A DNA stretch of 64,000 bases from Hyphomicrobiales bacterium. GTDB lineage: Bacteria > Pseudomonadota > Alphaproteobacteria > Rhizobiales > Beijerinckiaceae. The DNA lies in contig CAKNFP010000001.1 of NCBI GenBank assembly GCA_930633525.1, positions 3,347,501 to 3,411,500 of the forward strand, given 5' to 3'. Below are positions 1 through 64,000 of this stretch, one piece after another (position 1 is the first letter of the stretch; each line of letters opens with the position of its first letter). The position numbers were made by a program, and so were the translations under genes. The notes under the pieces were generated by a model. It worked only from the letters and a program-made list of their open reading frames with translations, searched no databases and was not told where the DNA came from.

Positions 1-1161
1 ACGGAAGAGCGCCTCATCGTCATGAAGCGCGACGAGACATTGGAGCAGATCCTGCGGGCCAATGGTGCAGCGCCCGATACCATCAAGGCGATCATCGCGG
101 CGCTCGGCTCCGACAAGGCGCGGGCTCTCGCCGAGGGCCAGCAGATCAAGTTGTTGCTGGCGCCCCTCAGCGCCAATGACAAGAAGTCCACCGTCGTGCG
201 CGTCACGCTGCTCGACGAGCGCACCACGCAGGCGATCGTCGCGGTGAACGACCAGGGACGCTATGTGCCCGTGGATGTCCCGCAAGAGGCCGTTGCCAGC
301 GCTCAACCGACCGATAATGGCGAAGAGGAAGACGGCGAGGACGACAACGGTTCCGGTACGCGCCTCTATGAAAGCCTGTATGAAACAGCGCTCAAGAACG
401 AAATTCCGGCCTCTGTCGTCGCCGAGCTGGTGCGCGTTTTTGCATCGGACGTCGATTTCCAGCACCGGGTCGATGCCGGCAATTCCGTCGAGATCTTCTA
501 CGGCGAAGGCGAGGATGCCGACTCGCAACGGCCGGAGATTCTCTATGCCTCGTTGACGATAGGCGGTGAGACCAAGCGCATCTACCGCTTCCAGTCACCG
601 GAAGACAATTCGATCGAATATCTCGACGAGGAGGGGCGCTCGCTCAAGAAGTTCCTGATCCGCAAGCCGATTTCGTCCGGCATCATGCGTTCCGGCTTCG
701 GCATGCGCTACCACCCCATCCTCCACTATTCCAAGATGCACACGGGCGTGGACTGGGCGGACAAGATCGGCACGCCGATCCTGGCAGCCGGCGACGGCCT
801 GATCCTGAAGGCAGGCTGGTCATCCGGCTACGGCCGCCGCATCGAGATCCAGCACTCGAACGGGTACGTCACCACTTATAATCATCAGTCGGCCTTTGCC
901 CGGGGCATCAAGCCCGGCATGCGCATCCGCCAGGGACAGGTCATCGGCTATCTCGGCGCAACCGGCCTCGCCACCGGCCCGCACCTGCATTACGAGGTTA
1001 TGGTCAACGGCCATTTCGTGAATCCGCTGAAGATCAAGCTGCCGCGCAGCCGTGAGTTGGATGGCGCCCTCCTGGCAGAGTTCCGCCGCCAGCGGGACCA
1101 GACACGTGAGCTGCTTACGAAGGCTTCCCCCGCCGGCCGGCTCGCCCAGGCGGGCCAGTAA
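1..1161 (+). CDS. M23 family metallopeptidase (3' part; starts before the window)
   Basis: The reading frame is open from base 1, so the ATG at 22 is probably internal and the true start lies outside the window. The C-terminal half is a LytM/M23 peptidase domain: a HxxxD zinc motif (H and D codons at 739-753) and the HLHYE motif near 982-996 supply the metal ligands. These enzymes cut peptide cross-links in peptidoglycan, or act as catalytically dead amidase activators when ligands are missing; here the ligands are present. An acidic linker precedes the domain (around residues 95-115 counted from base 22). The protein is likely periplasmic, anchored by an N terminus not seen here. It is followed by a 408-base gap before a transporter gene, so it is probably the last gene of its transcript. 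Confidence 0.88.
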   Translation, partial: TEERLIVMKRDETLEQILRANGAAPDTIKAIIAALGSDKARALAEGQQIKLLLAPLSANDKKSTVVRVTLLDERTTQAIVAVNDQGRYVPVDVPQEAVASAQPTDNGEEEDGEDDNGSGTRLYESLYETALKNEIPASVVAELVRVFASDVDFQHRVDAGNSVEIFYGEGEDADSQRPEILYASLTIGGETKRIYRFQSPEDNSIEYLDEEGRSLKKFLIRKPISSGIMRSGFGMRYHPILHYSKMHTGVDWADKIGTPILAAGDGLILKAGWSSGYGRRIEIQHSNGYVTTYNHQSAFARGIKPGMRIRQGQVIGYLGATGLATGPHLHYEVMVNGHFVNPLKIKLPRSRELDGALLAEFRRQRDQTRELLTKASPAGRLAQAGQ

Positions 1162-1569
1162 TCACGATCATTGCCCCGGGTATCCGTCAGCGCACGGAGA
1201 ACCGGCGCCAGATCTGGCCACGCGTCTTGTCTGAACGCGAGCACTGCACTCATCGCATGGCTCTCTCAGCCATTAGCCCGTCGTCGCCCTTTGACAGCGG
1301 AGCGGGATGCTCTAGGCAGACGTGAGGCAGGCTTGGGCCGTGGAATCTTGGCCGCAAAATCTGGCCCATGAATCTGGCCCATGAATCTGGCCATGGAACC
1401 TTGGGCAATAGATCTCTCGGCTTTTGGATCGGGCTCGCGGATCTGGGGTGACGAGAACTGGCGCATGTTCTGCGCCTGTATCCCCCTGGAGAGCCATTCC
1501 TTCCGTTCAGGTCCGGCCGCCCGTGGGAGGCTTGTGCCTGCCTGATGATCGCTCTGCGCTGGAAGCAAA
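1162..1569. other. Intergenic stretch, no gene seen
   Basis: No frame here looks coding in either direction. The stretch contains a short tandem repeat at 1358-1395 and a weak promoter-like pair, TTGACA at 1291-1296 followed by CTAGGC at 1312-1317 (spacer 15), which could serve the transporter gene that starts at 1570. The promoter reading is only suggestive. Confidence 0.4.
1358..1395. repeat. 13-bp tandem repeat, three copies
   Basis: The unit AATCTGGCCCATG occurs at 1358-1370 and 1371-1383, and a third copy with one C lost runs 1384-1395. Looser relatives flank it (GGAATCTTGGCC around 1342 and GGAACCTTGGGC around 1395). No function is apparent; slippage could make the copy number variable. 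Confidence 0.75.
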
Positions 1570-2493
1570 ATGCTGACGATCCTGCCCATCATCCTCCCGG
1601 TCTTTGGCCTGGTCGGCCTCGGTTTTCTAGCGCGATACTTCAATTTCGTCACAGAGCGGGTTGGCGAGGGGCTCTCGGAGTTCGTCTATGCAATGGCGAT
1701 CCCCTGCCTCATCCTGGCCACCCTCGGAAAGGCGACGATACCGGCAACTCAGCCCTGGGGCTATTGGGCCGCCTATTTCGGCGGTGCCGCGATCGTCTGG
1801 ATCGTGGCCGCGCTCATCGTGCGCCACATCTACAAGCTCAACGCGAGGGAGGAAGCTGTGGCCGGCTTCTGCGCGGCACAGTCGAACCTCGCCTTGATCG
1901 GCATTCCGATTATCAGCGAGACCTATGGAGATGACGGGCTCGTTCCGCTGTTCCTCCTGCTCGCCATCCACCTGCCGATCATGCTGTCCGTCGCAACGGT
2001 CCTCGTCGAAGGCCGCGACACCTCGATTCCACTTCTCATCAAGCGCCTTTTGGCGAGCCCGATTGTCATCGCCCTGTTCATCGGCGCGCTCATCCAGTTT
2101 CTGCCGAAGGACATCGGGGCGATGCAGGTCGCCTGGCGCATCGTCGATCCCATCAGCGCGACCGCGACCCCATGCGCGCTGCTTGCCATGGGCATGAGCC
2201 TGCACCGCTACGGCCGTTCGATCAGGCTCGGAATCCCACTCATCCTCGCGACGCTCAAGCTTCTGGTGCATCCCTTCCTCGTCTTCGTGCTGGCGACGAA
2301 GGTCTTCACCATGCCCCCCGCCTGGGCCGGTGTGGCCGTGCTCTTCGCGGCAACGCCGACCGGGATCAACGCTTATCTCTTCGCCGAGCGCTACCGCAGC
2401 GGCGTGGCGATCGCCTCGGGCGCCATCAGCCTGTCCACCGTGCTGGCGCTGTTCACGACGGTCCTGTGGCTGTTTGTTCTGGGCGTCGGGTGA
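1570..2493 (+). CDS. AEC family transporter (auxin efflux carrier fold)
   Basis: A 307-residue, strongly hydrophobic protein with about ten predicted membrane helices spread over its whole length, the usual size and layout of bacterial AEC permeases. Residues 97-120 hold the conserved AAQSNLALIGIPI segment and the C-terminal half has the ATPTGINAYLFA segment, both typical of the family. Bacterial members often move dicarboxylates or similar organic anions out of the cell; the substrate cannot be read from the sequence. The start ATG at 1570 is preceded by GGAAG with a 4-base spacer. The gene meets gluQ tail to tail with only 2 bases between stop codons. Confidence 0.88.
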   Translation: MLTILPIILPVFGLVGLGFLARYFNFVTERVGEGLSEFVYAMAIPCLILATLGKATIPATQPWGYWAAYFGGAAIVWIVAALIVRHIYKLNAREEAVAGFCAAQSNLALIGIPIISETYGDDGLVPLFLLLAIHLPIMLSVATVLVEGRDTSIPLLIKRLLASPIVIALFIGALIQFLPKDIGAMQVAWRIVDPISATATPCALLAMGMSLHRYGRSIRLGIPLILATLKLLVHPFLVFVLATKVFTMPPAWAGVAVLFAATPTGINAYLFAERYRSGVAIASGAISLSTVLALFTTVLWLFVLGVG

Positions 2494-2495
2494 CC

Positions 2496-3416
2496 TCAAT
2501 CCCGAGATGGCGCGAAGCCTAGCCGTTCTCGTATGTCCGCCGGTGTCATGCCGCCCGCCCGCAACTCCCGCAGGGCGGTCGATCCGCGGCTCTTGGCGAG
2601 CTTCTCGCCTCCGCGATCCTGGATGAGATCGTGATGCAGATAGGCCGGCGGCGGCAGGCCGAGCAGCCTCTGCAGCAGGCAGTGCAGATCTGTCGCCGCT
2701 TCGAGATCCCTTCCGCGAACCACATGGGTCACGCCCTGGCGGGCATCGTCCACGACGACTGAGAGATGATAGCTCGTGCCGATGTCCTTGCGGGCGATGA
2801 TGACATCTCCCCAGCGTTCCGCCCGCGCCGCGACGGGCGACTGCTCGCCCTCGACCGTGAAGCGCGACCAGACGAGCGGCGCATCATCGGCGACGATCCT
2901 GGCAAGCGCACGTGCCATGTCGAGCCTCCAGGCTACGGGCTCCCCACGGCTGATGAAGGCCTCGGCCTCGGCGCGGGAGAGCCTCTCGACCAGCCCGGGA
3001 TGGCGCGGGGGCCCGTCGGGATCACGTGGCCAGGGCGCCACCCCGCCCTCCTCGCGGTTGGCAACGGCAGCCGCGATATCCTGCCGGCTTGCGGCGCAGG
3101 GATAGAGAAGCCCCATGGCGTCAAGCCGCGCCAGCGCCGCTCGGTAGACGGCGTGCTCCCGCGACTGGCGCAACACCGGCGTCGGCCATCTCAGGCCAAG
3201 CCAGCTGAGATCCTCGTAGAGAGCCTGCTCGAAAGCCGGCCGGCAACGCGTGGTGTCGATGTCCTCGATCCGCAGCAGCCAGATGCCGTCAAAGGCGGCG
3301 GCCAGCGTCTCGTTGAGCAACGCGGAATAGGCATGGCCGAGGTGAAGATAGCCATTCGGGCTCGGCGCGAAGCGAAACACCGGCTGAATTGCGGCCTCGG
3401 ATGGGGCACTATGCAA
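2496..3416 (-). CDS. gluQ: Glutamyl-Q tRNA(Asp) synthetase
   Basis: A truncated glutamyl-tRNA synthetase paralogue that attaches glutamate to queuosine at the wobble position of tRNA-Asp rather than to a tRNA 3' end. At 306 residues it has the catalytic half but lacks the anticodon-binding domain, as expected. Residues 15-30 carry the HIGH-type motif FAPSPNGYLHLGHA, followed by LLRIEDIDTTR; the KMSKS-type motif appears as KLAKS near residue 275. The start codon is TTG at 3416 with a strong GGAGG six bases upstream. It diverges from the AlkA-like gene with only 46 bases between the two start codons. Confidence 0.93.
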   Translation of the reverse strand: MHSAPSEAAIQPVFRFAPSPNGYLHLGHAYSALLNETLAAAFDGIWLLRIEDIDTTRCRPAFEQALYEDLSWLGLRWPTPVLRQSREHAVYRAALARLDAMGLLYPCAASRQDIAAAVANREEGGVAPWPRDPDGPPRHPGLVERLSRAEAEAFISRGEPVAWRLDMARALARIVADDAPLVWSRFTVEGEQSPVAARAERWGDVIIARKDIGTSYHLSVVVDDARQGVTHVVRGRDLEAATDLHCLLQRLLGLPPPAYLHHDLIQDRGGEKLAKSRGSTALRELRAGGMTPADIRERLGFAPSRD

Positions 3417-3429
3417 ACTGCACCTCCGG

Positions 3430-3462
3430 TTGCTTCACATAACCCTGTTCTATGATAGCCAG
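3430..3462 (+). promoter_or_regulatory. Promoter-like element placed for a leaderless transcript
   Basis: TTGCTT at 3430-3435 and a near-consensus -10, TATGAT, at 3451-3456 (spacer 15). A transcript starting about 7 bases after the -10 would begin on or next to the ATG at 3463, and no Shine-Dalgarno precedes that ATG. The same short interval also holds the Shine-Dalgarno of the divergent gluQ gene. Confidence 0.4.
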
Positions 3463-4128
3463 ATGTTGCCGATCTCGACCGAAGAGACTCTGGCGGCGAA
3501 CCTCGCCGCCCTTATCGCCCATGATCCCCTCATGGCTCAACTGGTGGCCGCCGGCGCGGCCCCTCCCCTGCGGTTGCGCCAAGCCGGCTTTGCCGGGCTC
3601 GCTAGCATCATCACCGCGCAGCAGCTGTCCACCGCGAGCGTTGATGCGATCTGGCGCCGCCTGTCAGAACGTTTCCCCACCTTGGAGGCTGGCGATATCG
3701 CCGCCGCCGCCGATATGGATCTGCGTACGGTCGGTTTGTCGGCCGGCAAGATCCGTACGCTCAAGGCTCTTGCGATCGCCATCGCCGAGGACGGTCTTGT
3801 GCTCGATCGCCTGCATGAGCTGCCGGCCGAGGACGCGGAGAAGGCGCTGGTCGCGGTGCATGGAATCGGCAAATGGACGGCGGAGGTCTATCTCCTGTTC
3901 TGCACGGGCCATCCCGATATCCTGCCGGCCGGCGACCTCGCCTTGCAGGAGGCAGCGCGGCTCGCGCTAGGCGCAGCCTGGGAACAGGAGCGGCGGCCGA
4001 CCGAGAAGGAACTCCGCGTGATTGCGGAACGCTGGCGGCCGTGGCGCGGAACCGCCGCGCGCATTCTATGGGCTTATTATCGCATCGCCAAAGGACGGGA
4101 AGGTATGACGCTGGCAAAGCCGGCCTGA
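3463..4128 (+). CDS. DNA-3-methyladenine glycosylase II-like (HhH-GPD) protein
   Basis: A 221-residue base-excision repair glycosylase of the AlkA superfamily, which removes alkylated purines from DNA. The helix-hairpin-helix is at about residues 131-141 (VHGIGKWTAE), followed by the catalytic aspartate at residue 158 in LPAGDLALQ. The helical core fits the GPD domain; there is no AlkA-type N-terminal beta domain, so it is the short single-domain form. I prefer the ATG at 3463 over a TTG at 3430, because the TTG overlaps the likely -35 element. Flanked by divergent gluQ and a downstream esterase separated by 125 bases. Confidence 0.87.
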   Translation: MLPISTEETLAANLAALIAHDPLMAQLVAAGAAPPLRLRQAGFAGLASIITAQQLSTASVDAIWRRLSERFPTLEAGDIAAAADMDLRTVGLSAGKIRTLKALAIAIAEDGLVLDRLHELPAEDAEKALVAVHGIGKWTAEVYLLFCTGHPDILPAGDLALQEAARLALGAAWEQERRPTEKELRVIAERWRPWRGTAARILWAYYRIAKGREGMTLAKPA

Positions 4129-4253
4129 CCTCCCGCGCCAATCTCGCGACGCGCGACGGGGATGTGCAAGCTGAAGCGACATGGTAAGCAGACCGCGCGT
4201 GGCCAGGGCACATCGCATGCCCGTCACGGATTTCAGAATAACGAAGGACCACG

Positions 4254-4937
4254 ATGGCTCAGGATCTGAACGGACCCCGCCTGCCCGCAAAAAGCGGGAC
4301 AGCCAAACAGCTCGTCGTGTTCCTGCATGGCTACGGCGCTGATGGAAACGACCTCATCGAGATCGGCCGCCAATGGCAACCGTGGCTGCCGGACGCCGCC
4401 TTCGTCTCGCCGCACGCGCCTGAGCCTTGCGTGGGTGCGCCGATGGGCCGCCAGTGGTTTCCTCTGACGCGCATGGACCCGAACGAGCGCTGGAATGGCG
4501 TGCGCCATGCCGAACCCACGCTCAATGATTTCCTGGATGCGGAATTGGCGCGCCAAGGCGTGAGCCCGGACAAGCTGGCGCTCGTCGGCTTCAGCCAGGG
4601 CACCATGATGGCGCTTCACGTCGGCCTACGACGTAAGGTGGCGCCGGCAGCCGTCCTCGGCTTTTCCGGCCTGTTCGTCACGTCCGAGAGCAATGCGCCC
4701 GAGCCCGGCACAAACGAGCGGCTTAACCGCCCGCCTGTTTTCCTCCTGCACGGGGATTCCGACGAGGTCATCCCGGCGCAGGCCCTGTTCATGTCGGCCG
4801 AGGAACTGGCGAAGGCCGAGGTGCCGTGCCAGTGGCACCTGGCAGCCGGTCTGGGCCACGGCATCGACAGCGAAGGCCTTCGGCAGGGCGGACTATTCCT
4901 CGCCCAATCCTTCGGCCTCCCCTATCCGGCCGCCTAG
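4254..4937 (+). CDS. Alpha/beta-hydrolase, phospholipase/carboxylesterase family
   Basis: A 227-residue cytoplasmic serine hydrolase of the carboxylesterase/YpfH type. The nucleophile sits in GFSQG (about residue 105), the acid in HGDSDEVIP (about residue 167) and the histidine in LGHGIDSEG (about residue 203); the oxyanion segment FLHGYGADGND is at residues 23-33. Family members hydrolyse short acyl esters or act as acyl-protein thioesterases; the natural substrate is unknown. AAGGA lies 5 bases before the ATG. It converges with the zeta-subunit gene, with 5 bases between the two genes and no obvious hairpin. Confidence 0.9.
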   Translation: MAQDLNGPRLPAKSGTAKQLVVFLHGYGADGNDLIEIGRQWQPWLPDAAFVSPHAPEPCVGAPMGRQWFPLTRMDPNERWNGVRHAEPTLNDFLDAELARQGVSPDKLALVGFSQGTMMALHVGLRRKVAPAAVLGFSGLFVTSESNAPEPGTNERLNRPPVFLLHGDSDEVIPAQALFMSAEELAKAEVPCQWHLAAGLGHGIDSEGLRQGGLFLAQSFGLPYPAA

Positions 4938-4942
4938 GCGAA

Positions 4943-5263
4943 TCAGCCGGCGAGAACTTCCGCCTTGGCCTGCGCCATCAGCTGTTCCATCTGCGTGCGC
5001 AGTTCCGCGTCGGCCAAGGCAACGCCAGCCGCGTCGAAGTCCTTGCGGAGCTTGCGGAATACGTCGTCCTCGCCAGCTTCCTCGAAATCCGCCAGGATCA
5101 CGCTCTTCGCATAAGCGTCTGCATCCGCACCGCTTTTACCGAGCTTCGCGGCAGCCCAGAGACCAAGCAGCTTGTTGCGACGTGCCGTCGCCTTGAAGCG
5201 CAGTTCCTCATCATGCGCGAACTTCTTTTCCGCTGCATTCCTACGCTCGTCCAGACTGGCCAT
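4943..5263 (-). CDS. F1Fo-ATPase inhibitor subunit zeta (DUF1476)
   Basis: A 106-residue, charged, all-helical protein matching the DUF1476 family, whose Paracoccus denitrificans member is the zeta subunit that inhibits reverse rotation (ATP hydrolysis) of the alphaproteobacterial F1Fo-ATP synthase. Recognisable features are the N-terminal LDERRNAAEKKFAHDEELRF segment (the inhibitory region in characterised members), the RNKLLGLWAA core and the ILADFEEAGEDDVFRKL segment. No atp genes are nearby, which is usual. A GGGAG lies about 9 bases upstream of the ATG. In some species this protein is a weak inhibitor, so the strength of inhibition here is unknown. Confidence 0.9.
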   Translation of the reverse strand: MASLDERRNAAEKKFAHDEELRFKATARRNKLLGLWAAAKLGKSGADADAYAKSVILADFEEAGEDDVFRKLRKDFDAAGVALADAELRTQMEQLMAQAKAEVLAG

Positions 5264-5677
5264 CCTTGAAAGCTCCCTTGATTATCTGATGTTCAAACGG
5301 GATATAATGATGCCAAGGCCAAGGCGCCAGAGGCGTCAGCCTTGCGCTCACCGGTCCGAAAGCCTTAAGCCACGGTGAAGGCTAGGCCATGCAACACCAT
5401 GGCTTTACAATAACATATATGTCATGCGTGCGGCATCTCGCACCGCAGCACGCGCCATTTTGCCTGCTGGGCAAGCCGCGCATGAAACGTTAAAGAGGTG
5501 TAGCCTTTCGCCGTCATTGTGCAATTGCGGCCAATCAGCTAGGTTGCATATCTACGGATCGGGGCATGTCCGTTACGAGCCAAGGCCACGAACAGGCTGC
5601 CCGTCCGCACCGAGCCGCGGACTATTTTCTAGGAGCCACGGCAGTCCATGGACTTCCTCAAAACACGGTATACGCCG
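5264..5677. other. Divergent control region between the zeta-subunit gene and purC
   Basis: About 400 bases with no credible gene, lower in G+C than its surroundings. It holds an AT-rich palindrome at 5410-5425 and AGGAG at 5631-5635. I recognised no purine riboswitch architecture. Promoters for both flanking genes should lie here, but I cannot place them with confidence. Confidence 0.5.
5410..5425. promoter_or_regulatory. AT-rich palindrome upstream of purC
   Basis: A perfect 10-base palindrome, ACATATATGT at 5413-5422, which extends with one mismatch to 16 bases (5410-5425). It is an unusual sequence for this G+C-rich background and lies between divergent promoters, so it is a candidate operator or bent-DNA site. 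No binding protein can be named. Confidence 0.35.
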
Positions 5678-6442
5678 ATGAATCGCCGCCGTCGTATCTA
5701 CGAGGGCAAGGCCAAGGTTCTCTATGAAGGACCCGAGCCTGGCACTCTGGTACAGCACTTCAAGGATGATGCGACCGCTTTCAACGCCAAGAAACACGAG
5801 GTGATTGACGGCAAGGGTGTGCTCAACAACCGCATATCCGAGTACGTTTTCCAAAACCTCAATGACATCGGCGTGCCGACGCATTTCATCCGTCGCCTCA
5901 ACATGCGCGAGCAGTTGATCCGCGAGGTTGAGATCATTCCGCTCGAGGTTGTCGTGCGCAATGTCGCGGCCGGGTCGCTCGCGACACGCCTCGGCATCGA
6001 GGAAGGCACACAGCTGCCCCGGTCGATCATCGAGTTCTATTACAAGAACGACGCCTTGAACGACCCGATGGTCTCGGAAGAGCACATCACGGCCTTTGGC
6101 TGGGCAACGCCCCAGGAGATCGACGACATCATGGCGCTCGCCATCCGCGTCAACGATTTTCTCTCCGGCCTCTTCCTCGGCGTCGGCATCCGTCTCGTCG
6201 ATTTCAAGATGGAGACCGGCCGCCTGTGGGAAGGCGACATGATGCGCATCGTCGTCGCCGACGAGATCTCCCCGGATTCCTGCCGGCTGTGGGACATCAA
6301 GTCCGCGGACAAGCTCGACAAGGACCGCTTCCGCCGTGATCTGGGCGGTCTCATCGAGGCCTATTCCGAGGTGGCGCGCCGTCTCGGCATCCTCGGCGAG
6401 AACGAGAACCCGGGCCACGCCGCGCCGCGTCTGGTGCAGTGA
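5678..6442 (+). CDS. purC: Phosphoribosylaminoimidazole-succinocarboxamide synthase
   Basis: SAICAR synthetase of de novo purine synthesis: it joins CAIR and aspartate using ATP. The 254-residue length from 5678 equals the usual Rhizobiales length, and the protein opens with [15 protein letters not shown], the ATP-binding N terminus of the family. Further conserved blocks are [15 protein letters not shown], the EEHITAFGW segment and [15 protein letters not shown]. An earlier in-frame ATG at 5648 has AGGAG at 5631-5635, 12 bases before it, so a ten-residue longer protein is possible. A perfect intrinsic terminator follows at 6486-6513. purS, purQ and purL lie 0.9-5 kb further on. Confidence 0.95.
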
Positions 6443-6467
6443 CCCAAACGCTGTGATCGCTGGCTTT

Positions 6468-7112
6468 ATGCTTCGATCCGTTAATCGGGGGCCGTTCGGC
6501 CCCCGTTTCATTTCGCGTGCACGCAGGATCACCGCACGCTGGAAGGCGTGTGCGCTCAAGCTCGCTATTGGCCTTATCCTCAGCGTCGGCCTCGCCTCCT
6601 GCGGCGGCTATGGCGCGGGCTTTGCCGCCCTGCCCGAGGCCTCCGGCTGGGAGCGCTTGCCCGTCGGCCGCTGGCTGGTTGAGGGGATCGCCCCCGACAC
6701 GATGGTCGTCTGCCGGCGCCCGACCTGCAGCGAGGACGCCATGGTGGCGAGCTTCCGTCTGCCCGACCGCATCGAGGGTGGAGCCGACGCCCTGCGCCAG
6801 GCGATTTTCCCCAACGGTTTTCCCCGGCCGCGGGAAATGCGGCCAGACGCCCGCTCTTCCGGCAAAGGGCCAAGCCCCAAAGCCTCACCCATCAAGAGCC
6901 ATGATGAGGTCAGGACGCTCGACGGCACGCCGTTCACGGGCCTCGTCGTCACCATGCGTGCTGCGGCCACTCCCAGTCGCCGTGTGGTCGCGATCATCGC
7001 CGAACGGCCCCGCGGCTCCGGCATGGAGGTCGTGCTCTCGATCGCCGCCAGCGAGACGACAGCGCGGACCAATGCGCTGAAGGCGCTCGGAGCCACCGAC
7101 ATTCGGGGATGA
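6468..7112 (+). CDS. Putative lipoprotein, unknown function
   Basis: A 214-residue protein I do not recognise. From the ATG at 6468 the N terminus is long and basic (about 30 residues), then a hydrophobic stretch KLAIGLILSVGLASC ends in a lipobox (LASC), so a lipid-anchored periplasmic protein is likely. The mature part contains two nearby cysteines (CRRPTC) and a globular domain ending with ASETTARTNALKALGA, reminiscent of stress-induced proteins that handle oxidative or envelope damage, but I would not name it. The purC terminator hairpin falls inside the first 15 codons, so either translation starts later at a non-standard codon or the hairpin only partly stops transcription. Confidence 0.6.
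   Translation: MLRSVNRGPFGPRFISRARRITARWKACALKLAIGLILSVGLASCGGYGAGFAALPEASGWERLPVGRWLVEGIAPDTMVVCRRPTCSEDAMVASFRLPDRIEGGADALRQAIFPNGFPRPREMRPDARSSGKGPSPKASPIKSHDEVRTLDGTPFTGLVVTMRAAATPSRRVVAIIAERPRGSGMEVVLSIAASETTARTNALKALGATDIRG
6486..6513 (+). terminator. Intrinsic terminator after purC
   Basis: Perfect 8-bp stem: CGGGGGCC at 6486-6493 and GGCCCCCG at 6498-6505, with loop GTTC, followed by TTTCATTT. It lies 44 bases after the purC stop codon, yet within the 5' end of the reading frame of the next gene as I start it. Confidence 0.7.
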
Positions 7113-7379
7113 CCAGGGCGCCAGCGCCTCTCCCCATCAATACGGCTACGGCCATTGAGAGCTTGAGACGCCAAGTCGGTCGCGCCACCGCACGCGGTTA
7201 CCAAGTGGTGCCACTCCCCGTGCGCGAGAGGTGGAACCCACGCCTATCAGCCAGATACCCTGGTCCTGGAACAGCCGAAGCCCTATCTGTGACATGCCGA
7301 CCCTTGAGCCAAACGCCGTTTCGCTCTATGCGAAGAGCATTCTGCTAAGTGAAGCCGTCTGCCGTTGTGGAGAGTTGCC

Positions 7380-7622
7380 ATGAAAGCCCGCGTGATCGTC
7401 ACCTTGAAGACGGGTGTGCTCGACCCGCAGGGCAAGGCCATTGAGGGCGCGCTTGCGTCTCTCGGCGTGGACGGCGTCGCCAGCGTCCGGCAAGGCAAGG
7501 TGTTCGACGTCGAACTCGCCACCGCCGACAAAGCCGGCGCCGAGGCCGCGCTGAAGCAGGCTTGCGAGAAGCTTCTCGCCAATACGGTCATCGAGAACTA
7601 CCGCATCGAAACAGGGGTCTGA
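7380..7622 (+). CDS. purS: FGAM synthase subunit PurS
   Basis: An 80-residue protein that forms the small bridging subunit of the three-part FGAM synthase (PurS-PurQ-PurL), which turns FGAR into FGAM with glutamine as nitrogen donor. Features are the KARVIVTLKTGVLDPQGKAI opening and the core SLGVDGVASVRQGKVFDVEL. I chose the ATG at 7380 because GGAGA sits 6 bases before it; an upstream ATG at 7365 has no such site. purQ starts 3 bases after the stop, giving a tight purSQ pair. Confidence 0.95.
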   Translation: MKARVIVTLKTGVLDPQGKAIEGALASLGVDGVASVRQGKVFDVELATADKAGAEAALKQACEKLLANTVIENYRIETGV

Positions 7623-7625
7623 GCC

Positions 7626-8315
7626 ATGAAGGCCGCCGTCGTCGTATTTCCCGGCTCGAACCGCGATGGCGACGTCGCACGGGCCCTGACCGCCGCCGGC
7701 GCGAGCGTCACCTCCGCTTGGCATGCCGACACCGACCTGCCCGCCGGCACCGATCTCGTGGTGCTGCCGGGCGGTTTTTCCTACGGCGATTATCTCCGCT
7801 GCGGCGCGATCGCCGGCCGCGCGGTGATCATGGACGCGGTCCGCGCCCATGCGGCGCGTGGCGGCCTCGTCCTCGGCATCTGCAACGGCTTCCAGATCCT
7901 CTGCGAATCGGGCCTCTTGCCGGGTGTGCTGATGCGCAACGCGGATCTGCATTTCGTCTGCCGCCGCCAGCATCTGACTGTCGAGCGCAATGACACGGCC
8001 TTCACGAAGGCTTATGCGCAAGGCCAGGTCATCGACGTCTGCATCGCCCATGGCGAAGGCAACTATGTCGCCGATCCCGACACGCTGGCGCGGATCGAAG
8101 GCGACGGACGCGTGGCCTTCCGCTATTGCGATGCGACGGGCGCCCACACGACGGAAGCCAACCCCAACGGCTCGCTCAACGACATCGCCGGCATCTATTC
8201 CGAGAAGCTGAACGTGCTCGGCATGATGCCCCACCCGGAAAACCTGATCGACGATCTCGTGGGCGGCACGGACGGCCGGGGCCTGTTCGCCGGGCTCGCG
8301 GCCCTGGCAGCGTGA
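7626..8315 (+). CDS. purQ: FGAM synthase glutaminase subunit PurQ
   Basis: A 229-residue class I glutamine amidotransferase that supplies ammonia to PurL. The nucleophile cysteine is in [13 protein letters not shown] (about residue 87) and the His-Glu pair is in MMPHPEN near residue 205. The opening [15 protein letters not shown] is typical of PurQ. It lies between purS and a DUF72 gene that starts one base after its stop codon, so all are probably on one message. The separate PurQ and PurS fit the small form of PurL encoded downstream. Confidence 0.95.
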
Positions 8316-8316
8316 G

Positions 8317-9132
8317 ATGAGCGCCGCGGCAAAAGGGCGGATCCTCGTCGGCATCGGCGGCTGGACGTTCGAGCCGTGGCGGGGCGTCTTCTATCCAAAG
8401 GGCCTCGCCCAGTCGAAAGAGTTGCAATACGCGGCGAGCCACGTCACCGCGATTGAGATCAACGCGACCTATTACGGCTCGCAAAAGCCTGAGAGCTTCC
8501 GCCGCTGGGCGCAGGAAACGCCGGAGCACTTCGTGTTCTCGGTGAAGGGGCCTCGCTTTGCCACCAACCGCAAGGTGCTGGCGGAGGCTGCCCCCTCGAT
8601 CGAGCGCTTCGTGGAAAGCGGCGTCACGGAACTCGGGTCCAAGCTCGGGCCGCTCCTGTGGCAGCTCGCCGGCACCAAGCGCTTCGATCCGGACGACATG
8701 AAGGCGTTCCTCGATCTCCTGCCGGAGAGCCACAACGGTGTCGCGCTGCGCCACGTCATCGAGGCGCGCCATATGAGCTTCCGCGATCCGGAATTCCTGG
8801 CGATGCTCAGGGAACGCAACATCGCGGCCGTCTGTATCGACGACATCGACTATCCGATGCTCCCGGACGCGACCGCTGATTTCATCTATCTCCGGCTCGA
8901 GCAGTCTCAGGAGAGCGAGGAAACCGGCTATGCCAAGGCCGATATCGATGCCTGGGCAAAGCGCGCCGCGCTCTGGGCTGATGGCCACGAGCCGGATGAC
9001 CTCCCGCGCGTCACTCCGCAGCCGGAAGGCAAGGATGCGGGCAAGCCGCGCGACGTCTTCCTCTATTTCATCAGCGGCGCCAAGGTGAGAAACCCGGCCG
9101 CCGCAATGGCAATGATCGAACGGCTGGGCTAG
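8317..9132 (+). CDS. DUF72 family protein
   Basis: A 271-residue member of the DUF72 (YecE-like) family, predicted to adopt a TIM-barrel fold; no biochemical function is established to my knowledge. Recognisable blocks are the opening [17 protein letters not shown], the [19 protein letters not shown] segment, [13 protein letters not shown], and the C-terminal [15 protein letters not shown]. The gene starts one base after purQ and 68 bases before purL, so it sits inside the FGAM synthase operon. That placement suggests co-expression with purine synthesis, but it may be a passive passenger. Confidence 0.85.
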
Positions 9133-9200
9133 AGCAGAGCGCAAGGCGCTCCAAGCCCGCCGAGACCACCGTTAACGACCAGCGACAGGTTCAAGATTCC

Positions 9201-11411
<2,211 letters not shown>

Positions 11412-11446
11412 CCCTGAGCCCAACATCCACGAGGATCTGATAAGCC

Positions 11447-11683
11447 ATGGCAATGGATGCCCACGACATCGAGGTGCTGATCAAGGCCCATATTCCCGAT
11501 GCCGTCGTCGAGATCCGTGACCTGGCGGGGGATGGAGATCACTATGCCGCGACGGTGGTTGCGCCCTCCTTCAAGGGCAAAAGCCGCCTGCAGCAGCATC
11601 AGATGGTCTATGCCGCGCTTCAGGGCCGCATGGGCGGCGCGCTGCACGCCCTTGCGCTGACGACCTCGGCTCCCCAAGATTGA
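11447..11683 (+). CDS. BolA family protein
   Basis: A 78-residue protein of the BolA/IbaG family. The core VEIRDLAGDGDHYAATVVAP and FKGKSRLQQHQMVYAAL segments are diagnostic; the invariant histidine of HQMVYAAL is a likely iron-sulfur ligand when paired with a monothiol glutaredoxin. The DGDHY variant points to the BolA2/IbaG-like subgroup. The gene is followed by a CGFS-type glutaredoxin 48 bases later, a classic pairing: the two proteins form a [2Fe-2S] heterodimer used in iron sensing or cluster transfer. Confidence 0.93.
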   Translation: MAMDAHDIEVLIKAHIPDAVVEIRDLAGDGDHYAATVVAPSFKGKSRLQQHQMVYAALQGRMGGALHALALTTSAPQD

Positions 11684-11731
11684 CCCATGATCGAGGCGCG
11701 CCTCTTGCGCGCCGACCGAAGGATTGATTCC

Positions 11732-12070
11732 ATGACCGATGCCCGCGCGTTCATCGAAAATACCGTGAAGACCAATGACGTCGTGCTGTTCATGAAGGGC
11801 ACGCCGCAATTCCCGATGTGCGGGTTTTCCGGCCAGGTCGTACAGATTCTCGATTATCTCGGGATCGCCTATCAAGGTGTGAATGTCCTCGACGACGCCG
11901 ACGTTCGCCAGGGCATCAAGGACTATTCCAACTGGCCGACCATCCCCCAGGTCTATGTGAAGGGCGAGTTCATCGGCGGCTGCGATATCCTGCGTGAGAT
12001 GTTCCAGTCCGGCGAGTTGCAGACCTTCCTGACCGAAAAGGGCATCGCTGTCCGCCAGCCGGCCGGCTGA
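11732..12070 (+). CDS. grxD: Monothiol glutaredoxin, Grx4 family
   Basis: A 112-residue CGFS-type glutaredoxin. The active-site cysteine is residue 30 in FPMCGFSG; the conserved [19 protein letters not shown] segment binds glutathione. Such proteins hold a [2Fe-2S] cluster between two subunits or with a BolA partner, whose gene lies directly upstream. I chose the ATG at 11732, which has AAGGA 8 bases before it, over an ATG at 11687 that would add an unlikely 15-residue arginine-rich lead. It ends near hairpin-rich sequence and converges with tlpA. Confidence 0.95.
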
Positions 12071-12187
12071 ATCCGACGGCTCTTCAGGCAAGAGGTCACA
12101 TCTCGGCGCGTGCCATCAAGCCACCTGCGATGCGCCAAGCTGCACGCTTTTATCATCCATCGGATGTAAAAAGGCCGCCCAGCTTCT

Positions 12188-12274
12188 CCCTCTCACCGGC
12201 GGGGAGAGGGTTGGGGTGAGGGGGGGCCCCTCGATACAACAGCGGAAGTAGTCCCTCTCCCATAGGGAGAGGGA
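12188..12274. terminator. Paired hairpins between convergent grxD and tlpA
   Basis: Two CT/AG-rich inverted repeats. The first is CCCTCTC at 12188-12194 with GAGAGGG at 12204-12210. The second is a perfect 10-bp stem, TCCCTCTCCC at 12252-12261 and GGGAGAGGGA at 12265-12274, with a 3-base loop, followed on the plus strand by ACGCTTTTATTT. It probably terminates grxD. The CTCCC/GGGAG style resembles a common intergenic repeat of Rhizobiales genomes. Confidence 0.55.
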
Positions 12275-12325
12275 ACGCTTTTATTTAACTGTAGCGCTCA
12301 GATAGGTCGACTGATCTGACAGCCC

Positions 12326-12973
12326 TCACCGCGCCATTGCGGCCTTGAGCAGGGAAACCGCATCGTCGGAGGCCCATTCGGCCGGTCCGGAGAGGCTCGC
12401 GAGCATGCAGCCGTTGCGGTCGACCACGACGGTGGTCGGCATGCCGAAAGCCTTGCCCGCCTCCTTCAAGGCCTGGAAAACCTTCGCTTCCGGATCGGCA
12501 TAATAGCCGAGTTTGTGGATACCGTTCTCGGTGAGCCACGCCTTCGGCTTGTCGAGGTTGCGCGTATCGATATTGATCGCGACCACCTGAAAATCATCGC
12601 CGCCGAGCTTCGTCTGCAACTGGTCGAGGGCCGGCATCTCCTTGCGGCAAGGCACGCACCATGTCGCCCACAGGTTGACGAGTACTGTACGGCCCGCGAA
12701 ATCGGCCATCGTCACCGCCTTGCCGTCCTGATCCTTGAAGGCAAGCGCCGGGATCGGCTTGGGACGTTTCTCCACCTGGACCGCGGCGACCTCGCCCCGC
12801 GCCAATTCGTCGAGCCGGGCGGCCAGCGCCGCGTCCGCCTTGCAGGCCCCCGCATCTCCCTGCGTGTTCGGCGCCGTCAGGGCGTAGACAATGCCGCCGG
12901 CGACGGCGAGCGCCAGAACGGCAGACAGCGCGAGTGAAACTTTGCTGCGCGATGCAAGAAACTGGAAACCCAT
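12326..12973 (-). CDS. tlpA: TlpA family membrane-anchored thioredoxin
   Basis: A 215-residue periplasmic thiol-disulfide reductase of the TlpA type. One N-terminal membrane anchor spans about residues 12-32; the thioredoxin domain follows, with the redox pair in WATWCVPCRKE (cysteines 106 and 109). In Bradyrhizobium TlpA reduces copper-site cysteines during cytochrome oxidase assembly, and the same role is plausible here. A separate N-terminal cysteine at residue 44 of the mature domain matches other TlpA proteins. I chose the ATG at 12973, with AAGGGG 5 bases before it, over a GTG at 13003. In related bacteria argH usually sits next to tlpA; it is absent here. Confidence 0.9.
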   Translation of the reverse strand: MGFQFLASRSKVSLALSAVLALAVAGGIVYALTAPNTQGDAGACKADAALAARLDELARGEVAAVQVEKRPKPIPALAFKDQDGKAVTMADFAGRTVLVNLWATWCVPCRKEMPALDQLQTKLGGDDFQVVAINIDTRNLDKPKAWLTENGIHKLGYYADPEAKVFQALKEAGKAFGMPTTVVVDRNGCMLASLSGPAEWASDDAVSLLKAAMAR

Positions 12974-13262
12974 ATCGCCCCTTCGACCCAAATTTGAGCA
13001 CACGGCAAGCTGGGCTCGCTATACGGGGTTAGTCGGGCGAAATGAAGTGCCGCGGCGGGGGCCTGCCCGTTGCCACAGGATCGTGATCGGCGCCCGGCCT
13101 TTGTCCGCCCGACGATAAGCAGGAACGCCCGAGGCACGGATGCTTTACAAACGGTTAATGGATTTGGCGCAGTTCATAGGGTGCGCTGCGATCCGATCCC
13201 ACTTCGGGGCTCGCACTTGAGCCGGGTTTCGCTATAGTGCCGCCGCTATTCGGAGATTGCTT

Positions 13263-13553
13263 GTGATCGGATTTCGCTCTTCCCGCCCAGCCGCCTCGCC
13301 TCCACATCCCGGTGTGAAGCGCGCGCGCGTCGTCCGCGCGGCTGTTGTGGCAATGGTCGTCGCCAGCGCCCTCGGCGCCTGCGGCCGACGCGGGGCACTG
13401 GAGATGCCCCCTGATCCCAACGCTCCCAAGACCGAGCCGGCTCAGACGAACACGCCGTCGCTGACCCCCTCCGCCCTCGGGAGCCAGCGTGAGAAACGAT
13501 CAACCGGCTATGTCATCCCTGACAGGCCGTTCATCCTGGACAAGATCCTTTAA
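13263..13553 (+). CDS. lptM: LptM-like small lipoprotein (YifL family)
   Basis: A short lipoprotein of about 96 residues. It has a basic lead, a hydrophobic core and a lipobox LGAC, right after which comes CGRRGALEMPPD, the sequence signature of the YifL/LptM family. In E. coli LptM helps mature the LptD/LptE lipopolysaccharide translocon. A C-terminal YVIPDRPFILDKIL segment is typical of the alphaproteobacterial members next to lysA. GTG at 13263 is the likely start, since CGGAG ends 7 bases before it; the TTG at 13257 would be too close. lysA starts 156 bases downstream, the usual partner. Confidence 0.82.
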   Translation: MIGFRSSRPAASPPHPGVKRARVVRAAVVAMVVASALGACGRRGALEMPPDPNAPKTEPAQTNTPSLTPSALGSQREKRSTGYVIPDRPFILDKIL

Positions 13554-13709
13554 GACCCAGAACTGTTAGAGATCATCGTGCCTATCACCGGGCAGACGGT
13601 TGAACTGCCCGGGGCGCCAACAAGGGGCCGCGGTCGACCGGAACACCATCGTGTTTGTCGACCTATGCTCCCAGTCCAGGTTATCGAACGTCCGGCTATC
13701 GAGCGTCCC

Positions 13710-14975
13710 ATGCACCATTTTGCCTATTCCCACGGCGTCATGCATGCCGAAGACGTGTCCCTGGCCCGCATCGCGGACGAGGTGGGCACGCCATTCTACT
13801 GTTATTCGACAGCGACGCTTGAGCGGCACTATCGCGTCTTCTCCGAGGCCTTCGGAGACATGCCCTCGATCGTCTGCTACGCCCTGAAGGCCAATTCCAA
13901 CCAGGCGGTGATCGCGACGCTGGCACGCCTCGGCGCCGGCGCGGATATCGTCTCGGAGGGGGAATTGCGCCGCGCGCTCGCGGCCGGCATCCCGGCCCAG
14001 CGCATCGTCTTCTCCGGTGTCGGCAAAACGCGGGAGGAGATGGCTTTCGCGCTGAAGCAGGGCATTCTTTGCTTCAATGTCGAGTCAGAACCCGAACTCG
14101 ATGCCCTGTCTGAGGTTGCGCACGCGCTCGGCCTTGCCGCCCCGATTTCGCTTCGCGTCAATCCGGATGTCGACGCAAGGACCCACGCCAAGATCTCGAC
14201 CGGCAAGTCCGACAACAAGTTCGGCATCCCGATCTCGCGGGCCAGAGACGTCTATGCCCGCGCCGCTACCCTGCCCCGCATCGTGGTTCATGGCGTCGAC
14301 ATGCATATCGGCAGCCAGATCACCGATCTCACGCCGGTGGACAATGCGGCGAGCCTGCTTGCTGAACTCGCGCGGGATCTCATGGCCGCCGGCCATCATC
14401 TCACTCACGTGGATTTCGGAGGCGGCCTTGGCGTGCCTTATGAAGAGGACAAGGTGGCGCCGCCCGATCCAGCCGCCTATGCGGCAATCGTCAAGCGCCA
14501 TGCCGGCAACCTCGGCCTCACGCTTCTGTTCGAGCCCGGCCGGCTCATCGTCGGGAATGCCGGCATCCTCGTGACGCGCGTGCTTTATGTGAAGACAAGC
14601 GACAGCCGCACCTTCGTGATCTGCGACGCGGGCATGAACGATCTGATCAGGCCGACGCTCTATGAAGCCCATCACGACATCAAGCCGGTGATCGTCCCGA
14701 AGGCCGATGCCGGAAACGTGATCGCCGACGTGGTCGGGCCCGTCTGCGAAAGCGGCGACTATCTGGCACTCGGCCGCCGGATCCCCAAAGTCGTCGCCGG
14801 CGACCTTCTGGCCGTGATGACAGCGGGCGCCTACGGTGCCGTGCAGGCCAATACCTACAATACGCGCCCGCTTGTGCCGGAAATCATGGTGCGGGGCCGC
14901 GACTACGCCGTCGTCCGGCCACGCCCCACTTACGACGAATTGATCGGGCTTGATCGTCTGCCCGCGTGGCTGTGA
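13710..14975 (+). CDS. lysA: Diaminopimelate decarboxylase
   Basis: The 421-residue PLP enzyme that makes lysine from meso-diaminopimelate, last step of the pathway. The PLP lysine is residue 60 in CYALKANSNQ; the HIGSQI segment (about residue 195), the glycine-rich GGGLGVPY, the EPGRLIVGNAG segment and CESGDYLALGR complete the alanine-racemase-like fold and active site. Starting at 13710 gives exactly the common alphaproteobacterial length; longer in-frame starts at 13578 and 13665 would add nonconserved residues. The DUF-type membrane protein TIGR02302 follows 134 bases on, a conserved arrangement. Confidence 0.95.
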   Translation: MHHFAYSHGVMHAEDVSLARIADEVGTPFYCYSTATLERHYRVFSEAFGDMPSIVCYALKANSNQAVIATLARLGAGADIVSEGELRRALAAGIPAQRIVFSGVGKTREEMAFALKQGILCFNVESEPELDALSEVAHALGLAAPISLRVNPDVDARTHAKISTGKSDNKFGIPISRARDVYARAATLPRIVVHGVDMHIGSQITDLTPVDNAASLLAELARDLMAAGHHLTHVDFGGGLGVPYEEDKVAPPDPAAYAAIVKRHAGNLGLTLLFEPGRLIVGNAGILVTRVLYVKTSDSRTFVICDAGMNDLIRPTLYEAHHDIKPVIVPKADAGNVIADVVGPVCESGDYLALGRRIPKVVAGDLLAVMTAGAYGAVQANTYNTRPLVPEIMVRGRDYAVVRPRPTYDELIGLDRLPAWL

Positions 14976-15109
14976 TCGGCGCGAAGCTTTTTATCTGACG
15001 CTGACGTGCTACCTTATAGCCTTGGGGAACCCTAGGGTCGCCGGCATTGGCCGGCCGCCAGCTGTCGCGGCCGGAAGTCGAGATCCGGTCGACGCATCAG
15101 GAGATCCGG

Positions 15110-17704
15110 ATGCAGGACGCTCCACCGCCCATTTCGCGTGCCAGGACTGACCGGGCCCGGGCTCCGGATCATGCTGCTGCGCGCCTTGAGCGGCTGATCG
15201 GCCGATCGCGCCTTGCCTTGGCGTGGGAACGGGTATGGCCCGCGCTGTGGTGGCCGGCTGCAGTCGTCGCCGGCTTCCTCGTGGTGTCGTGGCTCGGTCT
15301 CTGGACGCTCGTTCCCGCCCATTATCGGATCATTGGCGTCGGCGTCCTGATCGTCGCTTTCGCGGCGTCGCTATGGCCGCTTGTGCGGGTCTCATGGCCG
15401 ACGCGCGCTGCCGCGCTGAACCGGCTTGATCGTGACGCGCCGGTTGCCAACCGGCCGGCGAGCACGTTTGACGACACGCTGGCCATGGGCCAGGGCGATC
15501 CTGCCACGGTCGCGCTCTGGGAGGTGCACCGGCAGCGCGCCCGGGCCGCCCTCGACTCACTGAAGGTGACCGCACCGGCTCCCGGTATGGCCAACCGGGA
15601 TCGGCACGCCCTGCGTGCCGTCCCGCTGCTGGCGCTGATCGCCGCCGCCTTCGTCGCCGGTCCTGAAATCAGCTCGCGGCTGATGCTGGCTTTTGATTGG
15701 CGCAACGCACCCGCCGCGGGGCCGGCTTTCCGTATCGACGGCTGGATCGATCCGCCTCTCTACACGCGTGTTCCTCCGTTGATGCTGGATTTCGCACGTA
15801 GTTCAGATGCGCCTCTCGATATTCGCGTGCCGGTCAAGAGCACGCTCGTTCTTCGTTTTGCAGGCCAAGGCGGGATCAAGCTTTCGCCCGGTCCCGGGCT
15901 CGAGGCCTTGCCCGCTGCCGCGGCGCCGGCCCCGGGCATCGAAGAGCACCGCTTCACCCTGACCAGCAGCGCGCGGCTCACCCTTGACGGCCCCAATGGC
16001 ACGCGGACGCTGACTATCGCCGCGATCCCCGACCGCCCTCCGCAGATCCGCCTCTCGGGTGAGCCGGAGAATACGCGGCGCGGGAGTATGACCCTGCGCT
16101 ACCGGGTCAGCGATGACTATGGCATCGCCTCCGCTGAGGCGATCTTCGAGCGGGAGGACGGCAATATCCGCCGCTCGCTGGTCCCTCCGCCCAGCGTGCC
16201 GTTGGCCCTGCCGACGGATCCCGCCGCCGACCAGGACACGGAGACACTCGCCGATTTGTCGTCGCACGCCTGGGCCGGGGCGCGTCTCAAGATGACGCTG
16301 GTTGCCAAGGACGAGGCGGGGCAGGAAGGCCGCAGTTCATCCGTGATGGTGACATTGCCTCAGCGGCCGTTCACGAAACCGTTGGCGCGCGCGCTCGTGG
16401 AACAGCGGCGCAACCTGATCATGGCGCCGGATGACGCGAGGCGGGTGCGCACCGCGCTTCAAGCGCTGATGATCGCGCCGGAAGAATTCACACCGTCTGA
16501 CAGCCAGTTCCTCGGCCTGTCCATGGCCGAGAAGCGGCTCGCCGGTGCCAAGAGCGACGAGGACCTGCTCGAAGTCGCCGAATTCCTGTGGACGATGGCG
16601 CTGCAAATTGAGGATGGCGACCTCTCCCAGGCTGAGCGGGATCTACGCGCTGCCCAGGAGGCCTTGCGCCAGGCGCTCGAGCGCGGCGCGAGCCCGGAAG
16701 AGATCGCGCGGCTGACTCAGGAGCTCCGCCAGGCCCTCAACCGCTTTCTCAACGAGTTTGCGCAGCAGCAGATGCGCCAGCAGCAACAGGGGCAGCAGCA
16801 GCCCGGGCAGCGCCAGCAGCCGTCCCGCACCATCACGCAGGACGACCTGAACCGCATGCTCGACCGGATGGAGCAGATGGCGCGCCAAGGTGCGATGGCC
16901 GACGCCCAGAACCTGCTCGACCAGATGCGCGACATCCTGGAGAATCTGCAGGGTTCACGCCAGGCCGGCAGCGACTCGATGAGCCGCGAGATGCAGCGCT
17001 CGCTCAACGAGCTCGACCAGATGATTCGTGACCAGCAGGCGCTGCGCGACGACACCTTCCGTCAGGATGGCGGCGACGGGTCTGAAATGAACCAGCGCCA
17101 GCGCGGCCGTAACCAGCAGGGGCAGCGGCAACAGGGACAACGCGGCCAGCAGGGGCAGATGGGGCAGCAAGGCCAGAACGGCCAGGGCCAGGAGGGGATG
17201 TCTGGTGACGAACTTGCCCAGCGCCAGCAGGCCTTGCGGGAACGTCTCGAGGCGCTGCAACGCCAGCTCAAGGGCCTTGGCATGCAGGGCGAAGAAGGCC
17301 TTGACGGCGCCGAAGGTGCCATGCGCGATGCCGAAGGCCAGCTTGGACAAGGCGAGACGGGTAGCGCCCTTGATTCGCAGGGCGAGGCGCTTGAGGCGCT
17401 GCAACGTGGTGCGCAGGGCCTTGCCCAGCAGATGCAGCAGGAAGGCCAGGGCCAGGGCAACGACCAGGCCGGCAACGGCCAACCTGGTCGCTCAGGGCCG
17501 AACGGCCAGCGCGACGAGGATCCGCTGGGCCGCCCGACACGCAACCGGGATTGGTCGGATGGTCGCGTCCGCATCCCGACCGCCGAGGAATCGGCCACAG
17601 TACGTGCCAGGCGCATTCTCGATGAATTGCGCCGGCGCCTGGGCGAACAGTTGCGTCCTCAGGACGAGCTCGACTATCTGGAGCGTCTGCTGAGGAATCA
17701 GTAG
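15110..17704 (+). CDS. TIGR02302 family membrane protein, glutamine-rich
   Basis: An 864-residue protein matching the alphaproteobacterial TIGR02302 family, of unknown function. There are two membrane helices at about residues 48-90 and one near 180-200, then an Ig-like periplasmic region (SGEPENTRRGSMTLRYRVSDDYG), a long charged helical segment, and a striking Gln/Gly-rich low-complexity region in the last third (around 16760-16830 and 17090-17220). The C-terminal LDYLERLLRNQ ending is conserved. The start ATG at 15110 has AGGAGA 6 bases before it; an ATG at 15047 has none. Its constant linkage to lysA hints at an envelope role, but that is inference. Confidence 0.88.
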   Translation: MQDAPPPISRARTDRARAPDHAAARLERLIGRSRLALAWERVWPALWWPAAVVAGFLVVSWLGLWTLVPAHYRIIGVGVLIVAFAASLWPLVRVSWPTRAAALNRLDRDAPVANRPASTFDDTLAMGQGDPATVALWEVHRQRARAALDSLKVTAPAPGMANRDRHALRAVPLLALIAAAFVAGPEISSRLMLAFDWRNAPAAGPAFRIDGWIDPPLYTRVPPLMLDFARSSDAPLDIRVPVKSTLVLRFAGQGGIKLSPGPGLEALPAAAAPAPGIEEHRFTLTSSARLTLDGPNGTRTLTIAAIPDRPPQIRLSGEPENTRRGSMTLRYRVSDDYGIASAEAIFEREDGNIRRSLVPPPSVPLALPTDPAADQDTETLADLSSHAWAGARLKMTLVAKDEAGQEGRSSSVMVTLPQRPFTKPLARALVEQRRNLIMAPDDARRVRTALQALMIAPEEFTPSDSQFLGLSMAEKRLAGAKSDEDLLEVAEFLWTMALQIEDGDLSQAERDLRAAQEALRQALERGASPEEIARLTQELRQALNRFLNEFAQQQMRQQQQGQQQPGQRQQPSRTITQDDLNRMLDRMEQMARQGAMADAQNLLDQMRDILENLQGSRQAGSDSMSREMQRSLNELDQMIRDQQALRDDTFRQDGGDGSEMNQRQRGRNQQGQRQQGQRGQQGQMGQQGQNGQGQEGMSGDELAQRQQALRERLEALQRQLKGLGMQGEEGLDGAEGAMRDAEGQLGQGETGSALDSQGEALEALQRGAQGLAQQMQQEGQGQGNDQAGNGQPGRSGPNGQRDEDPLGRPTRNRDWSDGRVRIPTAEESATVRARRILDELRRRLGEQLRPQDELDYLERLLRNQ

Positions 17705-17819
17705 GACGTTCACGCGAAACAGACGCTGGCGCTGCGTGCGGCCGGGCCGGATGGCAAGATGGTATTGCCATAACGGCGGGCAGGCGCATCAAGACGCCGG
17801 CCGGTGAAAGGACGATTCC

Positions 17820-17999
17820 ATGGCCTTCGCGCTCCCCATCGCACTCGGCGCAGTCGCCGTCGTGCTTGTGCTCGGCCTGACCAACATGATGCGCGGCGGC
17901 AGCGGCGAACGTTCGCAGAAGCTCATGCAACTGCGCGTCCTGCTCCAGCTGGTCGCCGTCTTGGTCATCATGGGCATCGTCTGGATGCGCGGCAGCTAA
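17820..17999 (+). CDS. Twin transmembrane helix small protein (HIG1-like)
   Basis: A 59-residue protein with two hydrophobic helices (about residues 3-22 and 38-55) joined by a short loop MMRGGSGERSQKLMQLR. This matches the alphaproteobacterial twin-helix small protein family related to the HIG1 domain of respiratory supercomplex factors. AAGGA stands 7 bases before the ATG. It lies between the TIGR02302 gene and the PagL-like gene, and 0.9 kb upstream of the cobalamin adenosyltransferase and etf genes, with which it is usually linked. A role in the inner-membrane respiratory chain is inference from the domain. Confidence 0.85.
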   Translation: MAFALPIALGAVAVVLVLGLTNMMRGGSGERSQKLMQLRVLLQLVAVLVIMGIVWMRGS

Positions 18000-18198
18000 G
18001 CTGCCGCTCCAAAGCCCGGGAAGAGCTCGCCGTCACGCCCGATCAAGCTCCCTTGCCCGGGCTAAAGCTAGCTGTGCTAGGTAACAGTTGCCGCGCAGCC
18101 ACGCCTTTCACGAAATCTTTACATTTCCTGTTCCGCTGCTAGTGATCGGGTTTTGCCGTTGCTACAAATGGTTGCAATTCGATTCCTGGAAACGAAGC

Positions 18199-18807
18199 AT
18201 GCGATTTCTATCGGCGCTTGTGATCGCGGCAGCCCTTTGCGGCGCGAACGTCACGTCCAGCCTTTCCGCAGACCTGCCGACAAGAACGGAACTAACGTCT
18301 GCGTCGCCGCCGCCGCCGGTATCGATCCTCCAGCCTCGTTTCCTATCTGAAGTCCGCTTCGGCGTGAGCGTCCAGGACCCGTGGGGTCCGGAAGACGGCT
18401 CCGTCAACATCACGGGCGAATTGCTGACCGACAAGCTGTTCCGGGCCGAAAACGCGACGCTCGACCTCTTCATCCCACGTTTCCACATAGGCGGCAGCGC
18501 CAATACCGCAGGCGCCATCAGTTTCGCTTATGCCGGCTTCACCTGGACCGTGCCGATCACATCGCAGCTTTTCGTCGAGGCCAGCTTCGGCGGTGCGATT
18601 CACAATGGCAAGACGGGCGACAATGTGGGGCCGAATCACGTTGCCCTGGGCTGCTCGCCACTCTTCCGCGAATCGGCCTCCATTGGATGGCGCTTCGATG
18701 AACACTGGAGCCTCATGGCGACGGTCGAGCACCTTTCAAACGGCGGGCTCTGCGACCAAAACCGTGGCCTAACCAATGTAGGCGCGCGCGTCGCCTATAG
18801 CTTCTGA
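18199..18807 (+). CDS. PagL-like acyloxyacyl hydrolase (outer membrane lipid A deacylase)
   Basis: A 202-residue protein with a signal peptide (MRFLSALVIAAALCGANVTS) followed by an eight-strand beta-barrel pattern and a C-terminal phenylalanine (VAYSF), as for outer-membrane proteins. The segment MATVEHLSNGGLCDQNRG near the C terminus matches the PagL His-Ser active-site region (H-x-S-N). PagL removes the 3-O acyl chain of lipid A, altering immune recognition and permeability. Two cysteines in the second half are unusual for the family. The ATG at 18199 gives a clean signal peptide; earlier starts do not. Confidence 0.8.
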   Translation: MRFLSALVIAAALCGANVTSSLSADLPTRTELTSASPPPPVSILQPRFLSEVRFGVSVQDPWGPEDGSVNITGELLTDKLFRAENATLDLFIPRFHIGGSANTAGAISFAYAGFTWTVPITSQLFVEASFGGAIHNGKTGDNVGPNHVALGCSPLFRESASIGWRFDEHWSLMATVEHLSNGGLCDQNRGLTNVGARVAYSF

Positions 18808-18928
18808 TCAGCCATGGTGATCGGCGGCCAGAGGGTCCAGCCGCCTTGCTTGTTGTGGCAAGTTATGCGCGTTTTGGAGTGAGGGCGCTGTGGCGCCGAT
18901 TCGTCTCTCCACCGCATGATCGTGAAGC

Positions 18929-19510
18929 ATGGTCCGGCTCAATCGCATTTATACAAAAACCGGTGACGACGGATCAACGGGCCTTGCGCGTGGACCGCGT
19001 CGCCGCAAGCATGATCTGCGTGTCGATGCCTACGGAACCATCGACGAGACCAACGCCGCGATCGGTATCGTGCGGCTCGCCGCGCTACCTGCGGAGCTGG
19101 ATGCAATTCTGGCTTACATTCAGAATGATCTGTTCGATCTCGGGGCAGATCTCGCGACGCCACCGAAAGAAGGCCAGCCAGAGAGCGACGGCACGGCCCT
19201 TCGCGTGACGGCAGGCCAGGTGTCCCGGCTGGAGGAAGACATCGACCGGCTGAACGCCGATCTGCCGGCACTCCGCTCCTTTGTATTGCCCGGCGGCGCG
19301 CCCGCTGCAGCCCATCTGCATGTCGCCCGCACGGTGTGCCGGCGCGCCGAGCGGCTCGTCGTCGCCCTGGCCGATACACCCGGGGAGATCGTGTCCGGCC
19401 CGGCGATGATGTATATTAATCGCCTGTCGGACCTTCTGTTCGTCGCCGCGCGCGCTATCAACCATGCAGGGCCCGGCGATGTGCTATGGGTGCCCGGGCA
19501 GAACCGCTGA
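18929..19510 (+). CDS. ATP:cob(I)alamin adenosyltransferase, PduO type
   Basis: A 193-residue enzyme that transfers the adenosyl group of ATP to cob(I)alamin to make adenosylcobalamin. The N-terminal RIYTKTGDDGSTGL is the ATP-binding signature of PduO-type transferases, followed by DAYGTIDETNAAIG; the central RSFVLPGGAPAAAHLHVARTVCRRAERLV and C-terminal YINRLSDLLFVAAR are diagnostic. No cobalamin riboswitch is visible upstream. The gene is followed 12 bases later by a rhomboid protease and then by etfBA, an arrangement common in Rhizobiales. Confidence 0.94.
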   Translation: MVRLNRIYTKTGDDGSTGLARGPRRRKHDLRVDAYGTIDETNAAIGIVRLAALPAELDAILAYIQNDLFDLGADLATPPKEGQPESDGTALRVTAGQVSRLEEDIDRLNADLPALRSFVLPGGAPAAAHLHVARTVCRRAERLVVALADTPGEIVSGPAMMYINRLSDLLFVAARAINHAGPGDVLWVPGQNR

Positions 19511-19522
19511 CAGGAGGGGCCC

Positions 19523-20236
19523 ATGTTCGTTCCCCTTTATGACGGCGTGCCGATGCGCAATATCCGCGTACCCTATGTGACGTACGCGATCCTGATCGTC
19601 TCGACGCTCATCTATGGAGTGGTGGCACTCGACCGGCTGCCGATGCCCGAGACGTCGATAACGGCCGCCTTTGGGCTCATACCAGCCGTCTTTTTCGGCG
19701 ATGTGGTGTTGCCCGAAGACCTGTCCCTGGTGCCGGTCTATGCGACCCCTGTCACCAGCCTGTTTCTGCATGTCGGCTTCCTGCACCTCCTCGGCAACAT
19801 GTTGTTCCTGTTCGTTTTCGGGGACAATGTCGAGGATGCCTTGGGGCATTTCCGCTTCCTCCTGTTCTTTGCGCTGTGCGGCGCCGCGAGCGGTCTGGCC
19901 TACGCCTTTTCGGTGCCCGACTCCGAGCGCCCGCTGGTCGGAGCGTCTGGGGCGGTTTCCGGCGTCATCTCGGCCTATCTCATTCTCCACCCCCGTGTGC
20001 GCGTATGGGGGTTGTTCTTCTTCCGTATCCCGCTGCATCTCAGAGCGTATTGGGCTATCGGCTTCTGGCTTCTGATCCAGATCGCGCAAATCTGGATAAA
20101 CGCCGATGACTCAGTGGGCTGGGTCGCCCATGTCGGCGGCTTTGCGGCGGGCATCATCCTCGTCATCATCCTGCGCCGCAAAAACCAACCCCTGCTGGGC
20201 GCGGGGGATGGTCCACAACTGACGGGCGATGTTTGA
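19523..20236 (+). CDS. Rhomboid family intramembrane serine protease
   Basis: A 237-residue membrane protein with about six helices. The catalytic serine is residue 142 in GASGA and the histidine residue 203 in VAHVGGFAAG; H87 and N92 (HLLGNM) belong to the conserved oxyanion region. The protein should cleave helical membrane segments of other proteins; the substrate is unknown. A long loop between the first and second helices (residues 37-75) includes MPETSITAAFGLIPA. It starts 12 bases after the adenosyltransferase and is probably co-transcribed with it. Confidence 0.93.
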   Translation: MFVPLYDGVPMRNIRVPYVTYAILIVSTLIYGVVALDRLPMPETSITAAFGLIPAVFFGDVVLPEDLSLVPVYATPVTSLFLHVGFLHLLGNMLFLFVFGDNVEDALGHFRFLLFFALCGAASGLAYAFSVPDSERPLVGASGAVSGVISAYLILHPRVRVWGLFFFRIPLHLRAYWAIGFWLLIQIAQIWINADDSVGWVAHVGGFAAGIILVIILRRKNQPLLGAGDGPQLTGDV

Positions 20237-20601
20237 CCCCCGCGGCGGCTCCGTGGCGTTGACAAGTCCGAATACGCCTCGCTAGGGTCGCCAGCGTCTG
20301 AATGCCTTACCGTCGCAAGCGTTACCCGCGCGTCTTTCGTGCCTCATATCATCAGATCGGCGCCGGTTTCGCGCTGGCTATGCTTACGAGACGATGGCTT
20401 GGAGTACTTTTCATTCCCAGGGGCTGCTGCCCCGGCGAGAAGCTCCGGACCTCGCGGGACGCGTGCGATTGAGGTGAATGATCGCTGCGAATACCCGCGA
20501 GATACCCGTCGGCATTCTCGGTCTTGCCCCCGCGACCCGTGGTCGATATGGGGGACAGGATATGGGCGGACGAGCGGTGCCCGCGGAGGAGAGTTAGCTC
20601 G
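20237..20601. other. Leader region of etfB, no gene seen
   Basis: No convincing reading frame in about 365 bases. A promoter-like pair stands near its start (TTGACA at 20259-20264, CTAGGG at 20282-20287, spacer 17), which would give a roughly 300-base untranslated leader to etfB. I see no terminator after the rhomboid gene, so read-through is possible too. Confidence 0.4.
20259..20287 (+). promoter_or_regulatory. Putative sigma-70 type promoter upstream of etfBA
   Basis: A perfect TTGACA at 20259-20264 is followed after 17 bases by CTAGGG, a poor match to the -10 consensus. The -35 is strong and the spacing ideal; the -10 makes the call uncertain. Confidence 0.35.
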
Positions 20602-21351
20602 ATGAAGATCCTAGTGCCAGTGAAGCGAGTGGTCGACTACAACGTGAAGATCCGCGTGAAGGCGGATGGTTCCGGTGTGGACCTGGCGAATGTGAAGATG
20701 TCGATGAACCCGTTCGACGAGATCGCGGTTGAGGAAGCGCTGCGGTTGAAGGAGGCGGGCAAGGCGCCCGAGGTCGTGGCGGTGTCGATCGGGCCGGCCC
20801 AGTCGGCCGAGACGATCCGCACGGCGCTCGCGATGGGGGCCGACCGGGGCATTCTCGTCAAGGCGGAAGGACGCGTCGAACCGCTGGCGGTGGCCAAGCT
20901 CCTCAAGGCGATCGTCGCCAAGGAAGAGCCCGGCCTCGTCATTCTCGGCAAGCAGGCGATCGACGACGATTCCAACCAGACCGGTCAGATGCTGGCCGCG
21001 CTCCTCGGCTGGGCGCAGGGCACCTTCGCCTCCAAGGTCGAGATCGGCGACGGCACGGTCGACGTCACCCGTGAAGTCGATGGCGGCCTGCAGACCGTGG
21101 GCCTGAAGCTACCGGCGATCGTGACCACGGATCTGCGGCTCAACGAGCCGCGCTACGCCTCGCTGCCGAACATCATGAAGGCGAAGAAGAAGCCCCTCGA
21201 CGAGACGACGCCCGAGGCGCTCGGCGTCGACGTGACGCCGCGGGTGACGGTCGTGAGGACGAGCGAGCCGTCGGGCCGCAAGGCGGGCGTGAAGGTCGCC
21301 TCGGTGGCGGCCCTGGTCGACAAGCTGAAGAACGAGGCAGGAGTGCTCTGA
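20602..21351 (+). CDS. etfB: Electron transfer flavoprotein beta subunit
   Basis: A 249-residue beta subunit of the heterodimeric electron transfer flavoprotein, which passes electrons from acyl-CoA dehydrogenases to ETF-ubiquinone oxidoreductase. It opens with [19 protein letters not shown]; the AMP-binding [15 protein letters not shown] segment lies about residues 115-129, and the beta-subunit signature [20 protein letters not shown] about 175-195. A good GGAG precedes the ATG at 20602. etfA follows after two bases, and the hydroxybutyryl-CoA dehydrogenase gene after that, forming a fatty-acid oxidation cluster. Confidence 0.96.
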
Positions 21352-21353
21352 TC

Positions 21354-22301
21354 ATGACGACATTGCTTGTCGCCGACCATGACAATGCCAGCGTTAAGGA
21401 CGGCACGGTCCGCGCCCTGACGGCGGCGCGGGAACTGGGCGCTCCGGTGCATGTGCTGGTCGCCGGCGAAGGCGCGCGCGCCGCCGCCGAGGCCGCCGCG
21501 AAGCTCGAAGGCGTGGAGAAGGTGCTTCTCATCGAGGCGCCGGTTTATGCCCATGGCCTCGCCGAGCCGCTGGCCGACCTCGTGGTGAGCCTGGCGGGGG
21601 GCTATGACGCGATCGTCGCGGCCGCCTCCACCTCGGGCAAGAACGTGCTGCCGCGGGTGGCCGCGCTCCTTGACGTGGCGCAGATCTCGGACGTGACGAA
21701 GGTGCTGGGGCCGAAGAGCTTCGAGCATCCGATCTATGCCGGCAATGCCATCGAGACGGTGGAGACGGCTGAGCCTAAGATCGTGCTGACGGTGCGCACG
21801 GCGACCTTCGCGGCCGCGAAGGACGGCGGGGCATCAGCGCCGATCGAGAGCGCGAGCGCGGCCGCCGATCCGGCCCTTTCGACCTTCAAGGGCGAGCAGG
21901 TGGCGACCAGCGACCGGCCCGAGCTCGGTTCGGCCAAGATCATCGTGTCCGGTGGCCGGGCGCTCGGCTCGTCGGAGAACTTCACCAAGGTCATCGAGCC
22001 CCTGGCCGACAAGCTCGGCGCGGCGATCGGCGCCTCGCGCGCGGCGGTCGATGCCGGCTATGCGCCGAACGACTGGCAGGTCGGCCAGACCGGCAAGGTC
22101 GTGGCGCCTGAGCTTTATGTGGCGGTCGGCATCTCCGGCGCCATCCAGCATCTGGCCGGCATGAAGGACTCGAAGGTCATCGTCGCCATCAACAAGGACG
22201 AGGAAGCGCCGATCTTCCAGGTCGCGGACTACGGCCTCGTCGGCGACCTCTTCACGCTCGTGCCGGAATTCACCGAGGAACTCGGGAAGGTCGGGAAATA
22301 G
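21354..22301 (+). CDS. etfA: Electron transfer flavoprotein alpha subunit
   Basis: The 315-residue FAD-binding subunit that pairs with EtfB. The C-terminal FAD domain contains the conserved [20 protein letters not shown] and [17 protein letters not shown] segments (roughly residues 223-265), ending with [20 protein letters not shown]. Its start codon lies two bases after the etfB stop, indicating translational coupling. The next gene, a 3-hydroxyacyl-CoA dehydrogenase, uses a separate 252-base leader with its own ribosome site. Confidence 0.96.
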
Positions 22302-22553
22302 GCGTCACTGCCGTCGTTCCGGGTCTGAACGGGCCTCGTGACCACGCGGACAAGAAAAGCTCGTAGAAGCCGTCCGGCTTCCACGTTCGTACAGACAACC
22401 GCACCGAAACGGGTCGGACTGGAAAAAAATGCGATGATGCCGCACCGGGATCTTATCCGGTATGGCATCATCATTTGACGGAGAGGCGGCAGCGGCATTG
22501 ATGCGGCCGGGCTCGCCGAACATTATGAGCGTAGAGGCATAAGAGGTGGGCAT

Positions 22554-23435
22554 ATGACGATCGATATTCGTAAGGTTGGCGTCATCGGTGCCGGCCAGAT
22601 GGGCAGCGGCATCGCGCAGGTATGCGCCATCGCCGGATACGACGTTGCCCTCAACGATCTTAGCGAAGAGCGCGTCAACGCCGGCCTCGCCACGATCAGC
22701 GGCGGCCTGCAACGCCAGGTGAGCAAAAGCCATCTGACCGAAGAGGACCGTCAGGCCGCCGAGGCTCGGATCAGGCCAGCGCTGACGTTCGAGGCGCTTG
22801 GTGATTGCGATCTCGTCATCGAAGCCGCCACCGAGAACGAGACGGTAAAGCGCAAGATCTTCGTGGACCTGTGCCCGGCGCTCAAGCCCGATGCGATTGT
22901 CGGCACGAACACGTCGTCGATCTCGGTAACACGCCTCGCGGCCGCGACAGATCGTCCCGAGCGGTTCATCGGCATCCACTTCATGAATCCCGTGCCTGTG
23001 ATGCAGCTCGTGGAGATCATCCGCGGCATCGCGACCGAGGATCCGACCTTCAAGGCCACGCAAGCCTTCGTCGCACGGCTCGGCAAGACGGCAACGCTGG
23101 CGGAGGATTTTCCCGCCTTCATCGTCAACCGCATCCTGCTGCCGATGATCAACGAGGCGATCTATACGCTCTATGAGGGCGTCGGGTCCGTGGAATCGAT
23201 CGACACGGCCATGCGCCTCGGCGCCAACCACCCCATGGGGCCTTTGCAGCTCGCCGATTTCATCGGCCTCGATACCTGCCTTGCCATCATGCAGGTGCTG
23301 CACGATGGCCTGGCCGATTCCAAATATCGGCCCTGCCCTCTGTTGGTGAAATATGTCGAGGCCGGCTGGCTGGGGCGCAAGACCCGCCGCGGCTTTTACG
23401 ACTACCGGGGTGAAAAGCCGACGCCGACGCGCTGA
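22554..23435 (+). CDS. 3-hydroxybutyryl-CoA dehydrogenase
   Basis: A 293-residue NAD-dependent dehydrogenase that interconverts 3-hydroxybutyryl-CoA and acetoacetyl-CoA in fatty-acid breakdown or polyhydroxybutyrate-linked pathways. The Rossmann motif GAGQMGSGIAQVCAIAGYDV is at residues 9-28; the catalytic histidine is in FIGIHFMNPVPVMQLVEI (about residue 142) and the C-terminal domain carries RILLPMINEAI and ADFIGLDTCLAIM. GAGGTGGGCAT precedes the ATG. Position just after etfBA supports an acyl-CoA role. Confidence 0.93.
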   Translation: MTIDIRKVGVIGAGQMGSGIAQVCAIAGYDVALNDLSEERVNAGLATISGGLQRQVSKSHLTEEDRQAAEARIRPALTFEALGDCDLVIEAATENETVKRKIFVDLCPALKPDAIVGTNTSSISVTRLAAATDRPERFIGIHFMNPVPVMQLVEIIRGIATEDPTFKATQAFVARLGKTATLAEDFPAFIVNRILLPMINEAIYTLYEGVGSVESIDTAMRLGANHPMGPLQLADFIGLDTCLAIMQVLHDGLADSKYRPCPLLVKYVEAGWLGRKTRRGFYDYRGEKPTPTR

Positions 23436-23596
23436 CAGCGCTACCCACATACCTCTTTGCCGAATTGCGAACGTGGCCGTGAGTTCTCCTCACGGCTCGT
23501 TTGCGTTTGGCATCTTTCACATTAGCGACACAGCTCTTAAACTAACGTCCGCAGGCTTGTTTCTCGCAGTTGGCGATTCGCCTCGGAGGCGGTGCG

Positions 23597-24166
23597 GTGA
23601 CGATACACGTCCCCCATCCAATGTCGCCGGAAGGTTGTCCGGCCCTCGTTCTCAATGCCGATTATCGGCCTTTGAGCTACTATCCCTTGTCCTTATGGAA
23701 CTGGCAGGACGCGATAAAGGCGGTCTTCCTCGACCGCGTGAACATCGTGTCGGAATATGAAACCACGGTCCGCAGCCCAACTTTCGAAATAAGGCTGCCG
23801 TCCGTCGTTTCGCTGAAGACCTACATTCAGGCTTCGCGGCAACCTGCCTTCACGCGGTTCAACGTTTTCCTGCGTGATCGCTTCACGTGCCAATATTGCC
23901 AGTCCCGCGATGACCTCACCTTCGATCACGTGATTCCGCGCTCCAAAGGCGGCCAGACCACGTGGGAGAACGTCGTTACGGCCTGTGCGCCCTGTAACCT
24001 GCGCAAGGGCGACCTTCTGCCCCGGCATGCAGAGATGTGGCCAGCGCAGCAGCCTTACCAGCCGACAGTGCACGACCTGCATCACAATGGCCGGCATTTC
24101 CCGCCGAACTATCTGCATCACAGCTGGATGGACTACCTCTACTGGGATACGGAGCTCGAGCCGTAG
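23597..24166 (+). CDS. HNH endonuclease family protein
   Basis: A 189-residue protein of a stand-alone HNH family that is widespread and highly conserved in alphaproteobacteria. Residues 1-60 hold the conserved PALVLNADYRPLSYYPLSLW block; the HNH domain follows with two zinc pairs (CQYC and CAPC) and the DHVIPRSKGG catalytic core (about residues 112-121). The high conservation of such chromosomal copies suggests a housekeeping DNA role instead of a mobile nuclease, but none has been demonstrated to my knowledge. GTG at 23597 is preserved as the start by GGAGG 7 bases upstream; a TTG at 23570 is the alternative. Confidence 0.88.
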   Translation: MTIHVPHPMSPEGCPALVLNADYRPLSYYPLSLWNWQDAIKAVFLDRVNIVSEYETTVRSPTFEIRLPSVVSLKTYIQASRQPAFTRFNVFLRDRFTCQYCQSRDDLTFDHVIPRSKGGQTTWENVVTACAPCNLRKGDLLPRHAEMWPAQQPYQPTVHDLHHNGRHFPPNYLHHSWMDYLYWDTELEP

Positions 24167-24371
24167 AGCCGTCCGTCAGTTGCGGACAAGCTGCGCTTGA
24201 AAACAGACGCGCAGCGCCACCGGCTCCCCAAAAAATGCAGGAAGCGGACCATGCCGATCACGGCGCGTTTCTTGTATTTGCGATCAGATCCCATTTGGCC
24301 AAGCGCGGTCAGGCGGAGGTTGTCGCAGCGGGCAGCGTCCGAAGCCCAGATCCTGCAAGTTTTGGAAAAAC

Positions 24372-24390
24372 GCTTTTTTTTAAAAAAAGC
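24372..24390. repeat. A/T-tract palindrome
   Basis: GC followed by eight T, then seven A, then GC: a near-perfect palindrome of homopolymer tracts in otherwise G+C-rich DNA. It may be a bent or weakly melting site, a relic of a bidirectional terminator, or simply slippage-prone. Confidence 0.6.
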
Positions 24391-24491
24391 CGGGAACCCG
24401 ATCGACAATGAGCCGTTAGGGCTACGGTGCTCGAATCCCCCCAACGAGCACTCTTCCTCTTCGACGAGCCCCCTCGTCCTGAGGCAAGTTA

Positions 24492-24530
24492 GCCCGCCCG
24501 CCTCCCCCGCGGGCGGGCGTCTTCATTTTT
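24492..24530 (+). terminator. Strong intrinsic terminator
   Basis: Perfect 10-bp G+C stem, GCCCGCCCGC at 24492-24501 and GCGGGCGGGC at 24509-24518, with a 7-base loop and then GTCTTCATTTTT. It should stop plus-strand transcription before the efflux pump gene. Confidence 0.8.
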
Positions 24531-24725
24531 GGACGGACGGCGTACACAGACGCCCGCTTGCTTGGCCGGCATCCCTCCCATGCGTCCCGCCACCTTCCTC
24601 CATGCGCCCAACACCGCTAGCTTGAAGGTGATGCTGGCCGCCTGCGCGCCGCCCGCTCAACCCATCCCCTTTTTCAGGTCCGCTTGCGCGACGTAAGGTC
24701 CCGGCGTCCCGTGTGAGTTTGCGCG

Positions 24726-26039
24726 ATGAGCATGCCATTGCTTCGCAATGATAACGACCCCTCCCCAGGGGGCGATCGACCTCACGCGGCCCAAAAGGCT
24801 CACCTTGCCGACGCCCCTTCTCCACCCGGCACGCAGGGTGATCTGCCGCCGCCAGCGGTCAAGAACGCCGTCTTCATCATCGGGGCCCTGTCGACCATCG
24901 GTCCGATGGCCATCGACATGTATCTGCCGGCCTTTCCCGCCATCGCCAGTGCCATGGCGACCGACGTCGGCATGGTGCAGCTCAGCATGGTGAGCTTCTT
25001 CGCGGCTCTGGTGTTCGGGCAGTTGATCTATGGTCCCGTCTCGGACGCCATCGGCCGCAAGAGGCCAATCTACGCCGGGCTTGTCCTGTTCGTGATCGCC
25101 TCGATCGGCTGCGCATTCGCCCAGACTGTCGAGATGCTGATCGCGCTGCGCTTCGTCCAGGGCATAGGCGCTTGCGCAGGCATGGTGCTCGCCCGCGCCA
25201 TCATTCGCGATATTCATACCGGGCGCGAGGCGGTCAGGCTGATCGCGCTGACCATGCTGGTGCTGTCGGTATCGCCGATGCTCGCGCCTCTCGGCGGAAG
25301 CTTGCTCACCCAGTTCGTATCCTGGCGCGGAATTTTCCTCGTCATTGCCGCGAGCGGCGCCATCTGCCTGTGGCTGATGTGGTGGCAGCTACCCGAGACA
25401 CGCCCGCCGGAGCGCCGAACGCAAGGCGGCCTGCGCGCGGCTCTCGCTTCCTACCGGATTCTGCTGCGAGATCGGCGCTTTCTCGGCACAGCGCTCATCT
25501 GCGGCTGCGGACAGGGCATCATGGTGTCCTATCTCACCGGCTCATCCTTCGCATTCATCGAAGTTTATGGCGTTTCGCCGGTCGGCTACAGCGTGGTCTT
25601 TGCCGTGAACGCATGCGCTCTCGTGGGCAGCGCGCAGATGAACGCAACGCTCGTGGGCCGCATCGGGTTACCGCGGCTGATCCGCGCCGCAACCTTGGCC
25701 GTATGTGTCTGCACGGTGGCGTTGGCGGCCCTTGTCCTGCTCGGCAATGCCCCGCTGCCGGTGTTCTGGGGCATCACCATCGTCCTGTTCGGCGGGCTCG
25801 GCTTCCTCAATCCGACGTCAGCCGTGTTCGCGCTCGAACCCCATGGCGCTCGCGCGGGTGCTGCGTCATCGATGCTGGGTGGCATTCAATTCAGCCTGGC
25901 GACCATCGCTGGCGGGGCCGTCTCGCTCTTTTTCGACGGCAGCGCGCGACCGCTCGTCATCGCCTTCGCCATATGCGGCATCGGCGCGGCGGTCCTCGCT
26001 CATTTTACGCTGCGGCGTTCGGCTTCCGCGCAAGTATGA
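24726..26039 (+). CDS. Bcr/CflA family multidrug efflux MFS transporter
   Basis: A 437-residue major facilitator with twelve predicted helices starting near residue 47, after a hydrophilic N-terminal tail of about 45 residues. The MAIDMYLPAFPAI segment in helix 1 and GPVSDAIGRKRPIYAGL (motif A, about residues 100-116) are typical of Bcr/CflA drug-proton antiporters; PMLAPLGGSLL in helix 5 is the antiporter motif C. Drugs exported cannot be deduced. It is preceded by a terminator, so it has its own promoter, and converges with the Anbu operon with 12 bases between stop codons. Confidence 0.9.
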   Translation: MSMPLLRNDNDPSPGGDRPHAAQKAHLADAPSPPGTQGDLPPPAVKNAVFIIGALSTIGPMAIDMYLPAFPAIASAMATDVGMVQLSMVSFFAALVFGQLIYGPVSDAIGRKRPIYAGLVLFVIASIGCAFAQTVEMLIALRFVQGIGACAGMVLARAIIRDIHTGREAVRLIALTMLVLSVSPMLAPLGGSLLTQFVSWRGIFLVIAASGAICLWLMWWQLPETRPPERRTQGGLRAALASYRILLRDRRFLGTALICGCGQGIMVSYLTGSSFAFIEVYGVSPVGYSVVFAVNACALVGSAQMNATLVGRIGLPRLIRAATLAVCVCTVALAALVLLGNAPLPVFWGITIVLFGGLGFLNPTSAVFALEPHGARAGAASSMLGGIQFSLATIAGGAVSLFFDGSARPLVIAFAICGIGAAVLAHFTLRRSASAQV

Positions 26040-26051
26040 GCCGCGACGATT

Positions 26052-26786
26052 TCAGTAAGGCGGTCGCGGGATTGCCATATGCGCGGCCTTCAGGGCATCG
26101 GACCAGCGCTGGCTAAGATCCGTGAAATAAGGCTCGCCAGCCTCGATCCGGTGCGATAGCCCCGTGACGTGGGAACCTCGCCGGATCATCAGAAGATCGA
26201 TCGGCAACCCCACTGCGAGATTCGAGCGCATGGTGGAATCCATCGAGATCAGCCCGATCTTCAGAGCGTCATAGATATCGGTCTCGAAGGTGATGGCGCG
26301 ATCAAGGATCGGCTTGCCGTATTTGTGCTCGCCGATCTGCAGGAAAGGCGCGTCAACGCCGCACTCAATGAAATTGCCGGCGGAATAGACCATGTACAGC
26401 GTCATCGGCCCGCCCTTGATCTGTCCTCCGAACAGGAAGGCGGCGTCGAACGAGAGCTGGGCCTCTCCCAGCGCCTCGCCGATCTCGTGACGCACCTGCC
26501 GGACGGCATGGCCGACGAGTTGCGCGGCATGGAACATGGTCGGCGCATCGATCAGCTTCTCGCGTATCTCGCCACCAGGGACGGTGACGCCTTCGCGCAG
26601 GAGGCCGAGCACGGATTGCGAAATGGAGAGATTGCCGGCGGTCGCGATGCCAAGCACCCGCTCGCCAGGGACCTCGATCACATGCAGCTTGCGAAAAGTC
26701 GAGATATTGTCGAACCCGGCATTGGTGCGGGTGTCAGCGATGAGAACGAGCCCGTCCTGGACCAGAATACCAGCACAATAGGTCAT
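26052..26786 (-). CDS. Anbu proteasome-like peptidase
   Basis: A 244-residue Ntn-hydrolase of the Anbu (ancestral beta subunit) family, related to HslV and proteasome beta subunits. The start gives MTYCAGILVQDGLVLIADTR: removal of Met exposes Thr1, the expected nucleophile; the ADTRTNAGFDNIS block matches Anbu. Published structures show Anbu forming open helical or ring-like assemblies of uncertain activity. An ATG three codons upstream (26795) is closer to a GGAG site, so a four-residue propeptide is possible. It is the last gene of a minus-strand operon with ATP-grasp, alpha-E and transglutaminase-like genes, the conserved Anbu setting. Confidence 0.92.
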   Translation of the reverse strand: MTYCAGILVQDGLVLIADTRTNAGFDNISTFRKLHVIEVPGERVLGIATAGNLSISQSVLGLLREGVTVPGGEIREKLIDAPTMFHAAQLVGHAVRQVRHEIGEALGEAQLSFDAAFLFGGQIKGGPMTLYMVYSAGNFIECGVDAPFLQIGEHKYGKPILDRAITFETDIYDALKIGLISMDSTMRSNLAVGLPIDLLMIRRGSHVTGLSHRIEAGEPYFTDLSQRWSDALKAAHMAIPRPPY

Positions 26787-26844
26787 CAGGCGCATCTACT
26801 CCGCAAAGGCCGTCTTTTTCTATGGGCTGGATCAGACAGACACT

Positions 26845-27675
26845 TCAAGCCTGAGCCTGCCATTGGGCGGCCTTCTGCACAGTGAGTTTGACATCCATGC
26901 GTTCCTCGCCGCCGCCATAGCGGCTGCCACGCACGGGGGCGGCGCCGAGATAATCGAGACCGATGGCGACACGCACGTGGGCATCGGTGGGGCTTATGCC
27001 ATTGGCGGGATCGAAGCCGACCCAGCCCAAGTCGGGAACCTTGGCTTCAACCCAGGCATGGGCGGCGTCCTGCACCGTCACCCCATCATTGCGCATGAAA
27101 TGTCCCGAGACATAGCGGGCGGGAATACCGAGATGGCGCGCCGCCGCGATGAAGATATGGCTCAGGTCCTGGCATACGCCGCGCCGCAGCGCGAAGGCCT
27201 CGGCGGCCGTGGTGGTGACCTCGGTGGGGTGCGGATCAAATGCGATGTCGCGATGGATGCCGTTGAGCAGGCCGTGCAACAGCGACAGGCTGTCGGTCCC
27301 GTGGTCCGCCAGGAGCCCGTCGGCAAAATCGCGGATGGCGCTGTCAGCTTCCGTCAATGGTGTGGTCCGCAGATAGACGGCATCGGGAAAACGCTCGACC
27401 GTGCCGCGGATGACGCCTTGGGTGTCGACCGTCTCAACCTCACCGTTCACGGAGACCGTTACGCCCTTGAGCGGGCCCGCAACAGACAGGGTATGCGTGA
27501 TATTGCCGAGTGAATCTTCGCCCAATCGCAGCCGGCCGTCGACATCGACCTCCACCCGCCAGCGCATGACACGCATGCCTTCATGGGAGCGAGGCGTCAG
27601 TCGCAGGATCTGGACCACCGCGCGCGCCGGAATGGCATAGGCATAGGTCGTGTCGTGAGCGATGGAGATGCGCAT
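26845..27675 (-). CDS. Transglutaminase-like cysteine protease of the Anbu operon
   Basis: A 276-residue protein with a transglutaminase-like (papain fold) domain. The triad is visible: Cys168 in RRGVCQDLSH, His206 in DAAHAWVEAKVP and Asp222 in GFDPANG. Residues 1-100 form the beta-rich N-terminal domain (bacterial transglutaminase-like N) opening with ISIAHDTTYAYA. These proteins are thought to act as peptidases or amidases and not as cross-linkers. The gene lies between the alpha-E and Anbu genes. I chose the ATG at 27675, where family similarity begins; longer starts up to 27786 add nonconserved residues. Confidence 0.92.
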   Translation of the reverse strand: MRISIAHDTTYAYAIPARAVVQILRLTPRSHEGMRVMRWRVEVDVDGRLRLGEDSLGNITHTLSVAGPLKGVTVSVNGEVETVDTQGVIRGTVERFPDAVYLRTTPLTEADSAIRDFADGLLADHGTDSLSLLHGLLNGIHRDIAFDPHPTEVTTTAAEAFALRRGVCQDLSHIFIAAARHLGIPARYVSGHFMRNDGVTVQDAAHAWVEAKVPDLGWVGFDPANGISPTDAHVRVAIGLDYLGAAPVRGSRYGGGEERMDVKLTVQKAAQWQAQA

Positions 27676-27857
27676 CGGGTTCGGCCGATCTTCGTCACGG
27701 GCGGCAAAGAGACTTAAGCCGTCATTGTAGAATGGGAAGCGCCTCATTGTGAAGGCCGGCAGAGAAAGCGGGAGCACGAGCCGCACAGCACCCGCCGGCC
27801 CGTTCTCCCGTCCTCAACGCTCCTTCCCGAACGATCTCACATCCCGAGACCACGCGG

Positions 27858-28799
27858 TCACGACAAGTATTGGTCGGCGATCGCCGCGCCGAGCTTGTTG
27901 TTTTCAGCCAGGAAGTTCGTGATGAACTCATGCAGTCCGGACTGGAAGATATCCTCGGTCCGCATATTGCTGAGTTTCGTCAGCATGCTCCCCGCGACGC
28001 GCTGGCTGGCACCACGCCGGCCGTAGGAATCGGCCATGAGATCCACATGGCGAACGATGGCATCATAGCAATAGATGAGCGAGCGGGGCATCTGACGGTT
28101 GAGAATGAGCAGATCGGCAACGAGCCACGGCTTTACGCTCTCCCGATAGACCCAGCGATAGGAGGTGAGCGCCGAAACCTCGCGCAAGATGGTCGTCCAT
28201 TGAAAATAGTCGAGGCTGCCGCCGACCTGTTCGCTCTCCGGCAAAAGCACATGGTACTTCACGTCGAGGATGCGGGCCGTATTGTCCGCGCGCTCCAGCG
28301 CCGAGCCGACGCGCAGGAACCAATAGGCGTCGCTACGCAGCATGGTGCGATAGGCGGAACCATCGAAAGCGAGCGCCACCCCCTTCACCCAGTCGAGGAA
28401 GCGCGCGAAGTCGTCCGGGGCCATAGATTTGCTGTCGAACTTCTGCAGCTCATGCCAGGCGTCGTTGATCGCCTCCCACATCTCCACGGTCAGCGCGGTC
28501 CGCACGGCGCGCGCATTGGCGCGGGCCACCGCAAGGCAGGAGCGAATGGAGGACGGGTTGTCAGCACTGAATGCGAGAAACTCCCGCACCGTGAATTCGT
28601 TGGCGACGTCATAGCGCATGCGGAACGCCTGCGCCGCGCCTGCCGTCGCCAGCGCGCTGTCCCACTCCGTACCCGTCGCGCCATAACTGACTGGCACGGA
28701 GGTCAGCCGCATGGTGGCATCGAGGATCCGGGCCAGAAAATCGGCGCGCTCGATATAGCGTGCCGTCCAGAACAGGTTGTCGGCGGTGCGGGACAACAT
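27858..28799 (-). CDS. Alpha-E domain protein of the Anbu operon
   Basis: A 313-residue, almost entirely helical protein of the alpha-E family, opening with MLSRTADNLFWTARYIERADF, the standard start of the family. No enzyme activity is known; the family is always linked to the circularly permuted ATP-grasp and transglutaminase-like proteins. AAGG lies about 9 bases before the ATG at 28799. An alternative ATG at 28901 overlaps the ATP-grasp stop codon (ATGCATGA), which would couple translation and add 34 residues; I cannot rule this out. Confidence 0.88.
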   Translation of the reverse strand: MLSRTADNLFWTARYIERADFLARILDATMRLTSVPVSYGATGTEWDSALATAGAAQAFRMRYDVANEFTVREFLAFSADNPSSIRSCLAVARANARAVRTALTVEMWEAINDAWHELQKFDSKSMAPDDFARFLDWVKGVALAFDGSAYRTMLRSDAYWFLRVGSALERADNTARILDVKYHVLLPESEQVGGSLDYFQWTTILREVSALTSYRWVYRESVKPWLVADLLILNRQMPRSLIYCYDAIVRHVDLMADSYGRRGASQRVAGSMLTKLSNMRTEDIFQSGLHEFITNFLAENNKLGAAIADQYLS

Positions 28800-28893
28800 G
28801 GGCGGAACCTTGTTGCGCTGGGCACGCAGATAGGCCATCGGCCTCGCCACGCCTGGCTCATTCGCGAGCTGCCTCACGGAGGAGGTATCGGAG

Positions 28894-30324
28894 TCATGCA
28901 TCGAGCACCCATGTGTCTTTGGTGCCGCCGCCCTGGCTGGAATTGACGACGAGCGATCCTTCCTTCAGCGCGACACGGGTAAGGCCGCCCGGCACGATAC
29001 GAACCCCGTCCGTGCCGGTGAGCACGAAGGGGCGGAGATCGATGTGGCGCGGGGCAACGCCCGAGGCCACGAAGGTCGGGCAGGTGGACAAAGCGAGCGT
29101 CGGCTGCGCGATGAAGTTGTCGGGCGCATGTTTCAGCTTGCGTCGGAAGAGATCGAGTTCCTTGCTCGACGCATGCGGCCCCACGAGCATGCCGTAGCCA
29201 CCCGAACCGTTGACCTCCTTCACCACGAGTTCACCGAGGTGGTCGAGCACGTAGGACAAGGCCTCCTTCTCCCGGCAGCGCCACGTCGGGACATTCCCGA
29301 GGATGGGTTCCTCGCCGAGGAAAAAACGGATGATCTCCGGCATGTAGCTGTAGATCGCCTTGTCGTCCGCGACGCCGGTGCCGACCGCATTCGCGAGCGT
29401 CACATTGCCCGCTTCGTAAGCGCTCATCAGCCCCGGCACGCCGAGGATGGAGTCGGGCCGGAACACGAGCGGATCCAGAAAATCATCATCGATGCGGCGA
29501 TAGATGACATCGACGCGCTTCGGCCCGTCGGTCGTGCGCATGTAGACGATATCGTCGGTGACGAAGAGATCGGAGCCCTCGACGAGTTCCACGCCCAGCT
29601 TGTCTGCCAGGAAGGAGTGCTCGTAGAAGGCCGAATTGAACTGGCCGGGGGTCAGCAGCACCACCGTCGGATCCCGCCCGGCGCTGGTCGGCGCGACGGA
29701 ACGCATGCTGGCCAGCAGGGCATCCGGATAGGTCTCGACCGGCGCCACCCGATGCGCGGTAAAGAGGTTGGGGAAGAGCCGCATCATCACTTCCCGGTTC
29801 TCCAGCATGTAGGAGACACCGGACGGCGTGCGCACATTGTCCTCGAGAACGTAGAACGTGCCTTCATCCACACGCACGAGGTCTATCCCCGCCATATGGA
29901 CGTAAATGCCATGCGGCACAGGCCGGCCGACCATCTCCAGCCGGTAGTAGGGATTGCGATAGACGAGTTCGGCAGGCACCACGCCCGCCTTGATGCTCTC
30001 CCTCGGGCCATAGACATCGCGGAGAAACGCATTGAGGGCGTTGACGCGCTGGCGCAGGCCTCGCTCGACCCCCTCCCACTCCTTCTTCACGAGAACGCGC
30101 GGGATGATGTCGAATGGGATGAGCCGCTCGCTCATTTCCGCCTCGCCATAGACGGCGAAGGTTATGCCGATGCGGCGAAAAAACAGCTCTGCCTGGCTGC
30201 GGCGGGTCGCGAGGAGATCGGCCGGGGTATCCTCAAGCCAGGTCCTTAATCGCTCATAGGCGACGCGAACATTCGTTTCCCCGGTGTGCGTGGTGAAACC
30301 ATGCATCTCGTCGAAGGCCGTCAT
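28894..30324 (-). CDS. Circularly permuted type 2 ATP-grasp protein
   Basis: A 476-residue predicted amide-bond ligase with the ATP-grasp domain permuted. Conserved blocks are DEMHGF near the N terminus, the YVLEDNVRTPSGVSYMLENR segment (about residues 158-177), and the C-terminal KEVNGSGGYGMLVGP glycine-rich nucleotide loop. Comparative genomics has predicted that such enzymes make peptide-like tags together with alpha-E and transglutaminase-like partners; no substrate is established. It is the first gene of the operon. I chose the ATG at 30324 with GGAGGG about 9 bases upstream; the frame is open further back to 30573 but not conserved. Confidence 0.92.
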   Translation of the reverse strand: MTAFDEMHGFTTHTGETNVRVAYERLRTWLEDTPADLLATRRSQAELFFRRIGITFAVYGEAEMSERLIPFDIIPRVLVKKEWEGVERGLRQRVNALNAFLRDVYGPRESIKAGVVPAELVYRNPYYRLEMVGRPVPHGIYVHMAGIDLVRVDEGTFYVLEDNVRTPSGVSYMLENREVMMRLFPNLFTAHRVAPVETYPDALLASMRSVAPTSAGRDPTVVLLTPGQFNSAFYEHSFLADKLGVELVEGSDLFVTDDIVYMRTTDGPKRVDVIYRRIDDDFLDPLVFRPDSILGVPGLMSAYEAGNVTLANAVGTGVADDKAIYSYMPEIIRFFLGEEPILGNVPTWRCREKEALSYVLDHLGELVVKEVNGSGGYGMLVGPHASSKELDLFRRKLKHAPDNFIAQPTLALSTCPTFVASGVAPRHIDLRPFVLTGTDGVRIVPGGLTRVALKEGSLVVNSSQGGGTKDTWVLDA

Positions 30325-30847
30325 TGGGATCGCCCTCCGTTTTATGGCAGCCGACTGGCTTGCCCCCACGATAGGGTTTTGCAATGCGCGTGCCAACAGT
30401 CGCATCGCGGGCATCGCCTGAAAGACCCAAGGGTCCCGCAAATTGGGCAGGAGCTGTGATTGGCTAATAAATAGGCAATTAGACGAACGTGCTGATCGCT
30501 CAGGCAATTGCGAGCTTCTGGAGGGGCCGCAGCCGCTGGGGAGCCCCACCCGACCTCGCTGACGCGAGGCCACCCTTCCCTTTGGTGGAGTCCCCCTTGT
30601 GGGAGGGATCGGCGCGGCCCTTCCGGGAGATTCCTAGTCTGATTACTGCCGTTGCTGGCACCTGATCAGCGTACACAAGCGGAGATTTTGAAAGCTCAGC
30701 GCCAGCCACCGCAATCCCTCCCCCTTGGGGGAGGGTGGCCTCGCGTCAGCGAGGTCGTGTGGGGTCACGGGATCAGGATCGATGCTCTGGCGGCCATGAT
30801 TGTGTTTTTGTTGTCCTCTGGCTGAGAGACCAAGACGCAACCCACCG
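30325..30847. other. Intergenic region carrying inverted repeats
   Basis: This 523-base gap lies between the Anbu operon start and the end of the oligopeptidase gene. It contains the promoter region of the operon, an AT-rich block near 30440-30490, and two opposed copies of an intergenic repeat (30541-30606 and 30709-30770). No gene seen. Confidence 0.5.
30551..30757. repeat. Inverted pair of a Rhizobiales intergenic repeat
   Basis: A perfect 26-base inverted repeat: 30551-30576 and 30732-30757. Each arm contains the inner palindrome CCTCGCTGACGCGAGG and is flanked by CCCTCCCCC-type sequence, giving two similar elements in opposite orientation about 155 bases apart. Similar palindromic elements are frequent between genes in many Rhizobiales genomes. 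The pair could fold into a large cruciform or stop transcription. Confidence 0.8.
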
Positions 30848-32644
30848 TCAGGCGTCCATGGCCTCCAGCTCATCGATGAGACCAGCGATCATCGACAGAC
30901 CGATCTGCCAGAAGGCCGGGTCGCGTGCATCGAGCCCGAATGGCGCCAGCAGCTCCGTATGATGCTTGGTGCCGCCTGCCGACAGCATGTCGAAATATCG
31001 CTCGACGAAGCCATCCGGCGTGCGCTGGTAGACGCCATAAAGCGAGTTCACGAGACAATCGCCGAAAGCATAGGCGTAGACATAGAACGGCGAGTGGATG
31101 AAATGCGGAATATAGGTCCAGAAGGTCTCGTAGCCTTCGCCGAGACGGATGGCCGGCCCCAGGCTCTCGCGCTGCACCTCGAGCCACATCTCGCCAAGGC
31201 GATCTGCGGTCAGCTCTCCTTGCCGGCGCTCCGTATGAACCTTGAACTCGAAGCTGTAGAACGCGATCTGGCGCACGACCGTGTTGATCATGTCCTCGAC
31301 CTTCGCCGCCAGCATTGCCTTGCGCTGGCTCGGCGCGGTGGTCCCGGCGAGAAGCTTCCGGAATGTCAGCATCTCGCCAAACACGGATGCCGTCTCGGCG
31401 AGTGTCAGCGGAGTGGGCGCCATGAGCGCGCCATTCGGCGCGGCGAGCACCTGGTGGACGCCATGGCCGAGTTCATGGGCCAGCGTCATCACATCACGCG
31501 GCTTGCCCTGGTAGTTGAGCAGCACATAGGGATGCGCCGAGGGCACGGTGGGATGCGCAAAGGCACCCGGCGCCTTGCCCGGCCGCACGGGAGCATCGAT
31601 CCAGCGCTCGTCGAAGAAGCGCCTGGCGATATCGGCCATGCGCGGCGAGAAATCGCCATAGGCGCCGAGAACCGTGTCGCGCGCCTGCGACCACGGGATC
31701 GCGGGCAGGTCAAGTTTCGGCAGCGGCGCGTTGCGATCCCAGTGGTTCAGCGCATCCATGCCGAACCAGCGCGCCTTGAGGGCGTAGTAGCGGTGGGACA
31801 GGCGCGGATAGGCCTCGCGCACCGCCGTCACCAGCGCCTCGACGACTTCGGGCTCCACGCGATTGGCGAGATGGCGCGAGTCGGCCACGCCGGAGAAACC
31901 ACGCCAGCGATCCGAAATCTCCTTGTCCTTGGCAAGGGTGTTGGTGATCAGCGCGAAGGTCCGCACATTGGCCTTGAACACCTCCGCCAGCGCATCCGCG
32001 GCCCGCTTGCGCACCGCGCCGTCCGGATCCTGCAGGCGGTTCAAGGTCGGCTCGAGGGTCAGTTCCTCGCCGTCGAGCTTGAAACGCAGCGATGACATGG
32101 TCTCATCGAACAGGCGGTTCCAGGCCCCCCGCCCGGTCACCGACTTCTCGTGGAACAATTGCTCCAGCTTGTCGTCGAGCTGGTAAGGCTTGTCCTTGGC
32201 GATGTCCTCGAGCCACGGGCGCCAATGGGCGAGCGGCCCATCCTTCATGGCCTGGCCGAGCACCGCCTCGTCGATGCGGTTGAGCTCCAGCGTGAAGAAC
32301 AGGAGATCGGAGCTCGCCGTCGTCAGCCGATCCTGAGTATCTCCGTAGAACTTTGCGCGGACCGGATCGGTCGTATCCCCGGCATAGACGAGCGAGGCAT
32401 AGGCCATGATCCGTCCGAGGAGGTCCTCCAACGTTTCATATGCTTTCAGCGGCCCCGCCAGGGCCGCACTTGCGTCGGTGCTGCGCGCCAGCGCATCGAG
32501 CTTGCCGCGATAGGTGTCGGCGAATGCCTTGCTCTCGGTTTCCGCCTTGGCAAGATCCGCAGCAAACTCCTGCGAATCCATACCCGGATAAAGTTGCGAC
32601 AAATCCCATTCCGGCAGCTGGTCCACGGCATTCACAATCGACAT
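30848..32644 (-). CDS. M3 family oligoendopeptidase F
   Basis: A 598-residue zinc peptidase that cuts short peptides in the cytoplasm. The zinc motif HELGH is at residues 390-394 with the family extension AHELGHGVHQ, and the third ligand is in ETASVFGEM about 27 residues later. The N-terminal helical domain and the substrate-closing ETFWTYIPHFIHSPFYVYAYAFGD region match PepF. It lies upstream of the Anbu operon on the same strand, separated by 523 bases containing inverted repeats; a shared role in peptide turnover is possible but unproven. Confidence 0.93.
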   Translation of the reverse strand: MSIVNAVDQLPEWDLSQLYPGMDSQEFAADLAKAETESKAFADTYRGKLDALARSTDASAALAGPLKAYETLEDLLGRIMAYASLVYAGDTTDPVRAKFYGDTQDRLTTASSDLLFFTLELNRIDEAVLGQAMKDGPLAHWRPWLEDIAKDKPYQLDDKLEQLFHEKSVTGRGAWNRLFDETMSSLRFKLDGEELTLEPTLNRLQDPDGAVRKRAADALAEVFKANVRTFALITNTLAKDKEISDRWRGFSGVADSRHLANRVEPEVVEALVTAVREAYPRLSHRYYALKARWFGMDALNHWDRNAPLPKLDLPAIPWSQARDTVLGAYGDFSPRMADIARRFFDERWIDAPVRPGKAPGAFAHPTVPSAHPYVLLNYQGKPRDVMTLAHELGHGVHQVLAAPNGALMAPTPLTLAETASVFGEMLTFRKLLAGTTAPSQRKAMLAAKVEDMINTVVRQIAFYSFEFKVHTERRQGELTADRLGEMWLEVQRESLGPAIRLGEGYETFWTYIPHFIHSPFYVYAYAFGDCLVNSLYGVYQRTPDGFVERYFDMLSAGGTKHHTELLAPFGLDARDPAFWQIGLSMIAGLIDELEAMDA

Positions 32645-33016
32645 CGTCTCTCTTTCCTAGAGGCTTTGGGGATCCGGCTGCCATTCGCGCGATCTGCGCG
32701 CACAGGGTGCCAAAACACACCTTAATATCTGGGTCGCGAGGGCGTTTTGATCAATGCCTGCGAAGGTGCGATTGATCAGCCAAGGTTTTCGCACGCGTCA
32801 TTAACAAGAGCTTTACATTTGATGTGGAGCATTGGCTCGAAACGACACAGCACGATTCGGCACCTATGTCGGGCCGGGGAAAAATACTTGCGTGGGCGGG
32901 CTTGCGCGCAAGACCCTCTCCTCGATCACCGACTTCACAGCAGGGATTGCATCGTCCATGGGTATCGCCATGGGTGATGCGTCTATCACCCTTTCCTCTA
33001 ACCAATCACGGCCTGC
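32645..33016. other. Divergent control region, pepF-like gene and sigma-54 regulator
   Basis: About 370 bases, AT-richer than the flanks, with a TTGATCAA palindrome at 32747-32754 and runs such as TTTACATTTGATG near 32812. It should hold both divergent promoters; none is placed with confidence and no gene is seen. Confidence 0.45.
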
Positions 33017-34510
33017 ATGACGAGCATCCTCATCGTCGATGACGACCCTGTACAGCGCCGCCTTCTCGAAGCGATGGTCCGCCGCTTCGGCTATGAGGCC
33101 GCGATCGCCGAAACGGGACAAGCGGCCCTCGATAGGCTGAGCGAGCCAACGGCGTCTCCCTTCGATCTCGTCGTGCTCGACCTTGTGATGCCGGATCTCG
33201 ACGGCATGGGTGTTCTGAGCGCGATGCGCGAACGCGGCATCGACGTGCCGGTCATCGTGCAGACGGCCCATGGCTCCATCGAAACGGTGGTCTCGGCCAT
33301 GCGCGCCGGCGCCGCTGACTTCGTCGTGAAGCCGGTCGGCGCCGAGCGCCTCCAGTTCTCCATCAAGAATGCACTCCGCACCGGGGCGCTCGAAAGCGAA
33401 ATCCGGCGCATGTCGCGGCGCGCGGCCGGAGCGCTGTCGATCAAGGATATCACGACCCGCAGCGCTGACATGGGGCGTGCGCTCAGGCTCGCCGAGCGCG
33501 CCGCGCGTTCGATGATTCCGGTGCTGATCGAGGGGGAGTCGGGCGTCGGCAAGGAAGTCATGGCGCGCGCCATTCAGGGGTCCGGCGAGCGCCGGGGCAA
33601 GCCCTTCGTCACCGTGAACTGCGGCGCCATCCCGGAAAATCTCGTCGAGTCCATCCTGTTCGGCCATGAAAAGGGAGCCTTCACAGGCGCGACCGACAAG
33701 CATGTCGGCAAATTCGTGGAGGCGAGCGGCGGCACGCTCTTTCTCGATGAGATCGGCGAGCTGCCCTTGGATTCGCAGGTCAAACTGCTGCGCGCCATCC
33801 AGGAGGGCGAGGTCGACCCCGTCGGTGGGCGCAAATCGATCAAGGTCGATATCCGCCTGATCTCGGCAACCAACAAGAGCCTGCTCGATCTCGTCAAGCG
33901 AGGCCAGTTCCGCGAGGACCTCTACTATCGGCTCAACGTCTTCCCCATGACGTTGCCGCCGCTCCGGTCGCGGCCGGAGGACATCCCTGGCCTCGCCATG
34001 ACGTTTCTCGCGCGTTTTGCGGCGGAGGAAGGCAAGCGCGTGCGCGGCTTTTCCCAGGACGCACTCGACATGCTCGCCCGCTACACCTGGCCCGGCAACG
34101 TGCGTCAGTTGGAGAACGTACTGTTCCGCGCCGTCGTCCTCGCCGACGGGGATGAACTGACGATGGCGGAATTCCCACAGATCGCCGCCCAGATGGAAGG
34201 CTTCGAAGTGCGCGTTCCGCCCGCCCCACCTGCCGAGGCGGTGCCGGCCGCGCCCTCGCTGCACGAAGTCGTGCGCGTGGAGGTCCGCGACCCCAGCGCG
34301 ATTACGCTGCTCGATGGACAGGGCGAGCTCAGGCCGCTCGAAGAGGTGGAAGCTGAGGCCATTCGCTTCGCCCTCCGCCACTACCGCGGCCACATGTCCG
34401 AAGTTTCGCGCAAACTCGGCATTGGTCGCTCCACGCTTTACCGAAAACTCAAGGATATGGGGTTATTGGACAACGTTGACGGGGGCGAGCCAGCTACCGA
34501 CCCCGGCTAG
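33017..34510 (+). CDS. Sigma-54-dependent response regulator
   Basis: A 497-residue NtrC-type activator with three parts. Residues 1-120 are a receiver with phosphoacceptor Asp55 (VVLDLVMPDLDG). The AAA+ domain follows: Walker A GESGVGKE at about 173-180, GAFTGA loop at 220-225 for sigma-54 contact, Walker B GGTLFLDEIGELP, and WPGNVRQLENV. The C terminus (about 455-490) is a Fis-type helix-turn-helix, HMSEVSRKLGIGRSTLYRKL. No histidine kinase gene is beside it, so it is an orphan here. It is followed by a cell-wall L,D-transpeptidase gene after 149 bases. Confidence 0.92.
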   Translation: MTSILIVDDDPVQRRLLEAMVRRFGYEAAIAETGQAALDRLSEPTASPFDLVVLDLVMPDLDGMGVLSAMRERGIDVPVIVQTAHGSIETVVSAMRAGAADFVVKPVGAERLQFSIKNALRTGALESEIRRMSRRAAGALSIKDITTRSADMGRALRLAERAARSMIPVLIEGESGVGKEVMARAIQGSGERRGKPFVTVNCGAIPENLVESILFGHEKGAFTGATDKHVGKFVEASGGTLFLDEIGELPLDSQVKLLRAIQEGEVDPVGGRKSIKVDIRLISATNKSLLDLVKRGQFREDLYYRLNVFPMTLPPLRSRPEDIPGLAMTFLARFAAEEGKRVRGFSQDALDMLARYTWPGNVRQLENVLFRAVVLADGDELTMAEFPQIAAQMEGFEVRVPPAPPAEAVPAAPSLHEVVRVEVRDPSAITLLDGQGELRPLEEVEAEAIRFALRHYRGHMSEVSRKLGIGRSTLYRKLKDMGLLDNVDGGEPATDPG

Positions 34511-34659
34511 GGGATGTGTCCGTTTGGACACGGCGCGCCGGCAGTTTGCACCAAACCTCGCCCACCGGGCTCCAGCGGGTTGTCACATCCTCTGGATACC
34601 GCCATGAAACTTTTCTCAGTCGCGTCGATCGTGATGGTCGCGCTGATAGGGATATTGCG

Positions 34660-36510
34660 ATGCGGATTGTTTGCACCGGGACTTTGATACTCGGTCTCGG
34701 AAGCCTCGGCCTTGGTCTGTCTATAGCGCCTGCCATGACGTCCCTGGCTTTCGCCCAGGATATGCCCGCGGCGATCACTGATAATGCCGCGACGCTGGCC
34801 TCGCCTTCTGCTTCGTCCGTCAGCGACCTGAAGCCGGCAAACGATCAACCCCTCACACTCGGCCCTGAGGGCTCCACCCCGTCGTCGGCATCGACCGCCG
34901 TAATGGTGACGCCCGAGGCATCGCAGGGCGAGCCGGGAACCGTGGCGGCAAGCCCGGCCGATGGATTGACCACCGGCTCGCTCGCCGCGCCCGCGGACAA
35001 CCCCACGGTGGTCTTTCCGGAGATCGTGGTTCCGGACGTGGTCGTCTCCATCCCTGCCGAGACGAAGGGCCCGATCGCGCGCTATCTCGACACGCATCCG
35101 GTCCCCGGCCCGGCGCGACTCGGCAAAACGGAACGTGAAGCCATCGGTACCTACTATGCCGAGCGGGCCTTCATGCCGCTCTGGCTGAACGGCGACGCGT
35201 GGACGGCCGGCGCCCGCGCATTGATCGCAACGCTCGAAAAGGCTGGAGAGGAAGGGCTGGACGCGGCCGATTATCCGATCCCGATCATCAATGTCCTGCC
35301 GAAGACCGATAGCGCGGAAGCCCTCGCGGAAGCCGACCTGAAGCTGTCCGCGCTTGCGGTGACCTATGCCCGCGACGCGCGCGGCGGCCGTCTCAATCCG
35401 CGCCGCATTTCAGCCCTGATGACACCGACGCTCGATCTGCCCGGGGCGGACGAGGTGTTACGGGGCCTGGCGGATGCAGCCGATACGGGCCAGCTGCTCG
35501 CCGGCTACAACCCGCCACAGCCGGGCTATCAGGCCCTCAAGGCCAAGCTCGCGGAGATCCGCGCGGCGCATCCTTCCACCCCGATGGTCCGCGTTCCCCA
35601 GGGCCCCGCGCTGAAGGTCGGCATGCGTGACCCGCGCGTGGCGCTGGTACGCGCGCGTTTCGGGCTGGAGAGCAACGACGCGATTACCTACGACGAGCGG
35701 GTCGCGGCGGCGGTCGCCACGTTCCAAAAGGAAAACGGCCTGCCCGCGAACGGGGTCCTGAACCGCCAGACGGTCGCGGCGATGTCGCCGCCGGCGACGC
35801 AGCGGCTCAACGAGGCCGACATTCTCGTCAATATGGAACGCTGGCGGTGGCTGCCCCCGACGTTTTCCGATCGCTACCTCATCGTGAATATCCCTGCCTA
35901 CAGCATGGATCTCATGAAGGGTGGCAAAGTGGAGAACACGACGCGCGTGATCGTCGGCAAGCCGGAGTCGCCGACGCCGGTCTTCTCCCACGTGATGCAG
36001 CACGTCATCGTCAATCCGTACTGGAACGTGCCGCCATCGATCCTGCGCAAGGAATTCCTGCCGGCTCTGGCAAAGGACCCGGATTATGCACGCCGCCGGG
36101 GCTACGAAGTCGTCCGACGCGGCAACTCCATCTCGGTCCGGCAGCCGCCGGGTGAGCGCAACGCGCTCGGCTTCATCAAGTTCATGTTCCCGAACGACCA
36201 CGCGGTCTATCTGCATGACACGCCGAACCGCAGCCTGTTCAATACCGAGCGTCGCGCCTACAGCCACGGCTGCGTGCGCGTGGAGCAACCGTTCAAGCTG
36301 GCGGAGCTCGTGCTGGGTAAGGACTGGACGGAAGAGCGGATGCGCAAGCTCATCGGCAAGGGCGAGCGCCTGATCAAGCTGCAGGAGCCTCTGCCGATCC
36401 ACCTCGTTTATTTCACCCTCTCGGTGGATGACACCGGCCGCGTGACCACGCGCAATGATATCTACGGCTTCGATCGCCGAATGAAGCAGGCCCTCGATAT
36501 CGCCGGATAG
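34660..36510 (+). CDS. L,D-transpeptidase (YcbB/LdtD type)
   Basis: A 616-residue periplasmic peptidoglycan cross-linking enzyme. It has a signal peptide (first ~34 residues, ending near FAQD), a Ser/Ala/Pro-rich linker, a scaffold domain, a peptidoglycan-binding domain (around residues 325-385, VRARFGLESND and VATFQKENGLPANGVL), and a YkuD catalytic domain with Cys538 in YSHGCVRVEQ. The ATG at 34660 has AGGGA about 8 bases before it; an ATG at 34516 would hide the signal peptide. Such enzymes make 3-3 cross-links, an important cross-link type in Rhizobiales. Confidence 0.92.
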   Translation: MRIVCTGTLILGLGSLGLGLSIAPAMTSLAFAQDMPAAITDNAATLASPSASSVSDLKPANDQPLTLGPEGSTPSSASTAVMVTPEASQGEPGTVAASPADGLTTGSLAAPADNPTVVFPEIVVPDVVVSIPAETKGPIARYLDTHPVPGPARLGKTEREAIGTYYAERAFMPLWLNGDAWTAGARALIATLEKAGEEGLDAADYPIPIINVLPKTDSAEALAEADLKLSALAVTYARDARGGRLNPRRISALMTPTLDLPGADEVLRGLADAADTGQLLAGYNPPQPGYQALKAKLAEIRAAHPSTPMVRVPQGPALKVGMRDPRVALVRARFGLESNDAITYDERVAAAVATFQKENGLPANGVLNRQTVAAMSPPATQRLNEADILVNMERWRWLPPTFSDRYLIVNIPAYSMDLMKGGKVENTTRVIVGKPESPTPVFSHVMQHVIVNPYWNVPPSILRKEFLPALAKDPDYARRRGYEVVRRGNSISVRQPPGERNALGFIKFMFPNDHAVYLHDTPNRSLFNTERRAYSHGCVRVEQPFKLAELVLGKDWTEERMRKLIGKGERLIKLQEPLPIHLVYFTLSVDDTGRVTTRNDIYGFDRRMKQALDIAG

Positions 36511-36521
36511 GCATCAGGCTT

Positions 36522-36547
36522 GGGGATACGGGCATGCCCGTATCCCC
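36522..36547. terminator. Perfect 26-base palindrome between convergent genes
   Basis: GGGGATACGGGC at 36522-36533 is mirrored by GCCCGTATCCCC at 36536-36547 with only AT between. It lies 12 bases after the L,D-transpeptidase stop and 33 bases from the end of the opposing gene. No T run follows on either strand, so it may be a Rho-independent barrier, an mRNA-end stabiliser, or a protein site. Confidence 0.55.
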
Positions 36548-36580
36548 GGTCAAGGCCTGCCCTGCGGAAAACCTGATCCG

Positions 36581-38185
36581 TCAGGCCCGCGCGAAGCTTC
36601 CTGCCTGCGCCATATCCCAGTTGTCCTGGTAGAACGTCGCTGCGGCCCGCCGTTCGAGCAGATCGTTCGGTTCCGCGAAATAGTGCATGCGGTCGAACTG
36701 CCTGAGCTCGGTGGAGCTGATCCGGTGTACCAGATGGTGCGGGCGCAAGTCATCGGGATGGCTGAGCCCGGCCGCTCCGAGCATATCCGCCAGCGCCTGC
36801 ACCGTCCGCTCATGATAACGCCAGACCCGCTCGGCCTTGTCAGGGACGACAAGCGCTCGGCTGCGCTTCAGATCCTGGGTGGCGACCCCGGCGGGGCAGC
36901 GGTTGGTATGGCAGCTCAGGGACTGGATGCAGCCCAGGGCGAACATGAATCCGCGGGCCGAATTGACCCAGTCGGCGCCGATGGCGAGGACCGCGGCGAC
37001 GTCGAAGGCGCTGACCAGCTTTCCGGCAACGCCGATCCGCACTTTGTCGCGCAGCCCTGCGCCAACCAGGGTGTTGTGCACGAAGAGCAGGCCTTCGCGC
37101 ATCGGCACACCGATATGGTCGCTGAATTCGACGGGTGCGGCGCCCGTGCCCCCCTCCCCGCCATCGATGACGATGAAGTCGGGAACGATCCCCGAGGCGC
37201 GCATCGCCTTCACGATCGCCATGAATTCCCAGGGAAGGCCGATGCAAAGCTTGAAGCCGACAGGCTTGCCGCCGGAGAGCTCTCGCAGCGTCTGAAGAAA
37301 GGCCATCATCTCCAACGGCGTGTTGAAAGCCGAATGGCGAGCGGGTGAGATACAGTCGATGCCGACAGGTACGCCGCGCGTGGCCGCGATTTCAGGGGTG
37401 ACCTTGGCGCCGGGCAGGACCCCGCCATGCCCTGGCTTGGCACCCTGGCTGAGCTTCAGCTCGATCATCTTGACCTGAGGCGCCTTGGCCTGCGCGGCGA
37501 AACGCTCCGGATCGAACCGGCCATTGCTGTCACGGCAACCAAAATAGCCGCTGGCGACCTGCCATACGATGTCGCCGCCGTTCTCACGGTGATAGGGGCT
37601 TATGCTGCCTTCCCCGGTGTCGTGATAGAAGCCACCGAGTGACGCGCCCTTGTTCAGCGCACGAATGGCGTTGGCGGACAGAGCTCCGAAACTCATGGCC
37701 GAGATGTTGAAGATGCTCGCCGAATAGGGCTGGCCGCATTGGTCGTTGCCGATGGTGATGCGAAACTTGTTGGGATCGGGAGTTTCAACCGGCGTCAGGG
37801 ACTGCTGGATGAACTCATAGTCGTTGGCATAGACGTCCATCAACGTGCCGAAGGGATGGTCGGACGGGGCCTCCTTCGCGCGGCGATAAACCAGGGAGCG
37901 CTGCGCGCGCGAAAAGGGTGTCGCCTCGGTCTCGTCTTCCAGAAGATACTGGCGGATCTCCGGCCGGATCATCTCGACCAGCCATCGCACATGGCCGATG
38001 ACGGGATAGTTGCGCAGCACTGAATGCTGCGTCTGGGCAAGGTCCCAGATCCCCAACAGCGAGAGTGCGGCGAACACACCAAGAAGGATCAAATCCCAAA
38101 GGCTGTCCGGCATCAGCGCCAGCGTGAAGAGGAAACCCAGCACGCACAGGACAAATGCAGTGTAGCGACCAAAGCGGATCGTCAT
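36581..38185 (-). CDS. FMN-binding glutamate synthase family protein, membrane-anchored
   Basis: A 534-residue protein equal to the central FMN domain of the glutamate synthase large subunit without its amidotransferase domain. Two N-terminal membrane helices (about residues 6-48) tether it. The synthase domain has GGEGGTGAAPVEFSDHIG and the three-cysteine cluster motif CIQSLSCHTNRCP, with the same spacing as in GltB. Without a glutaminase domain it cannot be a normal glutamate synthase; a role as an oxidoreductase or archaeal-type synthase is possible. GAGGAAACG precedes the ATG at 38185. True gltBD lie 15 kb away. Confidence 0.88.
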   Translation of the reverse strand: MTIRFGRYTAFVLCVLGFLFTLALMPDSLWDLILLGVFAALSLLGIWDLAQTQHSVLRNYPVIGHVRWLVEMIRPEIRQYLLEDETEATPFSRAQRSLVYRRAKEAPSDHPFGTLMDVYANDYEFIQQSLTPVETPDPNKFRITIGNDQCGQPYSASIFNISAMSFGALSANAIRALNKGASLGGFYHDTGEGSISPYHRENGGDIVWQVASGYFGCRDSNGRFDPERFAAQAKAPQVKMIELKLSQGAKPGHGGVLPGAKVTPEIAATRGVPVGIDCISPARHSAFNTPLEMMAFLQTLRELSGGKPVGFKLCIGLPWEFMAIVKAMRASGIVPDFIVIDGGEGGTGAAPVEFSDHIGVPMREGLLFVHNTLVGAGLRDKVRIGVAGKLVSAFDVAAVLAIGADWVNSARGFMFALGCIQSLSCHTNRCPAGVATQDLKRSRALVVPDKAERVWRYHERTVQALADMLGAAGLSHPDDLRPHHLVHRISSTELRQFDRMHYFAEPNDLLERRAAATFYQDNWDMAQAGSFARA

Positions 38186-38685
38186 CGTTTCCTCGCACCT
38201 CCGCGCTCGGCCACAACTTGGGCCTTCAGACCAAAAAACAAAAGCCACAGACCCGAGTCATCGTGTCCGTGGCCCGTTGAATGAAGCCGATGCTCATTCA
38301 GAGAGCCAGAACAATCGCTGGCTAGGATTGACGCATGGTGGCCTTTTTCTCCGCTCATCAACCGCTGGACGGTCACATCGAGGACGACGCCATCGCCCTT
38401 CCGACACAGATTACATCCCCGCGAATGAATGGCTGCCTTCCGTCCTCCCGCTGTTCGGAGACGCGAATCATCCCGACGCTCCGGGCGAGCGATTGGTCGA
38501 TTGAGCGGCGAGGAGAAGCGCCAGCCCTGAAAAAGGCTTTTTCCCAACGTTTGTTGCCCGGCGAAGTGGCATCTTGCTCAATCGGCAAGCTGCAGTTAAC
38601 CTGCCGTTAAGTCTTCTCGGCAAGAGTCTCCGCCTATTGTTCAGCCGCCACAGTTCTCATCTGCGTCGCCAGCGGCGCGGAGATT
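38186..38685. other. Divergent control region, no gene seen
   Basis: 500 bases between the glutamate-synthase-like gene and the DUF882 gene. Open frames here have no conserved look. The last 100 bases are AT-richer (TTAACCTGCCGTTAAG near 38597) and probably hold the promoter of the DUF882 gene. Confidence 0.45.
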
Positions 38686-40578
38686 GTGGCTTCGCAACAG
38701 ACGAGTTCACTTTTGCGACTTGTTCACGCAGAACAGGCCCCCCGGTGGCGCCGACTGTCTCGTCTTATCTGCGGCTTGGTCGTCGCGGGTAGTGCTCTGA
38801 TTGCCGCCACCTCTGGTCTGCAAAACGCCGTGGCGAACGGCGATACGCGCACGATTTCCCTGGTCCATTCCCATTCCGGCGAATCACTGACCGTCACCTT
38901 CCGTCGTAACGGCTCCTATGATCGTGACGCGCTGCGGCAGCTCAACCATCTGCTGCGTGACTGGCGCAACCAGGACACCACGACCATGGATCCGAAGCTC
39001 TTCGATATCCTGTGGTCGGTCCATCGCGAGGTAGGCTCCAGCGGCGCCATCCAGATTTTCTCGGCCTATCGGTCGCCCGATACGAACGCCATGCTTCGCC
39101 GCCGCTCGAGCGCCGTCGCCAAGAACAGCCAGCACATGGAAGGCAAGGCGATCGACTTCAACCTGCCGGACGTGAGCATGGCCAAGGTTCGGGCCATCGG
39201 CATGCGGCTGCAGCGCGGCGGTGTCGGCTATTATCCGAACACACCCTTCGTGCATCTCGACACCGGTAGCGTGCGCTCCTGGCCGCGCATGCCGCGCGTC
39301 CAACTCGCCCAGCTCTTCCCGGACGGACGCACCGTCCATATCCCCGCCGATGGCAAGCCCATGGCAGGCTATGATCTCGCCGTTGCCGACATCGCGGCAC
39401 GCGGCGACCGCGTCGCCGGCGTCGCCTATGCCGACGCGAGCGCTTCTCCGGGACGCCGTCGCAGCCTGTGGGCCGCCTTGTTCGGCGGCGATGAGGAGGA
39501 AGACGAGGAGATCGTGGCACTGTCGCGTGCCCCGCGCCGCACCGTTGTGGCCGCACGCCAGCCAGCGCCGGCGCCGCAGCCTGCCGCCCAGCAGCAGGTG
39601 GCCTACGCCAGCAGCGACAATGCGAACACGACGAGTTTCTTCCTGCAATCGGCCAATCGTCCGCAAGCCGCGGCTCAGCGTCCACAGCCCGCCCCGGCCC
39701 AGCCGGTCCAACAACCGGCCCCTGTGCAGGTTGCGGCGGCGGTGCCAACGCCGCCACGCGTGACACAGCCGGCGATGTTGCAGCAACCGCTTGAGCTGAA
39801 CGCGCTCTCCAACCCGAGAAACGCCGCGCCGACCATTCCGGCTCAGCTTCCCGTCGCGCGCCCTGATGATCTGACGCCGCCCCCGGCAGGCCAGGCCGTC
39901 GCTTCGCTGGCGCCCCCGCCCACGGCATCCTTCGCGAATGTTCCGCTGCCGCCGCAGCGGCCGAACGAGGCGAATGCGGCCGTTCAAACGGTCGCCCAGG
40001 CAGCGGCCCCGGCTGCGGCCACGCCGACCCTGGTGGACTTGCCGCTACCGCCGGCACGTCCCGTCATGAAGGCCGTGGCGGACGCCAATCCGTCGGCGCC
40101 ACAGAAGCCTTCCGAAGCCCAGATCGCTCTTGCCGCAGTCGCGCCGGCCACAGCGACAGCGGCGGAAGCTCAGCCCCCCGCTGCGCCCATGGTGATGTCC
40201 TTCGCACCCATCGCGCATCCCGCCCCGCCCACGCGCCCTGCGGCGCCTCAAGCGGTACGGACTGCCCAGATCGGGAGCGACACGTCCAGCCAGCCGATCA
40301 CGTCCGCGACGAGTCAGGCGCGCCAACCGGCCGAGCCCGCCAACCCCCTGCAGCCGCTGTTCCGGGCCGAAATCACCCACGCGCGCCCGGCGAACAAGGC
40401 GAAGGTCGTCGTCGCGCAGCCGCGGCTTGTTGCGGTGGCCGACAGGCCCGTCGCGCAGAAGCCCGCCGAGGTCGTCGCCAATTCCTTCGCGCAGAAATCC
40501 GGCGACGAGCTCAGCATCACGCGTTTCAGCGGCCCGGCGGTGAAGCCGCTCACGACGGTGCAGTTCTCGACGCGCTGA
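38686..40578 (+). CDS. DUF882 (YcbK-like) M15-type peptidase with proline-rich tail
   Basis: A 630-residue exported protein. A basic lead and one hydrophobic stretch (about residues 26-45) act as a signal or anchor. Residues 55-205 form the DUF882 domain of the M15 metallopeptidase group: FSAYRSPDTNAMLRR, SQHMEGKAIDF with H and D ligands, and the PFVHLDTGSVR histidine. The E. coli homologue MepK cuts 3-3 cross-links. Residues 230-630 are low-complexity Pro/Ala/Gln with repeated LPLPPARP-like units, unusually long. The start is GTG at 38686 with CGGAG just upstream. A muramyl endopeptidase would complement the L,D-transpeptidase two genes away. Confidence 0.88.
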   Translation: MASQQTSSLLRLVHAEQAPRWRRLSRLICGLVVAGSALIAATSGLQNAVANGDTRTISLVHSHSGESLTVTFRRNGSYDRDALRQLNHLLRDWRNQDTTTMDPKLFDILWSVHREVGSSGAIQIFSAYRSPDTNAMLRRRSSAVAKNSQHMEGKAIDFNLPDVSMAKVRAIGMRLQRGGVGYYPNTPFVHLDTGSVRSWPRMPRVQLAQLFPDGRTVHIPADGKPMAGYDLAVADIAARGDRVAGVAYADASASPGRRRSLWAALFGGDEEEDEEIVALSRAPRRTVVAARQPAPAPQPAAQQQVAYASSDNANTTSFFLQSANRPQAAAQRPQPAPAQPVQQPAPVQVAAAVPTPPRVTQPAMLQQPLELNALSNPRNAAPTIPAQLPVARPDDLTPPPAGQAVASLAPPPTASFANVPLPPQRPNEANAAVQTVAQAAAPAAATPTLVDLPLPPARPVMKAVADANPSAPQKPSEAQIALAAVAPATATAAEAQPPAAPMVMSFAPIAHPAPPTRPAAPQAVRTAQIGSDTSSQPITSATSQARQPAEPANPLQPLFRAEITHARPANKAKVVVAQPRLVAVADRPVAQKPAEVVANSFAQKSGDELSITRFSGPAVKPLTTVQFSTR

Positions 40579-40774
40579 ATACCCCGTCAGGGGAAGGCGG
40601 TCATCCCTCAGTCATGTGGTCGTTCAGGACCAATCAACATTGAGGGGCGCCCCGAGGGATACCCTTCTCATCACCGGGCTTGGTCCCGAATTATGTTTAC
40701 CCAATTCGGGCTGTCAGCAACGCGGCAACGGCCGCGTTCCGCTGATACCGACCGGGAAAGGCGCCTCAACAGGA

Positions 40775-40797
40775 ATGGCCGGGACAAGCCCGGCCAT
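40775..40797. repeat. Palindromic intergenic repeat, single unit
   Basis: ATGGCCGGG at 40775-40783 and CCCGGCCAT at 40789-40797 form a 9-bp stem with a 5-base loop. The same palindrome stands at 58380-58402. It belongs to a REP-like family and sits between convergent genes, 32 bases past the stop codon of gapR. Confidence 0.75.
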
Positions 40798-40828
40798 CAC
40801 AACGAGAAACGCTGGTTGTCGCCTCCGC

Positions 40829-41086
40829 CTAGGCCTGCATGCCCAGAGCCTGCATGTAAAGCTCGAGGATGGCATCCTCCTCGGCACGCTCCTCCGGCGG
40901 CTTTTTACGCAGCATCACGAGCTTGCGCACGGCCTTGGCGTCGAAGCCCCTGCCCTTCAGCTCACCATAGACTTCCTTGATGTCGCCCGCGATCGCCGCC
41001 TTTTCTTCCTCAAGGCGTTCGATCCGCTCGATGAACTGCTTCAGTTCCTCAGCGGCAACGCCTGAGTCCGCAACATCTGTCACCAT
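40829..41086 (-). CDS. gapR: GapR family DNA-binding protein (DUF2312)
   Basis: An 85-residue coiled-coil protein of the DUF2312/GapR family. The Caulobacter GapR forms a tetrameric clamp on overtwisted DNA ahead of moving polymerases and helps chromosome replication. Conserved features are the long helix [20 protein letters not shown], the [20 protein letters not shown] turn, and the ending [17 protein letters not shown] chose the ATG at 41086; an in-frame ATG at 41143 adds 19 nonconserved residues. Related genomes often carry several copies, so this may not be the main one. Confidence 0.9.
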
Positions 41087-41256
41087 GTTCGTGTCACCAT
41101 ATCCTTGGTCAATAAGAGAGGGCCGCAGCTCACCACAAGCCACGCCACGCCGTGGCTGGAACGATTACCCCGTTTACCGGCAATTGGAAAACACCAGAAC
41201 CATGGGCGAATAATGGTTGATGATTTCCCAACCGTAATTCGGCGCATGCGATATCT

Positions 41257-42078
41257 TCAGCCCTGCCGCAGCGGTAGCTCGCGTGTCAAGGCGCGGCTTG
41301 GGTGATACGCGACGCCTGTGGCCGACAGGGCGGGGACGAGCGGCCCGATCACATCCGCGAGCCTATCGCCCCATGCCTCCGCACCTGCCTCATCCGCGAT
41401 GAGATCCTGCCGCACCTCGATCAGCGCGTTGGCAAGGCCGCGTGCCGTCGCGTGCCGGGCGATCACATCGCCGGCCAAGGCGCCATCATAAGGCTCATTA
41501 TCGCCGACTGTCAGATCCCCGGCTTCCCGCAATGCCGCGATCAGGGGCAGCGGCAGCCGCGGATCGGCGTCCCACAGCACGGCGACTTCCCACGGCCGCG
41601 GCCGGCCGCGCCAGACCGGTGTGAAGCTGTGGATGGAAACGACGACGGGCGCTATGCCCTGCGCGATCGACGCATCGATCGCAGCGGCGATCGCGACGTC
41701 ATAGGGACGATAGAAGCGTGCGATACGGCGCGCAATCTCATCATGATCAATACGCGCGTTGCCCGGCACGATGGCCCCGTCGGACAGCCGCATCACCAGC
41801 GTCGGATCATCAAGCCCACGATTGGGATCAATCAGGAGCCGCGAGAAATCCGTCAGCAGCGCAGGCGCATCGAGCCGGGTGGCCAGCCTGCGCGCCACCA
41901 TGGCCGCACCGATATCATAGCCGATATGCCTCGCGAGCTCCGTCGCCGGCATCCCGAGGTTGCCGTATTCAGGGGGGATGGCGTTGGTGGCGTGATCGCA
42001 GAGGACGAGGACGCCGCTCCCGATGTCACCAGCAATGCGTTCGATGGGATGTTCGCCGGCGACAAGCGGGTCCGGCAT
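41257..42078 (-). CDS. N-formylglutamate amidohydrolase family protein (copy 1)
   Basis: A 273-residue metal-dependent amidohydrolase of the N-formylglutamate family (HutG-like fold). The core VLVLCDHATNAIPPEYGNLG, HIGYDIGA and VVSIHSFTPVWRGRPRPWEV motifs hold the probable zinc ligands. The reaction in characterised members is hydrolysis of N-formylglutamate to glutamate and formate. No histidine-degradation genes are adjacent, so another N-acyl substrate is possible. The start at 42078 is chosen by family similarity; a GTG five codons upstream is an alternative. A second, distant homologue is at 47167-48057. Confidence 0.87.
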   Translation of the reverse strand: MPDPLVAGEHPIERIAGDIGSGVLVLCDHATNAIPPEYGNLGMPATELARHIGYDIGAAMVARRLATRLDAPALLTDFSRLLIDPNRGLDDPTLVMRLSDGAIVPGNARIDHDEIARRIARFYRPYDVAIAAAIDASIAQGIAPVVVSIHSFTPVWRGRPRPWEVAVLWDADPRLPLPLIAALREAGDLTVGDNEPYDGALAGDVIARHATARGLANALIEVRQDLIADEAGAEAWGDRLADVIGPLVPALSATGVAYHPSRALTRELPLRQG

Positions 42079-42306
42079 GAATGGTGAGTTCACGATCGAT
42101 GTCACTGAAAGATTGGCAGCGTGACCGACACAGTGCCACAGGCGCACGGAGGCATCGAGTGCCATAACGCCGCCGGAATGCTTTTCTATCCCGCAGAGAG
42201 CCTCAAGACCGGCCCCACGCAAGCCTTCGCACCGTGCTGCACCTGCGTTGACATCGCAGCGCGAAAGCAGGCACATGGGGCGGTATCAGAAAGTCACTGC
42301 TTCGCC

Positions 42307-42762
42307 ATGAAACTTCCCTATCTGTCCATTGTTCGGAGCCTCCTGGTACCGCTGTGCCTGGGCACCGCCGCGATCGCGCTGGCGAGCCCCGCGAAGGCGG
42401 ATCTGCGCCTGTGCAACATGACATCGAGCCGGGTCGGCGTCGCGCTCGGCTATCGTGACAGCCAGGGCTGGGTGAGCGAGGGATGGTGGAATCTCGGCGT
42501 ACGCAGTTGCCAGACTCTCCTGCGCGGCCCGCTCGCGGCGCGCTTCTACTACGTTTACGCCATCGACTACGACCGGGGCGGCGAGTGGACCGGCCAGTCA
42601 TTTCTCTGCACACGCGAGCGGGAATTCAGCGTGCGCGGCACGGAAGACTGCCTGGCGCGCGGCTTTGATCGCAACGGCTTCTTCGAAGTCGATACCGGGC
42701 AGCAGAAGAGCTGGACGGTGCAACTCACCGACGCGAACAGACCTGGGAGCAGACCGCAATGA
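42307..42762 (+). CDS. DUF1036 family exported protein
   Basis: A 151-residue protein with a signal peptide (residues 1-31, SIVRSLLVPLCLGTAAIALA then SPAKA) and a mature DUF1036 domain: DLRLCNMTSSRVGVALGYRD, WWNLGVRSCQTLL, ARFYYVYAIDYDRGGEW and four to five cysteines that are likely disulfide-bonded. Its function is unknown. Its stop codon overlaps the pyruvate kinase start (ATGA), which implies co-translation with a glycolytic enzyme, an arrangement conserved in Rhizobiales. Confidence 0.87.
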   Translation: MKLPYLSIVRSLLVPLCLGTAAIALASPAKADLRLCNMTSSRVGVALGYRDSQGWVSEGWWNLGVRSCQTLLRGPLAARFYYVYAIDYDRGGEWTGQSFLCTREREFSVRGTEDCLARGFDRNGFFEVDTGQQKSWTVQLTDANRPGSRPQ

Positions 42763-44189
42763 GACGCATGCGCAAGGTAAAGATCCTCGCGACACTCGGG
42801 CCTGCGTCCAATGACCCGGCGATGATCGCCCGTCTCTTCGAGGCAGGCGCCGATATCTTCCGCATCAACATGAGCCACACGGCCCGGGAGGACCTGCCGA
42901 AGCGTGTGGCCGACATACGCTCCGTGGAGGAGAAATTCGGTCGCCCGGTCGGCGTCCTCGTCGACCTGCAGGGACCGAAGCTGCGCATCGGCACTTTCGA
43001 GAAGGGCTCGGAGATCCTGAAGCTCGGCGACACCTTCGTGCTCGACGGCAATGAGAAGCCGGGCAATGCCAAGCGCGTCCACCTGCCCCATCCTGAGATC
43101 CTGGCGGCGCTGGAGCCAGGCCATAAGCTCCTGATCGACGACGGCAAGATCAAGCTGGTCGTCGAGAGCGTCGCCAAGGGCAAGGCGACCACGCGCGTGG
43201 TGATCGCCGGCAAGATTTCGAACCGCAAGGGCGTCAGCCTGCCGGACACGACGATTCCGGTGTCGGCCATGACGCCGAAGGACCAGTCGGATCTCGAAGC
43301 GGCCGTCAATGTCGGCGTCGACTGGATCGCGCTGTCCTTCGTGCAGCGGCCGGAAGACATCGCCGAGGTGCGCAAGGTCACGCGTGGCCGCGCGCTGGTG
43401 ATGGCCAAGATCGAGAAGCCGCAGGCGGTCGCCCGTCTCGCCGAGATCATCGAGGCCTCCGACGGCCTCATGGTCGCGCGCGGCGATCTCGGCGTCGAGA
43501 TGCCGCTCGAAAAGGTACCCGGGATCCAGAAGCTGATTACGCGCTCGGCGCGCGCCCAGGGCAAGCCGGTCGTCATCGCCACGCAGATGCTGGAATCGAT
43601 GATCACCACGCCCGTGCCGACCCGCGCCGAGGTCTCCGACGTCGCGACCGCGGTCTTCGAGGGCGCCGACGCCGTCATGCTGTCCGCCGAGAGCGCGTCG
43701 GGCGACTATCCTGTCGAGGCGGTCGCCACCATGAACCGCATCGCGGAAGAGGTGGAAGCCGACCCGAATTACAGCACCATCATCCACAACCAGCGCACGG
43801 AGCCGGAGGCGACCGCCGCCGACGCGATCGCTAATGCGACACGCAGCATCGCCGAAACCCTCGGGCTCAAGGCCATCATTGCCTGGACGTCGTCCGGTGC
43901 AACAGGCCTGCGCATCTCGCGCGAGAGGCCGGCGACCAGCGTGCTCGCGCTGACGCCCAACATCAACGCCGCCCGCCGTCTCGCTGTCGCCTGGGGCGTG
44001 CATGCCCTCGTGACCGAGGATGCGCGCAATCTCGACGACATGACAGACCGGGCCTGCCACCTTGCCCGGGAGGAGGGCTTCGCGGAGAATGGCCAGCGCG
44101 TCATCGTCACAGCCGGCATTCCGTTCGGCCACCCGGGCGCGACCAACACACTCCGGATCGCCTTCATCGGTCCTGACGGCAGCGCCTAA
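42759..44189 (+). CDS. pyk: Pyruvate kinase
   Basis: A 476-residue glycolytic enzyme making pyruvate and ATP from phosphoenolpyruvate. It opens with KVKILATLGPASNDPAMI; the catalytic segment KIEKPQAVARLAEIIEASDGLMVARGDLGVEMP lies near residues 215-250, with the metal-binding glutamate of KIE. ATQMLESMITTPVPTRAEVSDVA and the C-terminal allosteric domain are intact. A GGGAG lies about 10 bases before the ATG, which overlaps the DUF1036 stop codon. Confidence 0.96.
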   Translation: MRRMRKVKILATLGPASNDPAMIARLFEAGADIFRINMSHTAREDLPKRVADIRSVEEKFGRPVGVLVDLQGPKLRIGTFEKGSEILKLGDTFVLDGNEKPGNAKRVHLPHPEILAALEPGHKLLIDDGKIKLVVESVAKGKATTRVVIAGKISNRKGVSLPDTTIPVSAMTPKDQSDLEAAVNVGVDWIALSFVQRPEDIAEVRKVTRGRALVMAKIEKPQAVARLAEIIEASDGLMVARGDLGVEMPLEKVPGIQKLITRSARAQGKPVVIATQMLESMITTPVPTRAEVSDVATAVFEGADAVMLSAESASGDYPVEAVATMNRIAEEVEADPNYSTIIHNQRTEPEATAADAIANATRSIAETLGLKAIIAWTSSGATGLRISRERPATSVLALTPNINAARRLAVAWGVHALVTEDARNLDDMTDRACHLAREEGFAENGQRVIVTAGIPFGHPGATNTLRIAFIGPDGSA

Positions 44190-44356
44190 GGCATGCCGCA
44201 ATCTTCAGAATGGAAGTGCGGGGCGGCTTACCCTCGGGTGGTATTCCATGCACTGAGGGCATGCATCGCCTGTGTGACGGCCGCGACGATTAGTTCATGA
44301 GCGAGTAAAGTCCGTGTATGCGTTCACGTGGTTGAAATTGCACAGGGCACACACGG

Positions 44357-45199
44357 ATGACGCTACGCATATCAGAGCTGAAACATCCTAAAGAAAAAAT
44401 CTACGGCGCGCTTACTCTTATAGCCGGAATTATCATCTGGTTCGCTCTCTTGGGCTTTCTTGTCGCGGATTTGCTGAACCAAAACTACCGACAATCCCTC
44501 GTTATTATCTCCTATATGTTCATAGCCTGGCTGATTTCCTTCATCGCCCGGGCGCTGACGCGTGCCTATATGTTCGGCCACTACGTGCTGGTCAGCCCGA
44601 TGCAGTTCCCGCATCTGCATCAGGCGGTCGCCGAGGGTGCGCGCGAAATCGGCCTGAAGGAGGTTCCCCAGACCTTCGTTTACAATTCCAATGGCATCAT
44701 GAATGCCATGGCTTTGAGGCTGATCGGACGCAAGCGCTACATCTGGCTTACCTCAGCGCTGATCGATGCCGACGACGATAATCAGGTCCGATTCGTCATC
44801 GGCCATGAGCTCGGGCACCATGCCGCCGGGCATCTCGATGAGCCCTGGTATCTGCTCAGACTTCCCGGCGTTTTCATTCCCTTCCTCGGGTCGGCCTATT
44901 CCAGGGGGCGCGAATTGACCTGCGACCGGGTTGGAGCCTATCTCGCCCAGGATCTCAATGCCTCGCGGACCGCCCTGCAGATGCTGGCCTCCGGCAGCGC
45001 CAAGCTGAACGGCAAAATGAACCCCGATGCCTTCCAGGCCCAGGAACGGCTGGTCCCGCCAGTCGCTGGCTTCTTCCTGAACATCATCTCGGGATATCCG
45101 CGCCTCACTCGCCGCGTCGAGGCTGTTACAACATGGCATAAGGGGCGCTCGGCCGCCACGGCAGCGCCCGTCGCGGCAAAGCCGCAGCCCGTAGCCTGA
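44357..45199 (+). CDS. M48 family metalloprotease, membrane-bound
   Basis: A 280-residue protein with two N-terminal membrane helices (about residues 16-38 and 47-66) and a zinc protease domain. The HELGHHAAGH zinc motif is at about residues 152-161 and the third ligand in GRELTCDRVGAYLAQD about 45 residues later. Resembles HtpX-like quality-control proteases but is not HtpX itself. The first 160 bases are AT-rich, with different codon use (TTT, ATT, CTT) from the neighbours; this partly reflects the membrane helices. It converges with the TPR gene; a hairpin stands between them at 45247-45271. Confidence 0.88.
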   Translation: MTLRISELKHPKEKIYGALTLIAGIIIWFALLGFLVADLLNQNYRQSLVIISYMFIAWLISFIARALTRAYMFGHYVLVSPMQFPHLHQAVAEGAREIGLKEVPQTFVYNSNGIMNAMALRLIGRKRYIWLTSALIDADDDNQVRFVIGHELGHHAAGHLDEPWYLLRLPGVFIPFLGSAYSRGRELTCDRVGAYLAQDLNASRTALQMLASGSAKLNGKMNPDAFQAQERLVPPVAGFFLNIISGYPRLTRRVEAVTTWHKGRSAATAAPVAAKPQPVA

Positions 45200-45246
45200 A
45201 CTGCCGATCGTTCGCGATCGCCCTCGTAGCGGGGTCGTCGCCAAAT

Positions 45247-45271
45247 GGCCCCGCATGTGGGAAGCGGGGCC
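45247..45271. terminator. Hairpin between convergent M48 and TPR genes
   Basis: GGCCCCGC at 45247-45254 and GCGGGGCC at 45264-45271 form an 8-bp stem with a 9-base loop. It lies between two stop codons, but no U tract follows, so terminator function is uncertain. Confidence 0.4.
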
Positions 45272-45309
45272 CAATGGGCAATGGGAAAGAGAAGCCTCGT
45301 CGAGGGACC

Positions 45310-45960
45310 TTAGATATCGCGGCCGTTGACCTCGATCTCGAGCTGTTCGGCCACCTTCTCGACGTCGGGCAGGTGGGGCGCTATCGCCAGCGCCTGCCGG
45401 AAGGCCGCCAGAGCGCTCTTCTTGTCGCCGGCTTTGCGGAACAAGACGCCAAGACCCGTCCAGGCCGTGAAATGGCGGGGTTCCTGAGCGACAGCCCGGC
45501 GCAAATCAAGTATAGCGCGGTCGTCATCGCCCAGGGACGTGAAGACCACCGCCCGCTTGTTCCAGGCTTCCGCCCAATTCGGCTGGAGAACAACCACACG
45601 GTCGAGCAACTCGATCGCCAGCTCGTCCTTGTCGGCGCTGGCGGCCGCGATGGCGCGGCTCATGAGGAGGTCGGCCGTATCACTGCCGGACTGCAGCCAC
45701 CGCCGCTCGATCAGCCGTGTAATACCCTTGGTTTCCTCTTCATCCTGCGACGCCGCCAGGCGGGCGAAGAGCTCGTCGAACATGGCCCGTCGCGAATCGG
45801 TGGGGGGCGCATCCGTGGAGGCCTCGGGGGGGCGCGGCACCGTCGCAGCGCCGCCGGGCTGGCCGATACCCGACTGGGCAACGCCGCCTACCGGCGCCAG
45901 GGCCGCGAGAACAAGGGACGCACCGAACGCGGTCGCGAGATGAAGGGACGCATTGCGCAT
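45310..45960 (-). CDS. Tetratricopeptide repeat protein, exported
   Basis: A 216-residue protein with a signal peptide (SLHLATAFGASLVLAALAPVGGVA) and at least three TPR units in the second half, including NWAEAWNKRAVVFTSLGDDDRAILDLRRAVAQEPRHF and the following TAWTGLGVLFRKAGDKKSALAAFRQAL. TPR proteins bind partner proteins; the partner is unknown. I took the ATG at 45960; an in-frame extension to 46086 runs through the rpmJ terminator and is not credible. It lies 151 bases downstream of rpmJ on the same strand. Confidence 0.85.
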   Translation of the reverse strand: MRNASLHLATAFGASLVLAALAPVGGVAQSGIGQPGGAATVPRPPEASTDAPPTDSRRAMFDELFARLAASQDEEETKGITRLIERRWLQSGSDTADLLMSRAIAAASADKDELAIELLDRVVVLQPNWAEAWNKRAVVFTSLGDDDRAILDLRRAVAQEPRHFTAWTGLGVLFRKAGDKKSALAAFRQALAIAPHLPDVEKVAEQLEIEVNGRDI

Positions 45961-46050
45961 GGCTTCAATGTAGGCCCGAAGGCCGGCCGGGTCAAAACCG
46001 CGGCCATCCCTCCCCTTGCACGAATCTGTGAAGAAGCGCGATGCAAACGC

Positions 46051-46075
46051 AAAAAGCCCGACCATATGGTCGGGC
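46051..46075 (-). terminator. Intrinsic terminator after rpmJ
   Basis: Read on the minus strand: GCCCGACC, loop ATAT, GGTCGGGC, then TTTTT. A perfect 8-bp stem at 46056-46075 with the U tract encoded by 46051-46055. It lies 37 bases after the rpmJ stop codon. Confidence 0.85.
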
Positions 46076-46111
46076 ACTTCAAGCATGGAACAGCAACAAA
46101 CTGAAGCGTGA

Positions 46112-46237
46112 TTAGCCCTGACGAGCCTTGTAACGCTTCTGGGTCTTGTTGATGACGTAGATCCGGCCCTTGCGGCGCACGAGCTGGTTGTCGCGATGAC
46201 GGCCGCGGACCGATTTGAGCGAGTTGCGGATTTTCAT
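46112..46237 (-). CDS. rpmJ: 50S ribosomal protein L36
   Basis: A 41-residue ribosomal protein read on the minus strand: it opens with [19 protein letters not shown] and ends KRYKARQG. This is the 41-residue form usual in alphaproteobacteria, without the zinc-binding cysteines of the longer-known type (C-minus form). The gene stands alone with its own intrinsic terminator at 46051-46075, and the tRNA-Val gene lies 65 bases upstream. The small size makes it easy to miss. Confidence 0.96.
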
Positions 46238-46302
46238 GTCCGTGGTCTCCGACAAGCCAGCCTTGGAAGCAAAGCTTCCCACGACCTGGCCAATGAAAGT
46301 GA

Positions 46303-46377
<75 letters not shown>

Positions 46378-46386
46378 TACGCCAGC

Positions 46387-46407
46387 AAAAATCAGCCTAT
46401 TGGCTGA
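46387..46407 (-). terminator. Intrinsic terminator upstream of tRNA-Val
   Basis: On the minus strand TCAGCC, loop AATA, GGCTGA, then TTTTT (U tract from 46387-46391). It would end transcripts coming from the cpdR side, 242 bases past the cpdR stop, and insulate the tRNA gene. Confidence 0.65.
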
Positions 46408-46648
46408 CCCAAGCAGACTAGTGACTGGTTCGCCACCTGTTAGCCCCTTTTATGCGGCACCTGAGAGACGCGCAAGAGGAGAAACAGCGACGAAACCGGA
46501 AGTGGTTGGGCTGTTAAGCCCGGTCCGCTTGCCGGAAGATGTGTACGGGTCACATCCGAGGCCGCCGATATAGCTCGACATGATCAGAAGCGCAAGCCAC
46601 CCAAACGCTCCTGATGAAGCTTTTATGGCGGGCCTGTGGAACATCCGT

Positions 46649-47008
46649 TCAAGCGGCCAGAAGTTTCTCCACCTCATTGACGAGTTCGCGCAGGTGGAAG
46701 GGCTTGGAAAGCACCTTGGCTTCCTTGGGCGCCTGCGAATCGGCATTGAGGGCGACCGCCGCGAAACCGGTGATGAACATCACCTTGATATCCGGATCGA
46801 GCTCTGTCGCACGGCGCGCGAGCTCGATGCCATCCATCTCCGGCATGACGATATCGGTCAGGAGAAGCTCGAAAGGCTCCTCCCTCAACCTGTGATAGGC
46901 TGAAAGGCCGTTATCGAATGAGGCGACGTCATATCCGGCGTTCTGGAGAGCCTTCACCAGAAAGCGCCGCATATCGTTGTCATCTTCTGCGAGAAGAATT
47001 TTGTTCAT
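46649..47008 (-). CDS. cpdR: Response regulator CpdR
   Basis: A 119-residue single-domain receiver. NKILLAEDDNDMRRFLVKAL opens the fold; the phosphoacceptor is Asp52 in LLTDIVMPEMDG, and the conserved lysine is in VLSKPFHLREL. In Caulobacter and Sinorhizobium, unphosphorylated CpdR brings ClpXP and its substrates to the cell pole; CckA-ChpT phosphorylation blocks this. The protein ends in LLAA, matching the C-terminal Ala pair linked to CpdR turnover. A TTG start at 47017 with GAGG 9 bases upstream is an alternative adding three residues. The N-formylglutamate amidohydrolase gene diverges from it, a conserved Rhizobiales arrangement. Confidence 0.93.
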   Translation of the reverse strand: MNKILLAEDDNDMRRFLVKALQNAGYDVASFDNGLSAYHRLREEPFELLLTDIVMPEMDGIELARRATELDPDIKVMFITGFAAVALNADSQAPKEAKVLSKPFHLRELVNEVEKLLAA

Positions 47009-47166
47009 GGCGTTCAATACGCATTACCTCGAACCACGTTTCCCCCATAAAGCCGCGCTGACGTAAACAGGCGGTGAAGGACATGGGCTTCAATGGACAT
47101 GCAGGCCCAAAAAAGCCAAATTGGTGACGTCGCGATGCTCTTCTGACCGAACAATTGATTGTTGGA

Positions 47167-48057
47167 ATGTCCTATCCCGTCGAACCGGAATTCGAATCGC
47201 CCTTCCAGGTCATGGAGCCGAAGGAGCAGACCGTGTCTGCGGTCTTCAACGCTCCCCATTCCGGCCGCATCTATCCCAGAGCCTTCCTTGCGACCGCGCG
47301 CCTTGATCCGTTCAGCCTGCGCCGTTCCGAGGACACCCATGTGGATGCTCTCTTCGGTGCCGTGGTCGATCTCGGCGCGCCGCTCCTGACCGCGAGCTTC
47401 CCGCGCGCCTATCTGGATGTGAATCGCGAGCCCTACGAGCTCGACCCGCGGATGTTCGAAGGCCGGCTGCCGCCCTTCGCCAACACGCGTTCGCTACGCG
47501 TCGCCGGCGGCCTCGGCACCGTGCCGCGCATCGTCGGCGACGGCCAGGAGATCTATCGGGACAAGCTTACCGTCAGCGAGGCCTTGCGGCGGATCGAGTG
47601 GCTGTACAAACCCTACCATCGCACCCTGCGGCAGCTTATGTCGCGGACCATGCGGCAGTTTGGCGGCGTCCTCCTCGTGGATTGCCACTCCATGCCCTCG
47701 GTCGGCTCCTCGCGCGAGGAGCCGTTGCGCGCTGATTTCGTTCTCGGGGACCGCTACGGCACGAGTTGCGCGAGCAGCGTCACCCAGCGGGTCGAACAGG
47801 AACTGCGAAGATGCGGCTACCGCGTCGTGCGCAACAAGCCCTATGCGGGTGGGTTCATCACAGAGCATTATGGCGAGCCGAATGCCCGGCGCCATGCACT
47901 GCAAATCGAGACGAACCGGGCGCTCTACATGAACGAGCGGACCCTGGAGCGCTCGGCGGATTTCGAGAAGGTCGCCACGGACTTGAAGCAGGTCTTCATC
48001 AAGGTGCTGGCAGCACTGCCGGACGATCTGGCGCCTCGCGCCATCGCGGCCGAATAG
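47167..48057 (+). CDS. N-formylglutamate amidohydrolase (copy 2)
   Basis: A 296-residue HutG-type amidohydrolase. Conserved motifs are FNAPHSGRIYPRAFL, RRSEDTHVDALFG, ASFPRAYLDVNREPYELDP and LLVDCHSMPS, which bring the metal ligands (H, D, H). Probable reaction: N-formylglutamate to glutamate plus formate; other acyl-amino acids are possible. The ATG at 47167 is chosen over a TTG at 47155. It diverges from cpdR and is very different in sequence from the copy at 41257-42078, so the two are not a recent duplication. Confidence 0.9.
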   Translation: MSYPVEPEFESPFQVMEPKEQTVSAVFNAPHSGRIYPRAFLATARLDPFSLRRSEDTHVDALFGAVVDLGAPLLTASFPRAYLDVNREPYELDPRMFEGRLPPFANTRSLRVAGGLGTVPRIVGDGQEIYRDKLTVSEALRRIEWLYKPYHRTLRQLMSRTMRQFGGVLLVDCHSMPSVGSSREEPLRADFVLGDRYGTSCASSVTQRVEQELRRCGYRVVRNKPYAGGFITEHYGEPNARRHALQIETNRALYMNERTLERSADFEKVATDLKQVFIKVLAALPDDLAPRAIAAE

Positions 48058-48109
48058 AGACCCGCCCCCAAGGCCGCTGGCCCTTCGGCGCCGCGCCCTT
48101 GCGAGCAAG

Positions 48110-48203
48110 AAAAAAGGCCGCCCACTTGCGTGCGCGGCCCAAGTCTAGGGAGGAAACGCCCAAGGAGGGCAGCGGGACAGCAACCTCAGCTGCCGTACCG
48201 CAC
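48110..48203 (-). ncRNA. Probable small RNA, suhB-RNA/MmgR (alpha-r8)-like
   Basis: About 94 nt on the minus strand. It ends with a classic intrinsic terminator: GGCCGC and GCGGCC arms (48116-48139), an inner CAC/GTG stem with a tetraloop, then six U. Upstream of the terminator are a hairpin GCCC-UCCUU-GGGC that shows UCCUU in its loop, and an unpaired UUUCCUCCCUAGACUU that is complementary to Shine-Dalgarno sites. A further 5' hairpin starts GGCAGC. A promoter lies 7 bases before the estimated start. This layout, the anti-Shine-Dalgarno stretch and the place beside an inositol-monophosphatase gene agree with the Rhizobiales suhB-RNA/MmgR group. The 5' end is an estimate. Confidence 0.72.
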
Positions 48204-48209
48204 TGCAAC

Positions 48210-48238
48210 AATATGCCACCGCACCGCACAAAAAACAA
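48210..48238 (-). promoter_or_regulatory. Promoter of the small RNA
   Basis: Minus-strand -35 TTGTTT (48233-48238) and -10 CATATT (48210-48215) with a 17-base spacer. A perfect TTGACA lies further up at 48245-48250 but at the wrong distance. The element fits a start near 48203. Confidence 0.45.
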
Positions 48239-48437
48239 GTCCCTTGTCAAAACTTTTGCGCGCATCCTTAAAAAGATATTCCCTGACTTAGGCTTAGCTG
48301 GTTAAAGGCCGGAGCAAGCTCGCCGTTACGGAACGGCTCCACCCGACGAAAAGACGAAAATTCAACGTCTGACTAACATCCCGGGTTCGCACCAGCGGTA
48401 TAGAGCCCTTTGAGATCCAGCCGACAGAGGCCCAGGA

Positions 48438-49220
48438 ATGACAGTCGTCGACATCGCCCGATTCACCGATGATCTCGCCAGCCGTTCGGGCCAGGTGATC
48501 ATGCCGTTCTTCCGGTCTGCGATTCGCGCGGACGACAAGTCCGACGGACGTGACTTCGACCCCGTGACGGAAGCTGACCGGGCCGCGGAGGCCGTCATGC
48601 GGCAGATGATCAAGTCCACCTTTCCCGCCCACGGCATTTCCGGCGAGGAATTCGGCGAGGAAGAGGCGGACGCCGAGTATGTCTGGGTGCTCGACCCGAT
48701 TGACGGAACCAAGGCCTTCATCTCAGGCCTGCCCCTATGGGGGACGCTGATCGGGCTGAAGCACAAGGGCCAGCCGGTCTATGGGCTCATGCACCAGCCT
48801 TTCACGGGAGAGCGCTTCGTCGGCGACGGTCAAGGCGCCCGCTATCACGGGCCCGCAGGCGATCGCGCGCTCAAGACGCGCGCCTGTGCAAGCCTCGCCG
48901 AGGCAACGATCTCCACCACCTCGCCCCATATGTTCAAGGGCGAGTCGCTGGCGGCCTACAAACGCGTGGAAGAGGCCTGCCGGCTCAACCGCTATGGCTA
49001 TGACTGCTATGCCTATTGCATGGTCGCCGCCGGTCATATCGATCTGGTCATCGAAGCCGGCCTGAAGCCCTGCGATATCATCCCCCTCATTCCCATCATC
49101 ACGGGTGCCGGCGGCATCGTCACGGATTGGCAGGGCGGTCCCGTCACAGGCGGTGGCAGTGTCGTCGTCGCCGGCGACGCGCGCATTCACGCGGCGGCGC
49201 TGTCGCTGCTTTCGGCATGA
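48438..49220 (+). CDS. hisN: Inositol monophosphatase family protein, probably histidinol-phosphatase
   Basis: A 260-residue magnesium-dependent phosphatase. The metal motifs are GEEFGEEE (about residues 74-81) and DPIDGTKAF (about 93-101), with the third site around CDIIPLIPIITGAGG. The sequence AEYVWVLDPIDGTKAFISGLP and GYDCYAYCMVAAGHIDLVIE fit the HisN histidinol-phosphatase subgroup, which completes histidine synthesis where no HisB phosphatase exists. Its last 34 bases overlap the end of the hydrolase gene on the other strand. The symbol is probable, not certain; a general inositol monophosphatase is the alternative. Confidence 0.83.
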   Translation: MTVVDIARFTDDLASRSGQVIMPFFRSAIRADDKSDGRDFDPVTEADRAAEAVMRQMIKSTFPAHGISGEEFGEEEADAEYVWVLDPIDGTKAFISGLPLWGTLIGLKHKGQPVYGLMHQPFTGERFVGDGQGARYHGPAGDRALKTRACASLAEATISTTSPHMFKGESLAAYKRVEEACRLNRYGYDCYAYCMVAAGHIDLVIEAGLKPCDIIPLIPIITGAGGIVTDWQGGPVTGGGSVVVAGDARIHAAALSLLSA

Positions 49221-50182
49221 GAGCTCAATGGCCCGGTTCCCTCGGAGCCGGGAACGAAAGCATCAAACGCGGCCCAGACGGTCTCGCGAATATCGTCCCG
49301 TTCCATGAGAAGTTCGTGGCGGGCGCCCGGCAGCACGATCGCATGGCCCGATTTGAGATACAGGCTGAAACGTTCGATGGCCGAGGTTGAAACCACGGGG
49401 TCGGCGCCGCCTGCGATCACGAGCACCTGAGCGGTGATCGCTTCGGCCTTCTTGCGCGTATTGAGGCCCGCCATGAAGCGGAACGCCGCGCGTACCCAGC
49501 CGATCGTGGGATCACCGAGGCCCAGTTCGGGCACGGCCGCGACCACACCCGCATTCCGCGCGTAGCGGACGGGATCGGACGTGAGACGATTGTCGAGAAA
49601 GGGCTTCGTTCCAAGCGGTGTCGCGCCGCCACCCGGGATGAACCAGCGGGAAAACCCTAAGCCCCCTAGCCATTCCGTGAGGGTGCGCACCACACCCGGA
49701 TGCTTGATGCGCGCGATCGCCAGCATGGGCGCAAGCGCCACTGTCCGTTCAAAACGCTTCTCGCCGGAACTCAGAGCCTCGAACAGGATCGCAGCCCCCA
49801 TCGAATGCGCAAGGGCGAAATAAGGCGCCGGGCAGTGGACGAGGAGCATCTCGTGGATCACGGCGTCCAGATCGCGCCGGTATCGCTTGAACGACGAGAT
49901 ATGGCCTTTGCGATGGTTCGCGAGTTGATGGTCGGATCCCCCCTGCCCGCGCCAGTCGAACGCCACGACGACAAAGCCGCGCCTCGTCAGATCCCCGACC
50001 GTCTCGAAGTATTTCTCGATGAATTCAGCCCGTCCCTGCAGAATGAGGACGGTTCCGCGTGGCCGCTTGCGTCCGCGCGGCGCCCAGCGCGCCACGCGCA
50101 AGTTCACGCCGTCCATCGTCGGCACCGTCGTGACGACAGCGCCGGTCGGAACAGCATTATCGGGTGTAGCGAAAAGCTCCAC
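49187..50182 (-). CDS. Alpha/beta hydrolase, lysophospholipase-like
   Basis: A 331-residue serine hydrolase resembling PldB/monoacylglycerol lipases. Oxyanion region LILQGRAEFIEKYFETVGDL, nucleophile in ALAHSMGAAI (about residue 128), acid in GGADPVVS and histidine in LPGARHELLME. Likely acts on lysophospholipids or monoglycerides at the membrane. The start is GTG at 50182, with GAGAGGG about 5 bases upstream; the frame is open to 50275. The gene overlaps the end of hisN by 34 bases, tail to tail. Confidence 0.87.
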   Translation of the reverse strand: MELFATPDNAVPTGAVVTTVPTMDGVNLRVARWAPRGRKRPRGTVLILQGRAEFIEKYFETVGDLTRRGFVVVAFDWRGQGGSDHQLANHRKGHISSFKRYRRDLDAVIHEMLLVHCPAPYFALAHSMGAAILFEALSSGEKRFERTVALAPMLAIARIKHPGVVRTLTEWLGGLGFSRWFIPGGGATPLGTKPFLDNRLTSDPVRYARNAGVVAAVPELGLGDPTIGWVRAAFRFMAGLNTRKKAEAITAQVLVIAGGADPVVSTSAIERFSLYLKSGHAIVLPGARHELLMERDDIRETVWAAFDAFVPGSEGTGPLSSHAESSDSAAA

Positions 50183-50280
50183 GGCGACCCTCTCAACAAC
50201 CAAGACCAAGCCGTATCCTACTGATATCGCTATTTTACCGCGCACTTGCGAACCTGGCCACGATAGAGCACGCAACAGCC

Positions 50281-50309
50281 CTTGAAATGCCAGAACGTCC
50301 TTCCCAAAT
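50281..50309 (+). promoter_or_regulatory. Sigma-32 (RpoH)-like promoter of hsp20
   Basis: CTTGAAA at 50281-50287 and CCCAAAT at 50303-50309, spacer 15: close to the heat-shock consensus. Transcription would begin near 50316, giving a leader of about 87 bases. Confidence 0.6.
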
Positions 50310-50315
50310 CCTTGT

Positions 50316-50402
50316 CATGCAGGCCGATATCGGCTGCATTATGAGCGACACCCGGCCCATATCGGCGGGTGCTCCGCATGTCGCTTCTTAGGAGGATATG
50401 CT
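50316..50402 (+). promoter_or_regulatory. ROSE-like RNA thermometer in the hsp20 leader
   Basis: The leader folds into successive hairpins. First is a palindrome GCCGATATCGGC (50323-50334) flanked by GCA/TGC. Next is CACCCG/CGGGTG (50349-50354 and 50366-50371). The last is TCGCTTCTTAGGAGGAT (50381-50397), where CTTCTT faces the Shine-Dalgarno AGGAGG (50390-50395). This is the layout of ROSE elements, in which an anti-Shine-Dalgarno helix with the UUGCU/UCGCU motif melts on heating and lets hsp20 be translated. Confidence 0.75.
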
Positions 50403-50882
50403 ATGCGTCAATTTGATTTTGCTCCCCTCTACCGTTCCACCGTCGGCTTCGATCGGCTTTTCTCGCTGCTTGACCAGGCGTCAGGCGTCGACAGTGCGTC
50501 GACCTATCCGCCCTACAACATCGAGCGGACTGGCGAGAATGACTATCGCGTCTCTGTCGCCGTCGCGGGCTTCACGGATGACGACCTCAGCATCGAGGTG
50601 AAGGAGAACACGCTCTCCATCCGCGGCGAAAAGAAGGTCACGGAAGGCGAAGAGAAGCCGGATGTCCTTTATCAGGGCATTGCAGCGCGCTCCTTCGAGC
50701 GCCGCTTCCAGCTCGCTGACCATGTGCTCGTCAAGGGCGCACTCCTTGAGCACGGCCTTCTCCACGTAGACCTCGTACGCGAGATCCCGGAAGCCAAGAA
50801 GCCGCGCTTCATCCCGATCTCCTCGCAGGCTGCGAAATCCGTAGAGCCGAAGGTGATCGAGCAGCCGAAGGTGGCCGCGTAA
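50403..50882 (+). CDS. Small heat shock protein Hsp20
   Basis: A 159-residue alpha-crystallin chaperone of the rhizobial class A type. N-terminal DFAPLYRSTVGFDRLFSLLD is typical; the alpha-crystallin domain spans about residues 40-130, with VAVAGFTDDDLSIEVKENTL and RRFQLADHVLVKGALLEHGLL. The C-terminal IPI motif (RFIPISS) docks oligomers. It prevents aggregation of denatured proteins without ATP. AGGAGGA lies 6 bases before the ATG and is part of the thermometer hairpin. Confidence 0.94.
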   Translation: MRQFDFAPLYRSTVGFDRLFSLLDQASGVDSASTYPPYNIERTGENDYRVSVAVAGFTDDDLSIEVKENTLSIRGEKKVTEGEEKPDVLYQGIAARSFERRFQLADHVLVKGALLEHGLLHVDLVREIPEAKKPRFIPISSQAAKSVEPKVIEQPKVAA

Positions 50883-51054
50883 TTTTGATCGGCGTCGGAC
50901 CGCGCGTCCGACGCTAGACAGGCGGACGGCTTTCTCCTTCCGCCTGTTCCCATGACCTCCAAACTGCAAGGCGCTTCAACAGAGGCGCCTTTTTTGCTTG
51001 GCCCTCCAGCTCATTGGCCGTGCACCCGCGCGCTCTGCGGATCAGAACGGCCAG

Positions 51055-51918
51055 TCAGAATGACGGCGGGCCGACGTCTGGCAGATCCGGCAAATCGATA
51101 TCGACCGGCCCCGGCGCAGCCGGCTCGGACCTTGCCGTGGGAGCGGAAGCAGCGGGAGCGGGGTTGGCCTGAGCGACGGGCGGCACGGCGGCCGGCTCCT
51201 CACCACCGCCCCCCTGGGCATCCGATTGCAGCTCCGAGGGCCGCGCCGGCGGAACAGGGATCTTCGGCAAGGCAGTTCTGGGGGCTATCCCCTTCGGCAT
51301 AGGCGGCGCCGGGATCACCCGAGGCTCCGGTTCGCGCGCCGCATAACGGTCACCTCTGTCGCGGCTGTCATAACGCCCGCCGTCACCGTCATCCCAATCC
51401 GGCTCGCTCCAGCGCGTCTGGGGCCTCGGCCGGTCACCCCAGTCCGGCACGACCTCTGCGATCACGCGACGGCCGACAATGCTTCCGTCATAGGCGTCGA
51501 CCATGAGGCGCAAAATCGTCCCCCGGCGGTCCATGACATCCGCGACATAGACGTCACCGCGACGCCGCAGCGGCGTTTCGAGGGAATATCCCTGCCGGGA
51601 AATCATCGCCTCGACGGCACGGCGGGGCATGCCGTCGTCGGCATAGGCGCCAGGCGGGGGAGCCCAGGGGCGGCGCGCCCAGGGCGCTTCCGGCACCGGC
51701 GCGGGGGGAATGGGCACATCGTAGCCGGGCGGCCTGTCGCCATAATACTGGGCAGCAGCCGGCAGGATGCCGGCCGCCAGCGACAGGCCGGCCACCATAG
51801 CCGCCGGCGCGATAAAGGCGATCATCTTGCCAAATGGCTGTGCGCCAAGTGGCCTTCCAGGAAAGGCCGCGGTCTGCGCGGAAAGGAGGGTCGGCTGGGC
51901 AGTGCTCTGGCCCGGCAT
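51055..51918 (-). CDS. PepSY-domain-like, proline-rich exported protein
   Basis: A 287-residue protein of unknown function. A hydrophobic signal stretch (IAPAAMVAGLSLAAGILPAAA) is preceded by a long lead when started at 51918, where GAGG lies 7 bases upstream; an ATG at 51825 would give a normal signal peptide but has no good ribosome site. A PepSY-like module follows (RRAVEAMISRQGYSLETPLRRRGDVYVADV and the ILRLMVDAYDGSIVGRRVI strand pair). The second half is Pro/Ala-rich with acidic patches and ends LPDLPDVGPPSF. PepSY modules bind and inhibit peptidases in the envelope; here that is inference. Confidence 0.75.
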   Translation of the reverse strand: MPGQSTAQPTLLSAQTAAFPGRPLGAQPFGKMIAFIAPAAMVAGLSLAAGILPAAAQYYGDRPPGYDVPIPPAPVPEAPWARRPWAPPPGAYADDGMPRRAVEAMISRQGYSLETPLRRRGDVYVADVMDRRGTILRLMVDAYDGSIVGRRVIAEVVPDWGDRPRPQTRWSEPDWDDGDGGRYDSRDRGDRYAAREPEPRVIPAPPMPKGIAPRTALPKIPVPPARPSELQSDAQGGGGEEPAAVPPVAQANPAPAASAPTARSEPAAPGPVDIDLPDLPDVGPPSF

Positions 51919-51994
51919 ATTTAGCCTCGCTCGATACTGACGTTCGGGCCGGATTCTAGAATTGATTAAGGCGCCCATACGGCGCCTTTATAGT

Positions 51995-53053
51995 TTATTC
52001 ACGATGACCGGCCGTCGCCACGAACAGGTCAACTTCATCGGCCGTCGTCGCGAAGGAGGTGACCAGCCGCACCAGCACTTCATCGCCGCCGGGTGCCTGA
52101 TCCGGCGGAACGCTCGTGCCCGCCCAGCGATAGTAGATTGCCCCTTTGGCCTGCAGGGCGTCATTCATGCCTCGCGGAAGAACCGCGAAGACCTCATTGC
52201 CCTGCACGGGCAAGGCGATTCGAGCGCCCCGCGCCGCAAGACCTTCCGCCAACCGATCCGCCATCGCGTTGGCGTGACGCGCGAGATCGAGCCAGTGGTC
52301 ATCGGCGAGATAGGCATCAAGCTGCGCGCCCAGGAAACGCCCCTTGGACAGGAGATGGCCGGAGCGCTTGCGGCGCTCTGCCAGATGGCTGGCCCTGGCA
52401 CGGTCGAAGACGACGATGGCCTCGACGCCGAGACAGCCGTTCTTGGTGGCGCCGAAGGACATGATGTCGACACCGGCCTTCCAGGTGATCGCAGCCGCGG
52501 TCACATCAAGACGCAGCAAGGCGTTGGCGAAGCGTGCGCCGTCCATATGCACGCCAAGGCCATGGGCATGGGCGATTCTGGCGATCTCGGAGATTTCATC
52601 AGCCGTATAGGCCGTGCCCACTTCTGTCGCCTGTGTCAGTGAGAGGGCCTGGGGCAGGACGGCATGGGGCGGCGGAGCATGTCCGCCGCTCAGGGCCGCC
52701 TCGACTGTCGTCGGCGTCATCTTGCCGCAGAGACCGGGCAGGCCGATGAGCTTCGCCCCTCCGGTAAAGAACTCTGGCGCTCCGCATTCATCCGTCGCGA
52801 CATGGGCCTCGGCATGGCACAGGACCGCGCCCCAAGGGTCCGTCATCGCGGCAAGACTGAGCGCGTTGGCGGCTGTTCCGGTGGTCACCAGAAAGACTTC
52901 CACATCCCGTTCAAAGATCGCGGACAGCCGTGCGGTGACCCGCGCGGTCAAGGCATCCGTGCCATAACCGCTTGCTGTTCCTCGATTGGCCTCGACCAGC
53001 GCTTCGAGAACACGGGGGCTCGCCCCCGCGACATTGTCACTGCCAAAATTCAC
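51995..53053 (-). CDS. Threonine aldolase family PLP enzyme
   Basis: A 352-residue fold-type I PLP enzyme of the beta-eliminating lyase/threonine aldolase family, which splits L-threonine or beta-hydroxy amino acids to glycine and an aldehyde. It opens NFGSDNVAGASPRVLEAL; the PLP lysine is in DIMSFGATKNG (about residue 202) and GVHMDGARFANAL provides the aspartate. The start is GTG at 53053, preceded by GAGGAGAG; the frame is open to 53131 with a nonconserved lead. Substrate preference (low-specificity L-threonine aldolase) is by family only. Confidence 0.9.
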   Translation of the reverse strand: MNFGSDNVAGASPRVLEALVEANRGTASGYGTDALTARVTARLSAIFERDVEVFLVTTGTAANALSLAAMTDPWGAVLCHAEAHVATDECGAPEFFTGGAKLIGLPGLCGKMTPTTVEAALSGGHAPPPHAVLPQALSLTQATEVGTAYTADEISEIARIAHAHGLGVHMDGARFANALLRLDVTAAAITWKAGVDIMSFGATKNGCLGVEAIVVFDRARASHLAERRKRSGHLLSKGRFLGAQLDAYLADDHWLDLARHANAMADRLAEGLAARGARIALPVQGNEVFAVLPRGMNDALQAKGAIYYRWAGTSVPPDQAPGGDEVLVRLVTSFATTADEVDLFVATAGHRE

Positions 53054-53596
53054 GATCTTTCTCTCCTCAAGCGCCCGGCTCGCACACCATAGGCAATGCG
53101 GCGCGCGCGGTAAAAGCGCCCCGAAGGGCATCTCAGCGAGCGCTAGTTTGGAATGAACGCGAACGAATGATCATTCCGCATCATGCGCGCCGACGGTCAT
53201 AAAATTTCGTTCCCGAGGCCAATCGGAGAACTTTGTGTGCGCAGGGTCGCAATTGGGCGCTTGTGCGGCGGAAAAAAATCTGGCATGTTCCGACGAGTTA
53301 GGACAGCGATACTGTCCCATTACGCTCTATCTTGCGAGCGAAACACAGCAGTCGATGGTTTGACGATGACACGGTCGGTAAAAACGAAACGAGACCAGAA
53401 AGCGGCTACGCGCATCGCGCGCAGCTAGCGGGCTCTCGACGTTTCGTCGCCGCCCGCCGAGGTGCGGACGCGGCGCGCAGCGCGACCGGACCTCCCTAAA
53501 AATCGATGGCTTGCGTCCCTCTAGGCTCGATGTGGCCTATACTGGGGTTTCAAGTCGTCCTGCGCATAAACGCAGTGTCGAGGGAGGAAGTCTTCC
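53054..53596. other. Divergent control region upstream of gltB
   Basis: 543 bases with no credible gene. A 12-base palindrome GAATGATCATTC lies at 53165-53176, with an imperfect direct repeat GAATGA just before it (53151). The gltB promoter should lie in the right half. I recognise no known nitrogen-control site. Confidence 0.45.
53165..53176. promoter_or_regulatory. Palindrome between threonine aldolase gene and gltB
   Basis: GAATGATCATTC, a perfect 12-base palindrome in a divergent intergenic region. It is a candidate operator for either gene; no regulator can be named. Confidence 0.3.
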
Positions 53597-56500
53597 ATGG
53601 TAAACGAATACAGACTTCGTGGGGGCGATACTCCCAAGTGGCCACTGAACCAAGCGCGGTCGGCAGCCGATTACGGCATGCCGGCAGCGCAGGGCCTTTA
53701 TGATCCGCGTAACGAACACGATGCATGCGGCGTCGGCTTCGCAGTGGACATGAAGAACCGCAAGAGCCACGCGATCGTACAGCATGGCCTGTCGATCCTC
53801 AGGAATCTCGACCACCGTGGCGCCGTCGGCGCCGATCCCAAGGCCGGCGACGGCTGTGGCATGCTGGTCCAGATCCCGCATCTGTTTTTTCAGGAAGAAT
53901 GTGCGCGGCTCGGCATCACGCTGCCGGAGCCCGGCGAATACGCCGTCGGCCATCTCTTCATGCCGCGCGACACGGAAGGCTTCCGCCTCGTCACGGAAAT
54001 CGTTGAGCGTCTGATTGCCGAGGAAGGGCTCTCGTTCCTGGGCTGGCGCAACGTGCCCGTCGACAACTCCGGCCTTGGCGAGACGGTCAAGCCGACCGAG
54101 CCGCTGCATCGCCAGATCATCGTCGGCCACGGCACCGACATCCCGGACCAGGACGAGTTCGAGCGGCGCCTGTTCATCGCCCGCAAGGTGATTTCCAACG
54201 CCATCTACGACATGAAGGACGCGAGCACGGCCGGCTACTACGTGGTCAGCCTGTCGTCGCGCACCCTCGTCTACAAGGGCATGCTGCTCGCCACCCAGCT
54301 CGGCGACTACTACGCGGACCTCAACGACCCACGCTTCCAGTCGGCGATCTCCCTGGTGCACCAGCGCTTCGCGACGAACACCTTCCCGACCTGGTCGCTC
54401 GCCCACCCCTACCGCATGGTCGCGCATAACGGCGAGATCAACACGGTGCGCGGCAACGTCAACTGGATGGCGGCGCGGCAGGCCTCCGTCGATTCCGAGC
54501 TGTTCGGCAACGACATCGCCAAGCTCTGGCCAATCTCCTACGAGGGCCAGTCCGACACGGCCTGTTTCGACAACGCGCTCGAATTCCTGGTGCAGGGCGG
54601 CTATTCGCTCACCCACGCCATGATGATGCTCGTGCCCGAAGCCTGGGCCGGCAATCCCCTCATGAGCGAGGAGCGGCGGCATTTCTATGAGTATCACGCG
54701 GCGCTGATGGAGCCGTGGGATGGTCCCGCCGCCATCTGCTTCACCGACGGCCGTCAGCTCGGCGCGACCCTCGACCGGAACGGCCTGAGGCCCGCCCGCT
54801 ATTTCGTGACCGATGACGACCTCGTGGTCGGCGCGTCCGAGATGGGCGTTCTTCCGATCCCGGAAGAGATGATCGTCGAGAAGTGGCGCCTGCAGCCAGG
54901 ACGCATGCTGCTCATCGACCTGGAAAAGGGTCGCATCGTCTCCGACGAGGAGATCAAGCAGGAGCTGAGCACCCGCCATCCCTATGGCGAGTGGCTGGAG
55001 CGCACGCAGATCGTGCTGGAGGAACTGCCGCCCGTGCAGGCGCGCGAATCCCGCACGGATGTCAGCCTGATCGATCGCCAGCAGGCTTTCGGCTACACGC
55101 AGGAAGACATCAAGCTTCTGCTGCCGCCTATGGCCGTCACCGGCCAGGAAGCGGTGGGCTCCATGGGCACCGACACGCCGATCTCGGCGCTGTCGGCCAA
55201 GTCCAAGCTGCTGTACACCTATTTCAAGCAGAACTTCGCCCAGGTGACGAACCCGCCGATCGACCCGATCCGCGAGGAACTCGTCATGTCGCTCGTGTCC
55301 TTCATCGGGCCACGGCCGAACATCCTCGACCTCGAGGGCACCTCGCGCCGCAAGCGGCTCGAAGTGCGCCAGCCGATTCTCACGAATGAAGACCTCGAGA
55401 AGATCCGCTGCATCGGCCACTACGAGGACAGGTTCGACACCAAGACGCTCGACATCACCTTCCCGGCCCTGCAAGGCGCGGCCGGCCTCGAAGGTGCGCT
55501 CGGGCGGTTGTGCGAACGTGCCGAGGCGGCTGTTCACGGCGGCTACAACATCATCATCCTCTCCGACCGTATGATCGGGCCGGACAGGATCGCCATCCCG
55601 GTTCTCCTCGCGACAGCGGCGGTGCATCATCACCTGATCCGCAAGGGTCTGCGGACCTCGGTCGGTCTTGTGCTGGAAACCGGCGAGCCGCGCGAGGTGC
55701 ATCACTTCGCCTGCCTTGCCGGCTATGGCGCGGAGGCGATCAATCCCTATCTCGCCTTCGAGACGCTGCTGTCGATGCATGAGGCTCTCGACTTCCCCGA
55801 GGAGGTCGATGCCTATGAAATCGTCAAGCGCTACATCAAGTCGATCGACAAGGGCCTGCTCAAGGTCATGTCGAAGATGGGAATATCGACCTACCAGTCC
55901 TATTGCGGCGCACAGATCTTCGATGCGGTTGGACTGAAGAGCGACTTCGTCGCGCAATATTTCTTCGGCACCGCGACCAGCATCGAGGGTGTCGGGCTCG
56001 GCGAAATCGCCGAAGAGACCGTGTTGCGACACCGCGATGCCTTCGGCGATGCTCCGATCTACCGCACAGCCCTCGACGTGGGTGGCGAATATGCCTACCG
56101 CCTGCGCGGCGAGACGCATGTGTGGACGCCGGATACGGTGGCGACGCTGCAGCACGCGGTGCGCCACAATGCCCGCGACCGCTATCAGGAGTTCGCCAAG
56201 CTCATTGACGAACAGGGCAATCGCGCCACCAGCATTCGCGGCCTGTTCCGCATCAAGACGGCGCGTGAGCTCGGGAATGACCCCGTCCCGCTCGACGAGG
56301 TCGAGCCCGCGTCCGAGATCGTCAAGCGCTTCACGACCGGGGCCATGTCCTTCGGCTCGATCTCGCGTGAGGCGCACGAGACGCTCGCGATCGCCATGAA
56401 TTCCTTCGGGGGCAAGTCGAATACCGGCGAAGGCGGTGAGGAACCGGAGCGCTTCCTGCCGATGGCGGACGGCCGCTCAAGGCGGTCCGCCATCAAGCAG

Positions 56501-58303
56501 GTGGCATCGGGGCGTTTCGGCGTCACCGCGCATTATCTCGTCAATTCCGACATGATGCAGATCAAGGTGGCGCAGGGGGCCAAGCCCGGTGAGGGCGGCC
56601 AGCTGCCAGGCCACAAGGTCGATGCGATCATCGCCAAGGTGCGCCATTCGACGCCGGGCGTCGGCCTGATCTCGCCGCCGCCGCACCATGACATCTATTC
56701 GATCGAGGATCTGGCCCAGCTGATCTTCGACCTGAAGAACGTCAATCCGGCCGCGGACGTCTCGGTCAAGCTCGTGTCCGAGGTTGGTGTGGGCACTGTC
56801 GCCGCCGGCGTCGCCAAGGCACGCGCCGACCACATCACCATCTCCGGCTATGACGGCGGGACGGGCGCAAGCCCCCTCACCTCGCTGAAGCATGCGGGTT
56901 CGCCCTGGGAAATCGGCCTTGCCGAGACCCAGCAGACCCTGGTGCTCTCGAATCTGCGCGGGCGGGTGGTGCTGCAGGTCGACGGCGGGCTCCGTACCGG
57001 TCGTGACGTCATCGTAGGTGCCCTGCTCGGCGCGGACGAGTTCGGCTTCTCGACGGCCCCGCTGATCGCGGCGGGCTGCATCATGATGCGCAAGTGCCAC
57101 CTGAACACCTGCCCGGTAGGCGTGGCGACCCAGGACCCCGTGCTGCGCAAGCGCTTCAAGGGTCTGCCGGAGCACGTGATCAACTACTTCTTCTTCGTCG
57201 CGGAGGACGTGCGCGAGCGCATGGCCGAGATCGGCGTGCGCCGGATCGAAGAACTCGTTGGCCGCACCGATATCCTCGACAAGACGGAAGCCTTGAGCCA
57301 CTGGAAGTCGAAGGGCCTCGACTTTACACGGCTGTTCCATCAGCCCTCGGTCGGCGCCGAAGTCGCAACCCGGCACGCCGAGCGCCAGAAGCACCCGATC
57401 GACGATATCCTCGATCTCAAGCTCATCCGTGAGGCAGAGCCCGCTCTGGCCACAGGGGAAGCGGTGACGCTGTCGCACACCATTCGGAACGTGGACCGGA
57501 CGACCGGCGCCATGCTCTCCGGGGAGATCGCCAAGCGCCACGGCCATGAGGGCCTTCCCGATGACACCATCACGGTCAATCTGAAGGGCACGGCCGGCCA
57601 GAGCTTCGGCGCCTTCCTGGCGCCGGGCGTGACGCTGAAGCTCGACGGCGAAGCCAATGACTACGTCGGCAAGGGCCTGTCGGGCGGCAAGCTGATCATC
57701 CATCCGCCGGCGGAAACAAGGATCGTCGCCGAGCGTTCGATCATCGTCGGCAATACGGTGCTTTATGGCGCGACGGCCGGTGAGTGCTACTTCCGGGGCG
57801 TGGCCGGCGAGCGTTTCGCCGTCCGCAACTCGGGCGCGGTCGCCGTCGTCGAGGGCACCGGCGACCACGGCTGCGAATATATGACCGGCGGCGTCGTGGT
57901 GGTCATCGGCCAGACCGGCCGCAACTTCGCGGCCGGCATGTCCGGCGGCATCGCCTATGTGCTCGACGAGGACGGGTCCTTCGCCAAGCGCTGCAACCTC
58001 TCGATGGTCGATCTCGAACCGGTCGAGGAGGAGGAAGACCTGCTCGAGCGCCTCCATCATCATGGCGGCGACCTCGAGACCAAGGGACGGATCGATATTC
58101 TGGGCGATCTGTCGCGGCATGACGAGGAGCGGCTGATGCAGCTCATCGTCAACCACCGCGACTACACCGGGTCTGCCCGGGCACAGACGATCCTCGACAA
58201 CTGGGCCGACTACCGCACCCGCTTCGTCAAGGTGATGCCGGTCGAATACCGGCGTGCCATCCGCGAGATGGAGCGGGCTCGCACTCTGCAGGCCGCGGAG
58301 TAG
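53597..58303 (+). CDS. gltB: Glutamate synthase large subunit
   Basis: The 1568-residue alpha chain of NADPH-glutamate synthase, which makes glutamate from 2-oxoglutarate and glutamine. The N-terminal amidotransferase uses Cys44 (EHDACGVGF), exposed after removal of a 43-residue propeptide. The central and FMN domains follow ([17 protein letters not shown]), then the cluster motif [15 protein letters not shown] and the C-terminal beta-helix ([25 protein letters not shown]). AGGGAGGAAG lies before the ATG at 53597. gltD follows after 124 bases that contain two strong hairpins. Confidence 0.97.
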
Positions 58304-58325
58304 CCGTTTTCTTCTCCACGACGTC

Positions 58326-58402
58326 ATCCCCGGGCTTGTCCCGGGGATCCCGACACGAGAATTGCGCCTTCCGATCGAGATGGCCGGGTCAAGCCCGGCC
58401 AT
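58326..58402. repeat. Double palindromic repeat between gltB and gltD
   Basis: Two 9-bp stems: ATCCCCGGG/CCCGGGGAT (58326-58348) and ATGGCCGGG/CCCGGCCAT (58380-58402), each with a 5-base loop. This is a two-hairpin REP-like element common in Rhizobiales. Between co-transcribed genes it may stabilise the upstream gltB message or lower gltD expression. Confidence 0.85.
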
Positions 58403-58427
58403 GACGGGGCAGAAGCTGGACAGGACG

Positions 58428-59849
58428 ATGGGTAAGGTCACGGGTTTCCTAGAATTCGACCGGCAGGAGCCGAAGTATCAGCTCGCCGGCGATCGCATTC
58501 GCCACTTCAGAGAGTTCACGCTGCCGCTCGACGACAAGGATGTCACGCGGCAGGCAGCACGCTGCATGGACTGCGGCATTCCCTTCTGCCACGGGCCCAC
58601 GGGCTGCCCGGTGCACAACCAGATCCCGGACTGGAACGATCTGGTCTTCGCCGGGGATTGGGAAGAAGCCGCGCGCAACCTGCATTCGACCAACAATTTC
58701 CCGGAGTTCACCGGCAGGATCTGCCCCGCGCCCTGCGAGGAAGCCTGCACGCTGAACCTGGAAAACGTGCCGGTCACCATCAAGACCGTCGAACAGACCA
58801 TTGCCGACAAGGCCTGGGAGAACGGCTGGATCAAGCCGGAGATCGCCAGCATCGCCACGGGCCGCCGGATCGCCGTCATCGGCTCGGGACCGGCCGGTCT
58901 AGCCGCGGCCCAACAGCTCGTGCGGGTCGGCCATGCCGTCCATGTCTTCGAGCGCGAGCCCAAGGCAGGCGGTCTGCTGCGCTACGGCATCCCAGACTTC
59001 AAGATGGAGAAGCACCACATCGATCGCCGCGTGGTGCAGCTCGAAGCGGAGGGTGTCGTCTTCCACTACGGCGTCAACATCGGTGTCGACAAGGATTTCG
59101 CCGAACTCGAACAGGAGTTCGACGCCGTGTTGATGTCCGGCGGCGCGGAAGCGCCGCGGGATCCGAAGCTGCCGGGCCAGGAGCTCGAGGGCGTGCACTA
59201 CGCCATGCCCTATCTCGTGCAGCAGAATCGCCGCAACGGACAGGAAATCGTCCACGACGAGCCGATCCTCGCGGCCGGCAAGCATGTCGTCGTGATCGGC
59301 GGCGGCGACACGGCCTCCGACTGTGTGGGTACGGCCTTCCGCCAGGGCGCCTTGTCGGTCACCCAGCTCGACATCCGCCCGAAGCCTCCGCTGATCGAGG
59401 ACAAGCTTGCCATCTGGCCTTATTGGCCCACCAAGCTTCGCACGTCGTCGAGCCAGGCAGAGGGTGCCGAGCGGGAGTTCCAGGCCGCGACGCTTGGCCT
59501 CGTCGGCAAGAAGGGCAAGCTCACGGGTGTCGCTTGCGTGCGCGTCGACGAGCGCCGGCAGCCTATCGCGGGGGCGGAGTTCGTCCTGAAGGCCGATCTC
59601 GTCTTCCTCGCCATTGGCTTTGCCGGCCCCGTCACCGCCGGCCTCGTCGAGCAATCCGCCGTGTCAGTGGACAAGCGCGGCAATGTGCAGGCCGATACGG
59701 AGGCCTATCGCACATCCCGGGACAAGGTCTTCGCGGCCGGCGACATGCGCCGCGGCCAGTCCCTCGTCGTCTGGGCCATTCGCGAGGGCCGCCAGGCCGC
59801 GCGGGCGATAGACGAGTTCCTGATGGGCACGAGCATCCTGCCGCGCTGA
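58428..59849 (+). CDS. gltD: Glutamate synthase small subunit
   Basis: The 473-residue beta chain that takes electrons from NADPH through FAD. Two cysteine clusters, [17 protein letters not shown] and CPAPCEEAC (about residues 46-110), bind the [4Fe-4S] centres. The FAD site [17 protein letters not shown] and the NADPH site [14 protein letters not shown] follow, and the protein ends with [19 protein letters not shown] chose the ATG at 58428 with AGGAC nearby; an earlier ATG at 58254 overlaps the end of gltB and reads through the repeat. Confidence 0.96.
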
Positions 59850-59870
59850 GCGGCATAGCGCACCGGTCAT

Positions 59871-59905
59871 CCCGGGGGGACAAGCCGCAAGCTTGAGCCC
59901 CCGGG
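59871..59905. repeat. Degenerate palindromic repeat after gltD
   Basis: CCCGGGGG at 59871-59878 and CCCCCGGG at 59898-59905, with an inner AAGC/GCTT stem, form a long hairpin that begins with GTCATCCC, like the first half of the gltB-gltD element. It lies 22 bases after the gltD stop and may help end the transcript. Confidence 0.6.
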
Positions 59906-60038
59906 GTTCCACAAACACGCCGGATCTATCCGACTTGCCCGTCAAGACGGTCACCTCAGGCAGCAGGCAGCCAGTTCCGGACGAGGCGGTGTTCCGATGC
60001 TCGTGGCGTGATTCTCGTGGCGTGGAGAGTGCCGCGGC

Positions 60039-61310
60039 CTATTGGCCCTCGGCCTCTGGCCAATGAAAATCGTCCGAGCGCCCGACGCGCGGTTCCGGCA
60101 CACGACCCATTCCATAGACGCGTTCGATGAGTTGTCCGGAATAGCCCGATAGAGCCGGGCGCGCCCGCGCAAGCTGGCCGCCCGCCGCCATTTCACGCCG
60201 GGTCAAGGGCAGGATGGGACCAGCAATGGGAGGTGGCGGCTGCAGGACGAGTGCCCCCGGCTGCTCAGGCAATGCGGGGAAGGCTGATGCCAGCACATCG
60301 TCGCTCTTCGCGGATGACGGGTCGGGCGCCGTATCCGCGGGGGCGCCGCTGCTCGGCGGCAAGGCAAGAACCGTCGCGCTGTTGCGCTCCGTGAGAAGTC
60401 GGCGGATCTCGAGTTCCACGAAATGCGCCGCCTTGCGTGCGCCGGCGTCGGTGAAATTGATGCCATTCGCGTTCCGCAACCGTACCTGCTGCCCGTTGAT
60501 ATCGGGGCCGGAAGCCGTGAAGCGGTTGTCGTCGTTGGAAAAGGCTTCCCAGAGGTCGACGTAGTGACTGTCCGCTTTGACGGCCCGATCGCGGATCAGC
60601 GCGTTGAGGCTCAGCACGTCCGCCGAGTAGCGTGTTCCCTGCATCGGCGGCATGCCGACCCAGATCAAGGGGATTTGCTTTGCCGCAAAGGCGGCTTCCA
60701 CGGCATCGATGCGTGCCCCGTAGAGCTCCCGCCAGCGATCCGTCCCGAACTCCACCGAGGTGTCACCGTCTCGCATGACCTGTCGGTCGTTCGCGCCGAT
60801 CATGATCACCCCGATGGTCAGGGGCGTTCCGTCCGCCAGACGTTCGCGTGCGGCTTTTGGCCAATCGAAATGATCATCCCGCACCAAACCGGAATTGGGG
60901 CGAATGTTGCGCGACACCTCGATCGTCGGCATCTCCGCGAAGGCATCTCTCAACCCATCCGCCAGGGATTCGGCAAAGAAATCGCCCATCACGAGGATGA
61001 ATGTGTCGGCCGCGGGTTTTGCCTCCTGGGGCTGGTCGCGCACGACGACCGGTGCGGGCGCGGGCGCACGGCGCGGCCGGGCGGCACGGGCCGGCGTCCG
61101 TTGTGGTTGCCGACGCGGTGAGACCTGTTGGGGCTGCTGCGGACGCTGCTGCTTGAAGATGCCATCCAGGAAGCGCGTCAGCGGGTCAGCCTGCGCCACG
61201 GCCGGTGTCGACAGCGACACGAGGGCATACGCCAGCAGCGAGGCCCCGAAGACGGCGACGAGGACGAAAGAGACACCTAGGATCACTCGACGTCGCAGCT
61301 TGAGATGCAT
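60039..61310 (-). CDS. DUF459 family SGNH hydrolase-like protein
   Basis: A 423-residue membrane-anchored protein. One helix (about residues 8-32) is followed by a Pro/Gln/Arg-rich linker and a DUF459 domain of the SGNH hydrolase superfamily: ILVMGDFFAESLADGL (GDS-like block I), VIMIGANDRQVM (block III, GxND) and NGINFTDAGARKAAHFVEL with the Asp-x-x-His-like block V. The usual serine of block I is replaced by Phe (GDF), so normal esterase activity is doubtful. Family members are linked to cell-wall or polysaccharide acyl groups. Next downstream of the lytic transglycosylase on the same strand. Confidence 0.83.
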   Translation of the reverse strand: MHLKLRRRVILGVSFVLVAVFGASLLAYALVSLSTPAVAQADPLTRFLDGIFKQQRPQQPQQVSPRRQPQRTPARAARPRRAPAPAPVVVRDQPQEAKPAADTFILVMGDFFAESLADGLRDAFAEMPTIEVSRNIRPNSGLVRDDHFDWPKAARERLADGTPLTIGVIMIGANDRQVMRDGDTSVEFGTDRWRELYGARIDAVEAAFAAKQIPLIWVGMPPMQGTRYSADVLSLNALIRDRAVKADSHYVDLWEAFSNDDNRFTASGPDINGQQVRLRNANGINFTDAGARKAAHFVELEIRRLLTERNSATVLALPPSSGAPADTAPDPSSAKSDDVLASAFPALPEQPGALVLQPPPPIAGPILPLTRREMAAGGQLARARPALSGYSGQLIERVYGMGRVPEPRVGRSDDFHWPEAEGQ

Positions 61311-61516
61311 TGCGCAGCTCTTCCCGTAGCGAAGGTACTCTCGGGATCCTTCTGGTTGATCTGTGGCCCCATCCATAGCGGGCGGGTGATGGAGATAACA
61401 CCGCCGAATACCGCAACGGCTCGCCGACGCCCGGATACAAACCTGACCGATGCAGCTTACGCCCGATCCGCACGCACCGCACGATCACATTTTGCGAAGG
61501 CGCCAGCGCCCCTCCT

Positions 61517-62866
61517 TCAGGTCGCGCGGCCGTTGCCACTCCGACGCAGCCTGTCGAGAAGCGTGACGCTGGGATAGCCGTCGGCAGGCAGGCCCATCCG
61601 CTCCTGATAGGAGGCGATAGCGGCGCGCGTCTGCGAGCCCAGCTTGCCGTCCGGCTCGCCGACGTCATAGCCGTGAGCCGCCAGATGCTTTTGCAGCTCG
61701 ACGCTCTGCATCCGATCGAGTGGAAGGTCGTCGGTCGGCCAAGGTGCCTGTATCGGCGCGCCGCCATAGAGGCGATCGCCCAGATGGGCGACGCCGAGCG
61801 CATAGGCGTCGGAATTGTTGTAGCGCTTGATGACGTTGAAGTTTTTCGTGACGAGGAAGGCCGGCCCCCGCGCACCGGCAGGCATGAGGATGCGCGCCTC
61901 GCCTTGGGCGGGCATCGCCCGACCGTCCACGCGCCGCACGCCTGCCTGTGACCAGGCTGCGAAGCTCTGGTCGCCGGCGCCATAGGTCAAACCCTTCGGC
62001 ACCTTGACCTCGAAGCCCCAGGGCAAGCCTGTTTCCCAACCATGCTTCTTGAGATAGTTGGCTGTAGAGGCAAGCGCATCCGGCGTTGACGTCCAGATAT
62101 CGCGGCGACCATCGCCCGTGAAATCCACGGCGTAGGACATGAAACTGGTCGGCATGAACTGTGTCTGGCCCATGGCCCCCGCCCAGGAACCGACCATTCC
62201 GTCGCGATCGATATGGCCCTGCTCAAGGATAACCAGCGCCGTGACCAGCTCGCCGCGGAAAAAATCGCCGCGATAGTTGGCGTGCGCCAGCGTCGCCAGC
62301 GAACGGATGACGTCGTTGGACCCCATATAAGATCCGAAGTTCGTTTCCATGCCCCATACGCCGGCGACCACGCGACGATCGACGCCATAGGTGGCTTCGA
62401 CTTTGGTGAGCGTCGCGGCGGAATCCGTCACGGCGCGTCCGCCACGCTCCAGCCGCTGCTCGGACAAGGCGGAGGCGAGATACTCCCACACGGGCTTCAC
62501 GAATTCGGACTGCTTCTTCGTGAGCGCGATCACCTTGGGATCGGGCGTCAGGCCCGAAAAGGCGCGATCAAAAGTACGCCGCGAAACGCCGCGTGCCTTC
62601 GCGCTCTCCCAGACGTCGTTGGAGAAGGAACCGAAAGACGCGGATGGCACCGCAGTCGCCTCCTGCGTGGGCACGGTCGGTCGCGAAAGACGTGTCGTGG
62701 TGGCGGGCGCGCTGGCGGCCGGACTGATGGATGAGGTCGTCAAATAGCTGTCCGAGGAACAGGATACCTGGGCGAGGCCGACGAGAACAACAACCGCGAC
62801 ATGCAGGCTCGGCCAAGCAACGATGTGCCCCGCCAAACGTCGGTCCCGACCTGCACGAAACGCCAT
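61517..62866 (-). CDS. Lytic murein transglycosylase, MltB type
   Basis: A 449-residue enzyme that cuts the glycan strand of peptidoglycan to 1,6-anhydro ends. An N-terminal hydrophobic stretch (residues 20-36) ends in SCSSDS, perhaps a lipoprotein site, though the lipobox (QVSC) is not canonical. The catalytic glutamate is E174 in WGMETNFGSYMG; GAMGQTQFMPTSFMSYAVDFTGDG is the substrate groove. A C-terminal peptidoglycan-binding domain (LQKHLAAHGYDVGEPDGKLG, QERMGLPADGYPS) follows. Its neighbour DUF459 gene lies 206 bases downstream on the same strand. Confidence 0.92.
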   Translation of the reverse strand: MAFRAGRDRRLAGHIVAWPSLHVAVVVLVGLAQVSCSSDSYLTTSSISPAASAPATTTRLSRPTVPTQEATAVPSASFGSFSNDVWESAKARGVSRRTFDRAFSGLTPDPKVIALTKKQSEFVKPVWEYLASALSEQRLERGGRAVTDSAATLTKVEATYGVDRRVVAGVWGMETNFGSYMGSNDVIRSLATLAHANYRGDFFRGELVTALVILEQGHIDRDGMVGSWAGAMGQTQFMPTSFMSYAVDFTGDGRRDIWTSTPDALASTANYLKKHGWETGLPWGFEVKVPKGLTYGAGDQSFAAWSQAGVRRVDGRAMPAQGEARILMPAGARGPAFLVTKNFNVIKRYNNSDAYALGVAHLGDRLYGGAPIQAPWPTDDLPLDRMQSVELQKHLAAHGYDVGEPDGKLGSQTRAAIASYQERMGLPADGYPSVTLLDRLRRSGNGRAT

Positions 62867-62984
62867 TACGATGCTCCAACTGGACAGTGAACTAACTCTT
62901 GTTCCACTCACGTCCAGTGGTCGCCTGAGATCCTTTCAATTCCGTTGACATCGGACGATTTGTTGGCGATCCGGCGTCGCGCCG

Positions 62985-64000
62985 TCAGCGTTGAAGCCGC
63001 AGCCCCACAAGGAAGATATTCGCGGTGTAGTCAGAACTGGCCGACGTGCTGTTCAGCCGTTCGTGCGTAAAGCTCGCCCGGAAGGCAAGCGTGCGGGTCA
63101 TCTTCCAGTCGAGCCGTACGGAGCCGGTCATGCCGTGCTCCCGCAGATAGACATCCTGGTAATTGTTGTTGGAAAAGGCCAGCGCGCCAGTCACCGTGAG
63201 GTTGCGCCGCAGGGCATGCTCCACCTCCGCGCCGGCCTGGGTAACGATCACGCCGCTCGATCCGACGACAGATGTCTCCCCAATGGTGCTGCTCGCCCGC
63301 AGGCGCAGCTTGGTCAGGGGGGTCGCCGTCCAGACGAGCGAGGCCTCACCAATGGGGCCGTTGAGATCCGCCAACCGCGGATCGTCGTAGACACGGTGCT
63401 CGAGCCCGGCAGCGACCTCACCGGTAAGGGAACCCGAGATGTTGACGGCCGTGCCGACGCGCACGCCAATCCCGTTTGAGTTGCGTGCATAGCCAGAGCT
63501 GTCGAAGTGCTCATCATAGCGGCGCTTGTCGAGCCGTCCCTCGACGAACGGGGTCAGGAAGGCACTGAGTTCATATCCCGCCCGCAAACGCATCGCATAT
63601 TGCGTGTAGTTGCGATCATCCTGGCTCAGCGAGGTTCCATCGGCGAGTTTCGCATTGCCATAGGTGCTGCGATCCACGTCGCCATAGAGCCCAACCGTCA
63701 GGCGGTTGAAGGTGTGCACGAGCCCGAGCGTGCCCCCGAAGCTCGTCGTGATCGGCTGATTGATGACGCCGTTAGGTAGGTTGGGGTTGCCGGGCTGCTG
63801 CGTGGTGACCGAATAACGTCCTTCACTTTCGATCTGTGTCCCACGCAGCACGTCGATGCGCAGGTTGACGCGGCCCGCCCCGGCCGGCCTGTTGACATCG
63901 GTCATGCCGGGGAAAGCATCATAGGAGCCGCGCAACGTGCCGGTGAGCGAATGGCGCAGCCAGTCCGACTCGAGCTTGAGCTCCGCCATGGTGCGCAGCA
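62985..64000 (-). CDS. Outer membrane beta-barrel protein (5' end outside the window)
   Basis: At least 338 residues of a beta-barrel protein; the frame is still open at the right edge, so the N terminus and signal peptide lie beyond. Alternating polar and hydrophobic strands run throughout (RVNLRIDVLRGTQIESEGRYSV, TVGLYGDVDRSTYG, SGSLTGEVAAGLEHRVY), and the protein ends FLVGLRLQR. This matches the outer membrane beta-barrel family seen in rhizobia (DUF2320-like/BBP2). Its last residue is Arg instead of the usual aromatic residue. Function unknown; exopolysaccharide export is one possibility for relatives. Confidence 0.78.
   Translation of the reverse strand, partial: LRTMAELKLESDWLRHSLTGTLRGSYDAFPGMTDVNRPAGAGRVNLRIDVLRGTQIESEGRYSVTTQQPGNPNLPNGVINQPITTSFGGTLGLVHTFNRLTVGLYGDVDRSTYGNAKLADGTSLSQDDRNYTQYAMRLRAGYELSAFLTPFVEGRLDKRRYDEHFDSSGYARNSNGIGVRVGTAVNISGSLTGEVAAGLEHRVYDDPRLADLNGPIGEASLVWTATPLTKLRLRASSTIGETSVVGSSGVIVTQAGAEVEHALRRNLTVTGALAFSNNNYQDVYLREHGMTGSVRLDWKMTRTLAFRASFTHERLNSTSASSDYTANIFLVGLRLQR

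Follow-up and report, generated by a model that had tools for sequence, protein, structure and literature searches.

The window analysed here, a 64,000-nucleotide stretch of the genome of a Chelatococcus bacterium, contains at positions 26052–30324 an Anbu operon in its known gene order, with four minus-strand genes that open reading frames and Pfam and PDB matches identify as an ATP-grasp enzyme, an alpha-E protein, a transglutaminase-like protein (TG) and Anbu. Anbu is a relative of the proteasome and was described in 2008. The Pfam and PDB matches along this interval bear out the gene set, order and strand given in the preliminary description of the locus:

28894..30324, minus strand, circularly permuted ATP-grasp enzyme (476 aa, ATG start; PF14403, PF04174, PDB 3n6x)
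27858..28901, minus strand, alpha-E protein (347 aa; PF04168)
26845..27675, minus strand, TG (276 aa, ATG at 27675; PF08379, PF01841)
26052..26786, minus strand, Anbu (244 aa, second ATG; PDB Anbu matches)

The ATP-grasp and alpha-E genes overlap by 8 nt, and gaps of 182 and 58 nt separate alpha-E from TG and TG from Anbu, respectively. No terminator-like site was found on the minus strand in either gap; the 182-nt gap holds a sigma70-like match (27753–27724), and terminator-like and sigma70-like matches occur at about the frequency seen in shuffles (2 versus 1.1 and 4 versus 2.9).

The comparison of gene order across Hyphomicrobiales that the preliminary description had proposed found all four genes in the same order and on the same strand in 72 of 80 loci, the remaining eight being truncated by the contig start (six) or having Anbu alone visible (two), and a phylum-wide sample had this arrangement in 85 of 120 loci. 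As the order is kept in so many loci, it is non-random. Alpha-E was also present in 158 of the 161 Anbu-bearing genomes among 397 searched.

Gene starts and conserved residues

The ATP-grasp enzyme matches CP_ATPgrasp_2 (PF14403) with 558 bits and PF04174 with 515 bits, and the only solved ATP-grasp that it matched is PDB 3n6x (664 bits, E 1e-198). Its glycine-rich loop (VKEVNGSGGYGMLVG) is intact, as had been described, and K369 and G375–G378 (GGYG) are conserved in 168–169 of 170 rows. Alpha-E matches PF04168 with 314 bits and found no better than E 0.95 among PDB sequences; of its motif E203-R204-x-D206, the glutamate is present in 183/183 rows and the arginine and aspartate in 181/183.

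TG combines the Bact_transglu_N and Transglut_core domains (PF08379 and PF01841). It starts at the ATG at 27675 rather than the GTG at 27786, with ATG, GTG or TTG found at the former position in 189 of 195 rows (one of them a copy of the window's own sequence). Counted from this start, the numbering of the Cys168-His206-Asp222 triad in the preliminary description is right, and the window's TG keeps all three residues.

Anbu scores under the cut-off for Pfam PF00227. In the PDB it matches five sequences, of which three carry the name Anbu and two the name Peptidase (5loy, 5nyj, 5nyf, 5lox and 5nyw; E 1.7e-78 to 2.3e-58). The match to these solved chains is near full length; of an Anbu protein one would further expect a split-ring dodecamer and a hydrolytic activity. 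Two in-frame ATG codons lie at its start, the first at 26795 and the second, followed by ACC, at 26786. Because a start codon immediately precedes residue 1 in all 227 distinct Anbu sequences, the window's included, we place the predicted start at 26786, from which removal of the initiator Met would expose Thr1 with no intervening propeptide. The earlier statement that the N terminus exposes Thr1 thus stands for translation from the second ATG and falls for the first. Thr1 also survives in relatives (Thr in 226 and Ser in one of the 227 sequences), and the preliminary description had treated its loss there as evidence against the proposed system. Asp17 and Lys32, both present in the window, are conserved in 230/230 rows. 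By the available parts of the published accounts, P. aeruginosa Anbu likewise has no propeptide and exposes Thr1 on Met removal (PMC5666114), and a Yersinia bercovieri operon, also consisting of ATP-grasp, alpha-E, TG and Anbu, encodes an Anbu that shares Thr1, Asp17 and Lys32(33) with the window's (PMC6376114). The Y. bercovieri ATP-grasp released phosphate from ATP, peptidase or amidase activity was not detected for Anbu of Y. bercovieri, Hyphomicrobium or P. aeruginosa, and neither a specific nor a stable complex of the operon proteins was reported; the passages of that paper drawn on here contain no promoter data.

The region upstream of the operon

Three sites on the minus strand stand out upstream of the ATP-grasp gene:

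30380..30396, minus strand, sigma54 -24/-12 promoter box TTGGCACGCGCATTGCA (consensus match, conserved in Chelatococcus)
30461..30477, minus strand, imperfect dyad TGCCTATTTATTAGCCA, candidate NtrC site (second conserved block of the four-genome alignment)
30490..30506, minus strand, TGCCTGAGCGATCAGCA, a TGC-N11-GCA dyad and further candidate NtrC site (lying 111 nt upstream of the sigma54 box)

The TGG of the sigma54 box begins 71 nt before the start codon of the ATP-grasp gene; the box matches TGGCACGNNNNTTGCW exactly, as nothing else in the window does (0.02 matches expected). It is identical in four Chelatococcus genomes, including the window's, in which the stretch between box and start codon is kept and most of the upstream sequence has diverged. 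Across the wider set, TGGC-N7-TTGC occurs at -150 to -30 of 51 of 166 ATP-grasp genes, compared to none of 168 alpha-E, 172 TG and 200 Anbu genes and 17 of 3,320 shuffles; no box of this form lies upstream of the other 115 ATP-grasp genes. Under less strict criteria applied earlier, 10 of the 12 box positions were also matched by 7 of 77 TG upstream regions. The operon promoter resembles one for nitrogen starvation, and its -24/-12 element is one that an NtrC/sigma54 nitrogen regulon would call for. The first reading of the window had missed both this box and the loss of TG Cys168 described below.

Both of the window's dyads are imperfect. C. asaccharovorans has TGCCTAATTTTTAGGCG aligned to TGCCTATTTATTAGCCA, and the TGCCTGAGCGATCAGCA site stays TGC-N11-GCA in the three other Chelatococcus genomes and not in this one. 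The same pattern is found upstream of 103 of 166 ATP-grasp genes against 24 expected, compared to 11/168 for alpha-E (20.9 expected) and 17/172 for TG (22.5 expected), and among 4-base inverted repeats with spacers of 0–15, TGCC-N9-GGCA has the biggest excess (42/166 versus 6/340). Sites of this class also lie upstream of dusB-ntrB in one genome (G285, L254) and of glnK in another (G122, L258). The strict dyad pattern with one mismatch allowed has no match in the window's genome, and a one-mismatch scan of seven genomes returned 13 sites off the operon; since a backward control returned 10, most of these may be due to chance. As a class, the TGC-N11-GCA dyad is probably NtrC's; the window's copies are candidate sites.

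The promoter would extend to Chelatococcus the nitrogen control already published for Pseudomonas putida, where PP_2685-2688 also unite a proteasome-like beta subunit, a TG and a circularly permuted ATP-grasp in one operon. In the portions of the source papers used here, nitrogen limitation induces that operon, whose control is ascribed to NtrB/NtrC (PMC7801951, PMC8050072), and PP_2687 is given as hypothetical, so that we infer its identity as alpha-E; expression of the Chelatococcus operon, by comparison, is predicted from its promoter alone. Nitrogen limitation raises PP_2686-2688 11- to 37-fold, and the Anbu gene changes 1.1- to 4.8-fold (PMC7801951), 11- and 4-fold (PMC3325844) or by log2 4.4 on nitrate versus ammonium (PMC8050072). 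A promoter derived from the region before the P. putida Anbu gene was nitrogen-agnostic (PMC8050072), and a passage of PMC5666114 that names no species describes operon gene expression as unchanged across various conditions. In B. cenocepacia, the cluster I35_5080-83 (DUF404/407, DUF403, TG and large TG) requires NtrC and sigma54; its ATP-grasp, alpha-E and TG genes are related to those of the window, but PMC5491218 names no proteasome-like gene in it and there is a second, large TG instead. A survey of the sigma54 regulon lists COG3484, and the part of it consulted gives no operon-level promoter anatomy, dyads or box-less lineages.

Loss of the TG cysteine

Of 193 distinct TGs, 139 have Cys168, the window's among them, and the other 54, all from Hyphomicrobiales near the window, carry Pro, Ala, Gly or Ser in its place with the operon kept. 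Loss of a triad residue from close relatives that keep the operon is what the preliminary description had named as refuting its proposal, and the need for an intact triad that it implied is not supported. His206 is absent in one and Asp222 in none of the 193. Operons with Cys-less TGs retain Thr1, Asp17 and Lys32 of Anbu (56/56), the ATP-grasp loop (51/51) and the alpha-E ER-D motif (52/52) in the scorable rows, and, judged by these residues, the chemistry of ATP-grasp and Anbu is near invariant.

The Cys-less TG and its operon remain under purifying selection, somewhat weaker on TG than on its neighbours. By dN/dS, none of the four genes is less constrained than TG, which has median values of 0.28 and 0.21 in two Cys-less groups (ATP-grasp 0.085 and 0.07) and 0.23 in the Cys-bearing group (ATP-grasp 0.14). 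The ratio of TG to ATP-grasp is thus about 3 in the former and 1.6 in the latter, and this wider gap indicates that some relaxation accompanies the loss.

A live though doubtful explanation is that the Cys-less TG is redundant and on its way out, the enzyme being supplied by a second related locus, which encodes a fused ATP-grasp/alpha-E protein of about 850 aa and, in some relatives, has further TG genes nearby. The raised dN/dS ratio fits this, and so do the alpha-E genes, of which each of the 35 Cys-less genomes tested has two or more; the cysteine is kept in all four genomes that have a single one (the window's, L002, L038 and L075). Yet 11 genomes with at least two alpha-E genes keep it too, the dN/dS of Cys-less TGs is far below 1 and near that of Cys-bearing ones, His206 and Asp222 are retained in 56 of 56 Cys-less rows, and the replacements persist over whole clades of Bosea and Methylobacterium. 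That the cysteine is lost while the operon stays selected argues that cysteine catalysis by TG is dispensable, at least where the second locus exists.

It is somewhat unlikely, if conceivable, that in Hyphomicrobiales near Chelatococcus TG has repeatedly turned into a non-cysteine protein (a pseudoenzyme or a His/Asp-only hydrolase) still needed by the operon, whose core would be a make-and-break amide cycle of ATP-grasp and Anbu under NtrC, with TG as a substrate-binding partner and not a tag transferase. We lowered our estimate of this reading because Cys-less TGs evolve faster relative to their neighbours.

Possible roles of the operon

The explanation that we favour, tentatively and as quite possible, is a nitrogen-starvation operon switched by NtrC, in Chelatococcus through sigma54, that runs an amide-bond cycle with TG as an auxiliary. 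Nitrogen starvation would lead NtrC to switch the operon on; ATP-grasp, helped by alpha-E, would spend ATP to link an amine with a carboxylate; and Anbu, as an N-terminal-Thr hydrolase of proteasome fold, would cut that amide bond or a related one and send the building block back to the nitrogen pool. TG would bind the peptide or conjugate. In most lineages it may additionally act as a cysteine amidase or transferase, a step that several Chelatococcus relatives would have abandoned. To the anatomy, the residue and promoter conservation and the cysteine loss under continued selection observed here, this explanation adds parts that we infer, namely NtrC as regulator, the amide cycle, the helper role of alpha-E and TG as a binding partner.

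In glutathionylspermidine synthetase, an ATP-grasp-type synthetase occurs together with a papain-like amidase. A small-molecule cycle of this kind, in which ATP-grasp makes a nitrogen-storing amide or gamma-glutamyl conjugate for hydrolysis by the papain-like TG and Anbu in nitrogen starvation, would suit the nitrogen-type promoter and the deposition of 3n6x as 'Putative glutathionylspermidine synthase', although that name is an annotation and not an assay. Ntn-hydrolases acting on non-peptide amides are known, according to the part of PMC6376114 used here; we nevertheless consider such a cycle unlikely, as low-molecular-weight amides leave a proteasome-type oligomer unexplained.

The operon agrees with the set for which the relevant passages of PMC5666114 and PMC6376114 predict a role in peptide synthesis, tagging or degradation, as the preliminary description had it. 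A scheme in which ATP-grasp synthesises a peptide tag, TG attaches it to proteins by acyl transfer and Anbu degrades these or removes the tag is distinctly unlikely: the gene set and order, with two amide-bond-forming families beside a proteasome homologue (same passages), and Cys168 in 139 of the TGs speak for it, but the 54 TGs without Cys168 in otherwise intact operons imply that cysteine chemistry is not obligatory everywhere, three Methylobacterium TGs (L025, L026 and L035) have no cysteine at all, and a common small tag gene was not noticed, unsystematically, in the compared loci.

The four-gene operon itself is a regular Anbu operon of a known kind, to which the promoter and the TG cysteine loss are what is added. 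The promoter is the best available clue to the purpose of the operon and tells when to look for Anbu in alphaproteobacteria, that is, in nitrogen starvation. The natural Cys-less operons set the lasting chemistry (ATP-grasp and Anbu Thr1) apart from the losable (TG Cys168). Such a division is not a prediction of the tagging model, and it narrows how the Anbu system can work. Together, promoter and Cys-less operons make Anbu function open to direct genetic test.

Operon anatomy and conservation of the gene set

The four genes lie on the minus strand, and the outer coordinates in the preliminary description were correct:

28894–30324, minus strand, ATP-grasp
27858–28901, minus strand, alpha-E
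26845–27675, minus strand, transglutaminase-like protein (TG)
26052–26786, minus strand, Anbu

The ATP-grasp and alpha-E genes overlap by 8 nt, and gaps of 182 and 58 nt separate alpha-E from TG and TG from Anbu, respectively. A sigma70-like match (TTCACA-18-TACAAT, 27753–27724, minus strand) falls within the 182-nt gap before TG; matches of this kind show no excess over shuffles. Three of the four genes have strong Pfam family matches; Anbu scores under the Pfam proteasome cut-off. Five PDB sequences match it, three under the name Anbu and two under Peptidase, and one of the five, 5lox, is the Anbu structure reported in PMC5666114. With 97% identity to unclassified Chelatococcus proteins, this Anbu places the window in a Chelatococcus.

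TG starts at ATG 27675; 189 of 195 rows (aligned sequences, some repeated) have one of the codons ATG, GTG and TTG there. Anbu has two in-frame ATGs, at 26795 and 26786. The codon just before residue 1 is ATG, GTG or TTG in all 230 rows (227 distinct sequences, window included: ATG 184, GTG 29, TTG 14), and such codons account for only 9% over residues 2–60 in the same comparison; therefore, a protein translated from 26786 would expose Thr1 once its Met is removed, as was shown for P. aeruginosa Anbu (PMC5666114). The earlier proposal of an exposed Thr1 is thus borne out by sequence for a start at 26786, with a start codon at −1 in 227/227 distinct sequences. Residue 1 is Thr in 226 of these and Ser in one (locus L133 of genome G022, with an MSYC start and normal operon order), and Asp17 and Lys32 are invariant (230/230 rows).

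Of 318 Hyphomicrobiales loci, we took the best 80. All four genes occur in the same order and strand at 72 of these; six others are truncated at the start of a contig, and in two Anbu alone is visible. Phylum-wide, gene order is kept in 85/120 loci excised around Anbu, and Anbu is the only one of the four visible in 27/150, six of these with just 1.5 kb of flank. Among 397 Pseudomonadota genomes, 161 carry Anbu and 232 alpha-E, and 158 of the 161 Anbu-bearing genomes also have alpha-E (odds ratio 115, uncorrected for kinship). At the loci of the remaining three (L218, L220 and L221 in G094, G248 and G339, one genus) Anbu is kept, and neither alpha-E nor CP_ATPgrasp_2 was found genome-wide; in this genus Anbu persists in the absence of the genes that normally accompany it.

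Other arrangements were also seen. In two genomes of family f46 (L157, L166), a solitary Anbu follows mutS, at distances of 35 and about 500 nt and in the same orientation, with ATP-grasp and alpha-E elsewhere in the genome. Three Bradyrhizobium loci (L065, L071, L072) carry opposite-strand genes in the TG–Anbu gap, including an SBP_bac_5 peptide-type solute-binding protein in 3/3. At L178 (2198-5236), opposite-strand genes lie between TG and ATP-grasp, one with an RVT_1 reverse transcriptase domain (39 bits).

Loss of the TG cysteine in Hyphomicrobiales

We aligned 195 TG rows with the window sequence. At position 168, the cysteine of the candidate Cys168-His206-Asp222 triad, 140 of the 196 rows have Cys, 22 Pro, 18 Ala, 15 Gly and one Ser (for the 193 distinct sequences, counting the window, 139, 21, 18, 14 and 1), and His206 and Asp222 are retained in 195/196 and 196/196. 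GVCQD becomes GIPQD, GIAQD or GVGQD, and the motif is clear in most Cys-less cases; in Alsobacter L046 and L056/L060 its surroundings are also altered and the alignment is less certain. Three TGs from Methylobacterium (L025, L026, L035) are entirely free of cysteine.

Judged by record title, every Cys-less TG comes from Hyphomicrobiales (Bosea and allies, most Methylobacterium, Salinarimonas, Alsobacter, Rhizobiales 65-9 and two MAGs), and the loss was not found in any of 93 phylum-wide TGs. Two of 16 rows named Methylobacterium keep Cys, and one Pro row so named groups inside the Bosea clade. A tree built from ATP-grasp, alpha-E and Anbu (157 rows, LG+G4, short search) requires at least four Cys/non-Cys changes and at least nine residue changes. 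We found no report of Cys-less TG in the open-access literature searched.

The rest of the Cys-less operons is intact: Anbu T1/D17/K32 in 56/56 rows (two repeating others), the ATP-grasp loop in 51/51 and the alpha-E ER-D motif in 52/52. Median pairwise dN/dS for TG is 0.28 in Cys-less Bosea, 0.21 in Methylobacterium and 0.23 in Cys-bearing Bradyrhizobium and kin, and for ATP-grasp 0.085, 0.070 and 0.138 in Bosea, Methylobacterium and Bradyrhizobium and kin; therefore, TG is still constrained, yet looser relative to ATP-grasp in the Cys-less groups. One Cys-less TG from Bosea is still recognised by both Pfam families, and the first Foldseek match of its model (mean pLDDT 77) is the bacterial transglutaminase-like 3isr (E 3e-18); it is thus predicted to keep the transglutaminase-like fold minus the nucleophile.

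We counted alpha-E copies in the genomes of 49 of the 72 loci and in the window's own genome. All 35 Cys-less genomes tested have two or more, as do 11 Cys-bearing ones, and the four single-alpha-E genomes keep TG Cys (Fisher 0.006, uncorrected for kinship), so a second locus possibly provides partial backup for a Cys-less TG. The window's genome has one alpha-E gene only. It also has two more tandem transglutaminase-like genes (L232:5280-6347 and L232:6417-7280, the second judged from sequence); no ORF for ATP-grasp or alpha-E was seen next to this pair.

Sequences upstream of ATP-grasp

Upstream of ATP-grasp lies a promoter element:

30380–30396, perfect sigma54 box (one match in the window, 0.02 expected)

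In four Chelatococcus genomes, the stretch from ACTGTTGGCACGCGCATTGCAAAAC through the ATP-grasp ATG is nearly identical and the upstream sequence has diverged, with a second conserved block, TTGCCTAWTTWTTA, about 80 nt further upstream. Just upstream of the promoter, at 30543–30582, some 38 bp of GC-rich sequence contain a perfect inverted repeat (CCTCGCGTCAGCGAGG) and have many dispersed matches (79–97% identity) in each of four Chelatococcus genomes, a REP-like repeat family.

TGGC-N7-TTGC occurs at −150 to −30 of 51/166 ATP-grasp genes (Hyphomicrobiales 36/70, phylum 15/96), and of 0/168 alpha-E, 0/172 TG and 0/200 Anbu genes (shuffles 0.5%). A scan for at least 10/12 positions in the phylum set gave 19/96, 0/96, 3/94 and 3/120 for ATP-grasp, alpha-E, TG and Anbu (shuffles about 2%), and a looser scan of the Hyphomicrobiales set 20/69, 0/72, 7/77 and 0/80. 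The TGGC-N7-TTGC box is seen in Chelatococcus, Methylobacterium, Bradyrhizobium, Rhodopseudomonas and Afipia and in families f9, f34, f39, f47, f58, f69 and f73, with a single case in f17 (at a guess, Rhodobacteraceae), and is absent before ATP-grasp in Bosea and families f3, f13 and f18. Bosea loci (for example L005, L008, L013) have no sigma54 box, and most have a dyad at −100 to −105; their conserved block CCCTTCCCGAAC ... GCATAGGCT before the start may represent a promoter for a different sigma type.

The dyad TGC-N11-GCA lies within 300 nt upstream of ATP-grasp at 103/166 loci versus 24 expected from shuffles (36/53 loci with a box, scored by a slightly wider box pattern, and 67/113 without one), and is not in excess before alpha-E (11/168) or TG (17/172). 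Among 4-base inverted repeats with spacers of 0–15, TGCC-N9-GGCA has the largest excess (42/166 versus 6/340 control regions). Across five genomes, the strict form TGCCTWAWNWTWAGGCA has a single copy in three, located at the Anbu operon, no copy in a fourth and two copies in G285, at the Anbu operon and before dusB-ntrB (ntrB read from sequence). When one mismatch is allowed, 20 sites are found in seven genomes: seven at the Anbu operon and 13 elsewhere, versus 10 in a backward control. We inspected the nearest long ORFs for 10 of these 13. They include the dusB-ntrB site and a site 202 nt before glnK that is accompanied by a sigma54-like sequence; near the other inspected sites, no nitrogen gene was recognised. 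NtrC is therefore the likely candidate owner of the dyad. NtrC of Rhodobacterales and Caulobacter lacks the sigma54-contact loop and acts on sigma70 promoters (PMC10274813), and such an NtrC could explain dyads lacking a box.

P. putida PP_2685-2688 is induced by nitrogen limitation, with NtrB/NtrC the likely regulator (PMC7801951, PMC8050072, PMC3325844), although the effect size for Anbu disagrees among these reports; a promoter from directly before Anbu is nitrogen-agnostic (PMC8050072). COG3484 appears in a sigma54-regulon survey (PMC12316311), and a related B. cenocepacia cluster depends on NtrC and sigma54 (PMC5491218). The regulation found here is, so, an extension of known facts to Hyphomicrobiales.

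A candidate role for the operon

The least variable parts are the ATP-grasp active site, the alpha-E ER-D motif and Anbu Thr1-Asp17-Lys32; the losable part is the TG nucleophile. The assays of PMC6376114 found no Anbu activity. For these bacteria, sequence comparison weakens a model requiring TG to transfer a tag. The simplest reading is that ATP-grasp and Anbu would form a make-and-break amide cycle during nitrogen starvation, with TG serving as a binding partner and, in most lineages, also as an enzyme.
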